A stretch of DNA of 47,972 nt from Flaviaesturariibacter aridisoli (GTDB lineage Bacteria > Bacteroidota > Bacteroidia > Chitinophagales > Chitinophagaceae), in the NCBI RefSeq assembly GCF_004343705.1, contig NZ_SKFH01000026.1:1-47972 (forward strand), given 5' to 3'. The notes below the pieces were generated by a model, which worked only from the letters and a program-made list of their open reading frames with translations, had not been told where the DNA came from and made no database searches. This document shows, piece after piece, positions 1 through 47,972 of the stretch. Made by a program: the position numbers and the translations under genes. The stretch's first letter is position 1. Each line of letters begins with the position of its first letter.

Positions 1-548
1 TTCAAGGCCGTTTTCAGGGCACAGGCAACACCTTCTGTTGCCAGGCTATCGGATACGAAGTGCCCTACAATCTTGCGCGAGTAGGCGTCGGTGATCAGCG
101 ACAGGTAGGCGGTATTTTCCTTGGTTGTGACGTAAGTGATGTCGGCCACCCAGAGTTGTTCCGGACGCGTCAGCTCCAGGCCTTCGGTGCGGTTGGGATG
201 CTTGCGCAACCAGTGTTTGGAGTTTGTCGTTTTCGTATAGCACTTACGCGGTTGCACCAACAGGTGCTCGCCCCGCAGGTAGTCGAACAGGGCGTCGCGC
301 CCCAGCTTCAAGCCCCGGGTCTTTAGTTCGGGGGCAAGCAGGTAATGAAGCTTGCGGGTACCAAGACGGGGCATGAGCTGTCGCTTTTCCTGCACCAGGT
401 GGCGTACAGGCGCCAGCCGAAGGGCGCGCACTTCATTGCGGCTGCGCTGCTGGTAAAAGGCTTGCCGTGAGATGCCAAGCAGCCTGCAGGCGCGGCTCAG
501 GCTCAGCCGTCCTTGCGTTTGGAGGGTTTGGGCAGCTTGGCGCGCAAC
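1..548 (-). CDS. IS3-family transposase OrfB (DDE catalytic part), truncated by window edge
   Basis: About 182 residues are visible, in the -1 frame relative to OrfA, with no stop. The N-terminal part has a helix-turn-helix-like stretch (LSLSRACRLLGISRQAFY) typical of IS3 OrfB. It is followed by the integrase core entry WVADITYVTT, whose Asp (codon 141-143) is the expected first residue of the DDE triad, and then LSLITDAYSRKIVGH. The second Asp and the Glu lie outside the window. There is no convincing start codon at the beginning of the frame, so the protein is probably made as an OrfAB fusion by -1 frameshifting. It would catalyse strand transfer of the element. Confidence 0.88.
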
Positions 549-889
549 TTTTTTGGCAACACGATTCCGAACTGCTTTTCCGCTACCTCGATGGTGGTTT
601 CCAGCAGCAGGTTCTTGTCGCGCTCCCATTGAAGTGCAGCTTCCAGTTCTTTGATGCGCTGCTCCGGGGTCTTTTCTGCTTTTTCCATACGCGAACGGGT
701 TTTCCACTGTAAGGTACCCAGTTTGCGTAGCCAGACCAACACCGTTGTCTTGCCTTGAATTCCGTAATGACGCTGGGCCTGCAGGTAGGTAAACTCCCCT
801 TTCTCGATCTGGGCAACTACCTGCAATTTGAAGGATAGTGTATAATCCTTCTGACTCTTCCGTTTCCTTGACTGTCCTGATGTTGACAT
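503..889 (-). CDS. IS3-family transposase OrfA (helix-turn-helix DNA-binding part)
   Basis: A 128-residue basic protein starting MSTSGQSRKRKSQKDYTLSF. A helix-turn-helix spans about residues 15-60 (FKLQVVAQIEKGEFTYLQAQ, then YGIQGKTTVLVWLRKLG). A Glu/Lys-rich segment at about 68-105 is probably the leucine-zipper-like oligomerisation coiled coil of IS3 OrfA proteins. It recognises the element's ends and, alone, usually acts as a regulator of transposition. The frame ends at 503 after overlapping the start of OrfB by about 45 bases. The ATG at 887-889 lies about 40 bases inside the element's terminus, as expected. Confidence 0.9.
   Translation of the reverse strand: MSTSGQSRKRKSQKDYTLSFKLQVVAQIEKGEFTYLQAQRHYGIQGKTTVLVWLRKLGTLQWKTRSRMEKAEKTPEQRIKELEAALQWERDKNLLLETTIEVAEKQFGIVLPKKLRAKLPKPSKRKDG
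548..554 (-). promoter_or_regulatory. Programmed -1 ribosomal frameshift site (A AAA AAG)
   Basis: On the minus strand the OrfA frame reads CCA AAA AAG TTG, so the heptamer A-AAA-AAG sits exactly in the zero frame. Slipping back one base gives AAA AAA GTT, which enters the OrfB frame. This is the canonical slippery sequence of IS3-family elements. It lies about 45 bases before the OrfA stop, inside the overlap. Confidence 0.85.
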
Positions 890-941
890 ACATAAGTCTC
901 AGATGTGTCAACTTATTTTAGGACGGGGCAATTGAATAATG

Positions 942-968
942 AAAAGGCCTGTGCAACAGGCCTTTTTT
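942..968. terminator. Rho-independent terminator, possibly bidirectional
   Basis: Perfect 11-bp stem AAAAGGCCTGT / ACAGGCCTTTT with a 3-base loop, followed by a T run on the plus strand and preceded by an A run that serves the minus strand. It lies just outside the IS edge and downstream of the minus-strand gene that ends at 1015, so it most likely terminates that gene. Confidence 0.75.
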
Positions 969-983
969 AGTACGTCCATTTAT

Positions 984-1017
984 CAACCGGTTAATCAATT
1001 TACCGGTTAATTGATTA
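984..1017. repeat. 34-bp ACCGGT element, copy 1
   Basis: An AT-rich element with two ACCGGT hexamers in an 18-bp period (reverse complement begins TAATCAATTAACCGGT). A near-identical copy, about three mismatches in 34 bp, lies in opposite orientation at 20309-20342. Here it includes the stop codon of the gene ending at 1015 and lies between that stop and the terminator at 942-968. Function unknown. Confidence 0.7.
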
Positions 1018-1524
1018 CTTCAGGTGCACCATCCGTTTGTAACTGGTCAGCACCAGCTTGCTGCTGAAGCGCTTGCCTTCTTTCGGCGCGAACACCTGGA
1101 TGTCGGCCACGGCCGGCACGGGATCGTTGGTGAAGGTGATCTTCACCTGGTATTGCGGCTCGATGCGGTCGTTGTTGATGCTGTAGAGCGTGCGGATGAT
1201 GTAGGGAGCTGTTTTGGTACCCACGATGTGGTAGTAGGAGCCGGGCACCTGGAACTTCTGGTAGAGGTCGGGCGAAAGGTGCTGGAGCAGTTGCTGGCGG
1301 AGCTCCGGGAGGCCGTCCTTGGGCAGCGTCGCCAGCGGCGGGCAGGCCGTGCAGGTATCGTTGTAGCCGGCGAGGTAGAGCCGGTCGAAGGAGGCGCGGA
1401 AGGCCTGCGCATAGAGCGGCAGCCGCTGCACCGGCAGGTTGGTATAGTAAAAGTCGTAGTAATTCTGGGAGGCGGCCCAAAAGGCGCTTTGCACCAGGAT
1501 CAGGATCATCCACAGGCGTTTCAT
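1015..1524 (-). CDS. Secreted hypothetical protein (169 aa)
   Basis: Not recognised as a known family. The chosen start (ATG at 1522-1524) gives a clear signal peptide, MKRLWMILILVQSAFWAASQ, ending before NYYDFYY; the frame extends 20 codons further upstream, but that extension would bury the signal. The mature part is about 150 residues with a CTAC pair near residue 58 (NDTCTACPP) that could form a disulphide or bind metal, and a C-terminal half with alternating beta-like segments (YQVKITFTNDPVPAVADIQV). It is probably periplasmic or exported. It is a single-gene unit followed by an ACCGGT element and a strong hairpin. No partner is suggested by context. Confidence 0.6.
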   Translation of the reverse strand: MKRLWMILILVQSAFWAASQNYYDFYYTNLPVQRLPLYAQAFRASFDRLYLAGYNDTCTACPPLATLPKDGLPELRQQLLQHLSPDLYQKFQVPGSYYHIVGTKTAPYIIRTLYSINNDRIEPQYQVKITFTNDPVPAVADIQVFAPKEGKRFSSKLVLTSYKRMVHLK

Positions 1525-1595
1525 GACGGTCGGGTTTGGGGAGACAGATGCCAATCTTATGCCACGGGTAAGGGTTTGGCCCACAGGGCGGGAGT

Positions 1596-1626
1596 GGGCA
1601 CGCGGAAAACGCGGAAGACGCGGAAT
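1596..1626 (+). repeat. 31-bp inverted repeat flanking the GxxExxY gene, left arm
   Basis: This arm contains three ACGCGGA units (ACGCGGAAAACGCGGAAGAC and onward) and is perfectly complementary to 2369-2399. A second, nested perfect 15-bp pair with the same core (AAAAACGCGGAAAAA) lies at 1737-1751 and 2244-2258. Together they bracket the GxxExxY gene. A degenerate single copy of the arm lies at 5556-5586. Confidence 0.85.
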
Positions 1627-1832
1627 TTTCTTCTAGCAACCTGCACTACGTATACTGGAGCAGTCTTTTTTGGAAAACCTTCTCGGTAGGGTCGTTTCTA
1701 AAAAACGAAAGGGCTGGCGGGCTGCTGTTTCCAGTAAAAAACGCGGAAAAATGTGCTGGGAAAAACAACAGGAAATCGTGGGGTTTTTCACCGGGCACTG
1801 TTTCTCTAATCGCATTCCTTTAGTAAAAAAAG

Positions 1833-2243
1833 ATGCTGGAGAACGAAACGGCCGAGCGCCAGGAGCTGAACCGCATTTGTTACCTGATACGCGGTGCATT
1901 TTTCGAAGTTTTTAAGGAGTTGGGCCCGGGGTTGCTGGAAAGCATTTACGAGGCCGCACTGATCATCGAATTGCAAAGTCGCGGCTTACAGGTGCACCGG
2001 CAGCGACCTTTACCCGTTTGGTACAAAGGGCATAAACTTGACGTAGATTTCAGGCTGGACTTGCTGGTCGAAGATAAAGTGGTCATCGAGCTCAAATCGG
2101 TGGAGGAACTGCATCCCGTTTTCTTCAAGCAAACCACCTCGTACATGCGCCTGGCAAAGGTCAAAGTCGGCTTTCTGGTCAACTTCAATGTTCCTTTCCT
2201 CAAAGACCGGAAGAGCCTTGTCCGCCTTGTCGCCGGCTTCTGA
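1833..2243 (+). CDS. GxxExxY family protein (PD-(D/E)XK nuclease-like)
   Basis: A 136-residue protein, the usual length for the GxxExxY family. The naming motif is present at about residues 33-39 (GLLESIY, inside GPGLLESIYEAAL). The C-terminal half carries a nuclease-like core: LDVDFRLDLLVED with an Asp, then VVIELKS with the E-x-K pair, matching the D...ExK arrangement of PD-(D/E)XK folds. The molecular function of the family is not established, so nuclease activity is an inference. The stop codon is followed directly by the inner inverted repeat at 2244-2258, and the whole gene sits between two nested pairs of inverted repeats. No operon partner: IS and MFS genes on either side point the other way. 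Confidence 0.85.
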   Translation: MLENETAERQELNRICYLIRGAFFEVFKELGPGLLESIYEAALIIELQSRGLQVHRQRPLPVWYKGHKLDVDFRLDLLVEDKVVIELKSVEELHPVFFKQTTSYMRLAKVKVGFLVNFNVPFLKDRKSLVRLVAGF

Positions 2244-2258
2244 TTTTTCCGCGTTTTT
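2244..2258. repeat. 15-bp inner inverted repeat, right arm
   Basis: TTTTTCCGCGTTTTT begins at the first base after the GxxExxY stop codon and is the exact reverse complement of 1737-1751. It shares the ACGCGGAAAA core with the outer 31-bp arms. Confidence 0.75.
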
Positions 2259-2368
2259 ACCGGAAGCTTCAACCTTTGTCCGGCTTCCGGTTTTAGAGGA
2301 GGCTTCCGTTGCCAAGGTTTTCAAGAGAGGATAGTTTTCTGAAAGACAAGAAAGCACGGCCTACGTTC

Positions 2369-2399
2369 ATTCCGCGTCTTCCGCGTTTTCCGCGTGCCC
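2369..2399 (-). repeat. 31-bp inverted repeat flanking the GxxExxY gene, right arm
   Basis: Exact reverse complement of 1596-1626 over 31 bases; the bases just outside and just inside the pair do not match, so the boundaries are sharp. The enclosed unit is about 0.8 kb. Confidence 0.85.
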
Positions 2400-2417
2400 T
2401 TCCATTCCGCGCACGCG

Positions 2418-3626
2418 CTACTCTACGGCCTTTAGCTTGCTCACCAGCACGAACACCACCAGCCCGAAGCACCCGATCACACTCAGGCTCACCCGGAGGC
2501 TCGACAGCGCCGAGATATACCCGATCAGCGGCGGGCCCATCAGGAAGCCCAGGTAGCCGACGCTCGACACCGTGGCGATGGCCATGCCGGCAGCGGAGCC
2601 TTCGGCGCTGCGGCCGGCGATGCTGTACAGCGAAGGGATCACCGTGCTCACGCCGACGCCCACGAGCATAAAGCCCAGCGCGGCGGGGATCAGCTGCGGG
2701 AAAGCGACGGCGGTGGCCATGCCGGTGCTGATGATGAGGCCGTTGGCCCGCAGGATGCGGCGGCGGCCGAGGCGGCTGATCACGCGGTCGCCGAGGAAGC
2801 GGCCCGTGGCCATCATCACCATGAAGCTCGCGTAGCCCAGCACGGCCAGGCGCGGCCCCGACTGCACCACGTCGCGGAAGTACACACCGCTCCAGTCAAA
2901 CATGCAGCCTTCGGTGGCCATGCAGCAGAAGGCGATGCAGCCCAGCTGCAGCAGCGTGCCCGAGGGCTTCCGGAAAAAGGGCTTCTTTTCCGGCTTGCCG
3001 GCGGGCGTCTTACCGCGCACGAGGTGGCCGTTGTGCAGCGCTGTGTTGACCCAGATGAGCGCCGCGATGACCGCGAAGTGGGGCAGGGGCGCCCAGTGCA
3101 GGTTGGTCATCAAGAGGCCCACGAGCGCGCCGGCGAATCCCGCGAGGCTCCAGGCGCCGTGAAAGGAGGTCATGATGGGCTTCGGGTAGAGCTTCTCGGC
3201 CTCCACCCCCTGCGTGTTGACCGCGATGTTGGCCAGGTTGCCCGTCACGCCGAAGAAGAACAGGCAAAGCGCCAGTTGCCAGGGCGCCTGCACGAGGCCG
3301 ATGAGCGTCAGCGCCACCACGTAAAAGGGCGCCGCCGCCGTAAGCACCTTGCGGGAACCGAAGCGGTGCACGAGGCGCCCGGACACGGGCATGGTGCACA
3401 ATTGTCCCAGCGGGAGGGCCAGCAGGATGGAGCCGAGGCCTGCATCCGATAGGTGCAGGTGGCCCTTGATGTCGGGGATACGGCTGGCCCAGGAGGCGAA
3501 GGCAATGCCCTGGCCGAAGTAAAACGCCGAGACCGCCAGGCGCATTCGCTTCAGGCGTAACGGCACGGAAAGGGGCTGCTCGGGCAGGCCGCCGGGTTGA
3601 ATTTCCGGGACAGGGTGATTTTCCAT
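2418..3626 (-). CDS. MFS transporter, YbjJ-like
   Basis: A 402-residue integral membrane protein with about 12 hydrophobic segments, the normal size for the major facilitator superfamily. The region FASWASRIPDIKGHLHLSD followed by GLGSILLALPLGQL resembles the first helices of the YbjJ group of bacterial MFS proteins. The loop GRLVHRFGSRK is the family's conserved loop 2-3 signature. Substrate unknown; the YbjJ group is poorly characterised. The ATG at 3624-3626 was chosen because it comes shortly before the first helix (MENHPVPEIQ, then LRLKRMRLAVSAFYF). The frame is open for about 100 codons further upstream, but that part is low in hydrophobicity and has an unrelated composition. It is transcribed away from the gene at 3941. 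Confidence 0.85.
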   Translation of the reverse strand: MENHPVPEIQPGGLPEQPLSVPLRLKRMRLAVSAFYFGQGIAFASWASRIPDIKGHLHLSDAGLGSILLALPLGQLCTMPVSGRLVHRFGSRKVLTAAAPFYVVALTLIGLVQAPWQLALCLFFFGVTGNLANIAVNTQGVEAEKLYPKPIMTSFHGAWSLAGFAGALVGLLMTNLHWAPLPHFAVIAALIWVNTALHNGHLVRGKTPAGKPEKKPFFRKPSGTLLQLGCIAFCCMATEGCMFDWSGVYFRDVVQSGPRLAVLGYASFMVMMATGRFLGDRVISRLGRRRILRANGLIISTGMATAVAFPQLIPAALGFMLVGVGVSTVIPSLYSIAGRSAEGSAAGMAIATVSSVGYLGFLMGPPLIGYISALSSLRVSLSVIGCFGLVVFVLVSKLKAVE

Positions 3627-3940
3627 AGTAGGTGCCGCAAAGGTGCCACAAAATCGGGGGTGGGCGGAGGCCTTTTTTATAAGTGGGCAGGCCGTTACCC
3701 AGCAGGCCGGTAGCGGGACGAATTTCCGGTTGCTGCAGGAGTTAGGCTGCCACGGGCACCCTTCTACAAAACACAGCGTCGGAACGCACCTGCGCCTGTC
3801 GCTTTGGCGTCGGTAAACTGCCCGACCTACGGGCCCCATTTTTTTGGAGGGGAGCACGTGGATTAAACCCCGGTTCCGAAGTCGCTGCTCCCATTTCCTA
3901 CTTTTAACCTGTAATTTCCCCATCCATTTTTCCTGCACCT
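3627..3940. other. Intergenic region between divergent genes
   Basis: About 310 bases separate the MFS gene from the secreted protein at 3941. I see no convincing gene or RNA here. Both genes' promoters should lie in it; a weak TTTG-rich stretch just upstream of the MFS start (about 3636-3655) is the only candidate. Confidence 0.5.
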
Positions 3941-4609
3941 ATGCGCCTGCTTTTCCTCTGTCTTTTGTTTCCTTCCGCCCTCCTTGCCCAGTCGGATCCT
4001 GAGCCCTTTTTCCGTGGTTTCTTCAACGCACTTAAAGCCCGCGACAGCGCCGCCCTGAAGCGGCTGTTCCTCACCGACGCCGAGCAGGTCGGGGTGTGGG
4101 GGCCGGATACGAGCTGGTTTCAGCCCATCGAAGGACCGGCCGCCGATACGAACAGTTCCGCGTTCCGGGCCGCGCAGGTCATGATGCCCGGGCTCCCGTA
4201 TTTCCCCGCTACGGCCTACGACAGCGCCACCTGGTTCGACTACCGCTACGACCTGCGGCGCGATCCGCGCATCGCCTACCCTTCCCTGCGCGGCACCATA
4301 TACTTCCAGGTGCGCGACGCGTTGCAGCAGCTCGACATCAATGCCCTCTGGATCGACGGACGCTGGAAAGCGGGCGGCACGGGTATCATGGGTTTCGTAC
4401 ATGACCCGGCACTGTTGCAACGCCGGGTGCTGCAACAAACCGCCTTCGACAACGACTGGAATACGGTGCCCGGCGACGCCCCACCCGATACCAGCGTTCG
4501 CATCGACTTTCAGCCTCCGCCCGCCGGAGCCTCGGCGAGGTCAGGCGTGCCCGCAAAGCCGCGCCAAAAGGCGCCCGCCAGGTCCGCCGCCCGCAAGCCC
4601 AAAGGCTAG
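3941..4609 (+). CDS. Secreted hypothetical protein (222 aa)
   Basis: Signal peptide MRLLFLCLLFPSALLAQ, then a segment at about residues 20-50 (DPEPFFRGFFNALKARDSAA) resembling the first helix of NTF2/SnoaL-like proteins, where a helix ending in a 'Ala-x-Asp' type turn opens the fold. The similarity is by eye only. The middle is rich in aromatic residues (GLPYFPATAYDSATWFDYRY). The last 35 residues are a basic, Pro/Ala/Lys-rich tail (KPRQKAPARSAARKPKG), probably disordered. It is probably periplasmic or exported. The next gene starts 108 bases later, after a microsatellite. Confidence 0.6.
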   Translation: MRLLFLCLLFPSALLAQSDPEPFFRGFFNALKARDSAALKRLFLTDAEQVGVWGPDTSWFQPIEGPAADTNSSAFRAAQVMMPGLPYFPATAYDSATWFDYRYDLRRDPRIAYPSLRGTIYFQVRDALQQLDINALWIDGRWKAGGTGIMGFVHDPALLQRRVLQQTAFDNDWNTVPGDAPPDTSVRIDFQPPPAGASARSGVPAKPRQKAPARSAARKPKG

Positions 4610-4625
4610 CCTCCCTGCCCATCTC

Positions 4626-4713
4626 GTTCTCTTGTTCTCTTGTTCTCTCGTTCTCTCGTTCTCTTGTTCTCTCGTTCTCTCGTTCTCTCGTTCTCACGTT
4701 CTCTTGTTCTCTC
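4626..4713 (+). repeat. Octamer microsatellite (11 units) directly before a start codon
   Basis: Eleven consecutive copies of the 8-bp unit GTTCTCTY (one copy ends AC). The array ends three bases before the ATG of the ankyrin gene at 4717. It occupies the whole region where that gene's promoter spacer or ribosome landing site should be. A change in copy number would shift spacing by 8 bp, about three quarters of a helical turn. Confidence 0.95.
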
Positions 4714-4716
4714 CTC

Positions 4717-5550
4717 ATGTTTCTTCCAAAGGCCCTGCTCGAACTCGAATCTTTGCTCCCCGCGCCGTTGCCGCCGGTGTTGCGGCGCTTCCTCGCGCGG
4801 CGTCCGCAAGGCAATGCCTTCGGCGACCTGTATTTCTACGGCCGTTCCTGGGTACTCGAGCGCTACCGGGAGGAAGTAGCTGCCGGGGGCGATCCGCTCC
4901 GGCTTCCGATCGCCCGGGATGCGCAGGGCGAGTTCTGGGTGAACCTCGCCTCAGAGGAAGTAGGGCAGGGGGCAACGCCTGTTGCCGGAGCGCCCCTTTT
5001 CAGCACCTGGATCGCGGGGCAGCGCGCGGCGAAGAAGGTCGCCAACGGGCAGCCGCTCCACCGCGCCGCCCGTGCCGGCGACCTGCAAAAGCTGCAGCGC
5101 CTCCTCCGGCGCGGCGCTCCCATCGACAGTCCGGACGCCGAGGGCCGCACGGCCCTCATGGCCGCCCTGCAGGCCTGGCAATACGAAGCGGCTTCCCTGC
5201 TGCTCGATGCGGATCCCGACCTCTCGCTGACCGACCGCGCGGGGCATACGGCACTCATGTGGGCCGCGTACCGCAACCAGCCTGCGCTGCTGCAGCGGAT
5301 GATCGCCAGGGGCGCCGACGTGCACGCGCGCACCCGCAGTGGCGAAGGGTTGCTCTACTTCGCCCTTACCGGCCCGCGCTCCGTGACCGAGGGTGGCGGG
5401 AAAGGCTCGCGGGAAGTTGTGGCACTACTGCTCGCCGCAGGACTGCCGGTACACGCGCCGCAACTGCCGGGTGGGAAGCCCATTCTTGCCCTGGATCCCG
5501 GGGAGACGGACGACGCGCTGTGGCGGTGGATGGAGGACCGAGTGCGCTGA
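4717..5550 (+). CDS. Ankyrin-repeat protein
   Basis: A 277-residue protein with no signal peptide. The N-terminal half (about 1-108) is a SMI1/KNR4-like or unrelated leader; I do not recognise it with confidence (YFYGRSWVLERYREEV, then GEFWVNLASEEVGQG). Ankyrin repeats start at about residue 112: GQPLHRAARAGDLQKLQRLL with RRGAPIDSPDAEGRTALMAAL, then LLLDADPDLSLTDRAGHTAL with MWAAYRNQPALLQRMI, then ARGADVHARTRSGEGLLYFAL. A fourth, weaker repeat follows (REVVALLLAAGLPVHAPQ). Ankyrin repeats bind proteins, so it is probably a cytoplasmic interaction partner of unknown target. The start codon is chosen at the end of the microsatellite because the frame upstream would translate the repeat. Confidence 0.8.
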   Translation: MFLPKALLELESLLPAPLPPVLRRFLARRPQGNAFGDLYFYGRSWVLERYREEVAAGGDPLRLPIARDAQGEFWVNLASEEVGQGATPVAGAPLFSTWIAGQRAAKKVANGQPLHRAARAGDLQKLQRLLRRGAPIDSPDAEGRTALMAALQAWQYEAASLLLDADPDLSLTDRAGHTALMWAAYRNQPALLQRMIARGADVHARTRSGEGLLYFALTGPRSVTEGGGKGSREVVALLLAAGLPVHAPQLPGGKPILALDPGETDDALWRWMEDRVR

Positions 5551-5555
5551 GGCAA

Positions 5556-5586
5556 GGGCACGCGGAAAACGCAGAAAGCGCGAAAT
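5556..5586 (+). repeat. Solitary degenerate copy of the ACGCGGA repeat
   Basis: It begins GGGCACGCGGAAAACGCAGA, as do both arms around the GxxExxY gene apart from one base, and then diverges. It lies just after the ankyrin stop codon and has no inverted partner nearby, so it may be a remnant left after loss of a cassette. Confidence 0.65.
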
Positions 5587-5648
5587 TTTATACAGTTGAG
5601 AGTGCCCTCTCCCGTGCCGACAGCGCACAGCGGCTTGAACGCATCCCT

Positions 5649-5680
5649 CATGTACTCATGTAATCATGTATTCATGTAAT
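5649..5680 (+). repeat. Octamer tandem repeat CATGTANT x4
   Basis: Four adjacent 8-bp units, CATGTACT, CATGTAAT, CATGTATT, CATGTAAT. They lie between two convergent genes, about 30 bases past the stop end of the minus-strand gene at 5710. Confidence 0.85.
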
Positions 5681-5709
5681 CTCCCCTTCATTCTCCCCTC
5701 CCTGCTCCC

Positions 5710-6165
5710 TCACTCACACGCCCCCTCGCTTCCTTCTACCAAATACGACCGCATCGGGTTCGTACTATCCAACCGCACGCTGTAGCAACGCGATACGCGG
5801 AACGCCTCGTTGTAATCGCTTTGCCAGTTTTGATACGCCGTGCCTTTGTATACGAATTCGTACTGTACGCGCTTGCTCTTGCGGCCGCTGCTGGCCAGTA
5901 CACGTGCACGCGCCGCGGCGGGATGCTTGTCGATAGGACCATGCAGGGCGCGGCGCTGCTCGTCGGAGTAATAACCGAGCACACGGATCACGGCAAATAC
6001 AACAAGGAGCAGGCTGATGCCGGGGAGGAGCAGGCGCTTCCAGTTGAGCGGCTTCTTCTTGCCGCGGCGCAGCGGCTTGCGCGGCGCCGATTTGGCCGCA
6101 CGCGGAGCGCGTGCCGTCGTTTTTGCGGGAGTTGTTTTCCTAGGTGGATTTTTTCTGGGCGGCAT
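5710..6165 (-). CDS. Membrane-anchored protein with basic Lys/Pro/Ala-rich N-terminus
   Basis: Not recognised as a known family. Residues 1-44 are strongly basic and Pro/Ala-rich (MPPRKNPPRKTTPAKTTARA), like histone H1-type tails. They are followed by one membrane segment (LLLPGISLLLVVFAVIRVLG, about 45-64) and a roughly 85-residue domain outside the membrane. That domain contains YEFVYKGTAYQNWQSDYN and two Cys residues near the end (RCYSVRLD, GACE). The layout is a type II membrane protein. DUF3592-like outer domains share the pattern of short beta strands with 'Y-x-G-x-x-Y', but I could not confirm this. A basic tail on the cytoplasmic side could bind nucleic acid. Confidence 0.6.
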   Translation of the reverse strand: MPPRKNPPRKTTPAKTTARAPRAAKSAPRKPLRRGKKKPLNWKRLLLPGISLLLVVFAVIRVLGYYSDEQRRALHGPIDKHPAAARARVLASSGRKSKRVQYEFVYKGTAYQNWQSDYNEAFRVSRCYSVRLDSTNPMRSYLVEGSEGACE

Positions 6166-6292
6166 AATTTAGCGGAGGCTTTCTACACTTTTCAGTAACT
6201 CAGCGTCACGCAGGAGTTTGCCCGCCCGGCTGACGCCAGTCGGACGGGCTTCGCTACGCTCGCAATGACGTCCTAAGGGATGGAGCGATGCC

Positions 6293-6353
6293 TTCCCTCT
6301 CCTTTGCAGAGAGTTAGGGGAGAGGTCGACTCCCTTTCCCCTTGGGAAGGGGC
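6293..6353. repeat. Intergenic hairpin pair of the CTCTCC / CCCCTT class
   Basis: The 200-base gap 6166-6365 has no gene. It contains two adjacent stem-loops: CCCTCTCC with GGGGAGAGG around 6295-6325, and TTCCCC-TTGG-GAAGGGG around 6336-6351. Just upstream is the stretch GGGCTTCGCTACGCTCGCAA. Similar stem-loop text recurs between genes in many Bacteroidota genomes (from memory, not checked). It lies downstream of the amidohydrolase gene and could act as its terminator, although there is no T run. Confidence 0.5.
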
Positions 6354-6365
6354 CGGGGGATGGGG

Positions 6366-7541
6366 CTACCCCATGGCCCCGAACAACGCCATCAGCCCCA
6401 CGCCCGTCTCGATGGCGCTTTCGTCGATGTTGAAGTTGGGTGTGTGCACGCCGGCCGTAATGCCTTTGGCTTTGTTGGCCGTACCGAGGCGGTAGAAGCA
6501 GCCGGGCACCACCTGCGAGTAGTAGCCGAAATCTTCGGCGCCCATGCGGATCTCGGTCTCCTGCACGCGCTCGGCGCCCAGGAAGCCCTCGGCAAGGTGG
6601 CGCGCTTCCAGGCTCAAGGCTTCGTTGTTGTAAACCGTAGGATAGCCCTCATCAATGTGCACGTCGGCCTGCGCGCCCATAGCTTCGGCGGTTCCCGTAA
6701 CAACACGGCGGATGATCTCGTGTGCCTTGAAGCGCCACTCTTCATCCATGGCGCGGAAAGTGCCCATCAGCTTAACTTCCGAAGGAATGACGTTCGTGGT
6801 ATAGCCCCCGTTGAAGGCCGATATGGTGAGCACCGAGGGCGACAGGGGATGATTGTTCCGGCTGATCACCTGCTGCAGCGCCACCACGATGTGCGACGCC
6901 ACCAGGATCGTGTCGACCGTCCAGTTGGGCGCAGCCGCATGGCCGCCGGGTCCTTTGATCGTGATGTACAATTCATCGGCCGAGGCCATCACTTTCCCGC
7001 CGCGGAACGACACGAGGCCCACCTCCAGCTGCGGGTTCACATGCAGCCCGAAGATGCGGGCCGGCGCCGGGTTTTGCAGCGCGCCTTCTTTGATGAGCAG
7101 CGAGGCGCCGCCGGGGTTGCGCTCCTCGCCGGGCTGGAACAGTAGTTTTACAGTGCCTTCCCACTGGTCTTTGGTCTCGGCCAGGATGCGCGCCGCACCG
7201 AGCAGGCAAGTGGTGTGAACGTCGTGGCCGCAGGCGTGCATCACGCCGGGCTTCGTCGATTTATAGGGAATGTCGTTCTCTTCGGTAATGGGCAGCGCGT
7301 CCATATCGGCGCGCAGGGCCACCACGCGGCTCGTCGGGTTCTTTCCCTCGATGACGCCGATGACACCGGTCTCGGCCATGATGGTGAACGGAATGCCGAG
7401 CGACTTGAGCTTTTCCTGCACGAAGGCGGAGGTTTCGAATTCCTCGTAGCTCAGTTCGGGATGCGCGTGCAGGTGGCGGCGCACGTCGATGTATTCGGGG
7501 GCGTATTGGGAGGCCTTGGAACGGATGATGTTTTGCAACAT
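6366..7541 (-). CDS. M20-family amidohydrolase (N-acyl-amino-acid / hippurate hydrolase type)
   Basis: A 391-residue metallopeptidase-fold hydrolase of the M20D group, which removes acyl groups from amino acids or hydrolyses hippurate-like amides with a two-metal centre. Visible features: the start RRHLHAHPELSYEEFETS, the metal motif MHACGHDVHTTCLLGAA (Cys/His ligands), GEERNPGGASLLI with the catalytic and ligand Glu residues, the dimerisation-lid stretch VKLMGTFRAMDEEWRFKAHE, and MGAEDFGYYSQVVPGCFYRLG near the C-terminus. There is no signal peptide, so it is cytoplasmic. The ATG at 7539-7541 (MLQNIIRSK) is chosen because it follows a TATCTTTG promoter box by only four bases; upstream codons would run through that box. 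Exact substrate cannot be read from sequence. Confidence 0.92.
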   Translation of the reverse strand: MLQNIIRSKASQYAPEYIDVRRHLHAHPELSYEEFETSAFVQEKLKSLGIPFTIMAETGVIGVIEGKNPTSRVVALRADMDALPITEENDIPYKSTKPGVMHACGHDVHTTCLLGAARILAETKDQWEGTVKLLFQPGEERNPGGASLLIKEGALQNPAPARIFGLHVNPQLEVGLVSFRGGKVMASADELYITIKGPGGHAAAPNWTVDTILVASHIVVALQQVISRNNHPLSPSVLTISAFNGGYTTNVIPSEVKLMGTFRAMDEEWRFKAHEIIRRVVTGTAEAMGAQADVHIDEGYPTVYNNEALSLEARHLAEGFLGAERVQETEIRMGAEDFGYYSQVVPGCFYRLGTANKAKGITAGVHTPNFNIDESAIETGVGLMALFGAMG

Positions 7542-7545
7542 AGCC

Positions 7546-7553
7546 CAAAGATA
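7546..7553 (-). promoter_or_regulatory. Bacteroidota -7 promoter box TATCTTTG for the amidohydrolase gene
   Basis: The minus strand reads TATCTTTG, an exact TAnnTTTG match, four bases before the ATG at 7541, so the mRNA may be leaderless or nearly so. Nineteen bases upstream lies TTTC (consensus TTTG). The spacer holds the 13-base palindrome GCTCC-GAA-GGAGC (7555-7567). Confidence 0.6.
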
Positions 7554-7570
7554 GGCTCCTTCGGAGCAGG

Positions 7571-7693
7571 GAGAAAGAACGCAGATCCCGCAAGCGGGAT
7601 ACGCAGATTTCTTATGATTGATTATGATTTGCTGACGCACGCATTACATCTGTGTTAGTCGTAAAAATCATAGAAAATCTGCGTTCTATCTCT
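7571..7693. repeat. Long palindromic ACGCRGA element A
   Basis: An imperfect palindrome of about 110 bases whose ends are AGAACGCAGAT (7576-7586) and ATCTGCGTTCT (7677-7687). Inside the left end is the perfect palindrome ATCCCGCAAGCGGGAT. Bases 7571-7604 are an exact 34-bp inverted match to 8263-8296 in element B. The element lies between the SPOR gene's stop and the amidohydrolase promoter. Confidence 0.85.
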
Positions 7694-7703
7694 CTTTAAG
7701 GGA

Positions 7704-8129
7704 TCAGTCCTCGATTTCCACCGTTTCCTTTTCCGCCTTCAGCTCCACCACGTCGTTGATGACGAACACCCCCTTCGGAAACTGGGCGTTGAGCGACTTG
7801 CGGTAGCTGTCGGCCTCGGCGCGCGTCTTGAAGTTGCCGGCCTTCAGCTTGTAGTAGGGCGATTGGTAGGAGAGGTAGGCTTTGAGCTCGGGGTAGAGGG
7901 TATAGATCTTCGACTTCGCATCGATGGCTGCCTGCCGGTCGGTGGTGCTGATAATGAGCAGGCGGAACCCTTGCGCCGTGCGTGACGAAGCCTTGCGCAC
8001 CGCCACGTTGATCTGGCCCTGGCGCTTTGCCAGCAGGTCTACGCGCGGGTCTTTGTGCACCACGACCGAGGACTGCGCCGAAGCGGCACTGAAAGTGAAA
8101 AGCGTCAGGAGGAGGGCGAGGTATTTCAT
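7704..8129 (-). CDS. Secreted SPOR-domain protein
   Basis: A 141-residue protein with a signal peptide (MKYLALLLTLFTFSAASAQ). The mature part contains a SPOR domain at about residues 55-125: FRLLIISTTDRQAAIDAKSK starts it, and YYKLKAGNFKTRAEADSYRK is the characteristic second half. SPOR domains bind peptidoglycan stripped of stem peptides and usually bring proteins to division sites. There is no other domain, so it is probably a periplasmic peptidoglycan-binding protein. The start codon at 8127-8129 places the signal peptide at the N-terminus; the 21 upstream codons in frame would cross the promoter box at 8156-8163. It is flanked on both sides by long palindromic repeats. Confidence 0.85.
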   Translation of the reverse strand: MKYLALLLTLFTFSAASAQSSVVVHKDPRVDLLAKRQGQINVAVRKASSRTAQGFRLLIISTTDRQAAIDAKSKIYTLYPELKAYLSYQSPYYKLKAGNFKTRAEADSYRKSLNAQFPKGVFVINDVVELKAEKETVEIED

Positions 8130-8155
8130 AAGGGCGGCTTTAGCAAGAATGATTC

Positions 8156-8163
8156 CAAAGATA
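8156..8163 (-). promoter_or_regulatory. Bacteroidota -7 promoter box TATCTTTG for the SPOR gene
   Basis: The minus strand reads TATCTTTG, 26 bases upstream of the SPOR ATG. As before the amidohydrolase gene, a 13-base palindrome (GCCCC-GAA-GGGGC, 8165-8177) directly precedes the box, inside the promoter spacer. Confidence 0.6.
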
Positions 8164-8173
8164 GGCCCCTTCG

Positions 8174-8296
8174 GGGCGGAGAGAAGGCACACAGATTTTT
8201 ATGATTCTTATGATTAACGCGGATATACGTTTTCTAAATTCATAACTAATCATAAAAAATCCGCGTATCCCGCTTGCGGGATCTGCGTTCTTTCTC
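8174..8296. repeat. Long palindromic ACGCRGA element B
   Basis: The right end (8263-8296) is the exact reverse complement of 7571-7604 in element A. Further in, ATTTTTTATGATT-type stretches are shared with small differences. Together with element A it brackets the SPOR gene and its promoter. It also lies directly after the deoC stop codon, so its hairpin might double as a terminator. Confidence 0.85.
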
Positions 8297-8304
8297 TTCG
8301 CGGC

Positions 8305-8973
8305 TCAGTAGCCCTCCGGTTGCCCGCCCGTTTCACCTTTCACAATCGCCACACTCGCGCTGCAGCCGAGGCGGGTGGCGCCGGCGTCAACGAGTTGCTG
8401 TGCAAATACGTGGTCGCGGATGCCGCCCGACGCCTTTATCTGGACCGATTCGGGAAGGCCTACGCGCATGATCTGCACGGCTTCGAGGGTGGCGCCTTTT
8501 TCGGCGTAGCCGGTAGAGGTCTTCATGAAGTCGATGGGGTAGTGCCGGTACAGGTCGATCACGCGGAGCAGCTCTTCATGGCTGAGGATGCCGCTTTCGA
8601 CGATCACCTTCAGCTTTGCGTCTTTTTTCGCCACGAGGATGGAGGAGATTTCGGTTTCGAGGTAGGCGATGTCGTTGCTTTTAAGAGCCGCCAGGTGCAT
8701 CACTAGGTCGATTTCTTCGGCGCCGTCGGCGATGGCCTGCTCGGTCTCGGCGATCTTGGCGTTGTAATGGCTGTAGCCAAAGGGGAAGCCGATTACGGTC
8801 GCCACCTTGGGCGACTGCCCACGCAGGCGCGCTGCCGCTTCGGCTACGTAATAGGGAGGCACGCACACAGCTGCGAAGCCGAACTCAATCGCTTCGGCGC
8901 AAACGGTTTCAATGTCGGCAAGGGTGGTGGTCGGCTTCAGGATGGTGTGGTCGATGTATTTCGCTAAGGACAT
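8305..8973 (-). CDS. deoC: Deoxyribose-phosphate aldolase
   Basis: A 222-residue class I aldolase that splits 2-deoxyribose 5-phosphate into acetaldehyde and glyceraldehyde 3-phosphate in deoxynucleoside breakdown. The Schiff-base lysine is K151 in DFMKTSTGY, the acidic residue is in EEIDLVMH, and the second essential lysine is in VQIKASGGI; the phosphate-binding region follows. The size fits the short bacterial form. The ATG at 8971-8973 (MSLAKYIDHTILKPT) is the family's start; the 20 codons upstream in frame translate a GTTTGTN heptamer repeat and are not part of the protein. It is a single gene with the SPOR gene downstream. Confidence 0.96.
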   Translation of the reverse strand: MSLAKYIDHTILKPTTTLADIETVCAEAIEFGFAAVCVPPYYVAEAAARLRGQSPKVATVIGFPFGYSHYNAKIAETEQAIADGAEEIDLVMHLAALKSNDIAYLETEISSILVAKKDAKLKVIVESGILSHEELLRVIDLYRHYPIDFMKTSTGYAEKGATLEAVQIMRVGLPESVQIKASGGIRDHVFAQQLVDAGATRLGCSASVAIVKGETGGQPEGY

Positions 8974-8980
8974 GAGGGAA

Positions 8981-9008
8981 GTTTGTTGTTTGTAGTTTGT
9001 TGTTTGTG
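8981..9008. repeat. Heptamer tandem repeat GTTTGTN x4 before deoC
   Basis: Four 7-bp units (GTTTGTT, GTTTGTA, GTTTGTT, GTTTGTG) end seven bases upstream of the deoC start codon. A related core, GTTTGNN, recurs at three other loci in the window (12203-12228, 25133-25174, 34539-34566). Confidence 0.85.
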
Positions 9009-9131
9009 GTTGGCGGCGGCCGGAGGCCGTCATTGCGTCGCATGCCCGTCACGCGAACTATTTTCAACGCACTTCCTTTATCTTGAGCACGGCTCGCCGA
9101 GGCGTGCACAAGTTAAACCAAACCCCGTTAC

Positions 9132-12100
9132 ATGAGAAAACTACCCCTGCTCTGGGCGCTTGCGCTCGCGGCCGGCGGCTCCCTTCGTGCCCAGGAAACC
9201 TTCCCGGTCGCCGGCGTCGCCGATCCGAAGAGCGAGCACTACGCCCTTACCCATGCCACCATCTACAAAGACGCGACCACCGTGCTCACCGACGCCATGC
9301 TGGTGGTCAAAGACGGCCGCATCGTGTCGGTAGGTCCCAGCGCCACCCCGCCCGCCGGCGCCGTCGTGATCGACTGCAAAGGCAAATTCCTGTACCCGTC
9401 CTTTATCGACCTGTACAGCGACTACGGCCTGCCCGCCATCCAGCGACCCACCGGTAATTTCGACTTCTTCGCCCGCGCCCAATACAACAGCAGCGTCAAA
9501 GGCGCTTATGGCTGGAATGGAGCCGTACACCCCGAACAGGAAGCCTACCGCCAGTTTTCGGTGAATGACGCCGCCGCGAAAGGCCTCCGCGATCTCGGCT
9601 TCGGCACCGTGCTCACACACGTCAAAGACGGTATCGCCCGCGGCACCGGCGCGCTCGTTACGTTAAAGAGCGACAAGGACAACAAGGTGTTGCTGCGCGA
9701 GCGCGCCTCGGCCCACTATTCTTTCAGCAAAGGCTCGTCCACGCAGGCCTATCCCTCCTCGCTCATGGGCTCCATCGCCCTGCTGCGCCAGACCTACCTC
9801 GACGCAAAATGGTACAAAGGCAAGCCGGCGAAAGAAGGAGTGAACCTCAGCCTTCAGGCCTGGAACGACCAGCAGGCGCTGCCGCAGATCTTCGAGGCCA
9901 ACGACAAATGGAACGACATCCGCGCCGACCGCGTTGGGGATGAGTTTGGCGTACAATTCATCATCAAGGGCGGGGGTAATGAATACCAGCGGCTCCGGGA
10001 GATCGCCGGCACCAAAGCCACGTACATCCTGTCGCTCAACTTTCCGCAGGCGCAGGATGTGGAAGACCCGGCCGACGCCCGCTTCGTGTCGCTCGCCGAT
10101 ATGAAGCACTGGGAGCTGGCGCCCACCAACCCCGCTTCTTTTGAAAAAGCCGGCATTCCCTTCTGTCTTACCGCCTCCGACCTGCGCGACCCGAAGACGT
10201 TCTGGGCTTCGGTACGCACGGCCATCAACTATGGGCTCAGCGAAACCGCGGCGCTCAGCGCGCTGACGAAAACGCCCGCGCAGGTGCTCGGCGTATACGA
10301 CCAGGTGGGCTCGCTCGAGCCGGGCAAATGGGCCAACTTCCTCGTCACCTCGGGTTCACCCTTTGCTGAAAAGACCGTGCTGTACCAGAACTGGGTGCAG
10401 GGCGCGAAGTACATCGTCCGCGACGACAGCTGGACCGACCGCCGCGGGGCCTACAAGCTCGTAGTGAATACGACTGCCGGTCCGCAGGAATACACGCTCA
10501 ACTTCAATGAGGCCAACAGTGCTTCGCTGATCGGGAAAGATACCGTGACCTCGCGTTTCTATTACGATGGCCGCCAGGTGCGCATCAACGTGTCGCCGGA
10601 GCGCCGCCCGGGTTTCAGCCTGGCCCTCTCGGGTATTGTGAACGAAGACGCCTGGAGCGGTACCGGCTCCGATGCCGAGGGCAACCGGCTTACCTGGACC
10701 GCCACCTACCAGGGCGCGCTGCCCTCCAGGGCCGACAGTGCCCGCGCCAAACGCCCGCAGGGCCCGCTCGGGGCAGTGACCTATCCTTTCCTGCCCTTTG
10801 GCTGGAGCGACAGCACGCGCCCGAAGCAGGAGGTCATCCTGATCCGTAATACTACGGTATGGACCTCGGAAGAGCAGGGCGTGCTGCAAAACACCGACGT
10901 GCTGCTGGCGGGTGGAAAGATCGCCGCCGTTGGCAAGGGACTGCCGGCGCCGGCCGGTGCGCGCGTCATCGACGGCACGGGCAAGCACCTGTCGCCCGGC
11001 GTTATCGACGAACACTCCCACATCGCCGCAGCCTCCATCAACGAAGGCGGCCAGAGCGTGACCTCTGAAGTGCGGATCGCCGACAACCTGCAGCCCGACG
11101 ACATCAACATTTACCGCCAGCTGAGTGGCGGCGTAACCACCTCGCACATCCTGCACGGATCGGCCAACACCATCGGCGGACAAACACAACTGATCAAGCT
11201 GCGCTGGGGTGCCGACGATGAAGGTCTGAAGTTCAAAGGCGCCGACCCGTTTATCAAGTTTGCCCTCGGCGAGAACGTGAAGCGCTCTGCTTCCACGCTT
11301 AACAATGGCTCCAACAACAATCGTTATCCCGATACGCGCATGGGCGTAGAGCAGGTGCTGACCGACGCGTTTACACGTGCTCACGAGTACGAGAACGCCT
11401 GGAAGGTCTGGAACAGCGCGAAAAAGAAGAAGGGCCTCACAGAGCCCCGCCGCGACCTGGAACTGGATGCCCTTGTGGAAATTCTGAACAGCAAGCGCTT
11501 CATCACCTGCCACAGCTATGTGCAGAGTGAGATCAACGCCGCCATGCACGTGGCCGAGCGGCTCGGGTATAAATACAATACGTTCACCCACATCCTGGAG
11601 GGCTACAAGGTGGCCGACAAGATGAAGGCGCATGGCGCCAATGCGTCGACCTTCTCGGACTGGTGGAACTACAAGATGGAAGTGGTGGATGCCATTCCCT
11701 ACAACGCCTCGCTCATGCAACGCGTGGGGCTGAATGTGGCCATCAATTCCGACGATGCCGAGATGGCCCGCCGCCTCAACCAGGAAGCCGCGAAGAGCGT
11801 CAAGTATGGCGGTATGAGCGAAGTGGAGGCCCTGAAGATGGTGACCATCAACCCGGCGAAAATGCTCCACATCGACAAGCAAACGGGATCCATCAAGGTA
11901 GGCAAGGACGCTGACCTCGTGCTGTGGAGCGATAACCCGCTCAGCATCTACGCCCGTTCTCTGTATACGATCGTGGACGGCACCGTGTATTTCGACCGGG
12001 AAAAGGACGCACAACTGCAACGTGCCGTAACCGCGGAGCGCGCCCGCCTCATCCGCAAGATGACGGGCGAAAAGCGCAGCGGCGCACCGGTTGTGCCGGC

Positions 12101-12200
12101 GCAACCCAGTTACCAGGTGCTGCTCACCTGCGGTGAGCACAACCACAGCCACGGCCTGCTCACGCTCGACGACCAGGTGGGCGAAGACGGGGCCCAGTAA
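9132..12200 (+). CDS. Secreted double-domain amidohydrolase
   Basis: A 1,022-residue protein with a signal peptide (MRKLPLLWALALAAGGSLRAQ) and two amidohydrolase-superfamily halves. The C-terminal half (about 570-1005) has an intact metal site: H628-S-H630 in GVIDEHSHIAA, a His in FITCHSYVQSEI, a His in FTHILEGYKV and the Asp of INSDDAEMARR. It ends with the usual 'GSIKVGKDADLVLWSDNPL' segment. The N-terminal half (about 28-440) has the same architecture (LEPGKWANFLV end) but the HxH position reads Y95-S-D97 (FIDLYSDYG), so it probably lacks catalysis. The family resembles imidazolonepropionase-like hydrolases; the substrate is unknown, perhaps peptides or cyclic amides. The next gene is a shorter relative, 67 bases downstream. 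Confidence 0.88.
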   Translation: MRKLPLLWALALAAGGSLRAQETFPVAGVADPKSEHYALTHATIYKDATTVLTDAMLVVKDGRIVSVGPSATPPAGAVVIDCKGKFLYPSFIDLYSDYGLPAIQRPTGNFDFFARAQYNSSVKGAYGWNGAVHPEQEAYRQFSVNDAAAKGLRDLGFGTVLTHVKDGIARGTGALVTLKSDKDNKVLLRERASAHYSFSKGSSTQAYPSSLMGSIALLRQTYLDAKWYKGKPAKEGVNLSLQAWNDQQALPQIFEANDKWNDIRADRVGDEFGVQFIIKGGGNEYQRLREIAGTKATYILSLNFPQAQDVEDPADARFVSLADMKHWELAPTNPASFEKAGIPFCLTASDLRDPKTFWASVRTAINYGLSETAALSALTKTPAQVLGVYDQVGSLEPGKWANFLVTSGSPFAEKTVLYQNWVQGAKYIVRDDSWTDRRGAYKLVVNTTAGPQEYTLNFNEANSASLIGKDTVTSRFYYDGRQVRINVSPERRPGFSLALSGIVNEDAWSGTGSDAEGNRLTWTATYQGALPSRADSARAKRPQGPLGAVTYPFLPFGWSDSTRPKQEVILIRNTTVWTSEEQGVLQNTDVLLAGGKIAAVGKGLPAPAGARVIDGTGKHLSPGVIDEHSHIAAASINEGGQSVTSEVRIADNLQPDDINIYRQLSGGVTTSHILHGSANTIGGQTQLIKLRWGADDEGLKFKGADPFIKFALGENVKRSASTLNNGSNNNRYPDTRMGVEQVLTDAFTRAHEYENAWKVWNSAKKKKGLTEPRRDLELDALVEILNSKRFITCHSYVQSEINAAMHVAERLGYKYNTFTHILEGYKVADKMKAHGANASTFSDWWNYKMEVVDAIPYNASLMQRVGLNVAINSDDAEMARRLNQEAAKSVKYGGMSEVEALKMVTINPAKMLHIDKQTGSIKVGKDADLVLWSDNPLSIYARSLYTIVDGTVYFDREKDAQLQRAVTAERARLIRKMTGEKRSGAPVVPAQPSYQVLLTCGEHNHSHGLLTLDDQVGEDGAQ

Positions 12201-12202
12201 AC

Positions 12203-12228
12203 AGTTTGTTGGGTTTGTAGTTTGAAAT
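12203..12228 (+). repeat. Degenerate GTTTG repeat between the two amidohydrolase genes
   Basis: Three imperfect GTTTG-containing units directly after the stop codon at 12200 (GTTTGTTG, GGTTTGTA, GTTTGAAA). It resembles the heptamer arrays at 8981 and 25133 but is too short and imperfect to be certain. Confidence 0.5.
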
Positions 12229-12267
12229 TGATCCGACACAGGCCCCTTCATTTCTCAATCTTTTTAA

Positions 12268-13581
12268 ATGAAAAAGCTACTTTCTTTCTCGATCACTCTA
12301 TCCTGCGCGCTTACCGGTCTGGCGCAGGAGAACATATACCCCGTACCCAAGCAGCAGGACACGGTGACCATTCAACGGGTGACCGTACACGTGGGCAACG
12401 GTCGTGTTTTGCAACAGGCAGATGTTACTTTCGGTAGTGGGAAAATCATTTCAATCGACACAAGCGGGATCGTCGTGATCGGCGAAAACTCCAAGGCGAA
12501 ACGTATGATCGACGGCAGCGGCAAGCATCTTTACCCCGGGCTGATCCTCAGCAACTCCAACCTCGGCCTCGTGGAGGTGCCCTCGGTGCGGGCTTCTTCC
12601 GACGCACAGGAGATCGGCGAGAACAACGCCAGCGTGCACGCGCTGGTGGCCTACAATACCGATTCGAAAGTGATCAACACGCTGCGTCCCAACGGTATCC
12701 TGCTCGCGCACGTAGTGCCGCAAGGTGGCTGGATCTCTGGGAATTCTTCCGTAGTACAGCTCGATGCCTGGAACTGGGAAGACGCCGCCTACAAAACCGA
12801 CAACGGCATCTTCATCACCATGCCGCCGATGATTGCCCGGCCGCGCGGCGTTCGTCCCGCGGCGCCCGGTGCCACACCCGAAGTGGACCCGGTGAAGCAA
12901 GGCCTGGAGCAGGTGGAAGGCATGAAGACCTTCTTCCGCAGCGCCAAAGCCTATGCCGCCGCACACGAGGAAAGCAACCTCGGATTCGAGTCGGTGCAGG
13001 GACTGTTCAACAAGACCAAGAAGCTATACGTTCGCGCCAATACAGTACGACAAATGCTGGTGGCCCTCGACTTCGTACGCGAATTCGGCTTCGACCTGGT
13101 GATCGTGGGAGGCGCTGACTCCTGGCAGATCGCGGACATCCTCGCGCAAAACAAAGTGGGCGTTATCCTCAACCAGATGCATAGCCTCCCGACGCTTGAA
13201 GACGATGATGTGGATCAGCCGTACAAAACACCGGCGCAGTTGCAAAAGGCGGGCGTTCTCTTCGCCATCAATGACGAAGACGGCCAGACCCGCGGCCGCA
13301 ACCTGCCCTTTAACGCCGGAACTGCCGCGGCCTACGGCCTCAGCAAGGAACAGGCACTCAGTGCCGTCACGCTCAACGCCGCGCGCCTGCTGGGCATCGA
13401 CGACCGCACCGGCTCCATTGAGGTGGGGAAGGACGCCAACCTCGTGCTTTGCACCGGCGACATCCTCGACATGCGCAGCAACATCGTTACGAGCGCCATC
13501 ATCCAGGGGCGGGTCGTTCCGCTGGTGAATAAGCAAACGCAGCTCTATGATCGCTACAAAAGCAAGTACGGGTTGCCATAA
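12268..13581 (+). CDS. Secreted amidohydrolase-like protein, metal site apparently lost
   Basis: A 437-residue relative of the N-terminal half of the preceding protein, with a signal peptide (MKKLLSFSITLSCALTGLAQ). The overall order of amidohydrolase segments is kept: MIDGSGKHLYPGLILSNSNL at about 80-100, a central segment, LLGIDDRTGSIEVGKDANLV near 390, and LFAINDEDGQTRG. The metal-binding HxH is replaced by N96-S-N98, and I see no HxH elsewhere. It could be an inactive partner that forms a complex with the 1,022-residue enzyme, or a divergent enzyme with another metal site. Same strand, 67-base gap, so co-transcription is likely; a strong terminator follows directly. Confidence 0.85.
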   Translation: MKKLLSFSITLSCALTGLAQENIYPVPKQQDTVTIQRVTVHVGNGRVLQQADVTFGSGKIISIDTSGIVVIGENSKAKRMIDGSGKHLYPGLILSNSNLGLVEVPSVRASSDAQEIGENNASVHALVAYNTDSKVINTLRPNGILLAHVVPQGGWISGNSSVVQLDAWNWEDAAYKTDNGIFITMPPMIARPRGVRPAAPGATPEVDPVKQGLEQVEGMKTFFRSAKAYAAAHEESNLGFESVQGLFNKTKKLYVRANTVRQMLVALDFVREFGFDLVIVGGADSWQIADILAQNKVGVILNQMHSLPTLEDDDVDQPYKTPAQLQKAGVLFAINDEDGQTRGRNLPFNAGTAAAYGLSKEQALSAVTLNAARLLGIDDRTGSIEVGKDANLVLCTGDILDMRSNIVTSAIIQGRVVPLVNKQTQLYDRYKSKYGLP

Positions 13582-13616
13582 AGTAAAGGACCGGCGGTGC
13601 GCCGGTCCTTTACTTT
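13580..13616 (+). terminator. Strong rho-independent terminator, 17-bp perfect stem
   Basis: Stem arms 13580-13596 and 13600-13616 pair perfectly with a 3-base loop (AAAGGACCGGCG-GTG-CGCCGGTCCTTT core). It overlaps the stop codon of the amidohydrolase-like gene. Confidence 0.9.
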
Positions 13617-13726
13617 ATCAAACAGTTGTTACTGGTGTTCAACTCATCTGCGGTGTTGTTTTTTCGTGATAGCAGGTAACCGGAAAATTGGAGGTCCGGC
13701 GGCGCTACCCGAAATTTGAGAAAGCC

Positions 13727-14737
13727 ATGTTTTATTACCGCCCCATACCACTGCGTCTCTGGATCCTGATTATCGCGTGCATCCTGGCGGTGGGTGTGAG
13801 CGGTTTCATGCTCATCGAGGGCTACAGTTTTCTGGATGCGCTGTACATGGTGGTGATCACCATCACTACCATTGGTTATTATGAAGTACGGCCCCTCTCG
13901 GCTGCCGGCAAGGTCTTCAATATTGTGCTCATCCTTTCGTCATTTACCATGTTCACCTATTCGCTCGCTCGCTTGACCCAATATGTGGCCAGCGGCGAGA
14001 TGGGTGCCTACTTTAAAAAACGCAACCTCATGAAAGCACTCGCACAGCTCGAGCAGCATGTGGTGATCTGCGGCTTTGGCCGCAACGGGCAGCAGGCCGC
14101 CCGCACGCTTCGCGCCCACAAGGTGCCATTCCTGGTGATCGAAAAAAGCGCTGAAGCTTTGCAGGACGGGGTCAGCGAAGACCCGCACCTGCTCTATATC
14201 CAGGACGATGCCATCGAAGACGACGTGCTGGAGCTGGCCGGGGTGCGCCGCGCCCGGGCCCTGCTTATCACGCTTCCCAGCGATGCCGATAATGTGTTCA
14301 TCGTACTGTCGGCGCGCTCGCTTAACAACGGCCTGCAGATCATCAGCCGCGCCTCCAACCCGGGCGCTGCGCCCAAACTGTATAAAGCCGGCGCCAACAA
14401 TGTGATCATGCCCGACCTCATCGGCGGCACCCACATGGCAACACTCGTGTCGAAGCCCGACGTGCTGGAGTTCATCGACTTTCTTTCCGGCGAAGACGGT
14501 GAAGCGATCCACATCGAATCCGTGGGCTACGATAAGCTGCCCGCGCCCATCCGCGACCACACGCTCCGCGAGATCATGGCCTGGAAACGAACCGGCGTCA
14601 ACTGCATCGGTATTAAGGACGAGGACGGCCGTTTCATCATCAATCCGCCCGATACGACGGTGATCAGCCCCGGCATGAAGGTGATCGTGCTCGGAACGAT
14701 GGAGCAGATCATGCAGATGAAGGAGAATGTCGGATAG
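13727..14737 (+). CDS. K+ channel-like protein with TrkA-N/TrkA-C (RCK) domains, filter GYY
   Basis: A 336-residue protein with the layout of MthK-type potassium channels: two membrane helices around a pore loop (LRLWILIIACILAVGVSGFM; VFNIVLILSSFTMFTYSLA), then a Rossmann RCK domain (VVICGFGRNGQQAA, GFGRNG at 116-121) and a TrkA-C domain (from about 245). The pore loop reads TITTIGYYEVRPLS: the position after G50-Y51 is Y52 instead of the Gly of the GYG filter. The ATG at 13727 is preferred; an in-frame TTG 13 codons earlier adds only a basic stretch. Predicted role: ligand-gated K+ or altered-selectivity cation flux across the inner membrane. Confidence 0.85.
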   Translation: MFYYRPIPLRLWILIIACILAVGVSGFMLIEGYSFLDALYMVVITITTIGYYEVRPLSAAGKVFNIVLILSSFTMFTYSLARLTQYVASGEMGAYFKKRNLMKALAQLEQHVVICGFGRNGQQAARTLRAHKVPFLVIEKSAEALQDGVSEDPHLLYIQDDAIEDDVLELAGVRRARALLITLPSDADNVFIVLSARSLNNGLQIISRASNPGAAPKLYKAGANNVIMPDLIGGTHMATLVSKPDVLEFIDFLSGEDGEAIHIESVGYDKLPAPIRDHTLREIMAWKRTGVNCIGIKDEDGRFIINPPDTTVISPGMKVIVLGTMEQIMQMKENVG

Positions 14738-14814
14738 CCTTCCGGAATTTGAAGCTGTGCGGTATGAATTTCGGCTATCCGTGGATACATTCGGGATAAC
14801 CAAATACACCAACA

Positions 14815-15240
14815 ATGAAACAGTTCCTGTATGCCGCGCTTGTGCTCGCTCTGTTCAGCTGCAAGAAGAAAAAGGACGAGGAAGTCATCAATACCACCAC
14901 TCCAAGTAAAGAACAACTGGTAGGAACATACCGCAAGACTGCGGAAATGACCAACGGGCAGGATACCTGGAACGGCACTACCGGGGGGTATGATGCCTGC
15001 GAACTGGATGATACTTATGCCCTGAATGCAGACAACAGCCTTGTGGTGACCGACGCAGGTATTGTTTGCACGCCCAGCGGCGGCGGTACCGGCACCTGGA
15101 GCGTTGCCGGGAGCACGCTTACCCTCGAAGGGATTCCCTTCGCGATCGTTGGTTTCAACGGCAGCAGCCTGACGGTTCGCTCGACGTTCCCATTCAACGG
15201 CCAGACCTACACCATCGATGAAACCTACACGCGCCAGTAA
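14815..15240 (+). CDS. Small lipoprotein, lipocalin-like
   Basis: A 141-residue lipoprotein: signal MKQFLYAALVLALFSC with the lipobox Cys at residue 16, followed by KKKKDEE, a charged linker that is common after lipidation sites in this phylum. The mature domain starts with QLVGTYRKTA and has repeated short beta strands (DDTYALNADNSLVV, GTGTWSVAGSTLTLEG). This matches the pattern of lipocalin-like domains of Bacteroidota lipoproteins. Ligand unknown. It follows the channel gene by about 77 bases on the same strand and may share its transcript. Confidence 0.7.
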   Translation: MKQFLYAALVLALFSCKKKKDEEVINTTTPSKEQLVGTYRKTAEMTNGQDTWNGTTGGYDACELDDTYALNADNSLVVTDAGIVCTPSGGGTGTWSVAGSTLTLEGIPFAIVGFNGSSLTVRSTFPFNGQTYTIDETYTRQ

Positions 15241-15291
15241 CGCGTGACAATTCTTTTTGGCTGCTCCGGGGTAACCGGTTTTCGATGTCCC

Positions 15292-16029
15292 CTATAGCCC
15301 CAACACTTCCCGCAGCCGCGTGTAGCCGCTGCGGCTGACGGGGATGCGGGCGCCCGATTTCAGGAGGGCGAGGTGGCTGTCTTTTTCGTAGGGCTCGATG
15401 CGGGTGATTTCCTGCACATTGGCGAGGTAGGAACGGTGTACGCGCACAAACTGCGAGGCGGGCAGCGCCTGCTCATAATAGCCCAGCGTTTTGTTTTTGA
15501 GATGGACGCCGTCGGCGGTATGCACTTTCACGTAGTCGTCGGCGGCTTCCAGGTAGCGGATATCGGTCCAGGGGATGATGCGGATCTTGCCACCGGTCTT
15601 TACAACGATGCGATCGGCGTGGGCACCGTCCGCCGGCTGTTGAAGGAGGCCGGTCACGGCTTTTTGTTGCTGCTCGCGGCCCCGGTTGTCGAGAAACTTT
15701 TCCATCGCCTTGGCAAAGCGCTCGGTGCTGAAAGGTTTCAGCAGGTAGTCTACGGCATGTGCCTCGAAGGCCTGAAGGGCATATTCGTCGTAGGCCGTAG
15801 TAAAGATTACCGAGGGTCGCTGCTCGAGCAATTCCAGTAATTCAAAGCCGTTGATCTTCGGCATTTGTATGTCCAGGAACACCAGGTCGGGCTGCAGTTG
15901 CTGGATGGCTTTGGCGCCTTCGAAGCCGTTGTCGCATTCGCCGGCGATGGCCACCTGCGGGTAGGCCTGCAGGCATTCACGCACAAAGGCGCGGGCGAGG
16001 GGTTCGTCGTCGATGATGAGTGCTGTCAT
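15292..16029 (-). CDS. LytTR-family response regulator
   Basis: A 245-residue two-domain regulator. The receiver domain (1-120) has the acidic pair D7-D8 (LIIDDEPLAR), the phosphorylation site D53 in VFLDIQMPKINGFE, the Thr in FTTAYDEYALQAF and the Lys in YLLKPFS. The C-terminal LytTR domain starts at about residue 145 (RIVVKTGGKIRIIPWTDIRY) and includes FVRVHRSYLANVQEI. LytTR domains bind pairs of 9-bp direct repeats one or two helical turns apart. Its start overlaps the histidine-kinase stop by four bases (16026-16029), so the two are translationally coupled and almost certainly cognate. Confidence 0.95.
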   Translation of the reverse strand: MTALIIDDEPLARAFVRECLQAYPQVAIAGECDNGFEGAKAIQQLQPDLVFLDIQMPKINGFELLELLEQRPSVIFTTAYDEYALQAFEAHAVDYLLKPFSTERFAKAMEKFLDNRGREQQQKAVTGLLQQPADGAHADRIVVKTGGKIRIIPWTDIRYLEAADDYVKVHTADGVHLKNKTLGYYEQALPASQFVRVHRSYLANVQEITRIEPYEKDSHLALLKSGARIPVSRSGYTRLREVLGL

Positions 16030-17132
16030 GGCTGTGGAATTTTGATGCGGGTGGTAAAGCGGTCGTTCTCGGTTTCTGTCCGGAGCAGGTCGTTGCGCGC
16101 AAAGAGCAGGAAGAGGCGACGCTGCACTGAGCTGAGCCCAAAGCCGGTACCCTTGCGCGGCGCGCTCGTTGCGGGATCGAAGGGGTTGCGCACTTCGATG
16201 ATCAGCGCACCCTCTTCCGGCCAGGCGCGTATGTCGATAGTGATGTCATCGGTGGTGTCGTAGAGCCCGAACTTGATGGCGTTTTCTACCACGGGTTGCA
16301 GTAATAATACGGGTATGGACATGCCGTTGCTTTCGTTGACCACCTCGGTTTGCAGGCGGTGGCCGAAGCGCACTTTTTCGATGTCAAGGTAAAGTGACAG
16401 GTGCGTGAGTTCTTCTTCGAAAGGCACCCACTGGCGCTGGTCCTGCTTCAATGTGCCCCGCAGGAAGTCGGAGAGCTGCTGCACCATACGCCGGGCTTTG
16501 TCGGGCTGCATTCCGATGAGGGTATTGATGGAGTTGAGGCTGTTGAAAAGAAAGTGCGGCTGCAGTTGCTGGCGCAGGTTGGCCAGCTCGGCATCGCGTG
16601 AGAGGGCTTCGGTTTCGCTGCGCCGGCGCTCCGTAGCCGCTCGTTCCTGGAGGGTGTACCAAAGTACGCTCAGCAGGGCCATGAAGCCGGTGATAAGCAG
16701 CCCGAAGGCGCCACGGAACCAGATGGACGCATAGAAGAAATCGCCGAAAGAAGCCGGCAACAGCAAGGCCAGCAGCCAGCGGAGCACGAACAGCCATACT
16801 CCTGTAAGGACGGCGCACAGCGCAATGAGGTGCAGTGCCTTTTGCCGCTCGGGGATGTAAAAGCGTAGCTTCAGGTCGAGCAGCCAGCAAACGCTGGCGA
16901 GCAGCAGCGTTCCCGCGAGGCTGTCGGTTAGCGCCGCCCCGAAAGGAAGGTCGAAGTGCAGCTCCAGCATGAACTGGAATTGCGCGATGGCCCACCAGCC
17001 GATCCCGAAAAACACGCGCGAACGGACTGATCTATAAAGGGAGGTAGGCAATGGTGTCGTTTGTAATAAGTCCGGCGCGCTCACGGAGGCAGTGCGCCTT
17101 GTAGTGCACGAAATTAATGTAGGCAGAGGCAT
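16026..17132 (-). CDS. LytS-type sensor histidine kinase
   Basis: A histidine kinase of the LytS/YpdA class without a PAS domain. About four hydrophobic segments lie in the first 150 residues, then a coiled coil (ERAATERRRSETEALSRDAE) and the His_kinase domain with the phospho-acceptor H193 in LQPHFLFNSLNSINTLIG. The ATP-binding part has PVVENAIKFGL (N box) and GTGFGLSSVQRRL (G box). The start is uncertain: the ATG at 17132 overlaps the DUF4288 gene by 101 bases, whereas a TTG at 17051 or a GTG at 17015 would nearly remove the overlap and still keep the first helix. It forms an operon with the regulator at 15292 and the LiaF-like gene upstream. Confidence 0.9.
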   Translation of the reverse strand: MPLPTLISCTTRRTASVSAPDLLQTTPLPTSLYRSVRSRVFFGIGWWAIAQFQFMLELHFDLPFGAALTDSLAGTLLLASVCWLLDLKLRFYIPERQKALHLIALCAVLTGVWLFVLRWLLALLLPASFGDFFYASIWFRGAFGLLITGFMALLSVLWYTLQERAATERRRSETEALSRDAELANLRQQLQPHFLFNSLNSINTLIGMQPDKARRMVQQLSDFLRGTLKQDQRQWVPFEEELTHLSLYLDIEKVRFGHRLQTEVVNESNGMSIPVLLLQPVVENAIKFGLYDTTDDITIDIRAWPEEGALIIEVRNPFDPATSAPRKGTGFGLSSVQRRLFLLFARNDLLRTETENDRFTTRIKIPQP

Positions 17133-17406
17133 CGTCGGCCTCGCGCACCTGCGAATACAGCTCCGCCCCGTCGAGCTGCGTTTGCAGGGGGTACAGCTCC
17201 GGCACGTTCACGAAGGTCCAGGTAACGAGCTGCGCGTCGCGGTTGGGAAAGTGATCTTCGCCGCGCTGCCCCAGCTCCGTCGCGCGCCCGAGTGCTTCCG
17301 CGGCGCTGCCGGCCTGCACGAGGCGCAGTTGCTCGTCAAACTGGGGCTGGTGGGTGCCGGAGCCGCAGGTGATGCGGTAAACGATCTTGGCTAAATACCA
17401 GTTCAT
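17032..17406 (-). CDS. DUF4288 domain protein
   Basis: A 124-residue small protein beginning MNWYLAKIVYRITCGSG, the hallmark start of DUF4288. It has no signal peptide and is probably cytoplasmic. Function unknown. It lies between the LiaF-like gene and the LytS-type kinase, all on one strand, so it is likely co-transcribed with the envelope-stress module. Confidence 0.85.
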   Translation of the reverse strand: MNWYLAKIVYRITCGSGTHQPQFDEQLRLVQAGSAAEALGRATELGQRGEDHFPNRDAQLVTWTFVNVPELYPLQTQLDGAELYSQVREADDASAYINFVHYKAHCLRERAGLITNDTIAYLPL

Positions 17407-17525
17407 GGTTGTTGGTTTGATGAAGTAGGCATTGGGATTTACGAATCGGCAATCGTGAATGATGAACCCGTTGATTCAGTGGAACCGGTCGTGATCCCTT
17501 TCCTTCGAAAAGGGCGGGTATGGCC

Positions 17526-18341
17526 TTAATAATAGCTGCGGATTTCCACCCCACCGAAGAGGCAGGTGCCGTCGAGAAAGATCACCTTGCCCGGCGTGGG
17601 GTTGGGCGATGGAGGGCGCTTGTCGTCCACGCCGCCAAACACGGCCGCGATGTCGCTTTGCACTTCCCAGTCCGGAGGGATGATCAGCTTGGTGCCGCCG
17701 AATACATTGGTGCAGTCGATGGTGATGCGCTGCTCGAAGTCGGCCTGCGAGAGGTTGATCTCGGCCCCGCCCATAAATGTGACGATGTCGCCGCCGCGGA
17801 AGGTTTTGCTGAGCACATTCTTTTTAACCCCGCCGAAGACGGCAGTGATGTCGATGCGGTCGCTCCGGTCGGCAGTGCCGGTGATGTCGTCGGTAACGGC
17901 GGGCGCTTCAGCAGGCCCGCCCGGCACGAAAGGGGCATCGCCTTCCTCCCAGAAGCGGCGGCGGCGCGGCTTGAAGATGAACAGAAGACCCAGCAGCACA
18001 AGGATCGCCGGTCCCACATAGGGACGCACCCAGCGCAGGTCTTCGAAGGTGCCCATCAGGTTGAGGCCGCCGATGGCGATGGGAATGAGCCAGCCAAAGC
18101 CGCGGAAGCGATGGCGCACGCCGATCCAGAGGCCGATGGCGATCAGCAGCACGGGCCACGTAAAGAGCCATTGCGGAAAGAGCACGCCGGCCTGCCGCGC
18201 AAAGAGTAAGCCGCCGATGGCCAGCAGGAAGAGGCCCGTCCATACGCGCCCCGCACGGCGGCGCGCAGATCCCTGTTCCCAGCGGCTCTTCCAGGCTTCG
18301 CTCCGGCTGCGCACTTCCTTTTGAAATTCGTGTTGGTCCAT
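17526..18341 (-). CDS. LiaF-like envelope stress protein
   Basis: A 271-residue membrane protein. The first part has four hydrophobic segments (VWTGLFLLAIGGLLFARQAG; WPVLLIAIGLWIGV; FGWLIPIAIGGLNL; VGPAILVLLGLLFIF), as in the LiaI/LiaF N-terminal region. The C-terminal half contains repeated V-F-G-G units (IDITAVFGGVKKNV; TIDCTNVFGGTKL; DIAAVFGGVDDK; GTCLFGGVEI), the beta-helix-like LiaF C-terminal domain. In Firmicutes, LiaF controls the LiaS kinase in response to cell-wall damage. Here a LytS-type kinase takes the place of LiaS, so a comparable inhibitory role is inferred. It is the first gene of the operon and is preceded by 21-bp direct repeats. Confidence 0.88.
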   Translation of the reverse strand: MDQHEFQKEVRSRSEAWKSRWEQGSARRRAGRVWTGLFLLAIGGLLFARQAGVLFPQWLFTWPVLLIAIGLWIGVRHRFRGFGWLIPIAIGGLNLMGTFEDLRWVRPYVGPAILVLLGLLFIFKPRRRRFWEEGDAPFVPGGPAEAPAVTDDITGTADRSDRIDITAVFGGVKKNVLSKTFRGGDIVTFMGGAEINLSQADFEQRITIDCTNVFGGTKLIIPPDWEVQSDIAAVFGGVDDKRPPSPNPTPGKVIFLDGTCLFGGVEIRSYY

Positions 18342-18412
18342 GATTGTTTCTTTTCCTCAAAGAAAGCATTCCATGGGACCCCGGGCAAGCCCGAATAGGG
18401 GAGTAGCGCCCT

Positions 18413-18451
18413 TTTTACCGGTAAGTGGCGGGGTTTTACCGGTAAGTGGCG
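18413..18451 (-). promoter_or_regulatory. 21-bp-period direct repeat, candidate LytTR operator
   Basis: Two exact 18-bp copies (18413-18430 and 18434-18451), each CGCCACTTACCGGTAAAA on the minus strand, start 21 bp apart. They lie 72 bases upstream of the LiaF-like start codon. LytTR-domain regulators bind 9-bp direct repeats with a 21-22 bp period (AgrA is an example), so this is a candidate site for autoregulation of the operon. Confidence 0.55.
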
Positions 18452-18487
18452 CAGCGGTGCGGGGCACTGCACGAATAGGAAGAAGAG

Positions 18488-19045
18488 TCATGGGTCAACG
18501 CGGTGAATGACGGCGCCAAAGCGTTCTACAAGAAAGCGCTCGAGGCGGTTGGCCGTGTCTTCGGAGCGCTCGCCGTCCTGCGACGGGAAGGTTTCCAGCG
18601 CGCGGGCCACGGCGTTGAGCAGGAGCTCGTAGCGTTCGAAGCTTTCGCGGAGCACGGCCTCGTCGCCGGTTTCCCAGTATCGGCTTTCGTCTGATAGCTC
18701 GAAGTCGTCAAAATATTCCCGGGCGATCCAGCGAAACAGGTCGATGATGGCCTTGTGCGCATCCGCGCCTGCGTACTGGGTTTTGACGATCACACCCTGG
18801 ATCGGCTCGTCGAGCTCGATGCGGAGGAGGATGTAGCGGAAGTCGGTGAGGTTCCCTTCGGAGTCGAAGGTGAGGCTGAGAGGCTCACTGCCTTCGGGCG
18901 CGAAGTACATGCCCTCGGCGCGCTCTTCGTGCAACCGCTCGTGCGGCCAGCCCAGCTCCTTGCATATATCCGAAACGGCGTCTACCAGGTGCGGCAACAG
19001 GGCGCGGTCTTTCAACCGGCCCTTGTAATAAATGGAAAGTCCCAT
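18488..19045 (-). CDS. Hypothetical cytoplasmic protein (185 aa)
   Basis: Not recognised as a known family. No signal peptide or membrane segment. The N-terminus MGLSIYYKGRLKDRALLPHL is followed by an acidic, mixed alpha/beta sequence (FDSEGNLTDFRYILLRIELD; WIAREYFDDFELSDESRYWE). The start MGLSIYYKG and the arrangement resemble small Bacteroidota proteins of unknown function that I cannot name. The overall charge is strongly negative. It is transcribed toward the LiaF operon, but the gap of about 146 bases and the direct repeats suggest a separate unit. Confidence 0.6.
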   Translation of the reverse strand: MGLSIYYKGRLKDRALLPHLVDAVSDICKELGWPHERLHEERAEGMYFAPEGSEPLSLTFDSEGNLTDFRYILLRIELDEPIQGVIVKTQYAGADAHKAIIDLFRWIAREYFDDFELSDESRYWETGDEAVLRESFERYELLLNAVARALETFPSQDGERSEDTANRLERFLVERFGAVIHRVDP

Positions 19046-19179
19046 ATTTTGGCTTTTGATACAAATCTGGCCATCACCGGGCAGGGCGCCATGGGTTTTT
19101 CACCAGTATTTTATGGGATTTTTCCCATCAACAAAAGCAGCGGCCTTCAGCAACGTAACCGCATCTAAAAATCGGCACC

Positions 19180-20184
19180 TCAGGCTGCCACTTCGCCCAC
19201 CTGCGCAATGCTATGCCGGCTGTACTTGCCGCGGTATTGCTGCGGAGCGAGGCCAGTCACTTTTTTGAAGATGGCGCGAAAGGCTTTCGGGTCGGTATAA
19301 CCGACTTTGTACATCACTTCATTCACCGTGTCGCGGCTCGATTCCAGTTGTTGCTTGGCGGCTTCGATGCGCACGCGCTGGATGTATTCGACGATGGTAT
19401 TAGAGGTGGCTTTCTTAAAACGGCGCTCGAGGTTGCGGCGACCGATGGCGAAGTGGCTGGCGAGGTCGTCCACGCTGAGGCGCTCGGTGTAGTTCTTCTC
19501 GATGAAATCCTGCGCCTGCCGGATCTCTTCGTCCTCGTGGATCTTCTGCCCGCGGAAGATGATGAAGGGCGATTGCGTGTCGCGGTCCATATCGATCATG
19601 AACACCTTGGCAGTTTGGATGGCGATGGCGCGGCCTGCGTATTTGCCGATGAGGTACAGCAACAGGTTGGTGAAGGTGAGCGCGCCGCCGCTGGTGCAGA
19701 TGCCGCCTTCGTCGGTGAGGATCTTGTCGGGCAACAGCAGTGCCTCCGGGAAGCGGGCGCGGAAGGCCCCGGCAGCGCTCCAGTGGGTGGTGCAGGGGCG
19801 GCCGTCGAGCAGGCCGGTCTGTGCCAGCAGGAAGGAACCGAGGCAGAACGACGCAAGGCAGGCTCCCTGCGAATGCTGCTCCTGCAGCCAGGGCACCCAA
19901 GCCTCGTTGAGGTCCAGCGCTGCGCTGATATCGCTGCCCTGCAATGCCGGGATGAGCACCAGGTCGGTGCGCTTCGTATCGTTCATCAGCGCGTGCGGAT
20001 GCACCACGAAGAGGCCTTTGCGCAGGCCGCTCTGGGCGCTGAGCCCGATCAGCTGCACCTGGAACAACGGTTCCCGCTCTTCGGCACGAAGAAAGTTATT
20101 GACTTCGTTGAGGATCTGGTACGAAGCTTCGATATGGGTCAGGCTGCAATCGCCTTCGGGGATCAGGATCGATACATGGAGCAT
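19180..20184 (-). CDS. GlxA-like transcriptional regulator (DJ-1/PfpI domain + AraC HTH)
   Basis: A 334-residue regulator. The N-terminal part (1-190) is a DJ-1/PfpI-like domain beginning MLHVSILIPEGDCSLTHIEA, with LASFCLGSFLLAQTGLLDG around the usual nucleophile-elbow Cys. As in other GlxA proteins it probably serves in sensing rather than as an enzyme. The C-terminal AraC domain (about 225-325) has two helix-turn-helix units: RLSVDDLASHFAIGRRNLER and the signature VNEVMYKVGYTDPKAFRAIF with KKVTGLAPQQYRG. The inducer is unknown. Neighbouring genes give no clear target. Confidence 0.92.
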   Translation of the reverse strand: MLHVSILIPEGDCSLTHIEASYQILNEVNNFLRAEEREPLFQVQLIGLSAQSGLRKGLFVVHPHALMNDTKRTDLVLIPALQGSDISAALDLNEAWVPWLQEQHSQGACLASFCLGSFLLAQTGLLDGRPCTTHWSAAGAFRARFPEALLLPDKILTDEGGICTSGGALTFTNLLLYLIGKYAGRAIAIQTAKVFMIDMDRDTQSPFIIFRGQKIHEDEEIRQAQDFIEKNYTERLSVDDLASHFAIGRRNLERRFKKATSNTIVEYIQRVRIEAAKQQLESSRDTVNEVMYKVGYTDPKAFRAIFKKVTGLAPQQYRGKYSRHSIAQVGEVAA

Positions 20185-20271
20185 AAAATGCGTTTTCGTT
20201 TGCGGGCGCAGACACGCCGGTTGCGTCGGTAAATTACTAATTTATTTCGCAAACCGGCCCGGCTGTTGCCA

Positions 20272-20306
20272 AAAGAAAATGCCGCCCACCGGGCGGCATT
20301 TTCTTT
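20272..20306 (-). terminator. Terminator of secA, 16-bp perfect stem
   Basis: Stem AAAGAAAATGCCGCCC / GGGCGGCATTTTCTTT with a 3-base loop (20272-20287 and 20291-20306). On the minus strand it lies about 40 bases after the secA stop codon, following the ACCGGT element. Confidence 0.9.
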
Positions 20307-20308
20307 AT

Positions 20309-20342
20309 TAATCAATTAACCGGTCAATTAATTAACCGGTTA
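20309..20342. repeat. 34-bp ACCGGT element, copy 2
   Basis: TAATCAATTAACCGGT and a second ATTAACCGGTTA within 34 bp, almost identical to the reverse complement of 984-1017. It lies between the secA stop codon and its terminator. Confidence 0.7.
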
Positions 20343-20346
20343 CGGG

Positions 20347-23700
<3,354 letters not shown>

Positions 23701-24027
23701 AATAGCGTTTCTAGAGGTTTTTTTGGTTGCGTTCCCGGCGCGGTCCGCCTTTGCCAAGGCTGCAGCGGACGTTGTTCGGAACGCAGTTCCGGTCAAAAAG
23801 GGTGCTAAGCGGGTGCAGAGGCCAATTTGACAGGGTGCCAAAGATAGCCTTTTTTGGCCTAGGAAGGCCGATGGAAAGGGGGAAAGCGGGGCCCGGCGGG
23901 GGAGTTTTAACGAAGGCGGCCCCGGCGATAACAGCTGGAAAGACCCTCCGCGTCCCCCGGCGGAATGGCGGGCCGCCCGCCCGGGCGCTGGCAGAATGGC
24001 GGGATCAGGCTGCAGCCCGGACCTCCG
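23701..24027. other. secA leader and intergenic region
   Basis: About 327 bases without a gene on either strand. A TATCTTTG promoter box on the minus strand at 23839-23846 implies a secA leader of roughly 130 nucleotides. I see no SecM-like arrest peptide. Bases 23850-24027 are GC-rich spacer before the stop end of the next gene. Confidence 0.55.
23839..23846 (-). promoter_or_regulatory. Bacteroidota -7 promoter box TATCTTTG for secA
   Basis: The minus strand reads GGCTATCTTTGGCACC, an exact TAnnTTTG match, 138 bases before the secA start. No good TTTG box lies 19 bases upstream. Confidence 0.5.
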
Positions 24028-25017
24028 CTAGCGCAGCACCGCCTGCGCACTCAGGGCCTTGCCCGTCTTTTCGTTCACCACACGTACGAGGTAATTACCC
24101 GCCGGCACACCCGCGGTGGTCAGCGTCATCCGTTCGGATTTCGCGCTGCAGCTGGCGGTACCCTTCGCCAGCAGCTGGCCGGCGAGGTTGTATAATTCAA
24201 TGTGGTAGGCGCCGGGCTCGAGGTGGCGGCCCTGGATGTGGAGGTCGCTGCCGGCGGCTACCGGGTTGGGATAGATGCTGACCGAAGGTGGAATCGGGGC
24301 AGGGGCTGCTTTGGGTTGGAACAGGCTCTTGAACGGACGTGGCTTTTTGCGCACGGAGCGGACGACGATATATTCACCCATCATCTCCCGCATGGAAAGT
24401 ACCAGCTGCAAGCCGTTCACCTGCGCACCTACCGGGAATTGTGTCGCGTTATAGCCGGTTGCGGAGACACTTATCAGCGCTCCGGCGGGTACGTGCTTCA
24501 GGCTGAAACGGCCCTCCACATCGGCCGAGACCATCGTTTTGGTGCCCCAGATGCCGACGGTCGCAAAGGGAACAACGTTGCCGCTGCTGTCGGTCACCTG
24601 GCCCGTGACGGTTCGGCCGGTGTCGCTCCGGGGCGTATCGCTCCGCGGTACATCGACCGGGAGATCTTTCGTATCGTGAGGAAGCTGGATACTGGCCGGG
24701 AAGGCGGTTGCTGCGTTCTGCGCCCCTGCTTTCAACGACAGCAGGAAGGCCGGGATGGTTATCGTGAAGAACGCACGCAGTCCCGGCAACGCCCGGCGCG
24801 GCAGTACTACGTCGCGATCCAGCTGGTCGGCACGGAAGCGGCCGCACGCATGGCCGTGTTCCCGTACAAAGGCCAGCAGCCGGGCATCACTCATTTGGGT
24901 GAAATCGGCAATGGTGCGCGCACAGGAAGCGCAGTGGCGTCCGCCCGCATCGGGGCGCATAGCGTCCCAGTTTTCGGAACAGGGCTCTGGAATTTGGAGG
25001 TTCAGGCGACGACCCAT
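24028..25017 (-). CDS. Zinc-motif / CarboxypepD_reg-like / T9SS type A sorting domain protein (paralogue 1)
   Basis: A 329-residue multi-domain protein. Residues 1-65 carry four cysteines (C13, C29, C32, C58) in EPCSENWDAM ... RHCASCARTIADFTQMS ... HACGRF, a probable zinc-binding module seen in many Bacteroidota membrane proteins. A hydrophobic segment follows (LRAFFTITIPAFLLSLKAGA, about 79-98). Then comes a carboxypeptidase-regulatory-like beta domain (GRTVTGQVTDSSGNVVPFAT, about 130-215) and a T9SS type A sorting domain (SVSIYPNPVAAGSDLHIQGR to the end). A cytoplasmic zinc module plus an outer sorting domain in one chain is odd. The start at 25015-25017 (MGRRLNLQIPEPC) matches the paralogue at 30061-31029. 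Confidence 0.85.
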   Translation of the reverse strand: MGRRLNLQIPEPCSENWDAMRPDAGGRHCASCARTIADFTQMSDARLLAFVREHGHACGRFRADQLDRDVVLPRRALPGLRAFFTITIPAFLLSLKAGAQNAATAFPASIQLPHDTKDLPVDVPRSDTPRSDTGRTVTGQVTDSSGNVVPFATVGIWGTKTMVSADVEGRFSLKHVPAGALISVSATGYNATQFPVGAQVNGLQLVLSMREMMGEYIVVRSVRKKPRPFKSLFQPKAAPAPIPPSVSIYPNPVAAGSDLHIQGRHLEPGAYHIELYNLAGQLLAKGTASCSAKSERMTLTTAGVPAGNYLVRVVNEKTGKALSAQAVLR

Positions 25018-25132
25018 AAGGTGTATTTGAAAGTAAGACATCCACACCCTTACGTATGCTGCACCGCCATCGGACAAACCGTAGAACTACAGGCCCGTTT
25101 CGATTCCAATGCATCGCCGCGCACCGGGAACC

Positions 25133-25174
25133 ACAAACTTCAAACTACAAACTTCAAACTACAAACTATAAACT
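25133..25174 (+). repeat. Heptamer tandem repeat WYAAACT x6
   Basis: Six 7-bp units (ACAAACT, TCAAACT alternating, last ATAAACT) ending two bases before the stop end of the regulator gene at 25177. Core CAAAC is the complement of the GTTTG arrays near deoC and atpG. Confidence 0.9.
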
Positions 25175-25176
25175 CG

Positions 25177-25890
25177 CTATTCCCGCAGGCCCAGCTTCTG
25201 CAGCAACGCCTCGCGGTACGTAGCGCCCACGGGCACATCCGCCTCGCCGATCCGCACGGTGGTTCCTTCCACGAACCGGAGCTTTCGCAGGTGAATGAGG
25301 TAGGATTTGTGCACCCGCATAAACAGAGCCGGCGGCAACAATTCTTCCGCTTTCGACAACGTGAGGTACGACACGTGCACTTCCTTCGCCGTATATAGTT
25401 TGATATAGTCGCCCAGCCCCTCGAGGTACAGGATCTCGTCGTACGGGATGCGTAGCAGGCGCTTATTCACCTTTAGAAAAAAGGCTTCGTCGGCAGGTGC
25501 CGGAGGGGCTGGGGTGGGCAACGGCACGGCGTCCGCCGGCAGCACCTTTTGTACGGCCTTCAGAAAGCGCTCGAAGGTGACCGGCTTCAGCAGGTAGTCG
25601 GCCGCGTTGAGCTCAAAGGCCTCCACGGCGTGCTCCGCGTAAGCGGTGGTGAAGATGGTGCGCGGCGGGTGCTTCAGCGAGCGGAGAAAAGACACGCCGT
25701 CGATGCCGGGCATGCTGATGTCGAGAAACAGTAGATCTACGGGCGCATGCTGCAAAAAGGTAAAGGCCTCCACCGCGGTTTCGCAGGTGCCGGCCAGCAC
25801 CAGGCCGGGCACCAGCCGCAGGTGCGCCTCCAGCAGCCCGCGGGCGAGGGGCTCGTCATCCACAATAAGACAGCGTAGCGGGGTTACCAT
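25177..25890 (-). CDS. LytTR-family response regulator
   Basis: A 237-residue regulator with an N-terminal receiver domain (D11-D12 in CLIVDDEPLARGLL; phosphorylation site D57 in LLFLDISMPGIDGVSF; TTAYAEHAVEAF; LLKPVTFERF) and a C-terminal LytTR DNA-binding domain (FFLKVNKRLLRIPYDEILYL; FMRVHKSYLIHLRKLRF). A Pro/Ala-rich linker (PLPTPAPPAPADE) joins them. The start at 25888-25890 (MVTPLRCLIVDDEP) is chosen over the longer open frame because receiver domains begin like this and it overlaps the kinase stop by seven bases, indicating translational coupling. Confidence 0.95.
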   Translation of the reverse strand: MVTPLRCLIVDDEPLARGLLEAHLRLVPGLVLAGTCETAVEAFTFLQHAPVDLLFLDISMPGIDGVSFLRSLKHPPRTIFTTAYAEHAVEAFELNAADYLLKPVTFERFLKAVQKVLPADAVPLPTPAPPAPADEAFFLKVNKRLLRIPYDEILYLEGLGDYIKLYTAKEVHVSYLTLSKAEELLPPALFMRVHKSYLIHLRKLRFVEGTTVRIGEADVPVGATYREALLQKLGLRE

Positions 25891-26945
25891 TGCAGGGTCA
25901 AGGTTACGGTAAATCGGCCGGATTCGTCGAGCACATCGAGGTGATGGCGGCCGGGGTAGAGCAGCCCGAGGCGCTTGCGCACATTCTGCAGCCCGATGCC
26001 GCCGGTGCCGGAAGGGGCCGGGGGCGCGGCTTTCAGGTTCGAGGTCTGGAACACGAGCTCGCCCTCCGTCACCTGCAAAAGCAGTTCCACGCGGTTGCCG
26101 GGGATGCGCTGCTGCAGCGAGTGCTTGAAGCAATTCTCCACCAGAGGCAGCAGCAGCAGCGGCTCGATCAGCCGGCCTTCAGGCTGCCCCTGCACGGCGA
26201 AGCGGATGTCGTCTTCGTTGCTGTGGCGGATCTTTTCGAGGTCGATAAAGCTGTGGAGAAAGGCGATCTCTTTCGACAGCGGCACCTGCGCGCTCTGCGC
26301 CTCGTAGAGTACGTAGCGCATGATGCCCGAGAGGTGGTCGATCATCACCGGCGTGCGCGGCGAGCCCTGCAGGCTGAGGGCATAGAGGTTGTTGAGCGTG
26401 TTGAAGAAAAAGTGCGGCTGCACCTGCGCCTTCAGCCCTTCGAGCTCGAGGCGCCACTTGTCGGCCTGCAGGCGCTCCAGCTCGGTTTGCCGGCGAAACC
26501 ATTCGCGGATATACACGAAGCCCGTGGCGGCCAGCAGGATCAGCAACGTGTAGTCGAGGTTCTGCACAAACAGCGGCGGCACGCTCCCGGGGTGCCCCAG
26601 CGACAGGTTGTAGCGGTATTGCTGCGGGATAAACGGCAGCTGCTGCAGCAACAGCGAAACGGCCCGCACGTTGAGCTCGTACAGCAGTATATATACGGGT
26701 AGCAGGAGAAAGAACAGCGCGAAGCGCCGGCGCAGCAGCGTTTGCGGCAGGTACCAGCGGTACAGCAGCACGATGGCCGGCACCTGCAGGCAATTGACGA
26801 GCACAAGGCTGAGCGTCCACGAAAAGCGGGGAAAGATCTGGAAGCCGATCGACAGGGGAATGACCACCGAAAGCAGCCCGAGGAAAACGGCTTCGGCGGC
26901 CAGGTCCTTTTGCCGCAGGGTCCATTGCCGGGGAGCGGAAAGCAT
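25884..26945 (-). CDS. LytS-type sensor histidine kinase
   Basis: A 353-residue kinase. About four to five membrane segments (VFLGLLSVVIPLSIGF; LVLVNCLQVPAIVLLYRWYL; FALFFLLLPVYILLYELN; YTLLILLAATGFVYI) are followed by a coiled coil (FRRQTELERLQADKWRLELE) and the His_kinase domain with H178 in VQPHFFFNTLNNLYALSLQG. ATP-binding motifs are PLVENCFKHSL and GIGLQNVRKRL. The ATG at 26943-26945 (MLSAPRQWTLRQKD) is preferred; the upstream frame would translate the 21-bp direct repeats. It pairs with the overlapping regulator gene and is divergent from the S41 peptidase gene. Confidence 0.92.
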   Translation of the reverse strand: MLSAPRQWTLRQKDLAAEAVFLGLLSVVIPLSIGFQIFPRFSWTLSLVLVNCLQVPAIVLLYRWYLPQTLLRRRFALFFLLLPVYILLYELNVRAVSLLLQQLPFIPQQYRYNLSLGHPGSVPPLFVQNLDYTLLILLAATGFVYIREWFRRQTELERLQADKWRLELEGLKAQVQPHFFFNTLNNLYALSLQGSPRTPVMIDHLSGIMRYVLYEAQSAQVPLSKEIAFLHSFIDLEKIRHSNEDDIRFAVQGQPEGRLIEPLLLLPLVENCFKHSLQQRIPGNRVELLLQVTEGELVFQTSNLKAAPPAPSGTGGIGLQNVRKRLGLLYPGRHHLDVLDESGRFTVTLTLQW

Positions 26946-26982
26946 GCGGCAAAATACGGATGCCGGCCGCTGCAGCGAACGC

Positions 26983-27036
26983 TTTTCTGGCCCAACGCCT
27001 CCTTTTTCTGGCCCAACGCACCCGCCTGCGTTGGGC
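26983..27036. promoter_or_regulatory. Candidate LytTR operator: 21-bp direct repeats plus a 10-bp inverted repeat
   Basis: On the minus strand GCGTTGGGCCAGAAAA occurs at 27004-27019 and 26983-26998, exactly 21 bp apart. The next unit is inverted: TGCGTTGGGC at 27027-27036 pairs with GCCCAACGCA at 27011-27020 across six bases. A further GTTGGGC lies at 27051-27057. The cluster is 38 bases upstream of the kinase start and about 77 bases upstream of the S41 peptidase start, so it could control both. Confidence 0.55.
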
Positions 27037-27112
27037 ACGGCGGCCAGCACGTTGGGCGAAATCCGCGATACGAGGCGTCGCGCCCGCCGCATCTTGCATC
27101 AAAATCACAACC

Positions 27113-28153
27113 ATGCGCCGACTTGTCCTTCTACTGACCCTCCTCGGTTCCCTTCGCGCCACCGCCCAACAGACCGATTCCGTGCGCCTCCTCATCGACA
27201 GCACCCTGCGCGTGATGGAACAGCACGCCTACAACAGCTCCCGGATCAACTGGGCCGCCCTGCGCGACTCGGTGGCCCGCAAGGCCGCCGGAGCCCGCAG
27301 CGATGCCGACGCCGCACCGGCGCTGTTCTGGGCATTCGACCAGCTGCAGGACAAGCACGGCTGGATCACCATCGCCGACTCCACGCACTACAATACGGCC
27401 GTGCACCGCGAGCAGCGGACGCTCAGCGCCGGCATCAAAGCGGCGTTGCAGAAGGGCCCGTATATCTACAATGGCCGCGTAGCCGGCCGGTACGCCTATA
27501 TCAGCATTCATTTCTTCATGGGGCAGACGGAGGCTGCGATGAACGCCTATGCGCAGCGCCTCCAGGATTCGCTTTGTAAAAACGTGGATGCCCGTACGAA
27601 GGGCATCATCATCGACCTGCGCCTCAACGGCGGCGGCAACTCCTTCCCCATGTACCAGGGCATCGTGAACGTGCTGGGCAACCGCGACTTCGGCGCTTCG
27701 GTGGACGGTCGCGGCCGCGTGCAGGACGACAACCGCATCCGCAACAACCGGGTGGTGCTTCACGGAAACCACAACGATTCGATCGTGTTGCGCCTGGAGC
27801 GGATGTGCCGCGACCTGTCGGCCCTGCCGGTGGCCGTGCTCATCAGCCCCGCCTCCGGCTCGTCGGCCGAGCAGCTGGCCATCGCCTTCACCTCGCGGCC
27901 GCGCACGGTGCTCATCGGCGAGCGCACGGCAGGCTATGTAACGGGCAACAATGGCTTCGAGCTGCCCGGCGCCGGCAACGGCATCGTGGTGGCCGAATCG
28001 CTCACGCGCAATACGAAGGGAAAGTTGTTTACGGAGGATGTGCGCCCCGGCATCGAGGTGACGGGCGGCGACGATTTTACCGATCGCACGAAGGACGCCA
28101 AGATCAGGGCCGCCGTGAAGTGGCTGGAGGGGCAGCGCAGCGGTGGACGGTGA
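27113..28153 (+). CDS. Secreted S41-family peptidase
   Basis: A 346-residue protein with a signal peptide (MRRLVLLLTLLGSLRATAQ). An N-terminal helical bundle-like part (about 20-120, including ALFWAFDQLQDKHGWITIAD) is followed by the S41 catalytic domain: GIIIDLRLNGGGNSFPMYQG, then LISPASGSSAEQLAIAF with the likely nucleophile Ser at about 250, and TVLIGERTAGYVTGNNGFEL. The Lys that pairs with Ser in CtpA-type proteases is not obvious at the expected 'GKG' position, as in other short S41 proteins without a PDZ domain. No PDZ domain is present. Divergent from the kinase at 25884 with a shared regulatory region, it may be controlled by that two-component system. Confidence 0.88.
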   Translation: MRRLVLLLTLLGSLRATAQQTDSVRLLIDSTLRVMEQHAYNSSRINWAALRDSVARKAAGARSDADAAPALFWAFDQLQDKHGWITIADSTHYNTAVHREQRTLSAGIKAALQKGPYIYNGRVAGRYAYISIHFFMGQTEAAMNAYAQRLQDSLCKNVDARTKGIIIDLRLNGGGNSFPMYQGIVNVLGNRDFGASVDGRGRVQDDNRIRNNRVVLHGNHNDSIVLRLERMCRDLSALPVAVLISPASGSSAEQLAIAFTSRPRTVLIGERTAGYVTGNNGFELPGAGNGIVVAESLTRNTKGKLFTEDVRPGIEVTGGDDFTDRTKDAKIRAAVKWLEGQRSGGR

Positions 28154-28460
28154 GCGGGCGTCCTTGCGGCAGGCGTCCGCGCGGTGTGAATAGATCCCGT
28201 TCGCCCGCCGTCGGCCGAAGCCTTTGGCGCGGAGGCTGAAGGGAAGGGGATGAGTGATTGGCGTTGAAGGTCTATGCGGGCAAAGGCTGCGGAGGGCCTT
28301 GCCGGGCATGAGATCCCGTTCGCAAGGGAACGGGATGACGGCTGTGACTTTAATGGTACAAGGGCCCCATACGGGCAGGCCCCTCTTACCGGGCTGCAGG
28401 CGGATGGGGCCCCGGGGGCTTTGGGGAACAGGGTGGGTCGTCCTCCGCCCGGCTGCCTCA

Positions 28461-28823
28461 TGTGGACACATTTCCTGGCCATGCCTTCTTCTTCCCAGCT
28501 GTTCCGATCCATAAGGAGGTGAAAATCAATGCTCCGAAGGAGCACCGTGTCACTGGCCCCGGGCGCAAGCCCGGGGAAGCAAGAGTCAGCGTGTGGATGC
28601 ACCACGAAGTGGTGCCGTGTGTCTCCTGCTCCCCAAAAAATGCGCTCTGCCCCTTCAAAAGACGGCAGCACGGCGCTCCTTCGGAGCGCAGAAGCGGGTG
28701 GGGCTATCCTGGACCCCGGGCTTGCGCCCGGGGCCAGCTACACGGCACCGCTACGCGGCGCATCGTTCGTGCATTCAATGGGATCCCCCGCGCGATTCAT
28801 CGAAAGATCGAAATGTGTCCACA
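28461..28823. repeat. Palindrome cluster bounded by 14-bp inverted repeats (REP-like)
   Basis: TGTGGACACATTTC at 28461-28474 is inverted at 28810-28823. Between them are short perfect palindromes: 28531-28543 (GCTCC-gaa-GGAGC), 28557-28576 (CCCCGGGC-gcaa-GCCCGGGG), 28599-28615 (GCACCAC-gaa-GTGGTGC), 28673-28689 (GCGCTCC-ttc-GGAGCGC), 28714-28733 (CCCCGGGC-ttgc-GCCCGGGG) and an imperfect one at 28745-28761. The 28673-28733 pair repeats the 28531-28576 pair in inverted orientation, including flanking bases (CTGGCCCCGGGCGCAAGCCC). This resembles clusters of REP elements. Confidence 0.8.
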
Positions 28824-28937
28824 CGATAGGCCCGGCTGCCGGGACCGGTAGGGCGCGTGACAGATGCTGCGCAAACAGGGATGACGCCCGCCCGGCTTCC
28901 GGGACCGAATCCCATGGCGTCGGGCGCGGCACCCATT

Positions 28938-29152
28938 TGTACCGGTACCCCGCACCCGGCGCCAGGCGCAACACGTTTTTGTACCCGGATGCTACCCGGC
29001 CCCGCCCGCCGCAACAGGGTCTTGTGCCGGGATGCTGCCGCGCGGCGCCCGGCGGAACAGCCATTGTCCCAGGACGTGACCGTCCCGCGCCCGCCGCGAC
29101 TGCCTTTCCTCCGCGGAAGCCGGCGTGCCGCACCCGGCGCAACGTTTTTTTT
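28938..29152 (+). repeat. Degenerate tandem array, about five units of 42-43 bp
   Basis: Units begin near 28938, 28980, 29023, 29065 and 29108. Each has the pattern TGT-CCGGG-ATGCT ... CCCGCCGCAACA, with about 60-75% similarity judged by eye. The frame is also reflected in a 14-15 residue period when translated, which is consistent with the unit length rather than with a real protein. Confidence 0.7.
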
Positions 29153-29243
29153 CAATCGAAATCAATACGTTGCAAAAAGCGCGGCTGTCCGGTGAAAGAT
29201 TCGCGTCGAATCTGTAATTTAAAGCCACCAAAACCTTTATACG

Positions 29244-29990
29244 ATGCTTACTAAAATTTCCTTCCTCCGCCTGCGCAACGCCGAAGTCATTCAGTTTCTT
29301 ACCCAGCTGCTCGTGCTGCTTACCGCCGTCGACCTGCCCGCCCTCGTGCAGGAGACCGTGCAGTCGCTGCAGCGCCTGTGCGATGAACTGGAAGCGCTGC
29401 ACAAAGAAGATCCGGCCTCGCTCATTACCGAAGAACTGGTGGCACTCGATGAAACGCGCGACGATCTCTACACCGGCCTGCTCGGCCACTGCCGCAACCT
29501 CGATTACCACAACGACGTGGGCATTGGCGCCGACGGCATCCTACTTCGCCATACGATCGGCGTGTACGGTGATTCGGAAAAAGTGACCCGGCAGCCTTAT
29601 GTAGCCGAAAGCACCGATATCGATTCGCTGCTCGCCGACCTCGCGCGCCCCGATGTGGCCGCCGCCGCGGCTCGTTCGGGCGCCACGATGTGGATCACGC
29701 CGCTGAAAGTCGTGAATGATCTATTCAAAAAACGATTCCTCGACCGCAACGACGAAAAGGTGTTACGGGAGTTTGCCTTCACCATGAAAAACAAACGCAG
29801 TGAAGGAACCATCGCCTACGAAGCCGTGGTGCGGAAGATCAACGCGCTCTACGAAATGGAAGGCGCCGAAGCCGTCAAAGCGCTGATCGATAAAATGAAC
29901 ATGCTGGGCAGCGAATACCGCAAGCTGGCGCGCCAGCGCCGCGGGCGTGCGGAAGCAAAGACGGAAAGCGCGCCACGGGCATCCGCCTGA
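29244..29990 (+). CDS. DUF6261 family protein
   Basis: A 248-residue, largely alpha-helical cytoplasmic protein typical of Bacteroidota. The N-terminus MLTKISFLRLRNAEVIQFLT and the central GLLGHCRNLDYHNDVGI region match the usual DUF6261 pattern (recalled, not searched). The helices are rich in Leu, Glu and Lys. Function unknown; proteins of this family are often found near mobile or repeat-rich DNA, and here it follows a 1.1-kb repeat field. The last 20 residues are charged and probably disordered (RAEAKTESAPRASA). Confidence 0.7.
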   Translation: MLTKISFLRLRNAEVIQFLTQLLVLLTAVDLPALVQETVQSLQRLCDELEALHKEDPASLITEELVALDETRDDLYTGLLGHCRNLDYHNDVGIGADGILLRHTIGVYGDSEKVTRQPYVAESTDIDSLLADLARPDVAAAAARSGATMWITPLKVVNDLFKKRFLDRNDEKVLREFAFTMKNKRSEGTIAYEAVVRKINALYEMEGAEAVKALIDKMNMLGSEYRKLARQRRGRAEAKTESAPRASA

Positions 29991-30008
29991 CCCATCGCCC
30001 TGCAAAAC

Positions 30009-30040
30009 AAAAATGCCGCCCCGGAAAGGGCGGCATTTTT
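30009..30040. terminator. Bidirectional terminator between convergent genes
   Basis: Stem AAAAATGCCGCCC (30009-30021) and GGGCGGCATTTTT (30028-30040) with a 6-base loop, flanked by A and T runs. It lies between the convergent DUF6261 gene and the paralogue-2 gene and can serve both. Confidence 0.88.
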
Positions 30041-30060
30041 TCGGAACAGCGTGCCGTGTA

Positions 30061-31029
30061 TCAATACAGCACAGCCTGCGCGCTCAGCACCTTTCCCGTT
30101 TTGTCGTTCACCACCCGCACGATGTATTGGCCGGCCGCGACGCCACCGGTGGGCAGCGTCATCCGGTCGGATTTAGCGTTGCAGGCAGCCGCGCTTTTCC
30201 GCAGCAGCTGGCCGGCGAGGTTGTATAATTCAAGGTGGTAAGCGCCGGGCTCGAGGTGGCGGCCTTCGATGTGGAGGTCGCTGCCGGCGGCTACCGGGTT
30301 GGGGTAAATGCTGATGGAAGGAGGCAGGGGCGCGGGGGCTGCCTTCGGCTTGAAGAGGCTCTTGAACTTGCGGGGCTTTTTAGTATAGGTCACCACCACG
30401 GCACCGCCGAGGGCCATGGTTTCATCCCGCTTCAAAAAGATGTGCGTCGTGTCGGCGCTTTCCACGCGCACTTCGGTGCCTTTGTAGCCCACCGAGCTTA
30501 CCAGCAGGGTGCAGGGAAAGCGCACCCCGTCCATTTTGAACATTCCGCTCGCATCGCAGGCTACGGCCTGCCGCGTTCCTTTCAGGGTCACCGTGGCAAA
30601 GGGTACGGGGTATCCTTCGGCGCTGACGGTGCCGACGACCGAATCGCGCTTCGGCAGTTGCAGGGCGCGGCCCATGACCGGGGCATCGGCAGCGGCGGGC
30701 GCCACTTCCACGGCCGGCGGGGCCGTTTGGGCGCTGGCTTTGAGCGACAGCAGGAAGGCCGGTAGCGTGATCGTAAAGAAGGCGCGCAGCCCGGGGAGGG
30801 GGCGCCGCGGCACGTCGAGGGCGCGTTGCAGCTGGTCGGGGTAAAAGCGGCCGCAGGTATTGCCGGCGTCGTTGCGAAACCATTCAGCCAGTTGCGCGTC
30901 GGTCATGTGGGTGAAATCGGTGACGGTCTTCCGGCACGAAAGGCAATGCCGGCCGGCCGCTTCGGGGCGCATGGCGTCCCAGCTTTCGGGACAAGGCTCG
31001 GGGATGTGTAGGTTCAGGAGGCGACCCAT
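30061..31029 (-). CDS. Zinc-motif / CarboxypepD_reg-like / T9SS type A sorting domain protein (paralogue 2)
   Basis: A 322-residue paralogue of the protein at 24028-25017, same domain order. The zinc motif is C13, C29, C32, C59 (EPCPESWDAM, RHCLSCRKTVTDFTHMT, NTCGRF). The hydrophobic segment is LRAFFTITLPAFLLSLKASA. Then follow a regulatory-like beta domain (SVVGTVSAEGYPVPFATVTL) and the T9SS domain (SISIYPNPVAAGSDLHIEGR to the end). The C-terminal ~100 codons are about 90% or more identical at DNA level to paralogue 1 (compare 30210-30310 with 24180-24280), far more than the middle domains, which suggests recent gene conversion or purifying selection on the sorting signal. The start at 31027-31029 matches paralogue 1. 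Confidence 0.85.
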   Translation of the reverse strand: MGRLLNLHIPEPCPESWDAMRPEAAGRHCLSCRKTVTDFTHMTDAQLAEWFRNDAGNTCGRFYPDQLQRALDVPRRPLPGLRAFFTITLPAFLLSLKASAQTAPPAVEVAPAAADAPVMGRALQLPKRDSVVGTVSAEGYPVPFATVTLKGTRQAVACDASGMFKMDGVRFPCTLLVSSVGYKGTEVRVESADTTHIFLKRDETMALGGAVVVTYTKKPRKFKSLFKPKAAPAPLPPSISIYPNPVAAGSDLHIEGRHLEPGAYHLELYNLAGQLLRKSAAACNAKSDRMTLPTGGVAAGQYIVRVVNDKTGKVLSAQAVLY

Positions 31030-31119
31030 AGACGGTATTTCTACAAGCGAGACAGGCGGCCGGTTCACTTCGCTGCATCGCTTCGCACATTTGCGGTATC
31101 TTTCAGCAACGCCCTGCTT

Positions 31120-34100
31120 ATGAACCGGATCTTACTTTTCCTCCTGATGCTCCTGTCGGCACGCCTACCGGCCCAGCTCACGATTGTGCCGCAGGTGAGC
31201 AGCCAGAATTATGTAACGACGACGGTCTATAACCCCCGTCAACAGCTCATTGCCGTAGCCGAATACCGCGTGCCGCGCCTGGCCTTCTGGGATGCGCGCA
31301 GCGGTCTCAAGGTGCATACCCTCAACCTCAGCGCGCCGGTGGTAGACCTCGCCGTATCGCCGGATGGAGCCTGGTTCGTGGCCTGCGCTGAAAACGGCCA
31401 GGTGTCGGTGGTCAACAGCGAAAATCTCGAGGTGCACCGCAGCTTCGATGCGGCGGTGCATGCGGGCGAATACGGCGTGGTGATCATGGAGCGCATGCCC
31501 GTGGTGTTTGTGAGCCGTGATGAATTCGTGTTTGCACGCTACACCGGAAGCATTACCCTGCCGAAAGCGAACCCCGCCGGCGATATCGTGACGAAGGCCG
31601 AGCGCTCCGACAAAAGTGTGCAGCTCTCATTATATTCCATTCCCCTGCGCCGCGAGCGTGCCATCGGTACGGTCGACAAGCTGCCGCTGGCCCTTTCCTG
31701 GGACGCCGCCTCCGGTCAATTGATCGCCGCCGGGGAGCAGGGCATTGCCCGCATGCACCTTACGAGCGGTCTTTGGACACCCTTCGTGAACGACTCGCTC
31801 CATGTAGACCGCTTCAACGACCCGCGCTTCGGATGGTCCGACGACAGGGCCTGGCTGTCGGTGATCAACAAGGAGCAGGAGCTGCAGCTGTTCGACACAC
31901 GCAGCGGCAAGCGCAGGCGCACGGTGCAAAACGTGTTCAGCGCCGCCTTTATCGGGTCCGACTCGCTGCTGTACCAGGCCGGTGACCGCAAGCTGCACCT
32001 GCTGCTGCTCAAAACCGGCGCCGTGACCGCTTTTTCCAATTTTACCGGCACGCAGACCTGGAGCTATGCCTGGTACGACTATGGCCCCGGCGTGCGCGGC
32101 GCCATGACCCCCAACGGCCCGGTAACTTTCGGGCTGACCGCGGGCACCGTTTCGGAGCCGGCCTTCAACCAGGTGTCGCCGCCTTACGGTACGGCGCCTG
32201 CCGACAATGGAGTGCTGGTCTACGCCCAGGGCAAGGGCCTTTATGAATTCCGGACGCGCTTCGCCAGCGCCGGCCGAACGATCGCCACCTTGCCGTCGCC
32301 CGTTTACAACACGCTACTGCTCGAGCGCAACGACCGGGTCATCGTACAAACGCGCGCCGAAGGCCAGCCCGATTCGATCTACTGCCTGCGCTACAGCAAC
32401 GGCGCGCTCGTATGGAAGGCGGGTTTTGGAAAAGATGGGGAGCGCATCTCCGGGTTGTCGGCCAACCGTGCAGGCAGCCGGCTGCTCGTTTCCTGTGGCT
32501 GGAATATGCTGATGGAGCTGAGCCTTGCCGATGGTTCGGTGCAGCATTCGATGAAAACGCAGGCGCGCGTCTTCGACATCCGCTTCGCCAATGATGCGTC
32601 CGATACGTATGTGACACTGGCGGAGCTCGCCCCGCACCGGTATGGGATCGTGCGTACCGGCTCCGGCCTGCAGCCGGTGCTGTACGAGCAGTTTGAGTCC
32701 AACCTGCCCTTCCGCAGCTTCGAAATATCCAACAGCGGTGCGTATGTCTGCTATTCCTATCCCGAGGGAGGTAACTTTTTTGTGAAGCTGCTGCAGAAGT
32801 CGATGCCGGCTCAAAAGGTGGAAGCCAACGCCCGGATTTTTGCCTTCAGCCCGAAAGACGATTTTCTGGCTGCGGGGACGGCTACGAGCGGGATGGTGCG
32901 CCTGTACCGTTTTCCCGGCCTGGAGCTGGCCGCCGACCTGCGCTGCGGCAACGGTAAAGTGCACGAGCTGCGTTTTTCCAAAGACGGCCGCTTCCTGTAC
33001 GCCGTGCTCGAAGACGGCTGGGTGTCGGTGGTCGACGTGCAGAAAAAAACCGAAGCGGCGCGCCTCACATTCGACGGGGCGGGCTTTATCGCCACCACGC
33101 CCGCGGGTTATTACGCCGCCAGCAAAAGACAGGTGGCCGCCATCGGCATCCGCACCGGCAACCGCTGCTACCCGGTTTCGAACGCCGACCTGAAATTCAA
33201 CCGCCCCGATCTCGTGATGCAGGCCATGGGCCAGTCCAGCCGCGCGGTGCTCGACGTATACCGCCGCGCCTACCAGAAGCGCCTGCGCCGTCTCGGCGTG
33301 GACGAAGGCGAGGTAAGCCTTATCCAGGGCTTTCCGCAGGCCGTGGTGACCAATGCGCAGCTGCTGAAAGCGAGCGTGAAGGACCGGCAGGTAGACCTTC
33401 CCGTGCGCTTCGAGTCGGGGTTCGGCGCCCTGCACGCTGTTTCGGTGCTGGTCAACGGGGTGCCCCTTTACGGCGTTGCCGGTTTGCCGCTCGGCAACCG
33501 CCACCTGAGCCGGCTCGACACCGTGCTCCGGGTGCCCTTGCAACAGGGCCGCAACGAGATCGAGGTGGAAGCCGTGCTGTCCAACGGTGTGCGCAGCACG
33601 CGGGGGAAAGTGCTCGTGCAGGCGCAGTATGCGGCGGCGGCCCCGAAGCTTTACTTCGTGGGGATCGGCATCGACCGCTTTCGTGAGCCGGGGCACGACC
33701 TGCGCTGGAGCGCCAAAGACATTCGCGACCTCGCCGGGAAATTGCGACAGAAGCTGGGTGCGGCGCTGCAGATCGACACGCTGCTCAACGAACGGGTGAC
33801 GCCCGGGGCGGTGGCAGCCCTGCGCGGAAAGCTCGCCGCAACGGGCGTTAACGACCGGGTGCTGGTGGCCTATTCGGGCCATGGGCTCCTGAGCAGCGAC
33901 TTCGACTATTACCTGTCGGCCTACGACGTCCAATTCAGCAACCCGGCGCAGGGGGGCATCCCTTACGAGGCGCTGGAGCGCCTGCTGGACTCCATTCCGG
34001 CTCGCCGGAAGCTGATGCTCATCGACGCCTGCCACAGTGGCGAGGTGGACAAGGAAGACCTGCTGGCCTATGCCGATAAAGGCGGAACCGACAGCCTGGC

Positions 34101-34437
34101 GAAAGGCATCGAAATAAAGGTCGTGTCTACCGACCGGCGCATCGGCACCTACAATTCCTTTGAGCTCATGCAGCAACTGTTTGTGAACGTGGGCCGGAGC
34201 ACCGGGGCTACGGTGATCTCTGCAGCGGCGGGCACCCAGTTTGCCCTGGAGCGCGGCGACCTGCGGAACGGCGTGTTTACCTGGGCGCTGCTCGAGTTTC
34301 TGCAGGCCCACCCGGCGGCGCCGTCCGTGGAGGCCCTGAAGAAATGGGTCAACCGGCGGGTGCCCGAGCTGACGCGGGGCCTGCAGGTGCCGACGGCGCG
34401 CGAAGAGAACGAGCGGATGGACTGGACCCTGTGGTAG
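31120..34437 (+). CDS. Secreted WD40-repeat caspase-family (C14) protein
   Basis: A 1,105-residue protein with a signal peptide (MNRILLFLLMLLSARLPAQ). About residues 30-690 form beta-propeller blades with WD40-like repeats, for example VVDLAVSPDGAWFVACAENG with QVSVVNSENLE, and HELRFSKDGRFLYAVLEDGW with VSVVDVQ. Residues about 845-1090 are a caspase-like peptidase: LYFVGIGIDRFREPGHDLRW starts it, the catalytic His is H921 in VAYSGHGLLSSD and the catalytic Cys is C971 in LIDACHSGEVD. Both catalytic residues are intact. A propeller fused to a caspase domain suggests a protease or signalling enzyme acting outside the cytoplasm; the substrate is unknown. There is no T9SS sorting domain at the C-terminus, which ends ENERMDWTLW. 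Confidence 0.9.
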   Translation: MNRILLFLLMLLSARLPAQLTIVPQVSSQNYVTTTVYNPRQQLIAVAEYRVPRLAFWDARSGLKVHTLNLSAPVVDLAVSPDGAWFVACAENGQVSVVNSENLEVHRSFDAAVHAGEYGVVIMERMPVVFVSRDEFVFARYTGSITLPKANPAGDIVTKAERSDKSVQLSLYSIPLRRERAIGTVDKLPLALSWDAASGQLIAAGEQGIARMHLTSGLWTPFVNDSLHVDRFNDPRFGWSDDRAWLSVINKEQELQLFDTRSGKRRRTVQNVFSAAFIGSDSLLYQAGDRKLHLLLLKTGAVTAFSNFTGTQTWSYAWYDYGPGVRGAMTPNGPVTFGLTAGTVSEPAFNQVSPPYGTAPADNGVLVYAQGKGLYEFRTRFASAGRTIATLPSPVYNTLLLERNDRVIVQTRAEGQPDSIYCLRYSNGALVWKAGFGKDGERISGLSANRAGSRLLVSCGWNMLMELSLADGSVQHSMKTQARVFDIRFANDASDTYVTLAELAPHRYGIVRTGSGLQPVLYEQFESNLPFRSFEISNSGAYVCYSYPEGGNFFVKLLQKSMPAQKVEANARIFAFSPKDDFLAAGTATSGMVRLYRFPGLELAADLRCGNGKVHELRFSKDGRFLYAVLEDGWVSVVDVQKKTEAARLTFDGAGFIATTPAGYYAASKRQVAAIGIRTGNRCYPVSNADLKFNRPDLVMQAMGQSSRAVLDVYRRAYQKRLRRLGVDEGEVSLIQGFPQAVVTNAQLLKASVKDRQVDLPVRFESGFGALHAVSVLVNGVPLYGVAGLPLGNRHLSRLDTVLRVPLQQGRNEIEVEAVLSNGVRSTRGKVLVQAQYAAAAPKLYFVGIGIDRFREPGHDLRWSAKDIRDLAGKLRQKLGAALQIDTLLNERVTPGAVAALRGKLAATGVNDRVLVAYSGHGLLSSDFDYYLSAYDVQFSNPAQGGIPYEALERLLDSIPARRKLMLIDACHSGEVDKEDLLAYADKGGTDSLAKGIEIKVVSTDRRIGTYNSFELMQQLFVNVGRSTGATVISAAAGTQFALERGDLRNGVFTWALLEFLQAHPAAPSVEALKKWVNRRVPELTRGLQVPTAREENERMDWTLW

Positions 34438-34497
34438 GGTGAAGGAAGCGGCCCCGCTTATTTCGCAAGCTGGTATGGAATTCCGCCCTTCTTGCCT

Positions 34498-34505
34498 TAC
34501 TTTTG
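34498..34505 (+). promoter_or_regulatory. Candidate -7 box TACTTTTG for atpG
   Basis: TACTTTTG matches TAnnTTTG, 67 bases before the atpG start. The -33 box is not well conserved. It implies that atpG is transcribed on its own rather than from the caspase gene upstream. Confidence 0.45.
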
Positions 34506-34538
34506 CGCCCGAATTACGCAGGTGGCCCGACGGCCGGC

Positions 34539-34566
34539 TGCAAACTCCAAACCCCAAACTCCAAAC
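34539..34566 (+). repeat. Heptamer tandem repeat YCCAAAC x4 before atpG
   Basis: Four 7-bp units (TGCAAAC, TCCAAAC, CCCAAAC, TCCAAAC) end five bases before the atpG start codon, in the translation-initiation region. Confidence 0.85.
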
Positions 34567-34571
34567 CGGAA

Positions 34572-35447
34572 ATGGCAGGTCAACTTAAAGAAGTCCGTAA
34601 CCGCATCAAATCCGTTCAAAGCACCCAGCAGATCACGAAGGCCATGAAGATGGTGAGCGCCGCCAAGCTGCGCCGCGCCCAGGACGCTATCCAGCAGATG
34701 CGCCCCTACGCCCGCAAACTGCAGGAAATGCTTTCCAACATCGTGAGCAACACCGAGGTGGAAGGCGGCAACGCCCTTGCCCAGGAGCGCCCCGTGGAGC
34801 GTGTGCTGATCTTCGCGATCACTTCCGACCGTGGCCTTGCCGGCGCCTACAACGCCAACGTGATCAAGATGGCCAAGCAGCTCATTCGTGAGAAATACCA
34901 GGGCAAGCAGGTCACCATCTGGAGCATGGGCAAGAAAGGTTACGAGCACTTCGCCAAGAACGGCTACAACGTGAGCGACCGTTTCAAGGACGTGTTCCTG
35001 AACCTGTCGTTCGAAGGCGTGCAGGCCGCGGCCCAGGCCGCCATCCAGGCCTACCTGAACCGCGAGTTCGACGCCGTGGAAGTGGTGTACAGCGAGTTCA
35101 AAAACGCCGCTACCCAACGCTTCGCCACCGAGCGTTTCCTGCCGATCGCCAAGGCGGAGAAGACGGAAGGGGCTTCCGCCGCCCGCGCCGACTTCATCTT
35201 CGATCCCAATAAGGAGGAACTCATCGCCGAGCTGATGCCGAAGATCCTCAACACCCAGTTGTTCAAGGCCGTCCTCGACGCCCACGCCTCCGAGCACGGT
35301 GCCCGTATGACCGCCATGGACAAGGCTTCCGAGAACGCAAACGAGCTGCTGAAGAACCTCAAGATTTCCTACAACCGCGCCCGCCAGGCCGCGATCACTA
35401 CGGAACTTACCGAGATCGTATCCGGCGCCGCCGCCCTGCAAGGCTAA
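34572..35447 (+). CDS. atpG: ATP synthase F1 subunit gamma
   Basis: A 291-residue central-stalk subunit that turns inside the alpha3-beta3 head of the F1 ATPase. The N-terminus MAGQLKEVRNRIKSVQSTQQ and ITKAMKMVSAAKLRRAQ is the family signature, and the C-terminal helix has MTAMDKASENANELLKNLKI with SYNRARQAAITTELTEIVSG. The ATG at 34572 is chosen because upstream codons translate a heptamer repeat. No other ATP synthase gene lies in the window, so atpG is separated from its usual neighbours; it has its own candidate promoter and terminator. Confidence 0.97.
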   Translation: MAGQLKEVRNRIKSVQSTQQITKAMKMVSAAKLRRAQDAIQQMRPYARKLQEMLSNIVSNTEVEGGNALAQERPVERVLIFAITSDRGLAGAYNANVIKMAKQLIREKYQGKQVTIWSMGKKGYEHFAKNGYNVSDRFKDVFLNLSFEGVQAAAQAAIQAYLNREFDAVEVVYSEFKNAATQRFATERFLPIAKAEKTEGASAARADFIFDPNKEELIAELMPKILNTQLFKAVLDAHASEHGARMTAMDKASENANELLKNLKISYNRARQAAITTELTEIVSGAAALQG

Positions 35448-35467
35448 GAGTCGCTTTACCTTTTTTC

Positions 35468-35492
35468 AAAGCCCCGCCCTGCGGGGCTTTTT
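35468..35492 (+). terminator. Terminator of atpG
   Basis: Stem AAAGCCCCGC / GCGGGGCTTT (35468-35477, 35481-35490) with loop CCT and a T run. Confidence 0.9.
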
Positions 35493-35572
35493 ATTGGCCG
35501 CAGGTGGCCAATAACCACGAAGGCACGGCTACGCAACGATGCTACGTCAACGGCCAACGTACTTGTATTTAA

Positions 35573-35604
35573 GCGTCGTGTCGTCGTGCCGTCGTGCCGT
35601 TGCA
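35573..35604 (+). repeat. Octamer tandem repeat YCGTCGTG x3-4
   Basis: Units GCGTCGTG, TCGTCGTG, CCGTCGTG and a decayed CCGTTGCA, between atpG and scpB. Confidence 0.75.
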
Positions 35605-35650
35605 CTCAAAGGCCGCCTGCGGCCTTTTCCCAAAAAGGGTTATTTTAGCT

Positions 35651-35678
35651 GCCCGTTTCGTAAGGAGCGGGCTTTTTT
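35651..35678 (+). terminator. Terminator-like hairpin abutting the scpB start codon
   Basis: Nine-pair stem (with G-U pairs) GCCCGTTTC / GGAGCGGGC closed by a GUAA loop, followed by six T residues, ending three bases before the scpB ATG at 35682. The only Shine-Dalgarno-like AAGGAG lies inside the hairpin. The element could be an attenuator or could control access of ribosomes to scpB. Confidence 0.65.
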
Positions 35679-35681
35679 ATT

Positions 35682-36737
35682 ATGGAGATTTCAAGCCTTA
35701 TTCCGCATATCGAGTCGCTGATCTTTGCATCGGACAAGCCCCTGACGCCGGCCGAGCTCACCGAGCTGATCAACCAGGCTTTCGGCTTTATGGAAGACAA
35801 GGTGCTCGAAGAGCAGGTGGGTGCCGCCCTGGAAGGGATCGTGGAGAAATACGGTTCGGAGTTCTATCCCTTCGAGGTGCGCCAGAGCGGTGGCGGCTGG
35901 CAGTTTCTGACCAAAAAGGAATTTCATAAAACGGTGGCGCAGCTCAATGGCGAGAAGTTCCTCAAGCGCTTGTCGGCCGCTGCCCTCGAAACGCTGGCCA
36001 TCATCGCCTATAAACAGCCCATCACCAAGGGTGAGATCGAATCCATCCGCGGCGTTTCTTCCGACTACAGTGTGCAGAAGCTGCTCGAGAAGGAGCTCAT
36101 TATCATCTCCGGCCGCAACGAAAAAATGCCCGGCCACCCGCTGGTATACGCCACCTCCAAGGGCTTTATGGACTACTTCGGCATTAACTCGCCCGAAGAC
36201 CTGCCCAAGATCCGAGAGGTGCTGGCCGACCAGATGGTGCAGGGTACGCTCGTCAACCCCGAAGACTTCCAAACCTCCGGCCTGCTCGTGACCGACGACG
36301 GCGAACTGGTGGAAGAGCAGGATGTAACGGGCTCCACCGCCGAAGCGGCGCCCGGTACCACCGTCGTCAACGGCCAGGCCGTGGACCCGGAAACCGGCGA
36401 AGTGCTGAATACAGCCCCGGAAGCGGGCGCCGAGCCCGAAGGCGACCCGGTCGCCGGCGCACCTGCGCCCGAAGCGGCTGACGGCGACAAAGGCGACGAT
36501 AACGGGAACGAGGTCGCCGACGCCGACGACGCGGAAGGAGAGGAGCTCTCTGAAGCCGACTTCCCCGACGACGAGCAGCAGGAGATCCGTATCGAGGAGA
36601 CCAGCGACGAAGTGGAGTTCACCCCCGACGAGCTCGATACTTCCGCCGGCGACAGCGCTTCGTCATCCACGGAAGAAGAAGATCCGCTTTCAGACGATGA
36701 TTCCCCGTCGGATAAAAACACGCCCGACGCGCCCTGA
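35682..36737 (+). CDS. scpB: SMC-ScpAB complex subunit ScpB
   Basis: A 351-residue protein. Residues 1-200 are the ScpB core with two winged-helix domains: IPHIESLIFASDKPLTPAEL in the first, and LSAAALETLAIIAYKQPITK with IESIRGVSSDYSVQKLLEKE in the second, ending FMDYFGINSPEDLPKI. ScpB pairs with ScpA on the SMC ring for chromosome segregation. Residues 205-351 are a long acidic, Asp/Glu/Ser/Pro-rich tail (EELSEADFPDDEQQEIRIEE), probably disordered, which makes the protein clearly longer than typical ScpB. A terminator-like hairpin touches the start codon. scpA is not in the window. Confidence 0.95.
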   Translation: MEISSLIPHIESLIFASDKPLTPAELTELINQAFGFMEDKVLEEQVGAALEGIVEKYGSEFYPFEVRQSGGGWQFLTKKEFHKTVAQLNGEKFLKRLSAAALETLAIIAYKQPITKGEIESIRGVSSDYSVQKLLEKELIIISGRNEKMPGHPLVYATSKGFMDYFGINSPEDLPKIREVLADQMVQGTLVNPEDFQTSGLLVTDDGELVEEQDVTGSTAEAAPGTTVVNGQAVDPETGEVLNTAPEAGAEPEGDPVAGAPAPEAADGDKGDDNGNEVADADDAEGEELSEADFPDDEQQEIRIEETSDEVEFTPDELDTSAGDSASSSTEEEDPLSDDDSPSDKNTPDAP

Positions 36738-36808
36738 GGAATTTGGAAAGAGAAGCATCTTTTTCACTAAGTAAAGAAGTGAATAAGGGTTTCGCAAAGA
36801 GATACGTT

Positions 36809-36835
36809 AACGGCCCCGCCAATGCTGGGGCCGTT
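36809..36835 (+). terminator. Terminator of scpB
   Basis: Stem AACGGCCCC (36809-36817) and GGGGCCGTT (36827-36835) with a 9-base loop and a short T-rich tail. Confidence 0.75.
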
Positions 36836-36947
36836 TGTATTTAAAAGAGACGCATATCATGGGTCCCTGCTTAGCGTATTGACTTCTTTTCTTCTTTCCT
36901 TCGTGGTTCCGAGCCTTCTTTAACTTCCGCCACCATCTTCCCGACGC

Positions 36948-36955
36948 TATTTTTG
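36948..36955 (+). promoter_or_regulatory. Candidate -7 box TATTTTTG for lysA
   Basis: TATTTTTG matches TAnnTTTG and ends only seven bases before the lysA ATG, so the transcript is probably leaderless or nearly so. No TTTG lies exactly 19 bases upstream. Confidence 0.5.
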
Positions 36956-36962
36956 CACTCTT

Positions 36963-38177
36963 ATGTCCCAGACCCTATCCCGCCAGCAGCTGGTATCCCT
37001 GGCCGAGCAATTCGGTACGCCCTTGTATGTATACCATGCCGAAAAGATCAAGGAGCAGTACGAAACCCTTTCCGGCGCTTTTTCACAGGTGAAGGCCCGC
37101 TTCTTTTATGCCTGCAAGGCACTCACCAACATCAACATCCTTAAATACATCAACCGCCTCGGCGCCGGGCTCGACTGCGTGTCGATCAACGAGGTGCAGT
37201 TGGGCCTCCGCGCCGGCTTCACCCCCGACCGCATCCTGTTTACGCCCAACTGCGTGGACTTCGATGAAATCGATGCCGGCCGCGCCCTGGGCGTAACGCT
37301 CAACATCGACAATATTTCCATCCTGGAGCAGTTCGGCAACCGCTACGGCGGCTCGTACCCGATCTGCATCCGCATCAACCCGCACATCATGGGCGGCGGC
37401 AACTACAAGATCTCCACCGGGCATATCGACTCCAAGTTCGGCATCTCGGTGCACCAGCTGCGCCACATCGAGCGGGTGGTGAAGACCACCGGCCTGCACG
37501 TGAAGGGGCTGCACATGCACACGGGCTCCGACATCAAGGACATCAACGTGTTTCTCGCCGGCCTCGAAGTGATGTTCGGGATCGCCGAGCATTTCCCCGC
37601 TCTCGACTTCATCGACCTCGGCTCGGGCTTCAAGGTGCCCTACCATGAAGACGACGTGCGCACCGATGTGGCCGCCCTCGGCGAAAAGGTGGCCGAAGCC
37701 TTCCGCCAATACGAGCAGGAGCAGGGCCGCAGCCTGGAGGTGTGGTTCGAGCCGGGCAAGTTCCTGGTGAGCGAGTGCGGTTATTTCGTAGTGAAGTGCA
37801 ACGTGATCAAACAAACCACGGCCACCGTGTTCGCGGGGGTCAACAGCGGGTTCAACCACCTGATCCGCCCGATGATGTATGAAGCCTACCACCGTATCGG
37901 CAACCTGAGCAACCCGGATGGCGCGTCCCGTATATATACGGTAGTAGGGAACATCTGCGAGACCGACACCTTTGCCTGGGACCGCACGCTGCCGGAAGTG
38001 CGCGAAGGCGATTACCTCGTTTTTTACAACGCGGGGGCGTACGGCTTCGAGATGTCGTCCAACTTCAACTCACGGCTGAAGCCCGCCGAAGTGCTGGTGC
38101 TCGATGGCGAGCCGCACCTGATCCGCAAGCGCGATGAATTCGAAGACCTGCTGCGCAACCAGCTCGAAGTACTATAA
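36963..38177 (+). CDS. lysA: Diaminopimelate decarboxylase
   Basis: A 404-residue PLP enzyme that decarboxylates meso-diaminopimelate to lysine, the last step of lysine synthesis. The PLP-binding lysine is K52 in FFYACKALTNINIL; GLHMHTGSDIKD is the His/Gly-rich phosphate loop; LDFIDLGSGFKVPYHEDD and FEPGKFLVSECGYFVVKC follow; the C-terminal cofactor motif is ICETDTFAWDR. The length is normal. It has its own candidate promoter and a strong terminator, so it is a single-gene unit. No other lysine genes are nearby. Confidence 0.96.
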   Translation: MSQTLSRQQLVSLAEQFGTPLYVYHAEKIKEQYETLSGAFSQVKARFFYACKALTNINILKYINRLGAGLDCVSINEVQLGLRAGFTPDRILFTPNCVDFDEIDAGRALGVTLNIDNISILEQFGNRYGGSYPICIRINPHIMGGGNYKISTGHIDSKFGISVHQLRHIERVVKTTGLHVKGLHMHTGSDIKDINVFLAGLEVMFGIAEHFPALDFIDLGSGFKVPYHEDDVRTDVAALGEKVAEAFRQYEQEQGRSLEVWFEPGKFLVSECGYFVVKCNVIKQTTATVFAGVNSGFNHLIRPMMYEAYHRIGNLSNPDGASRIYTVVGNICETDTFAWDRTLPEVREGDYLVFYNAGAYGFEMSSNFNSRLKPAEVLVLDGEPHLIRKRDEFEDLLRNQLEVL

Positions 38178-38182
38178 ATGAG

Positions 38183-38209
38183 AAAGCCCTCCATGCGGAG
38201 GGCTTTTTT
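38183..38209 (+). terminator. Terminator of lysA, probably bidirectional
   Basis: Stem AAAGCCCTCC / GGAGGGCTTT (38183-38192, 38197-38206) with loop ATGC and a T run; the A run on the other side may serve the convergent gene at 38227. Confidence 0.9.
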
Positions 38210-38226
38210 CTTACTGTTCACGCGTA

Positions 38227-39063
38227 TTACTTAACGGTCATCGTAGTCGTCGTCTTCGTGGTCATCGGGATGCTCTGGCCCATCATTTCCATGGTGCCTT
38301 CCGAAGTGGTGTTGCTGGCGCGCTCTTTCACGAGGCCGCTCTTGCGGTCGATCCGTACGGTACCGGTTGTTTTGTCGGTGGTGCTGATGGCAAGCTCCAT
38401 ACCGTTCATCTCCTGCTTCTTGTCGGTCTTGGTCTGGTCGGTGAAGCTGAGGGCGATCTCGTCGCCGGTGACGTCGGTTACCGTGTAGGCCAGCTGGTGG
38501 CCGCCGGTGGTATCGGTCCAGGTAGTGCCTTTCTCCACGCCGGCTGCCGGCAGGATCACGAGCTCCATCGAGCTGCCTACTTTGGGCAGTTCGCCGATAT
38601 TGCTCATTGCGCCCGACATCGGGTTGCTCTGGTCGGCACCGGGGTAGTCGTCGTCGGCCTTCACCGAAGTTACCTTACCCATGGGATCCACCTGCATCGA
38701 GAATTTGCTTTTGATGGCTTTTCCCATCGTCTCGCCACCTTCACCCTTCAAATCTTCGGGCTTTTCGCTGTCGAAAGACTGGCTGTTGCCGCCGGGTGCT
38801 TCGATGTTCATCTGGAAGCGCTTGATCTTGTGCTCCAGCGTGGTGCTTCCGTTCTGCACGTTCTCTACGTCGAAAGAGCGGTTCACCGTGGCTTCCACCT
38901 TCGTTTCCATGCTTTGGCCCATCATCTCCATAGATACGTTGGAGTTGATTTTGGAGAGGACCTCGATTTTCTGACCCTTCTGAAAGGTGGGCTTCACCGT
39001 CACTTTCTGGGCAAAGCCGTTCAGGCTGAAGGCAAGGCCGGCAAAGAGAAAAAATTGTTTCAT
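38227..39063 (-). CDS. DUF6263 family secreted protein
   Basis: A 278-residue exported protein with signal peptide MKQFFLFAGLAFSLNGFAQ. The mature part is one beta-rich domain with repeated strands such as QKIEVLSKINSNVSMEMMGQ, GKVTSVKADDDYPG, GTTWTDTTGGHQLAYTV and TTGTVRIDRKSGLVKERA. This is the layout of DUF6263, a family similar to the periplasmic/outer LolA/DUF4412-like lipoprotein-handling folds; assignment is from recall only. Met- and Thr-rich stretches are conspicuous (TMEMMGQSIPMTTKTTTTM). It is divergent from the thioredoxin-like gene. Confidence 0.72.
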   Translation of the reverse strand: MKQFFLFAGLAFSLNGFAQKVTVKPTFQKGQKIEVLSKINSNVSMEMMGQSMETKVEATVNRSFDVENVQNGSTTLEHKIKRFQMNIEAPGGNSQSFDSEKPEDLKGEGGETMGKAIKSKFSMQVDPMGKVTSVKADDDYPGADQSNPMSGAMSNIGELPKVGSSMELVILPAAGVEKGTTWTDTTGGHQLAYTVTDVTGDEIALSFTDQTKTDKKQEMNGMELAISTTDKTTGTVRIDRKSGLVKERASNTTSEGTMEMMGQSIPMTTKTTTTMTVK

Positions 39064-39238
39064 TGCGGGATTTTTTTTGAGTTGTTTGAACGAAGATTCA
39101 AAATTCGTTTTTTCCAGGACGGGAAGTTACACGAAATGGTTTGCCTGCTTTACGAAATTGGCTGTTTGGTAGGACAAACGCCCGCAGCCGCCCGCCGAAA
39201 AGCGGCATTTCGCTATTTTGCTCCAAATAACCTGCGTC

Positions 39239-39724
39239 ATGCGCTTCCTGTTTCTCCTCCTGCTCCTGGGCTCGCTGACGGCTTCGGCGGGCGATACCAC
39301 CCGGTTGTACAATCCCGCGGCCAATGCCCGCAAAGACCTGGCGGCCGCCCTGCTGCGGGCCAAAGCCGGGAAAAAGCACGTGCTGGTGCAGGTGGGCGGC
39401 AACTGGTGCGTGTGGTGCTACCGCTTCAACGCCTTTACCCAGCTCGATACGTCCATCCGCAACCTGCTGCGCGACAATTACGTCGTGTACCACCTCAATT
39501 ACAGTAAGGAAAACAAGAACCTCGACCTGCTGGCCGAACTCGGCTACCCGCAGCGCTTTGGCTTCCCGGTGCTGCTCGTGCTCGACGCCACCGGCAAGCG
39601 CCTGCACACGCAGGACAGCTCCCAGCTCGAAAAAGGCAACGGCTACGATACCGAGAAAGTCACCGGCTTCCTGCGCGGCTGGGCCCCGGCGGCGCTCGAT
39701 CCCATCTGGTACCAAGAAAACTAA
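39239..39724 (+). CDS. Secreted thioredoxin-like protein
   Basis: A 161-residue protein with signal peptide MRFLFLLLLLGSLTASAG. A thioredoxin fold follows with the active-site pair C57-V-W-C60 in GGNWCVWCYRFNAFTQLD and the cis-Pro segment FGFPVLLVLDATG. The WCVWC motif is typical of thioredoxin_7-type proteins of this phylum. Likely role: disulphide reduction or exchange in the periplasm. The start at 39239 puts the signal first (an ATG seven codons earlier is less likely). The next gene begins four bases after the stop, so they form an operon. Confidence 0.88.
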   Translation: MRFLFLLLLLGSLTASAGDTTRLYNPAANARKDLAAALLRAKAGKKHVLVQVGGNWCVWCYRFNAFTQLDTSIRNLLRDNYVVYHLNYSKENKNLDLLAELGYPQRFGFPVLLVLDATGKRLHTQDSSQLEKGNGYDTEKVTGFLRGWAPAALDPIWYQEN

Positions 39725-39728
39725 GCCC

Positions 39729-40214
39729 ATGCCCGTCAACGATGCCTTTCAGAAACTCGTGCGGAGCAAGACCCGCTTCCGGATGTTCCTGCTCACGCGG
39801 CTACCCTCGGCGTATTTCGCGGGGCTGCAGTTGCGTGCCTGCACCGACACTGAATGCGTGGTGGAGGTGCCCTTCCGCTGGTTTACCAAAAATCCCTTCC
39901 GCTCCACCTATTTCGCCTGCCTCGCCATGGGAGCCGAACTGAGCACCGGCGCGCTTTGCATGCAATACATCTACGGCCGCAAGCCGGCGGTGTCGATGCT
40001 GGTAACCGCCATGGAGGCGCAGTTCTTTAAAAAAGCTACCGGTATCACGCAGTTTACCTGTGCCGACGGCGCAGCCATTGCCGCCGCTATCGACGAGGCC
40101 ATGGCTACCGGCGAGGGCCAGATATTTACCGCGCGCAGTACCGGCCGGAACGAGCAGGGCGAGCTGGTGGCGGCGTTTTCCTTTACGTGGAGCTTCAAGG
40201 CCCGGGTAGGATAA
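39729..40214 (+). CDS. DUF4442 domain protein (hotdog-fold thioesterase-like)
   Basis: A 161-residue protein without a signal peptide. The DUF4442 hotdog core is seen in EVPFRWFTKNPFRSTYFACL followed by AMGAELSTGALCMQYIYGRK, where the helix contains the conserved Ala-Met-Gly-Ala-Glu segment. Hotdog proteins of this kind act on acyl-CoA or related thioesters; the substrate is unknown. It starts four bases after the thioredoxin-like gene ends, so the two are co-transcribed. The upstream frame is open but overlaps that gene fully and is not real. Confidence 0.85.
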   Translation: MPVNDAFQKLVRSKTRFRMFLLTRLPSAYFAGLQLRACTDTECVVEVPFRWFTKNPFRSTYFACLAMGAELSTGALCMQYIYGRKPAVSMLVTAMEAQFFKKATGITQFTCADGAAIAAAIDEAMATGEGQIFTARSTGRNEQGELVAAFSFTWSFKARVG

Positions 40215-40251
40215 CGTACCGTGCTTATCTTTCTGTTCTAAACACCCTTCC

Positions 40252-41655
40252 ATGAAGATTGCATTCCACGGTGCGGCCCGCACCGTTACCGGCTCCAAGC
40301 ACCTGCTGACACTGTCCAACGGCAAAAAGGTCCTGCTCGACTGCGGGTTGTTCCAGGGCATGGGCCGCGATACTGACGCGATGAACCGCACCTGGGGCTT
40401 CGAGCCATCGGAGGTAGACGTGCTCATTCTCTCGCACGCCCATATCGACCACAGCGGCCTTATCCCGAAGCTGGTTAAGGAAGGCTTCGGCGGCAAGATC
40501 TTCTGCACCGATGCCACGGAGGCGCTGGCAACGCTGCTGCTCGAAGATTCGGCCGAGATCCAGGAAAACGACGTTCGCGCGCACAACAAAAGCAGCAAGG
40601 CCCAGGGTAAACCGCTGCTGGAGCCGCTGTATACGGTAGACGATGCCAAGGCCTGCGCCGGCCGTTTTGTGGCGCGTCCCTACAACGAATGGTTCCCGGT
40701 GCTGGAAGGCGTAGAATGCCGCTTTACCGACGCGGGGCACATCCTCGGCTCCGCCTGCGTGCACCTGCGCGTGCAGGAAAAAGGAAAGCCCTACCGCATT
40801 ACCTTCAGTGGCGACGTCGGCCGCTACCGCGACGTCATCCTGCGCTCGCCCGGCGACTTCGACCAGGCCGACTGTATCATCATGGAGTCGACCTATGGCG
40901 ACAAGCTGCACGAGAACGTGTCGACGTCGGTGGACCAGCTGCTGCATTGGATCGAGCATACCTGTATCGAAAAGGGCGGTAAGCTCATTGTGCCGGCCTT
41001 CAGCCTCGGACGCACACAGGAGCTCCTCTATGCGCTCAACCAGCTGGAGCTCGAAAACCGCCTGCCCGCGCTCGACTATTTCGTAGACAGCCCACTCAGT
41101 ACCGACATTACCGCCGTCATCAAGCGCTTCCCGCAATATTTCAACAAGACGATCCAGCGGGTGATGCAGACCGACGACGATCCGTTTCACTTCAAGGGGC
41201 TGCGTTTTACGAAGTCGGTGGAAGACTCGAAGATGCTTAACTACCTCGACAAGCCCTGCGTGATCATCTCCGCCTCCGGCATGGCCGAAGCAGGGCGCGT
41301 GAAGCACCACATCAGCAACAATATTGAGAACTCGCACAACAGTATTCTCCTGACCGGCTATTGCGAGCCGCATTCGCTCGGCGGCCGGCTGATGGCGGGG
41401 GAGAAGGAGGTGGGTATTTATGGCATCCGGCACGAGGTGCACGCCGAGGTGGGCGCCATCCGCAGCATGAGTGCCCATGGCGACTACGAAGACCTGATGC
41501 AGTGGCTCCACGGCCAGGAGCCGCGCGAGGTGCAGAAGTTCTTCCTGGTGCACGGAGAATACGAAGTGCAGCAGGAACTGAAGCGTCGCCTCGTATCCAA
41601 GGGCTTCCGCGATGTGCAGATCCCCGAGCGCCACTTCGAAGTCGGCATCGGGTAG
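40252..41655 (+). CDS. Metallo-beta-lactamase / beta-CASP ribonuclease-like protein
   Basis: A 467-residue protein of the MBL-fold beta-CASP group, related to archaeal and eukaryotic CPSF73-like nucleases. Metal ligands are in LILSHAHIDHSGLIP (H62-A-H64-I-D66-H67), DAGHILGSACVHL and FSGDVGRY. The beta-CASP domain (about 190-370) includes MESTYGDKLH, IVPAFSLGRTQELL and VIISASGMAEAGRVKHH, and the C-terminal zinc-hydrolase part has MSAHGDYEDLMQWLHG and LVHGEYEVQQELK. It probably cleaves RNA in the cytoplasm. It has no KH domain. It follows the DUF4442 gene by 37 bases on the same strand. Confidence 0.93.
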   Translation: MKIAFHGAARTVTGSKHLLTLSNGKKVLLDCGLFQGMGRDTDAMNRTWGFEPSEVDVLILSHAHIDHSGLIPKLVKEGFGGKIFCTDATEALATLLLEDSAEIQENDVRAHNKSSKAQGKPLLEPLYTVDDAKACAGRFVARPYNEWFPVLEGVECRFTDAGHILGSACVHLRVQEKGKPYRITFSGDVGRYRDVILRSPGDFDQADCIIMESTYGDKLHENVSTSVDQLLHWIEHTCIEKGGKLIVPAFSLGRTQELLYALNQLELENRLPALDYFVDSPLSTDITAVIKRFPQYFNKTIQRVMQTDDDPFHFKGLRFTKSVEDSKMLNYLDKPCVIISASGMAEAGRVKHHISNNIENSHNSILLTGYCEPHSLGGRLMAGEKEVGIYGIRHEVHAEVGAIRSMSAHGDYEDLMQWLHGQEPREVQKFFLVHGEYEVQQELKRRLVSKGFRDVQIPERHFEVGIG

Positions 41656-41712
41656 AAACCGTAGGGTTCGTGAGGCGTGAGCCATCAGCCGTCAGCCCGC
41701 GATGCGCGCTAA

Positions 41713-41743
41713 AAAGAACGGATGCCAAAGGCATCCGTTCTTT
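41713..41743 (+). terminator. Terminator after the beta-CASP gene, 14-bp perfect stem
   Basis: Stem AAAGAACGGATGCC / GGCATCCGTTCTTT (41713-41726, 41730-41743) with loop AAA. Heptamer repeats lie on both sides of it. Confidence 0.85.
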
Positions 41744-41759
41744 AGTAGTAGCCGTTAGC

Positions 41760-41828
41760 GCTCACGGCTCACGGCTCACGGCTCACGGCTGACGGCTCAC
41801 GGCGACGGCTCACGGCTTACAGCTCACG
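41760..41828 (+). repeat. Heptamer tandem repeat GCTCACG, about 10 units
   Basis: Ten units of GCTCACG, several perfect, one shortened to six bases and some with one or two changes. It lies between the terminator at 41713-41743 and the DUF4136 gene, 78 bases before its start. A decayed, inverted version (CGTGAGGCGTGAG and CATCAGCCGTCAG) lies on the other side of the terminator near 41670-41695. Confidence 0.92.
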
Positions 41829-41905
41829 ATTTCACATTCCCTTGCAAACGAAAGCATACTTTTTGCCGTTAATAGGTTGAGCTAAAAGCAAAGGAGTATC
41901 AACCT

Positions 41906-42490
41906 ATGAAACGTTTACAAACACTCGGCTTGCTGGCCTTATCCGCACTTTTCTTCGCGGGGTGCGGCAGTGCAGCCCATGTGGAGAAAGACCCGGCGGC
42001 CAACCTGAGCCGCTATCATTCATTTGCCTGGGTGGAAACCCGGGATGCCCGCGATACCGTGAAGACGCCGGTATCCGACCTGACCGAGCGCAACATCAAG
42101 GCCGCCGTGAACAGCGAGCTGCAGAAGGAAGGTTGGGTGGAAAATACGGCCCGTCCCGATGTGCTGATCACCTACGACGTGCTGGTGGAGAAATCGGTGC
42201 GTGAGAACAACAACCCGGTTTATTCACAGCCCTACACCCGGTATTATTACAATCCTTATTCGCGCCGCTACATCCCGGTGTATTACCCCTCGCAGTTCCT
42301 CGGCTACGACCGCACCGAAGAAGCCGTGCGTGAGGCCACGATGACCGTACGCCTGGTGGATGCGAAGACGGACAAGACGGTATGGCAGGGCTGGACCACC
42401 GGCGATGTGAACAGCCGCAACCTGACTTCGAAAGAAGTCCAGTCGGCCATACGCAGCATCTTCCGTAAGTTTGACGTCGCGAGTCGCTAA
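41906..42490 (+). CDS. DUF4136 lipoprotein
   Basis: A 194-residue lipoprotein: signal MKRLQTLGLLALSALFFAGC with the lipobox Cys at residue 20. The DUF4136 domain starts at about residue 35 (LSRYHSFAWVETRDARDTVK) and continues with NIKAAVNSELQKEGWVENTA and RPDVLITYDVLVEKSV; a Tyr-rich loop (YTRYYYNPYSRRYIPVYYPS) precedes the conserved TMTVRLVDAKTDKTVWQGWT. It is anchored in the envelope; function unknown. A terminator follows, so it is a single-gene unit. Confidence 0.88.
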   Translation: MKRLQTLGLLALSALFFAGCGSAAHVEKDPAANLSRYHSFAWVETRDARDTVKTPVSDLTERNIKAAVNSELQKEGWVENTARPDVLITYDVLVEKSVRENNNPVYSQPYTRYYYNPYSRRYIPVYYPSQFLGYDRTEEAVREATMTVRLVDAKTDKTVWQGWTTGDVNSRNLTSKEVQSAIRSIFRKFDVASR

Positions 42491-42518
42491 CATCGGTTCG
42501 CTCAGAATCAATGCGAAG

Positions 42519-42550
42519 AATCCCGTCCCTAAAAAGAGATGGGATTTTTT
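42519..42550 (+). terminator. Terminator of the DUF4136 gene
   Basis: Stem AATCCCGTC / GATGGGATT (42519-42527, 42538-42546) followed by eight T residues. Confidence 0.8.
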
Positions 42551-42560
42551 TTGAAATATT

Positions 42561-42591
42561 TTTGGAGAAATGACTGACGCCCTTATCTTTG
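42561..42591 (+). promoter_or_regulatory. Canonical Bacteroidota promoter of tRNA-Glu
   Basis: TTTG at 42561-42564, a spacer of exactly 19 bases, and TATCTTTG at 42584-42591. This is the best match in the window to the TTTG-N19-TAnnTTTG consensus. The tRNA starts 35 bases after the -7 box. Confidence 0.8.
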
Positions 42592-42625
42592 CACTCCCGA
42601 AAACAACGGGACAGTTCTTAAAAAT

Positions 42626-42697
42626 GCCGCGTTCGTCTAAGGGCTAGGACACCTCCCTTTCACGGAGGCGATACGGGTTCGAATCCCGTACGCGGTA
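42626..42697 (+). tRNA. tRNA-Glu (anticodon TTC)
   Basis: A 72-base cloverleaf with acceptor arms GCCGCGT / ACGCGGT (one G-U pair), D-arm region GTCTAAGGGCTAGGAC, anticodon stem CCTCC / GGAGG around the loop CTTTCAC (anticodon TTC), and TPsiC arm ACGGG-TTCGAAT-CCCGT. The discriminator base is A and no CCA is encoded. It has its own promoter and terminator. Confidence 0.95.
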
Positions 42698-42705
42698 CAG
42701 AGACA

Positions 42706-42732
42706 GCCTCGCACCAGGTGCGGGGCTTTTTT
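42706..42732 (+). terminator. Terminator of tRNA-Glu
   Basis: Stem GCCTCGCAC / GTGCGGGGC (42706-42714, 42718-42726), loop CAG, followed by six T residues. Confidence 0.88.
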
Positions 42733-42892
42733 GTGCCCTGTCGGGAGCGACCGCGCAACGCCGCCGTGGGTTTCCCTGCCCCAACGCACACCGCTCACTG
42801 TGTACCTCCGGGCGGCTTCAACTGTACCGCTCCCATTTCCGGCAATTCAATACCTTCGCCCCGCATTATTCATCAAAAAAATCGCTTAGAAT

Positions 42893-43903
42893 ATGTCAGT
42901 AAAAGTTGCCATCAACGGCTTTGGACGCATCGGACGCCTGGTATTCCGCCAGATTCACAACATGGAAGGCATTGATGTGGTGGCCATCAACGACCTGACC
43001 AGCCCCGCCGTACTGGCCCACCTGCTCAAGTACGACTCCGCCCAGGGCCGCTTCAACGAAGACGTGAAGGCAACCGACAACGCCATCGTGGTGAATGGTC
43101 ACGAAGTGAAGATCTACGCCCAGAAAGATCCCGCCCAGATTCCCTGGGGCCAGCACGACGTAGACGTGGTGATCGAATCCACCGGCTTCTTTACCGATAA
43201 GGCCAAGGCCGAAGCCCACATCACCGCCGGCGCCAAGCGCGTGGTGATCTCGGCACCCGGTACCGGCGACCTGAAGACCGTTGTGTTCAACGTGAACCAC
43301 GCCATCCTCGACGGCTCCGAAACGATCATCTCCTGCGCTTCCTGCACCACCAACTGCCTCGCCCCGATGGCCAAGGTGCTCAACGATAGCTACGGCATCC
43401 TGTCGGGCATCATGACCACCATCCACGCGTATACCAACGACCAGAATACGCTCGACGCCCCGCACCCCAAAGGCGACCTGCGCCGCGCCCGCGCCGCCGC
43501 CGCCAACATCGTTCCCAACAGCACCGGCGCCGCCAAGGCCATCGGTCTCGTGCTCCCCGAGCTGAAGGGTAAACTCGACGGCACCGCCCAGCGCGTTCCC
43601 ACCATCACCGGCTCGCTCACCGAGCTCGTGACCGTGCTGAACAAGAAAGTGACCGTAGAAGAGATCAACGCCGCGATGAAAGCCGCCGCTAACGAAAGCT
43701 ACGGGTACACCGAAGATGAAATCACTTCCACCGACATCATCGGCATGCACTTCGGCTCGCTGTTCGACGCCACGCAAACAAAGGTGCTTACCAATGGCGA
43801 CGTGCAACTGGTGAAGACCGTTAGCTGGTACGACAACGAAATGAGCTACGTATCGCAGCTGGTGCGCACGGTGAAGCATTTCGCCGGCCTCATCAGCAAG
43901 TAA
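42893..43903 (+). CDS. gap: Glyceraldehyde-3-phosphate dehydrogenase (type I)
   Basis: A 336-residue glycolytic enzyme that oxidises glyceraldehyde 3-phosphate with NAD+ and phosphate to 1,3-bisphosphoglycerate. The Rossmann motif is [17 protein letters not shown], the catalytic Cys is C151 in [12 protein letters not shown], and the catalytic His segment follows ([18 protein letters not shown]). The C-terminal [15 protein letters not shown] is conserved. Length is normal and no insertion is seen. The product is the substrate of Pgk, encoded 92 bases downstream; a terminator separates them, so they are probably transcribed separately. Confidence 0.98.
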
Positions 43904-43921
43904 ACTTATTACCGTTATAGC

Positions 43922-43949
43922 AACCCCGGCCAAAGCGCCGGGGTTTTTT
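43922..43949 (+). terminator. Terminator of gap
   Basis: Stem AACCCCGGC / GCCGGGGTT (43922-43930, 43937-43945) followed by a T run. Confidence 0.88.
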
Positions 43950-43963
43950 GTTGCCCCCGGCCT

Positions 43964-43971
43964 TACATTTG
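43964..43971 (+). promoter_or_regulatory. Candidate -7 box TACATTTG for pgk
   Basis: TACATTTG matches TAnnTTTG and ends 24 bases before the pgk ATG. It lies just after the gap terminator. The -33 box is weak. Confidence 0.5.
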
Positions 43972-43995
43972 GAGCGCACTAATGCATCCTTTGTT

Positions 43996-45189
43996 ATGGC
44001 CAACTTTTCCTCGTATAACTTCTCGGGCCGGAAAGCCCTTGTCCGGGTGGATTTCAACGTTCCGCTCGATGCATCCTTCGACATTACCGACGACACCCGC
44101 ATCCGCGCCACCATTCCCACGATCCAGAAGATCCTGGCCGACGGCGGCTCGGTGATCCTGATGTCGCACCTGGGCCGCCCCAAGGAAGGTCCGACGGATA
44201 AATATTCGCTGAAGCACGTCGTTGACCACCTGTCGGAACTGCTCGGACGTAAAGTGGACTTCGCCGCCGACTCCATCGGCGAGGAGGCGGTGAAAAAGGC
44301 CGCCGCCCTGCAGCCCGGCCAGGTGCTGTTGCTGGAAAACCTGCGCTTTTATAAAGAAGAGGAAAAAGGCGATCCCGACTTTGCGCAGAAGCTCGCCCGC
44401 CTCGGCGACGTTTATGTAAATGACGCCTTCGGCACGGCCCACCGCGCGCACGCCTCCACGGCCGTCATCGCGCAGTACTTCGAGCCCGCCAACCGGCTGT
44501 TCGGCACCGTGATGGAAGGCGAAGTGCAGAGCGCCGAGAAAGTGCTGCACAGCAGCGAGAAGCCCTTCACCGCCATCATTGGCGGCGCCAAGGTGAGCGA
44601 CAAGATCCTGATCATCGAGAACCTGCTCGACCGCGCTACCGACATCATCATCGGCGGTGGTATGGCCTATACCTTCGTCAAAGCGATGGACGGCAAGATC
44701 GGCTCCTCGCTCTGCGAGAACGACCGAATCGACACGGCCCGCGAACTGCTTAAAAAAGCGGAAGAAAAGGGCGTGACCCTGCACCTGCCTTCCGACTCCA
44801 TCATCGCCGATAAGTTTGCCGCCGATGCCGACATCTCGTCCGCGCTGAGCAACACCATTCCCGATGGCTGGATGGGCCTCGACATCGGCCCGCTGGCCTG
44901 CGATATGTTTACCAAGGTGCTCCATGCTTCCAAAACGATCCTCTGGAACGGCCCGATGGGCGTGTTCGAAATGGAAAAGTTCCAGCACGGAACCAAGGCC
45001 GTAGCCAAGGCCGTAGCCGAAGCGACCGCCAATGGCGCCTTCTCGCTCGTGGGCGGCGGCGACTCCGTAGCGGCCGTCAACCAGTTTGGCTACCACGACA
45101 AGGTAAGCTACGTATCCACCGGCGGCGGTGCGATGCTCGAATACTTCGAAGGCAAGGAACTGCCGGGTATCGCGGCAGTGAAAGCGTGA
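43996..45189 (+). CDS. pgk: Phosphoglycerate kinase
   Basis: A 397-residue glycolytic kinase that transfers phosphate from 1,3-bisphosphoglycerate to ADP. N-terminal substrate site [15 protein letters not shown] and [10 protein letters not shown]; hinge and nucleotide parts follow ([76 protein letters not shown]). The start MANFSSYNF was chosen at 43996 because it follows the -7 box and fits the family length; the longer frame would cross the promoter. It follows gap directly. Confidence 0.98.
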
Positions 45190-45329
45190 CCCTGGTGAGC
45201 TACTGAGCGTTTGAACGAGTGAGCAAGGGCCTACCTATCGGTGACCGGCTCACCTGCCAAAACTGCAGCTCTGCAGCCGTGGTTCGTTATTTGATTGGAA
45301 CAACTAACTTTAAAACAAACAAACAGACA

Positions 45330-46046
45330 ATGAAGACTTCAACCTTGGTCCTGGTGATCATTTTGGGCATCGTGCTCGTACTCGGCGGCTGCGTCGGCTG
45401 CGGCGCCATCGGCTTCCAGAAGCGCACCGTAGGCCTGGAAGAGAACGTACGCGGGCAATGGGGTAATGTGCAGACGCAATACCAGCGCCGTTCGGACCTC
45501 ATTCCCAACCTCGTGAATACCGTTAAGGGCGAAGCCAATTTCGAGCGCGGAACGCTTACCGACGTGATCAACGCCCGTGCGAAGGCCACCTCGATGCAGA
45601 TCTCACCCGAAAACCTGACCCCCGAGAACATCCAGCGCTTCCAGCAGGCCCAGGCCCAGCTCTCGGGCGCGCTCAGCCGCCTTCTTGTCGTGTCGGAGCA
45701 ATACCCCAACCTGCGCGCCAACGACGCCTTCCGCAACCTGCAAACGCAGCTCGAAGGCACCGAGAACCGCATCGCCGTAGCCCGCAAGGATTACAACGAA
45801 GCCGTGCAGCAATACAACACCTCCATCCGCGCGTTCCCGAACAACATCTACTCGGGCTGGTTCGGATTCAGCCAGAAGGGCTACTTTGAAGCCGACCCCG
45901 GCGCGAAGAACGCGCCCAACGTCAATTTCGACAACAACAGCGGCACGGCTCCCTCCGGTACCAATTCGGCACCCGCACCGGGCTCCTCCACCGCGCCGGT
46001 TCCGGGCACCAATACCGCCCCGCAGGCGCAACCGCAAAAACAATAA
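45330..46046 (+). CDS. LemA family protein
   Basis: A 238-residue protein with one N-terminal membrane segment (TLVLVIILGIVLVLGGCVGC) and a LemA helical domain: KRTVGLEENVRGQWGNVQTQ, YQRRSDLIPNLVNTVKGEAN, LSRLLVVSEQYPNLRANDAF and ENRIAVARKDYNEAVQQYNT. It ends with FPNNIYSGWFGFSQKGYFEA and a Pro/Thr/Ala-rich tail, which is longer than usual. LemA proteins are membrane-anchored, with the domain outside; function is unclear, but they recur next to TPM proteins. Here two TPM genes follow with gaps of 2 and 3 bases. Confidence 0.93.
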   Translation: MKTSTLVLVIILGIVLVLGGCVGCGAIGFQKRTVGLEENVRGQWGNVQTQYQRRSDLIPNLVNTVKGEANFERGTLTDVINARAKATSMQISPENLTPENIQRFQQAQAQLSGALSRLLVVSEQYPNLRANDAFRNLQTQLEGTENRIAVARKDYNEAVQQYNTSIRAFPNNIYSGWFGFSQKGYFEADPGAKNAPNVNFDNNSGTAPSGTNSAPAPGSSTAPVPGTNTAPQAQPQKQ

Positions 46047-46048
46047 CC

Positions 46049-46513
46049 ATGGGTTGGTTCTCCCGCTTCCGCCGCAAGGAAGACTTTTTCACCGACGCCC
46101 AGAAAGCGCAGCTCGTGCAGGCCATCCAGTCGGCCGAGCGGCGCACTTCGGGTGAGGTGCGCGTGTACGTGGAAAGCCATTGCTCGTACGTAGACGCCAT
46201 CGACCGGGCGAAGGAAGTCTTCGCCAGCCTGAAGATGTACGAAACGGAGCTGCGCAACGCCACGCTGGTTTACATTGCGGTGAAAGACCGGCAGGCCGCC
46301 GTTTTCGGCGACGCCGGCATCCACGAAAAGGTGGGGCCGCACTACTGGCAGGAAACCATCGGCGGTATGCTGCGCGAATTTCGCGCCGAGCACCTTGCCG
46401 ACGGCATCTGCGTGGGTATCAGCCGCCTCGGCGAAGCCCTGCAGGCCTACTTCCCCTACGACGCTTCCACCGATAAGAATGAACTGCCGGACGATATCGT
46501 GTTCGGAAAATAG
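46049..46513 (+). CDS. TPM-domain protein without signal peptide
   Basis: A 154-residue protein made of a single TPM (YgcG-type) domain: FTDAQKAQLVQAIQSAERRT, SGEVRVYVESHCSYVDAIDR, VLIYIAVKDRQAAVFGDAGI-like strands and HYWQETIGGMLREFRAEHLA. No signal peptide or membrane helix, unlike the next gene, so it may be cytoplasmic. It starts two bases after the lemA stop codon, in one operon. Proposed roles for TPM domains include phosphatase activity and membrane protein turnover; none can be assigned here. Confidence 0.85.
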   Translation: MGWFSRFRRKEDFFTDAQKAQLVQAIQSAERRTSGEVRVYVESHCSYVDAIDRAKEVFASLKMYETELRNATLVYIAVKDRQAAVFGDAGIHEKVGPHYWQETIGGMLREFRAEHLADGICVGISRLGEALQAYFPYDASTDKNELPDDIVFGK

Positions 46514-46516
46514 CCC

Positions 46517-47350
46517 ATGAAGAAATTCCTGCTATCCCTCAGCCTGCTGCTGGCCGTACTCTTTGGGTTCGGACAAAGCGTGGAGAAGTTTGTTCGCGAA
46601 CAATACCCCCGCCCGACGCCCCCGCACCTGGTCAACGATTTTGCCAACGTGCTTTCGCCCGAACAGAAATCGGCCCTCGAGTCGAAGCTGCTCGACTATG
46701 CCGACAGCACCACGACCCAGATCGCCATCATCACCGTGCCCACGATCGGCGACCTGCCGCGCGAGGAGGTGGCGCTCGAATTCCTGCGGCAGTGGGGCGT
46801 TGGCCAGAAGGGCAAAGACAACGGCATCGTGTTCCTGGCCTCCATCAACGACCGCAAACTGCGCATCGAGGTGGGCTACGGCCTGGAAGGCTCCGTGCCC
46901 GATATCACCACCAAGAACATCATCGAAACCGATGTGATCCCGGCATTCAAAGCCGGTAATTACTACCGCGGCTTCGACAATGCCACGACGTCGCTGTTCA
47001 AGGCGGCAGCCGGTGAATACAAGGCCCCGGATGGCTACAGCTCGCGCGAGCCTGCCGACGGCGGGTACAGCGGCGGGCAAAGCCGCGGCAGCAACCGGCT
47101 GCTCACGATCATCATTTTTGTCGTGGTGCTGGTCCTTTTTTCGGGCCTGTGCGGCGGCGGCGGCGGCGGTGGCTATATGTCGCGCCGTGGCTACCGCGGC
47201 TTCGGCGGCGGCGGCATGTTCTTCCCCGGCTCCTTCGGCGGCGGTGGCGGCGGCGGCGGTTTTGGCGGCTTCGGCGGCGGCGGCGGAGGCGGCTTCGGTG
47301 GCTTCGGCGGCGGCTCGGGCGGCGGCGGCGGCGCCAGCGGCGACTGGTAA
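46517..47350 (+). CDS. TPM-domain protein, membrane-anchored with Gly-rich tail
   Basis: A 277-residue protein: signal peptide (MKKFLLSLSLLLAVLFGFGQ), a TPM domain at about 30-170 (LVNDFANVLSPEQKSALESK; IAIITVPTIGDLPREEVALE; RKLRIEVGYGLEGSVPDITT), a membrane segment (LLTIIIFVVVLVLFSGLC, about 195-212) and a glycine-rich C-terminus with GGGG blocks (about 213-277) separated by Phe. This is the YgcG architecture, where the Gly-rich tail follows a single transmembrane helix. It ends the lemA-TPM-TPM operon. The DNA of the tail is a run of GGC codons. Confidence 0.9.
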   Translation: MKKFLLSLSLLLAVLFGFGQSVEKFVREQYPRPTPPHLVNDFANVLSPEQKSALESKLLDYADSTTTQIAIITVPTIGDLPREEVALEFLRQWGVGQKGKDNGIVFLASINDRKLRIEVGYGLEGSVPDITTKNIIETDVIPAFKAGNYYRGFDNATTSLFKAAAGEYKAPDGYSSREPADGGYSGGQSRGSNRLLTIIIFVVVLVLFSGLCGGGGGGGYMSRRGYRGFGGGGMFFPGSFGGGGGGGGFGGFGGGGGGGFGGFGGGSGGGGGASGDW

Positions 47351-47518
47351 GCAGTGGAAAATGAATAGTGAATAATGCGTACTGAATAATGTATCACAAA
47401 GCATTCGGAACGAAAGCAGGCAGCGAAAGCGCCGGCTTTCCCTTTATCATGGCAACGTTTGCATAGTTGGAGCGGCCGATTTGCGGCGGAGCGCTTATTT
47501 TTAGTGAAACAAGTTGCC
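47351..47518. other. Intergenic spacer with degenerate repeat
   Basis: No gene seen. The stretch 47358-47395 contains imperfect repeats of GAATA/GAATAATG (AATGAATAGTGAATAATG and ACTGAATAATG), in the style of the other short intergenic arrays. The promoter of the next gene should be in the remainder. Confidence 0.5.
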
Positions 47519-47902
47519 ATGAAAAAGATACTGCTCGTTTGCTGCTTTGCCGTGCTCGGCGCCACCTCTTTTGCGCAGTCGGGCCCCACCGATGCACCCG
47601 TGTCCAAGGAAGAAAAAGCCCGCCAGAAAGCCCGTCAGGAGCAAGACCTGAACGATGCCTTCAAGGCCACCGGCCTCACCGATTCGCAGGTCAGCTCCGT
47701 ACGCGAGGTACTCGAAACCGCCAGTAAGGCCAGCAAAGAGCTGAAAGCCAACACGGCCCTCACCGAAGACCAAAAGGTGGAAGCCAAGAAGAAAATCAGC
47801 GACGACAAGAATACCCGCCTCAAGGAGATCATGGGCGCCGATACCTACCGCAAATGGAACGAAGTGCGCAAGGAGCAGAAAGCCCGCGCCAGCGCCGAAT
47901 AA
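47519..47902 (+). CDS. Small secreted helical protein
   Basis: A 127-residue exported protein with signal peptide MKKILLVCCFAVLGATSFAQ. The mature part is almost entirely charged and helical: KEEKARQKARQEQDLNDAFK, TGLTDSQVSSVREVLETASK and EDQKVEAKKKISDDKNTRLK, ending in YRKWNEVRKEQKARASAE. The pattern is that of periplasmic CpxP/Spy-like or heavy-metal-binding helical bundles, but the LTxxQ pairs of that family are only partly present, so this is a weak comparison. Function unknown. Confidence 0.65.
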   Translation: MKKILLVCCFAVLGATSFAQSGPTDAPVSKEEKARQKARQEQDLNDAFKATGLTDSQVSSVREVLETASKASKELKANTALTEDQKVEAKKKISDDKNTRLKEIMGADTYRKWNEVRKEQKARASAE

Positions 47903-47952
47903 TTTCAGATCTCAGATTCCGGATTTCAGATGCTGAGTCCTATAAAAAGAAA

Positions 47953-47972
47953 AGCTTCCCCGCGGGGAAGCT
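47953..47972. terminator. Perfect 20-base palindrome at window end, probable terminator
   Basis: AGCTTCCCCGCGGGGAAGCT, preceded by AAAAAGAAA. It follows the gene at 47519 and a short repeat of TCAGAT units (47905-47931). Its T run would lie beyond the window. Confidence 0.6.

Follow-up and report, generated by a model that had tools for sequence, protein, structure and literature searches.

The described system closest to the one considered here is that of the RAYT proteins and their REPINs, with which it shares dispersed inverted doublets able to fold as hairpins, tandem clusters of these, a nuclease gene framed by the repeats, and chromosomal residence (PMC3116915, PMC3733652). Two differences stand out: RAYT is an HUH/Y1 transposase whereas GxxExxY proteins are PD-(D/E)XK proteins, and the arms of GxxExxY loci consist of tandem 8–10-nt units and possess other end tags (PMC3116915, PMC3733652). 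The TIRYT/TIRtron elements likewise place a transposase-like gene between terminal inverted repeats, and these repeats exist as dispersed families too; however, their gene specifies a tyrosine (HUH) transposase, and the GxxExxY element encodes none (PMC3733652).

The PD-(D/E)XK core is common to GxxExxY proteins and the RecB nucleases Cas4 and lambda exonuclease, but GxxExxY proteins are shorter and their genes are found in a context of inverted repeats, not of CRISPR arrays or genes for phage recombination. Among MITEs and the parent insertion sequences to which they belong, forms with and without a gene have terminal inverted repeats in common. The GxxExxY family also has gene-bearing and gene-less forms with the same terminal repeats, yet its element lacks a DDE or HUH transposase, and no target-site duplication was seen at one mapped site. 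A literature search, with preprints and most subscription papers outside its scope, yielded no paper tying GxxExxY/PDDEXK_3 to these repeats, and the papers found that name the family make no statement of its function.

The window locus and its gene-less counterparts

Within the window (the whole 47,972-nt stretch of Flaviaesturariibacter aridisoli DNA that was analyzed), positions 1833–2243 of the plus strand encode a 136-residue protein, predicted to be a PD-(D/E)XK nuclease. A sequence-only reading of this DNA had named the product as a GxxExxY protein, and profile searches agreed, with matches well above the cut-offs for PF13366 (PDDEXK_3; 137.8 bits, cut-off of 22) and TIGR04256 (GxxExxY; 139.6 bits, cut-off of 35). 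The nuclease-like D...ExK pattern noted in that reading also held up; E36, D76, E86, and K88 were invariant in 54 sequences, and Q100 was conserved in at least 90% of them. When the AlphaFold2 model (mean pLDDT of 95.3) was submitted to Foldseek, two matches had E < 0.001, both of them chains of 4ic1 (SSO0001) with a TM-score of 0.54 on the query. We take SSO0001 to be a Cas4 protein. The next fold matches were lambda exonuclease, LHK-Exo, and RecE, with a Holliday-junction resolvase (2eo0) being weaker; TM-scores to the Cas4 and lambda-exonuclease-type nucleases were only moderate. No PDB sequence matched the profile at E ≤ 1, and PHROGs provided only weak matches, the best (E = 0.0087) being to a family labeled "CRISPR/Cas system associated." These features are best read as those of a predicted minimal nuclease of the Cas4/lambda-exonuclease-like PD-(D/E)XK type. 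Identity with a known anti-phage defense gene was considered and set aside, with 0 PADLOC families matching at E ≤ 1.

As that reading had described, the gene is enclosed by an outer pair of arms (left, 1596–1626, plus strand; right, 2369–2399, minus strand) that is 100% complementary over 31 nt, each arm comprising three tandem 9-nt units (ACGCGGAAA ACGCGGAAG ACGCGGAAT on the left). None of 500 dinucleotide shuffles of positions 1200–2799 produced a perfect inverted repeat of this length (mean of 11.3 nt, longest 24 nt). An inner pair does lie inside the outer one and is perfect, but it spans 16 nt (1737–1752 and 2243–2258) rather than the 15 nt reported, and its right member begins within the TGA stop codon, at the final base, not after it. 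These 16 nt belong to larger inner units, TTTCCAGTAAAAAACGCGGAAAAAT at 1728–1752 (plus strand) and its complement at 2243–2267 (minus strand), the latter delimited by the inverted-repeat search and by module alignment. Between the outer arms and inner units are weakly conserved subterminal stretches at 1627–1727 (plus strand) and 2268–2368 (minus strand).

Five inverted arm pairs with no gene between them were identified in the window genome (C8:38453/38616, C5:165182/165475, C40:30536/30827, C12:97106/98018, and C1:158744/159077), along with a lone arm at C1:159655. Alignment of halves revealed that the C5, C40, C12, and C1:158744 copies have the whole layout of a ∼165-nt module in common with the window, including the left subterminal stretch and an inner unit at the equivalent position; for example, window positions 2246–2399 were 69% identical to G000:C40:30704–30856. 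From the outside inward, the module consists of an array of three units, then a subterminal stretch of weak conservation, then an inner unit resembling TTTCCGGTAAA-ACGCGGAAAG. One copy in the related genome G007 shows this layout in its right half as well, and the C8 copy has the outer part of the module in common with the window. Among the aligned copies, only that of the window contains a gene. Because the gene-less halves align with the full window layout, what had been described as two nested pairs is really two parts of a single terminal module. The proposed shared core, ACGCGGA, gives way to a tandem 9-nt unit (ACGCGGAAN in the window) that varies between loci and genomes.

A decayed lone arm of the window's arm family is located at 5556–5589 (plus strand; 88% match to the arm, with ACGCGGAAAACGCAGAA at 5560–5576; C26:5560). 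The only Rfam match in the window was a tRNA at 42626–42697, and none overlapped the GxxExxY locus. Elsewhere in the window, the minus strand of positions 1–889 contains frames that we presume to derive from an IS3-type insertion sequence (OrfA-like at 503–889), and low-complexity TTCTC(G/T)TTCTC repeats occupy positions 4620–4715 between two genes.

A search of the window genome for the GxxExxY family gave eight matches, fragments among them. Flanking inverted repeats, each with its own sequence, were present at the C11 gene (55 nt, 89%), the C10 gene (40 nt, 90%), and a broken gene on C16 (39 nt, 72%). The same inverted-repeat search detected no convincing pair at the C48, C2, and C56 genes; a 33-nt stretch flanking the C2 gene does pair in a separate flank comparison.

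Inverted arms and protein subfamilies across GxxExxY loci

The sequence-only reading had proposed a link between the gene and its repeats at this one locus. We examined the best 80 of 581 GxxExxY loci, taken from diverse phyla, of which 77 were usable (flanked on each side by at least 100 nt), and scored the strongest inverted pairing of the two 350-nt flanks using a threshold of at least 28. Controls comprised 320 mechanically defined open reading frames (at least 100 codons) from the same loci, away from the element and with full flanks, and 770 mismatched pairs of left and right flanks. The median score was 38 for the GxxExxY loci versus 20 for each control, and scores of at least 28 were obtained for 58 of the 77 loci (19 falling below) versus 26/320 control frames and 80/770 mismatched pairs (Mann-Whitney p = 1.5e-29 against the frames). 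In a first, smaller set, for which gaps were penalized more heavily, 13 of 36 loci outscored all of their mismatched partners. The sequence of the arms varies from locus to locus, yet the left and right sides of one locus agree. The arm units occur in tandem with the form CRCNRMG, as defined on the same data, and were spaced by 8, 9, or 10 nt in 144, 77, and 33 cases, respectively, among the 288 spacings of up to 16 nt. Repeats around GxxExxY genes are not a local oddity of the window.

Relatives with a G.GFQE motif (Q-type) have arms of a different family, with an outer tag of TTGTCTGAAC and GATT units. Among 30 such loci, 27 were usable (two genes were not located by the script and one was at a contig edge), and 19 of these scored at least 28 versus 191/702 mismatched pairs. 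We also submitted 145 loci to a motif test on both flanks, in which five were discarded for stops or a missing motif and two for short flanks; L094, with its internal stop, had been excluded beforehand. The P-type loci (GPGL.E motif) had A arms on both flanks in 61/105 cases, neither arm family in 44/105, and the B tag in 0/105, whereas the Q-type loci had the B tag in 13/31, neither in 18/31, and A arms in 0/31. Two additional loci with other protein motifs had neither arm family. The arm family is thus one that tracks the GxxExxY subfamily; since the Q loci come from one bacterial class, part of the P/Q contrast could be taxonomic. Two Q-type loci from the window's own family (L102 and L108) have GAT units on both flanks. 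For the 82 P-type loci with at least four units, arm composition was weakly correlated with protein distance (rho = 0.17, attained in 0 of 2000 permutations; 0.15 after GC correction). From the correspondence between protein subfamily and arm family we infer that the proteins may recognize their own arm family.

The arms also have two polarities relative to the gene, with outward-facing (wrong-way) A units on both sides of 17/105 P-type loci. A GxxExxY gene at L103 (G132:C87) is bordered on both sides by long palindrome arrays of the CCATTAAGGAATTAAGG type, a third kind of arm, and the gene at L173 is placed between two whole arm-loop-arm units, the loops of which resemble a bidirectional terminator. 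For loci L095 and L099 an opposite orientation was considered and rejected, both having the same one.

Dispersed hairpins and presence/absence variation

GxxExxY proteins scored above the cut-off in 94 of 147 genomes of the window's family, with up to 15 matches per genome. One A-arm pattern yielded 793 matches in the 95 gene-positive genomes versus 70 in the 52 negative ones, and the reversed pattern yielded 25 and 11, respectively. At least two matches were present in 42/95 gene-positive versus 6/52 negative genomes (p = 4e-5), the latter being G032 (18 matches), G091 (17), G147 (12), G066 (10), G081 (3), and G019 (2). Similarly, one B-arm pattern was present in 13 of the 33 genomes that encode a strict Q protein (E ≤ 1e-35) versus 6/214 others (p = 6e-9), and its reverse had 0 matches in the searched genomes; of the 19 genomes with B arms, the six without a strict Q protein include G382, which has a Q fragment. 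The expectation that arms would be associated with GxxExxY genes, rather than scattered randomly in genomes, was therefore borne out, with arms occurring also as gene-less pairs, and the flank statistics, the association across genomes, and the match of subfamily to arm extend the gene-repeat link much more widely than had been proposed.

Copies that we read closely, chosen as examples from the listings, included ∼85–95-nt palindromes with sharp ends, and tandem arrays were also seen. Four hairpin copies that were folded as DNA gave z-scores of −4.9 to −9.5. The hairpins are situated at gene ends, beside terminators. In G315, the 41-nt left arm of a gene-bearing locus (L274) is identical to the arm of a gene-less one (L272) and differs little from those of complete hairpins, and the start codon of the L274 gene overlaps the arm. 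The scattering of gene-less arm copies through the same genomes points to a family of small hairpin DNA elements with which the enzyme would be partnered. Rfam had no family match in 15 hairpin-bearing loci and no match in seven loci suspected of proximity to rRNA. Two candidate hairpin insertions, at L291:3259 and L291:14674, turned out to be other sequences; L291:14674–14767 of G315 is a different dispersed palindrome (∼92 nt, CTGAAACAAGTTCAGGATGAC type), for which that genome has at least 28 additional places, and L291:6513–6663 belongs to a ∼150-nt repeat family common to G315 and G252. Open reading frames between arms in G353 that were considered as other cargo were read instead as repeated host genes. 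Carriage by phages or plasmids was not supported either, in that one query matched 7 of 72,556 plasmid records, another matched 2 of 50,697 phage records (one virus), and one peptide pattern matched a single viral-contig locus; the GxxExxY elements reside mostly in chromosomes.

Relatives lacking the unit precisely at the arm boundaries had been anticipated. At other GxxExxY loci, relatives that lack the unit at the corresponding place do exist, but at the window locus no exact-boundary empty site was visible, the G002 spacer being too diverged. Both neighbor genes are present in G002 with only 262 bp between them, so the gene is absent there. In G014, the right-hand neighbor adjoins a different gene and GxxExxY is not found at that place. 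G007 possesses an orthologous gene (identity at 86 of 137 alignment columns), whose arms differ in sequence (CACGGAATN) but remain complementary to one another, and for the G000 and G007 orthologs the pairing scores within a locus were 62 and 49 versus 32 and 39 with the same side from the other genome.

Among seven genomes of one genus, G219 and G176 contain a Q-type element of ∼469 bp between two genes read as an efflux operon; these genes are adjacent in G286 and G317, 29–30 bp apart, and the remaining three genomes are too diverged there. The insertion provides a new stop codon from its left arm and apparently replaced ∼15 bp of the spacer. No target-site duplication was visible at this insertion, the sole site mapped, the relatives being 76–82% identical and so too distant for certainty. 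Gene-less hairpins vary in the same way; one in G315 is missing from the matching spacers of G252, G345, and G172, and a second is missing from that of G252. Between genes read as nuoF and nuoG, eight fetched genomes of the window's family contain an element, and of eight other fetched genomes seven have no insertion while G095 contains unrelated DNA; G037 and G055 appear filled, as judged from listings alone. The proteins encoded at this site, of which the G058 copy is broken, form two groups (G076 and G134 are 61% identical to each other and 44–57% identical to the others), a pattern suggestive of several arrivals. The arms here match across genomes as well as they do within a genome, which counts against the idea that each protein acts on its own arms. 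The insertions at the efflux-operon-like and nuo sites fall inside operons.

Relation to RAYT repeats and the proposed role of the predicted nuclease

As in the RAYT-REPIN arrangement, GxxExxY genes are flanked by a dispersed repeat, and their arms are inverted doublets that form hairpins. The window element lacks a Y1/HUH transposase, the sole Pfam match of its encoded protein being PDDEXK_3, and the GTAG tag of REPINs was not seen at the ends of GxxExxY repeats, which by eye are TTTNACC-like or TTGTCTGAAC. GxxExxY with its hairpins is best read as a candidate PD-(D/E)XK counterpart of the RAYT-REPIN system rather than a member of it.

Beyond the association, the dispersal, and the presence/absence variation documented above, we consider it reasonably probable that the predicted nuclease targets its cognate hairpin family, that the gene-less hairpins are non-autonomous satellites, and that these elements reach other intergenic sites by being copied or moved. 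On this view, the window locus would belong to a family of small palindromic elements and be the one that bears the gene. Every element would be built from two arms, arrays of 8–10-nt units in inverted orientation, with most copies enclosing only a short loop and being foldable as a hairpin and a few enclosing a GxxExxY gene. The nuclease would recognize the arms that belong to its family, probably in hairpin form within single-stranded or extruded DNA, and would bind and cleave its cognate hairpin, perhaps when this is single-stranded at a replication fork; processing would lead to mobilization of the hairpin, copied or moved, into new intergenic sites. The unit length, near one turn of DNA, points to protomers that bind repeatedly along a single face, each perhaps occupying one unit. 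Several observations weigh against this reading: 19/77 loci scored below 28, 44/105 P-type and 18/31 Q-type loci had neither arm family in the motif test, some genomes have arms but no detected gene, arms at the nuo site match equally well across genomes, no target-site duplication was visible at the mapped insertion, the correlation of protein with arms among P-type loci is weak, and P-type arms have two polarities. We are evenly divided on the broader proposal that GxxExxY proteins are the dedicated nucleases of an unrecognized class of palindromic mobile DNA with tandem units of about one helical turn, representing a second, independent REPIN lifestyle with PD-(D/E)XK in place of HUH and with each lineage having its own unit code. 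Arms read from the flanks offer a predicted DNA substrate for each protein, with a built-in control for specificity (A versus B arms). If the proposal is true, a maker would be assigned to a class of intergenic hairpins that has no Rfam entry, and if the protein mobilizes the hairpins, they would constitute a new type of mobile element.

Several other explanations were weighed. Short two-copy inverted repeats do arise by chance, but a chance repeat beside an unrelated gene is refuted by the shuffles (0/500), by the same arms being paired elsewhere in the genome, and by the flank statistics (58/77 versus 26/320). GxxExxY might instead be a passenger, caught between copies of REP-like arms (or in the same intergenic spots) that are moved by another enzyme such as RAYT/Y1. 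Consistent with this, Y1_Tnp (RAYT-type) genes were present in 13 of 15 chosen arm-rich genomes, and some genomes have arms with no GxxExxY gene detected; however, the two without a Y1_Tnp match, G133 and G324, have 64 A-arm and 13 B-arm matches, respectively. When the flank test was applied to 20 of 51 listed Y1_Tnp places, from seven genomes, 14/20 scored at least 28 with their own, different kind of repeat, and A arms were on both sides of 1/20. The test thus recovers the RAYT-REP arrangement, and GxxExxY arms are a system separate from it. Given also that the arm family follows the GxxExxY subfamily, we regard the passenger explanation as unlikely.

The nuclease might also police hairpins rather than spread them, as a host-serving or addicted structure-specific enzyme that cuts or resolves cruciforms of its own arm family. 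A RecB-like fold with weaker similarity to the Holliday-junction resolvase, the high predicted stability of the hairpins, and the retention of the gene at one place in several genera would fit such a role, which we nonetheless find distinctly unlikely because the up to 15 diverged matches per genome, the checked copies in the window genome that each have their own arms or none, and the broken copies give the family a selfish look. Highly improbable, in our judgment, is an explanation in which the arms function only at the RNA level, as terminators or insulators that allow the gene to sit in an operon with no mobility; hairpins do lie at gene ends near terminators and insertions are found inside operons, but a terminator needs no locus-specific sequence, and this explanation is at odds with the dispersed gene-less copies with their near-identical arms and sharp ends and with the presence/absence differences between relatives. 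Apart from these considerations, the Y1_Tnp genes at L317–L336 have flanking palindromes of their own, indicating that two repeat-plus-nuclease systems exist side by side in the same genomes.
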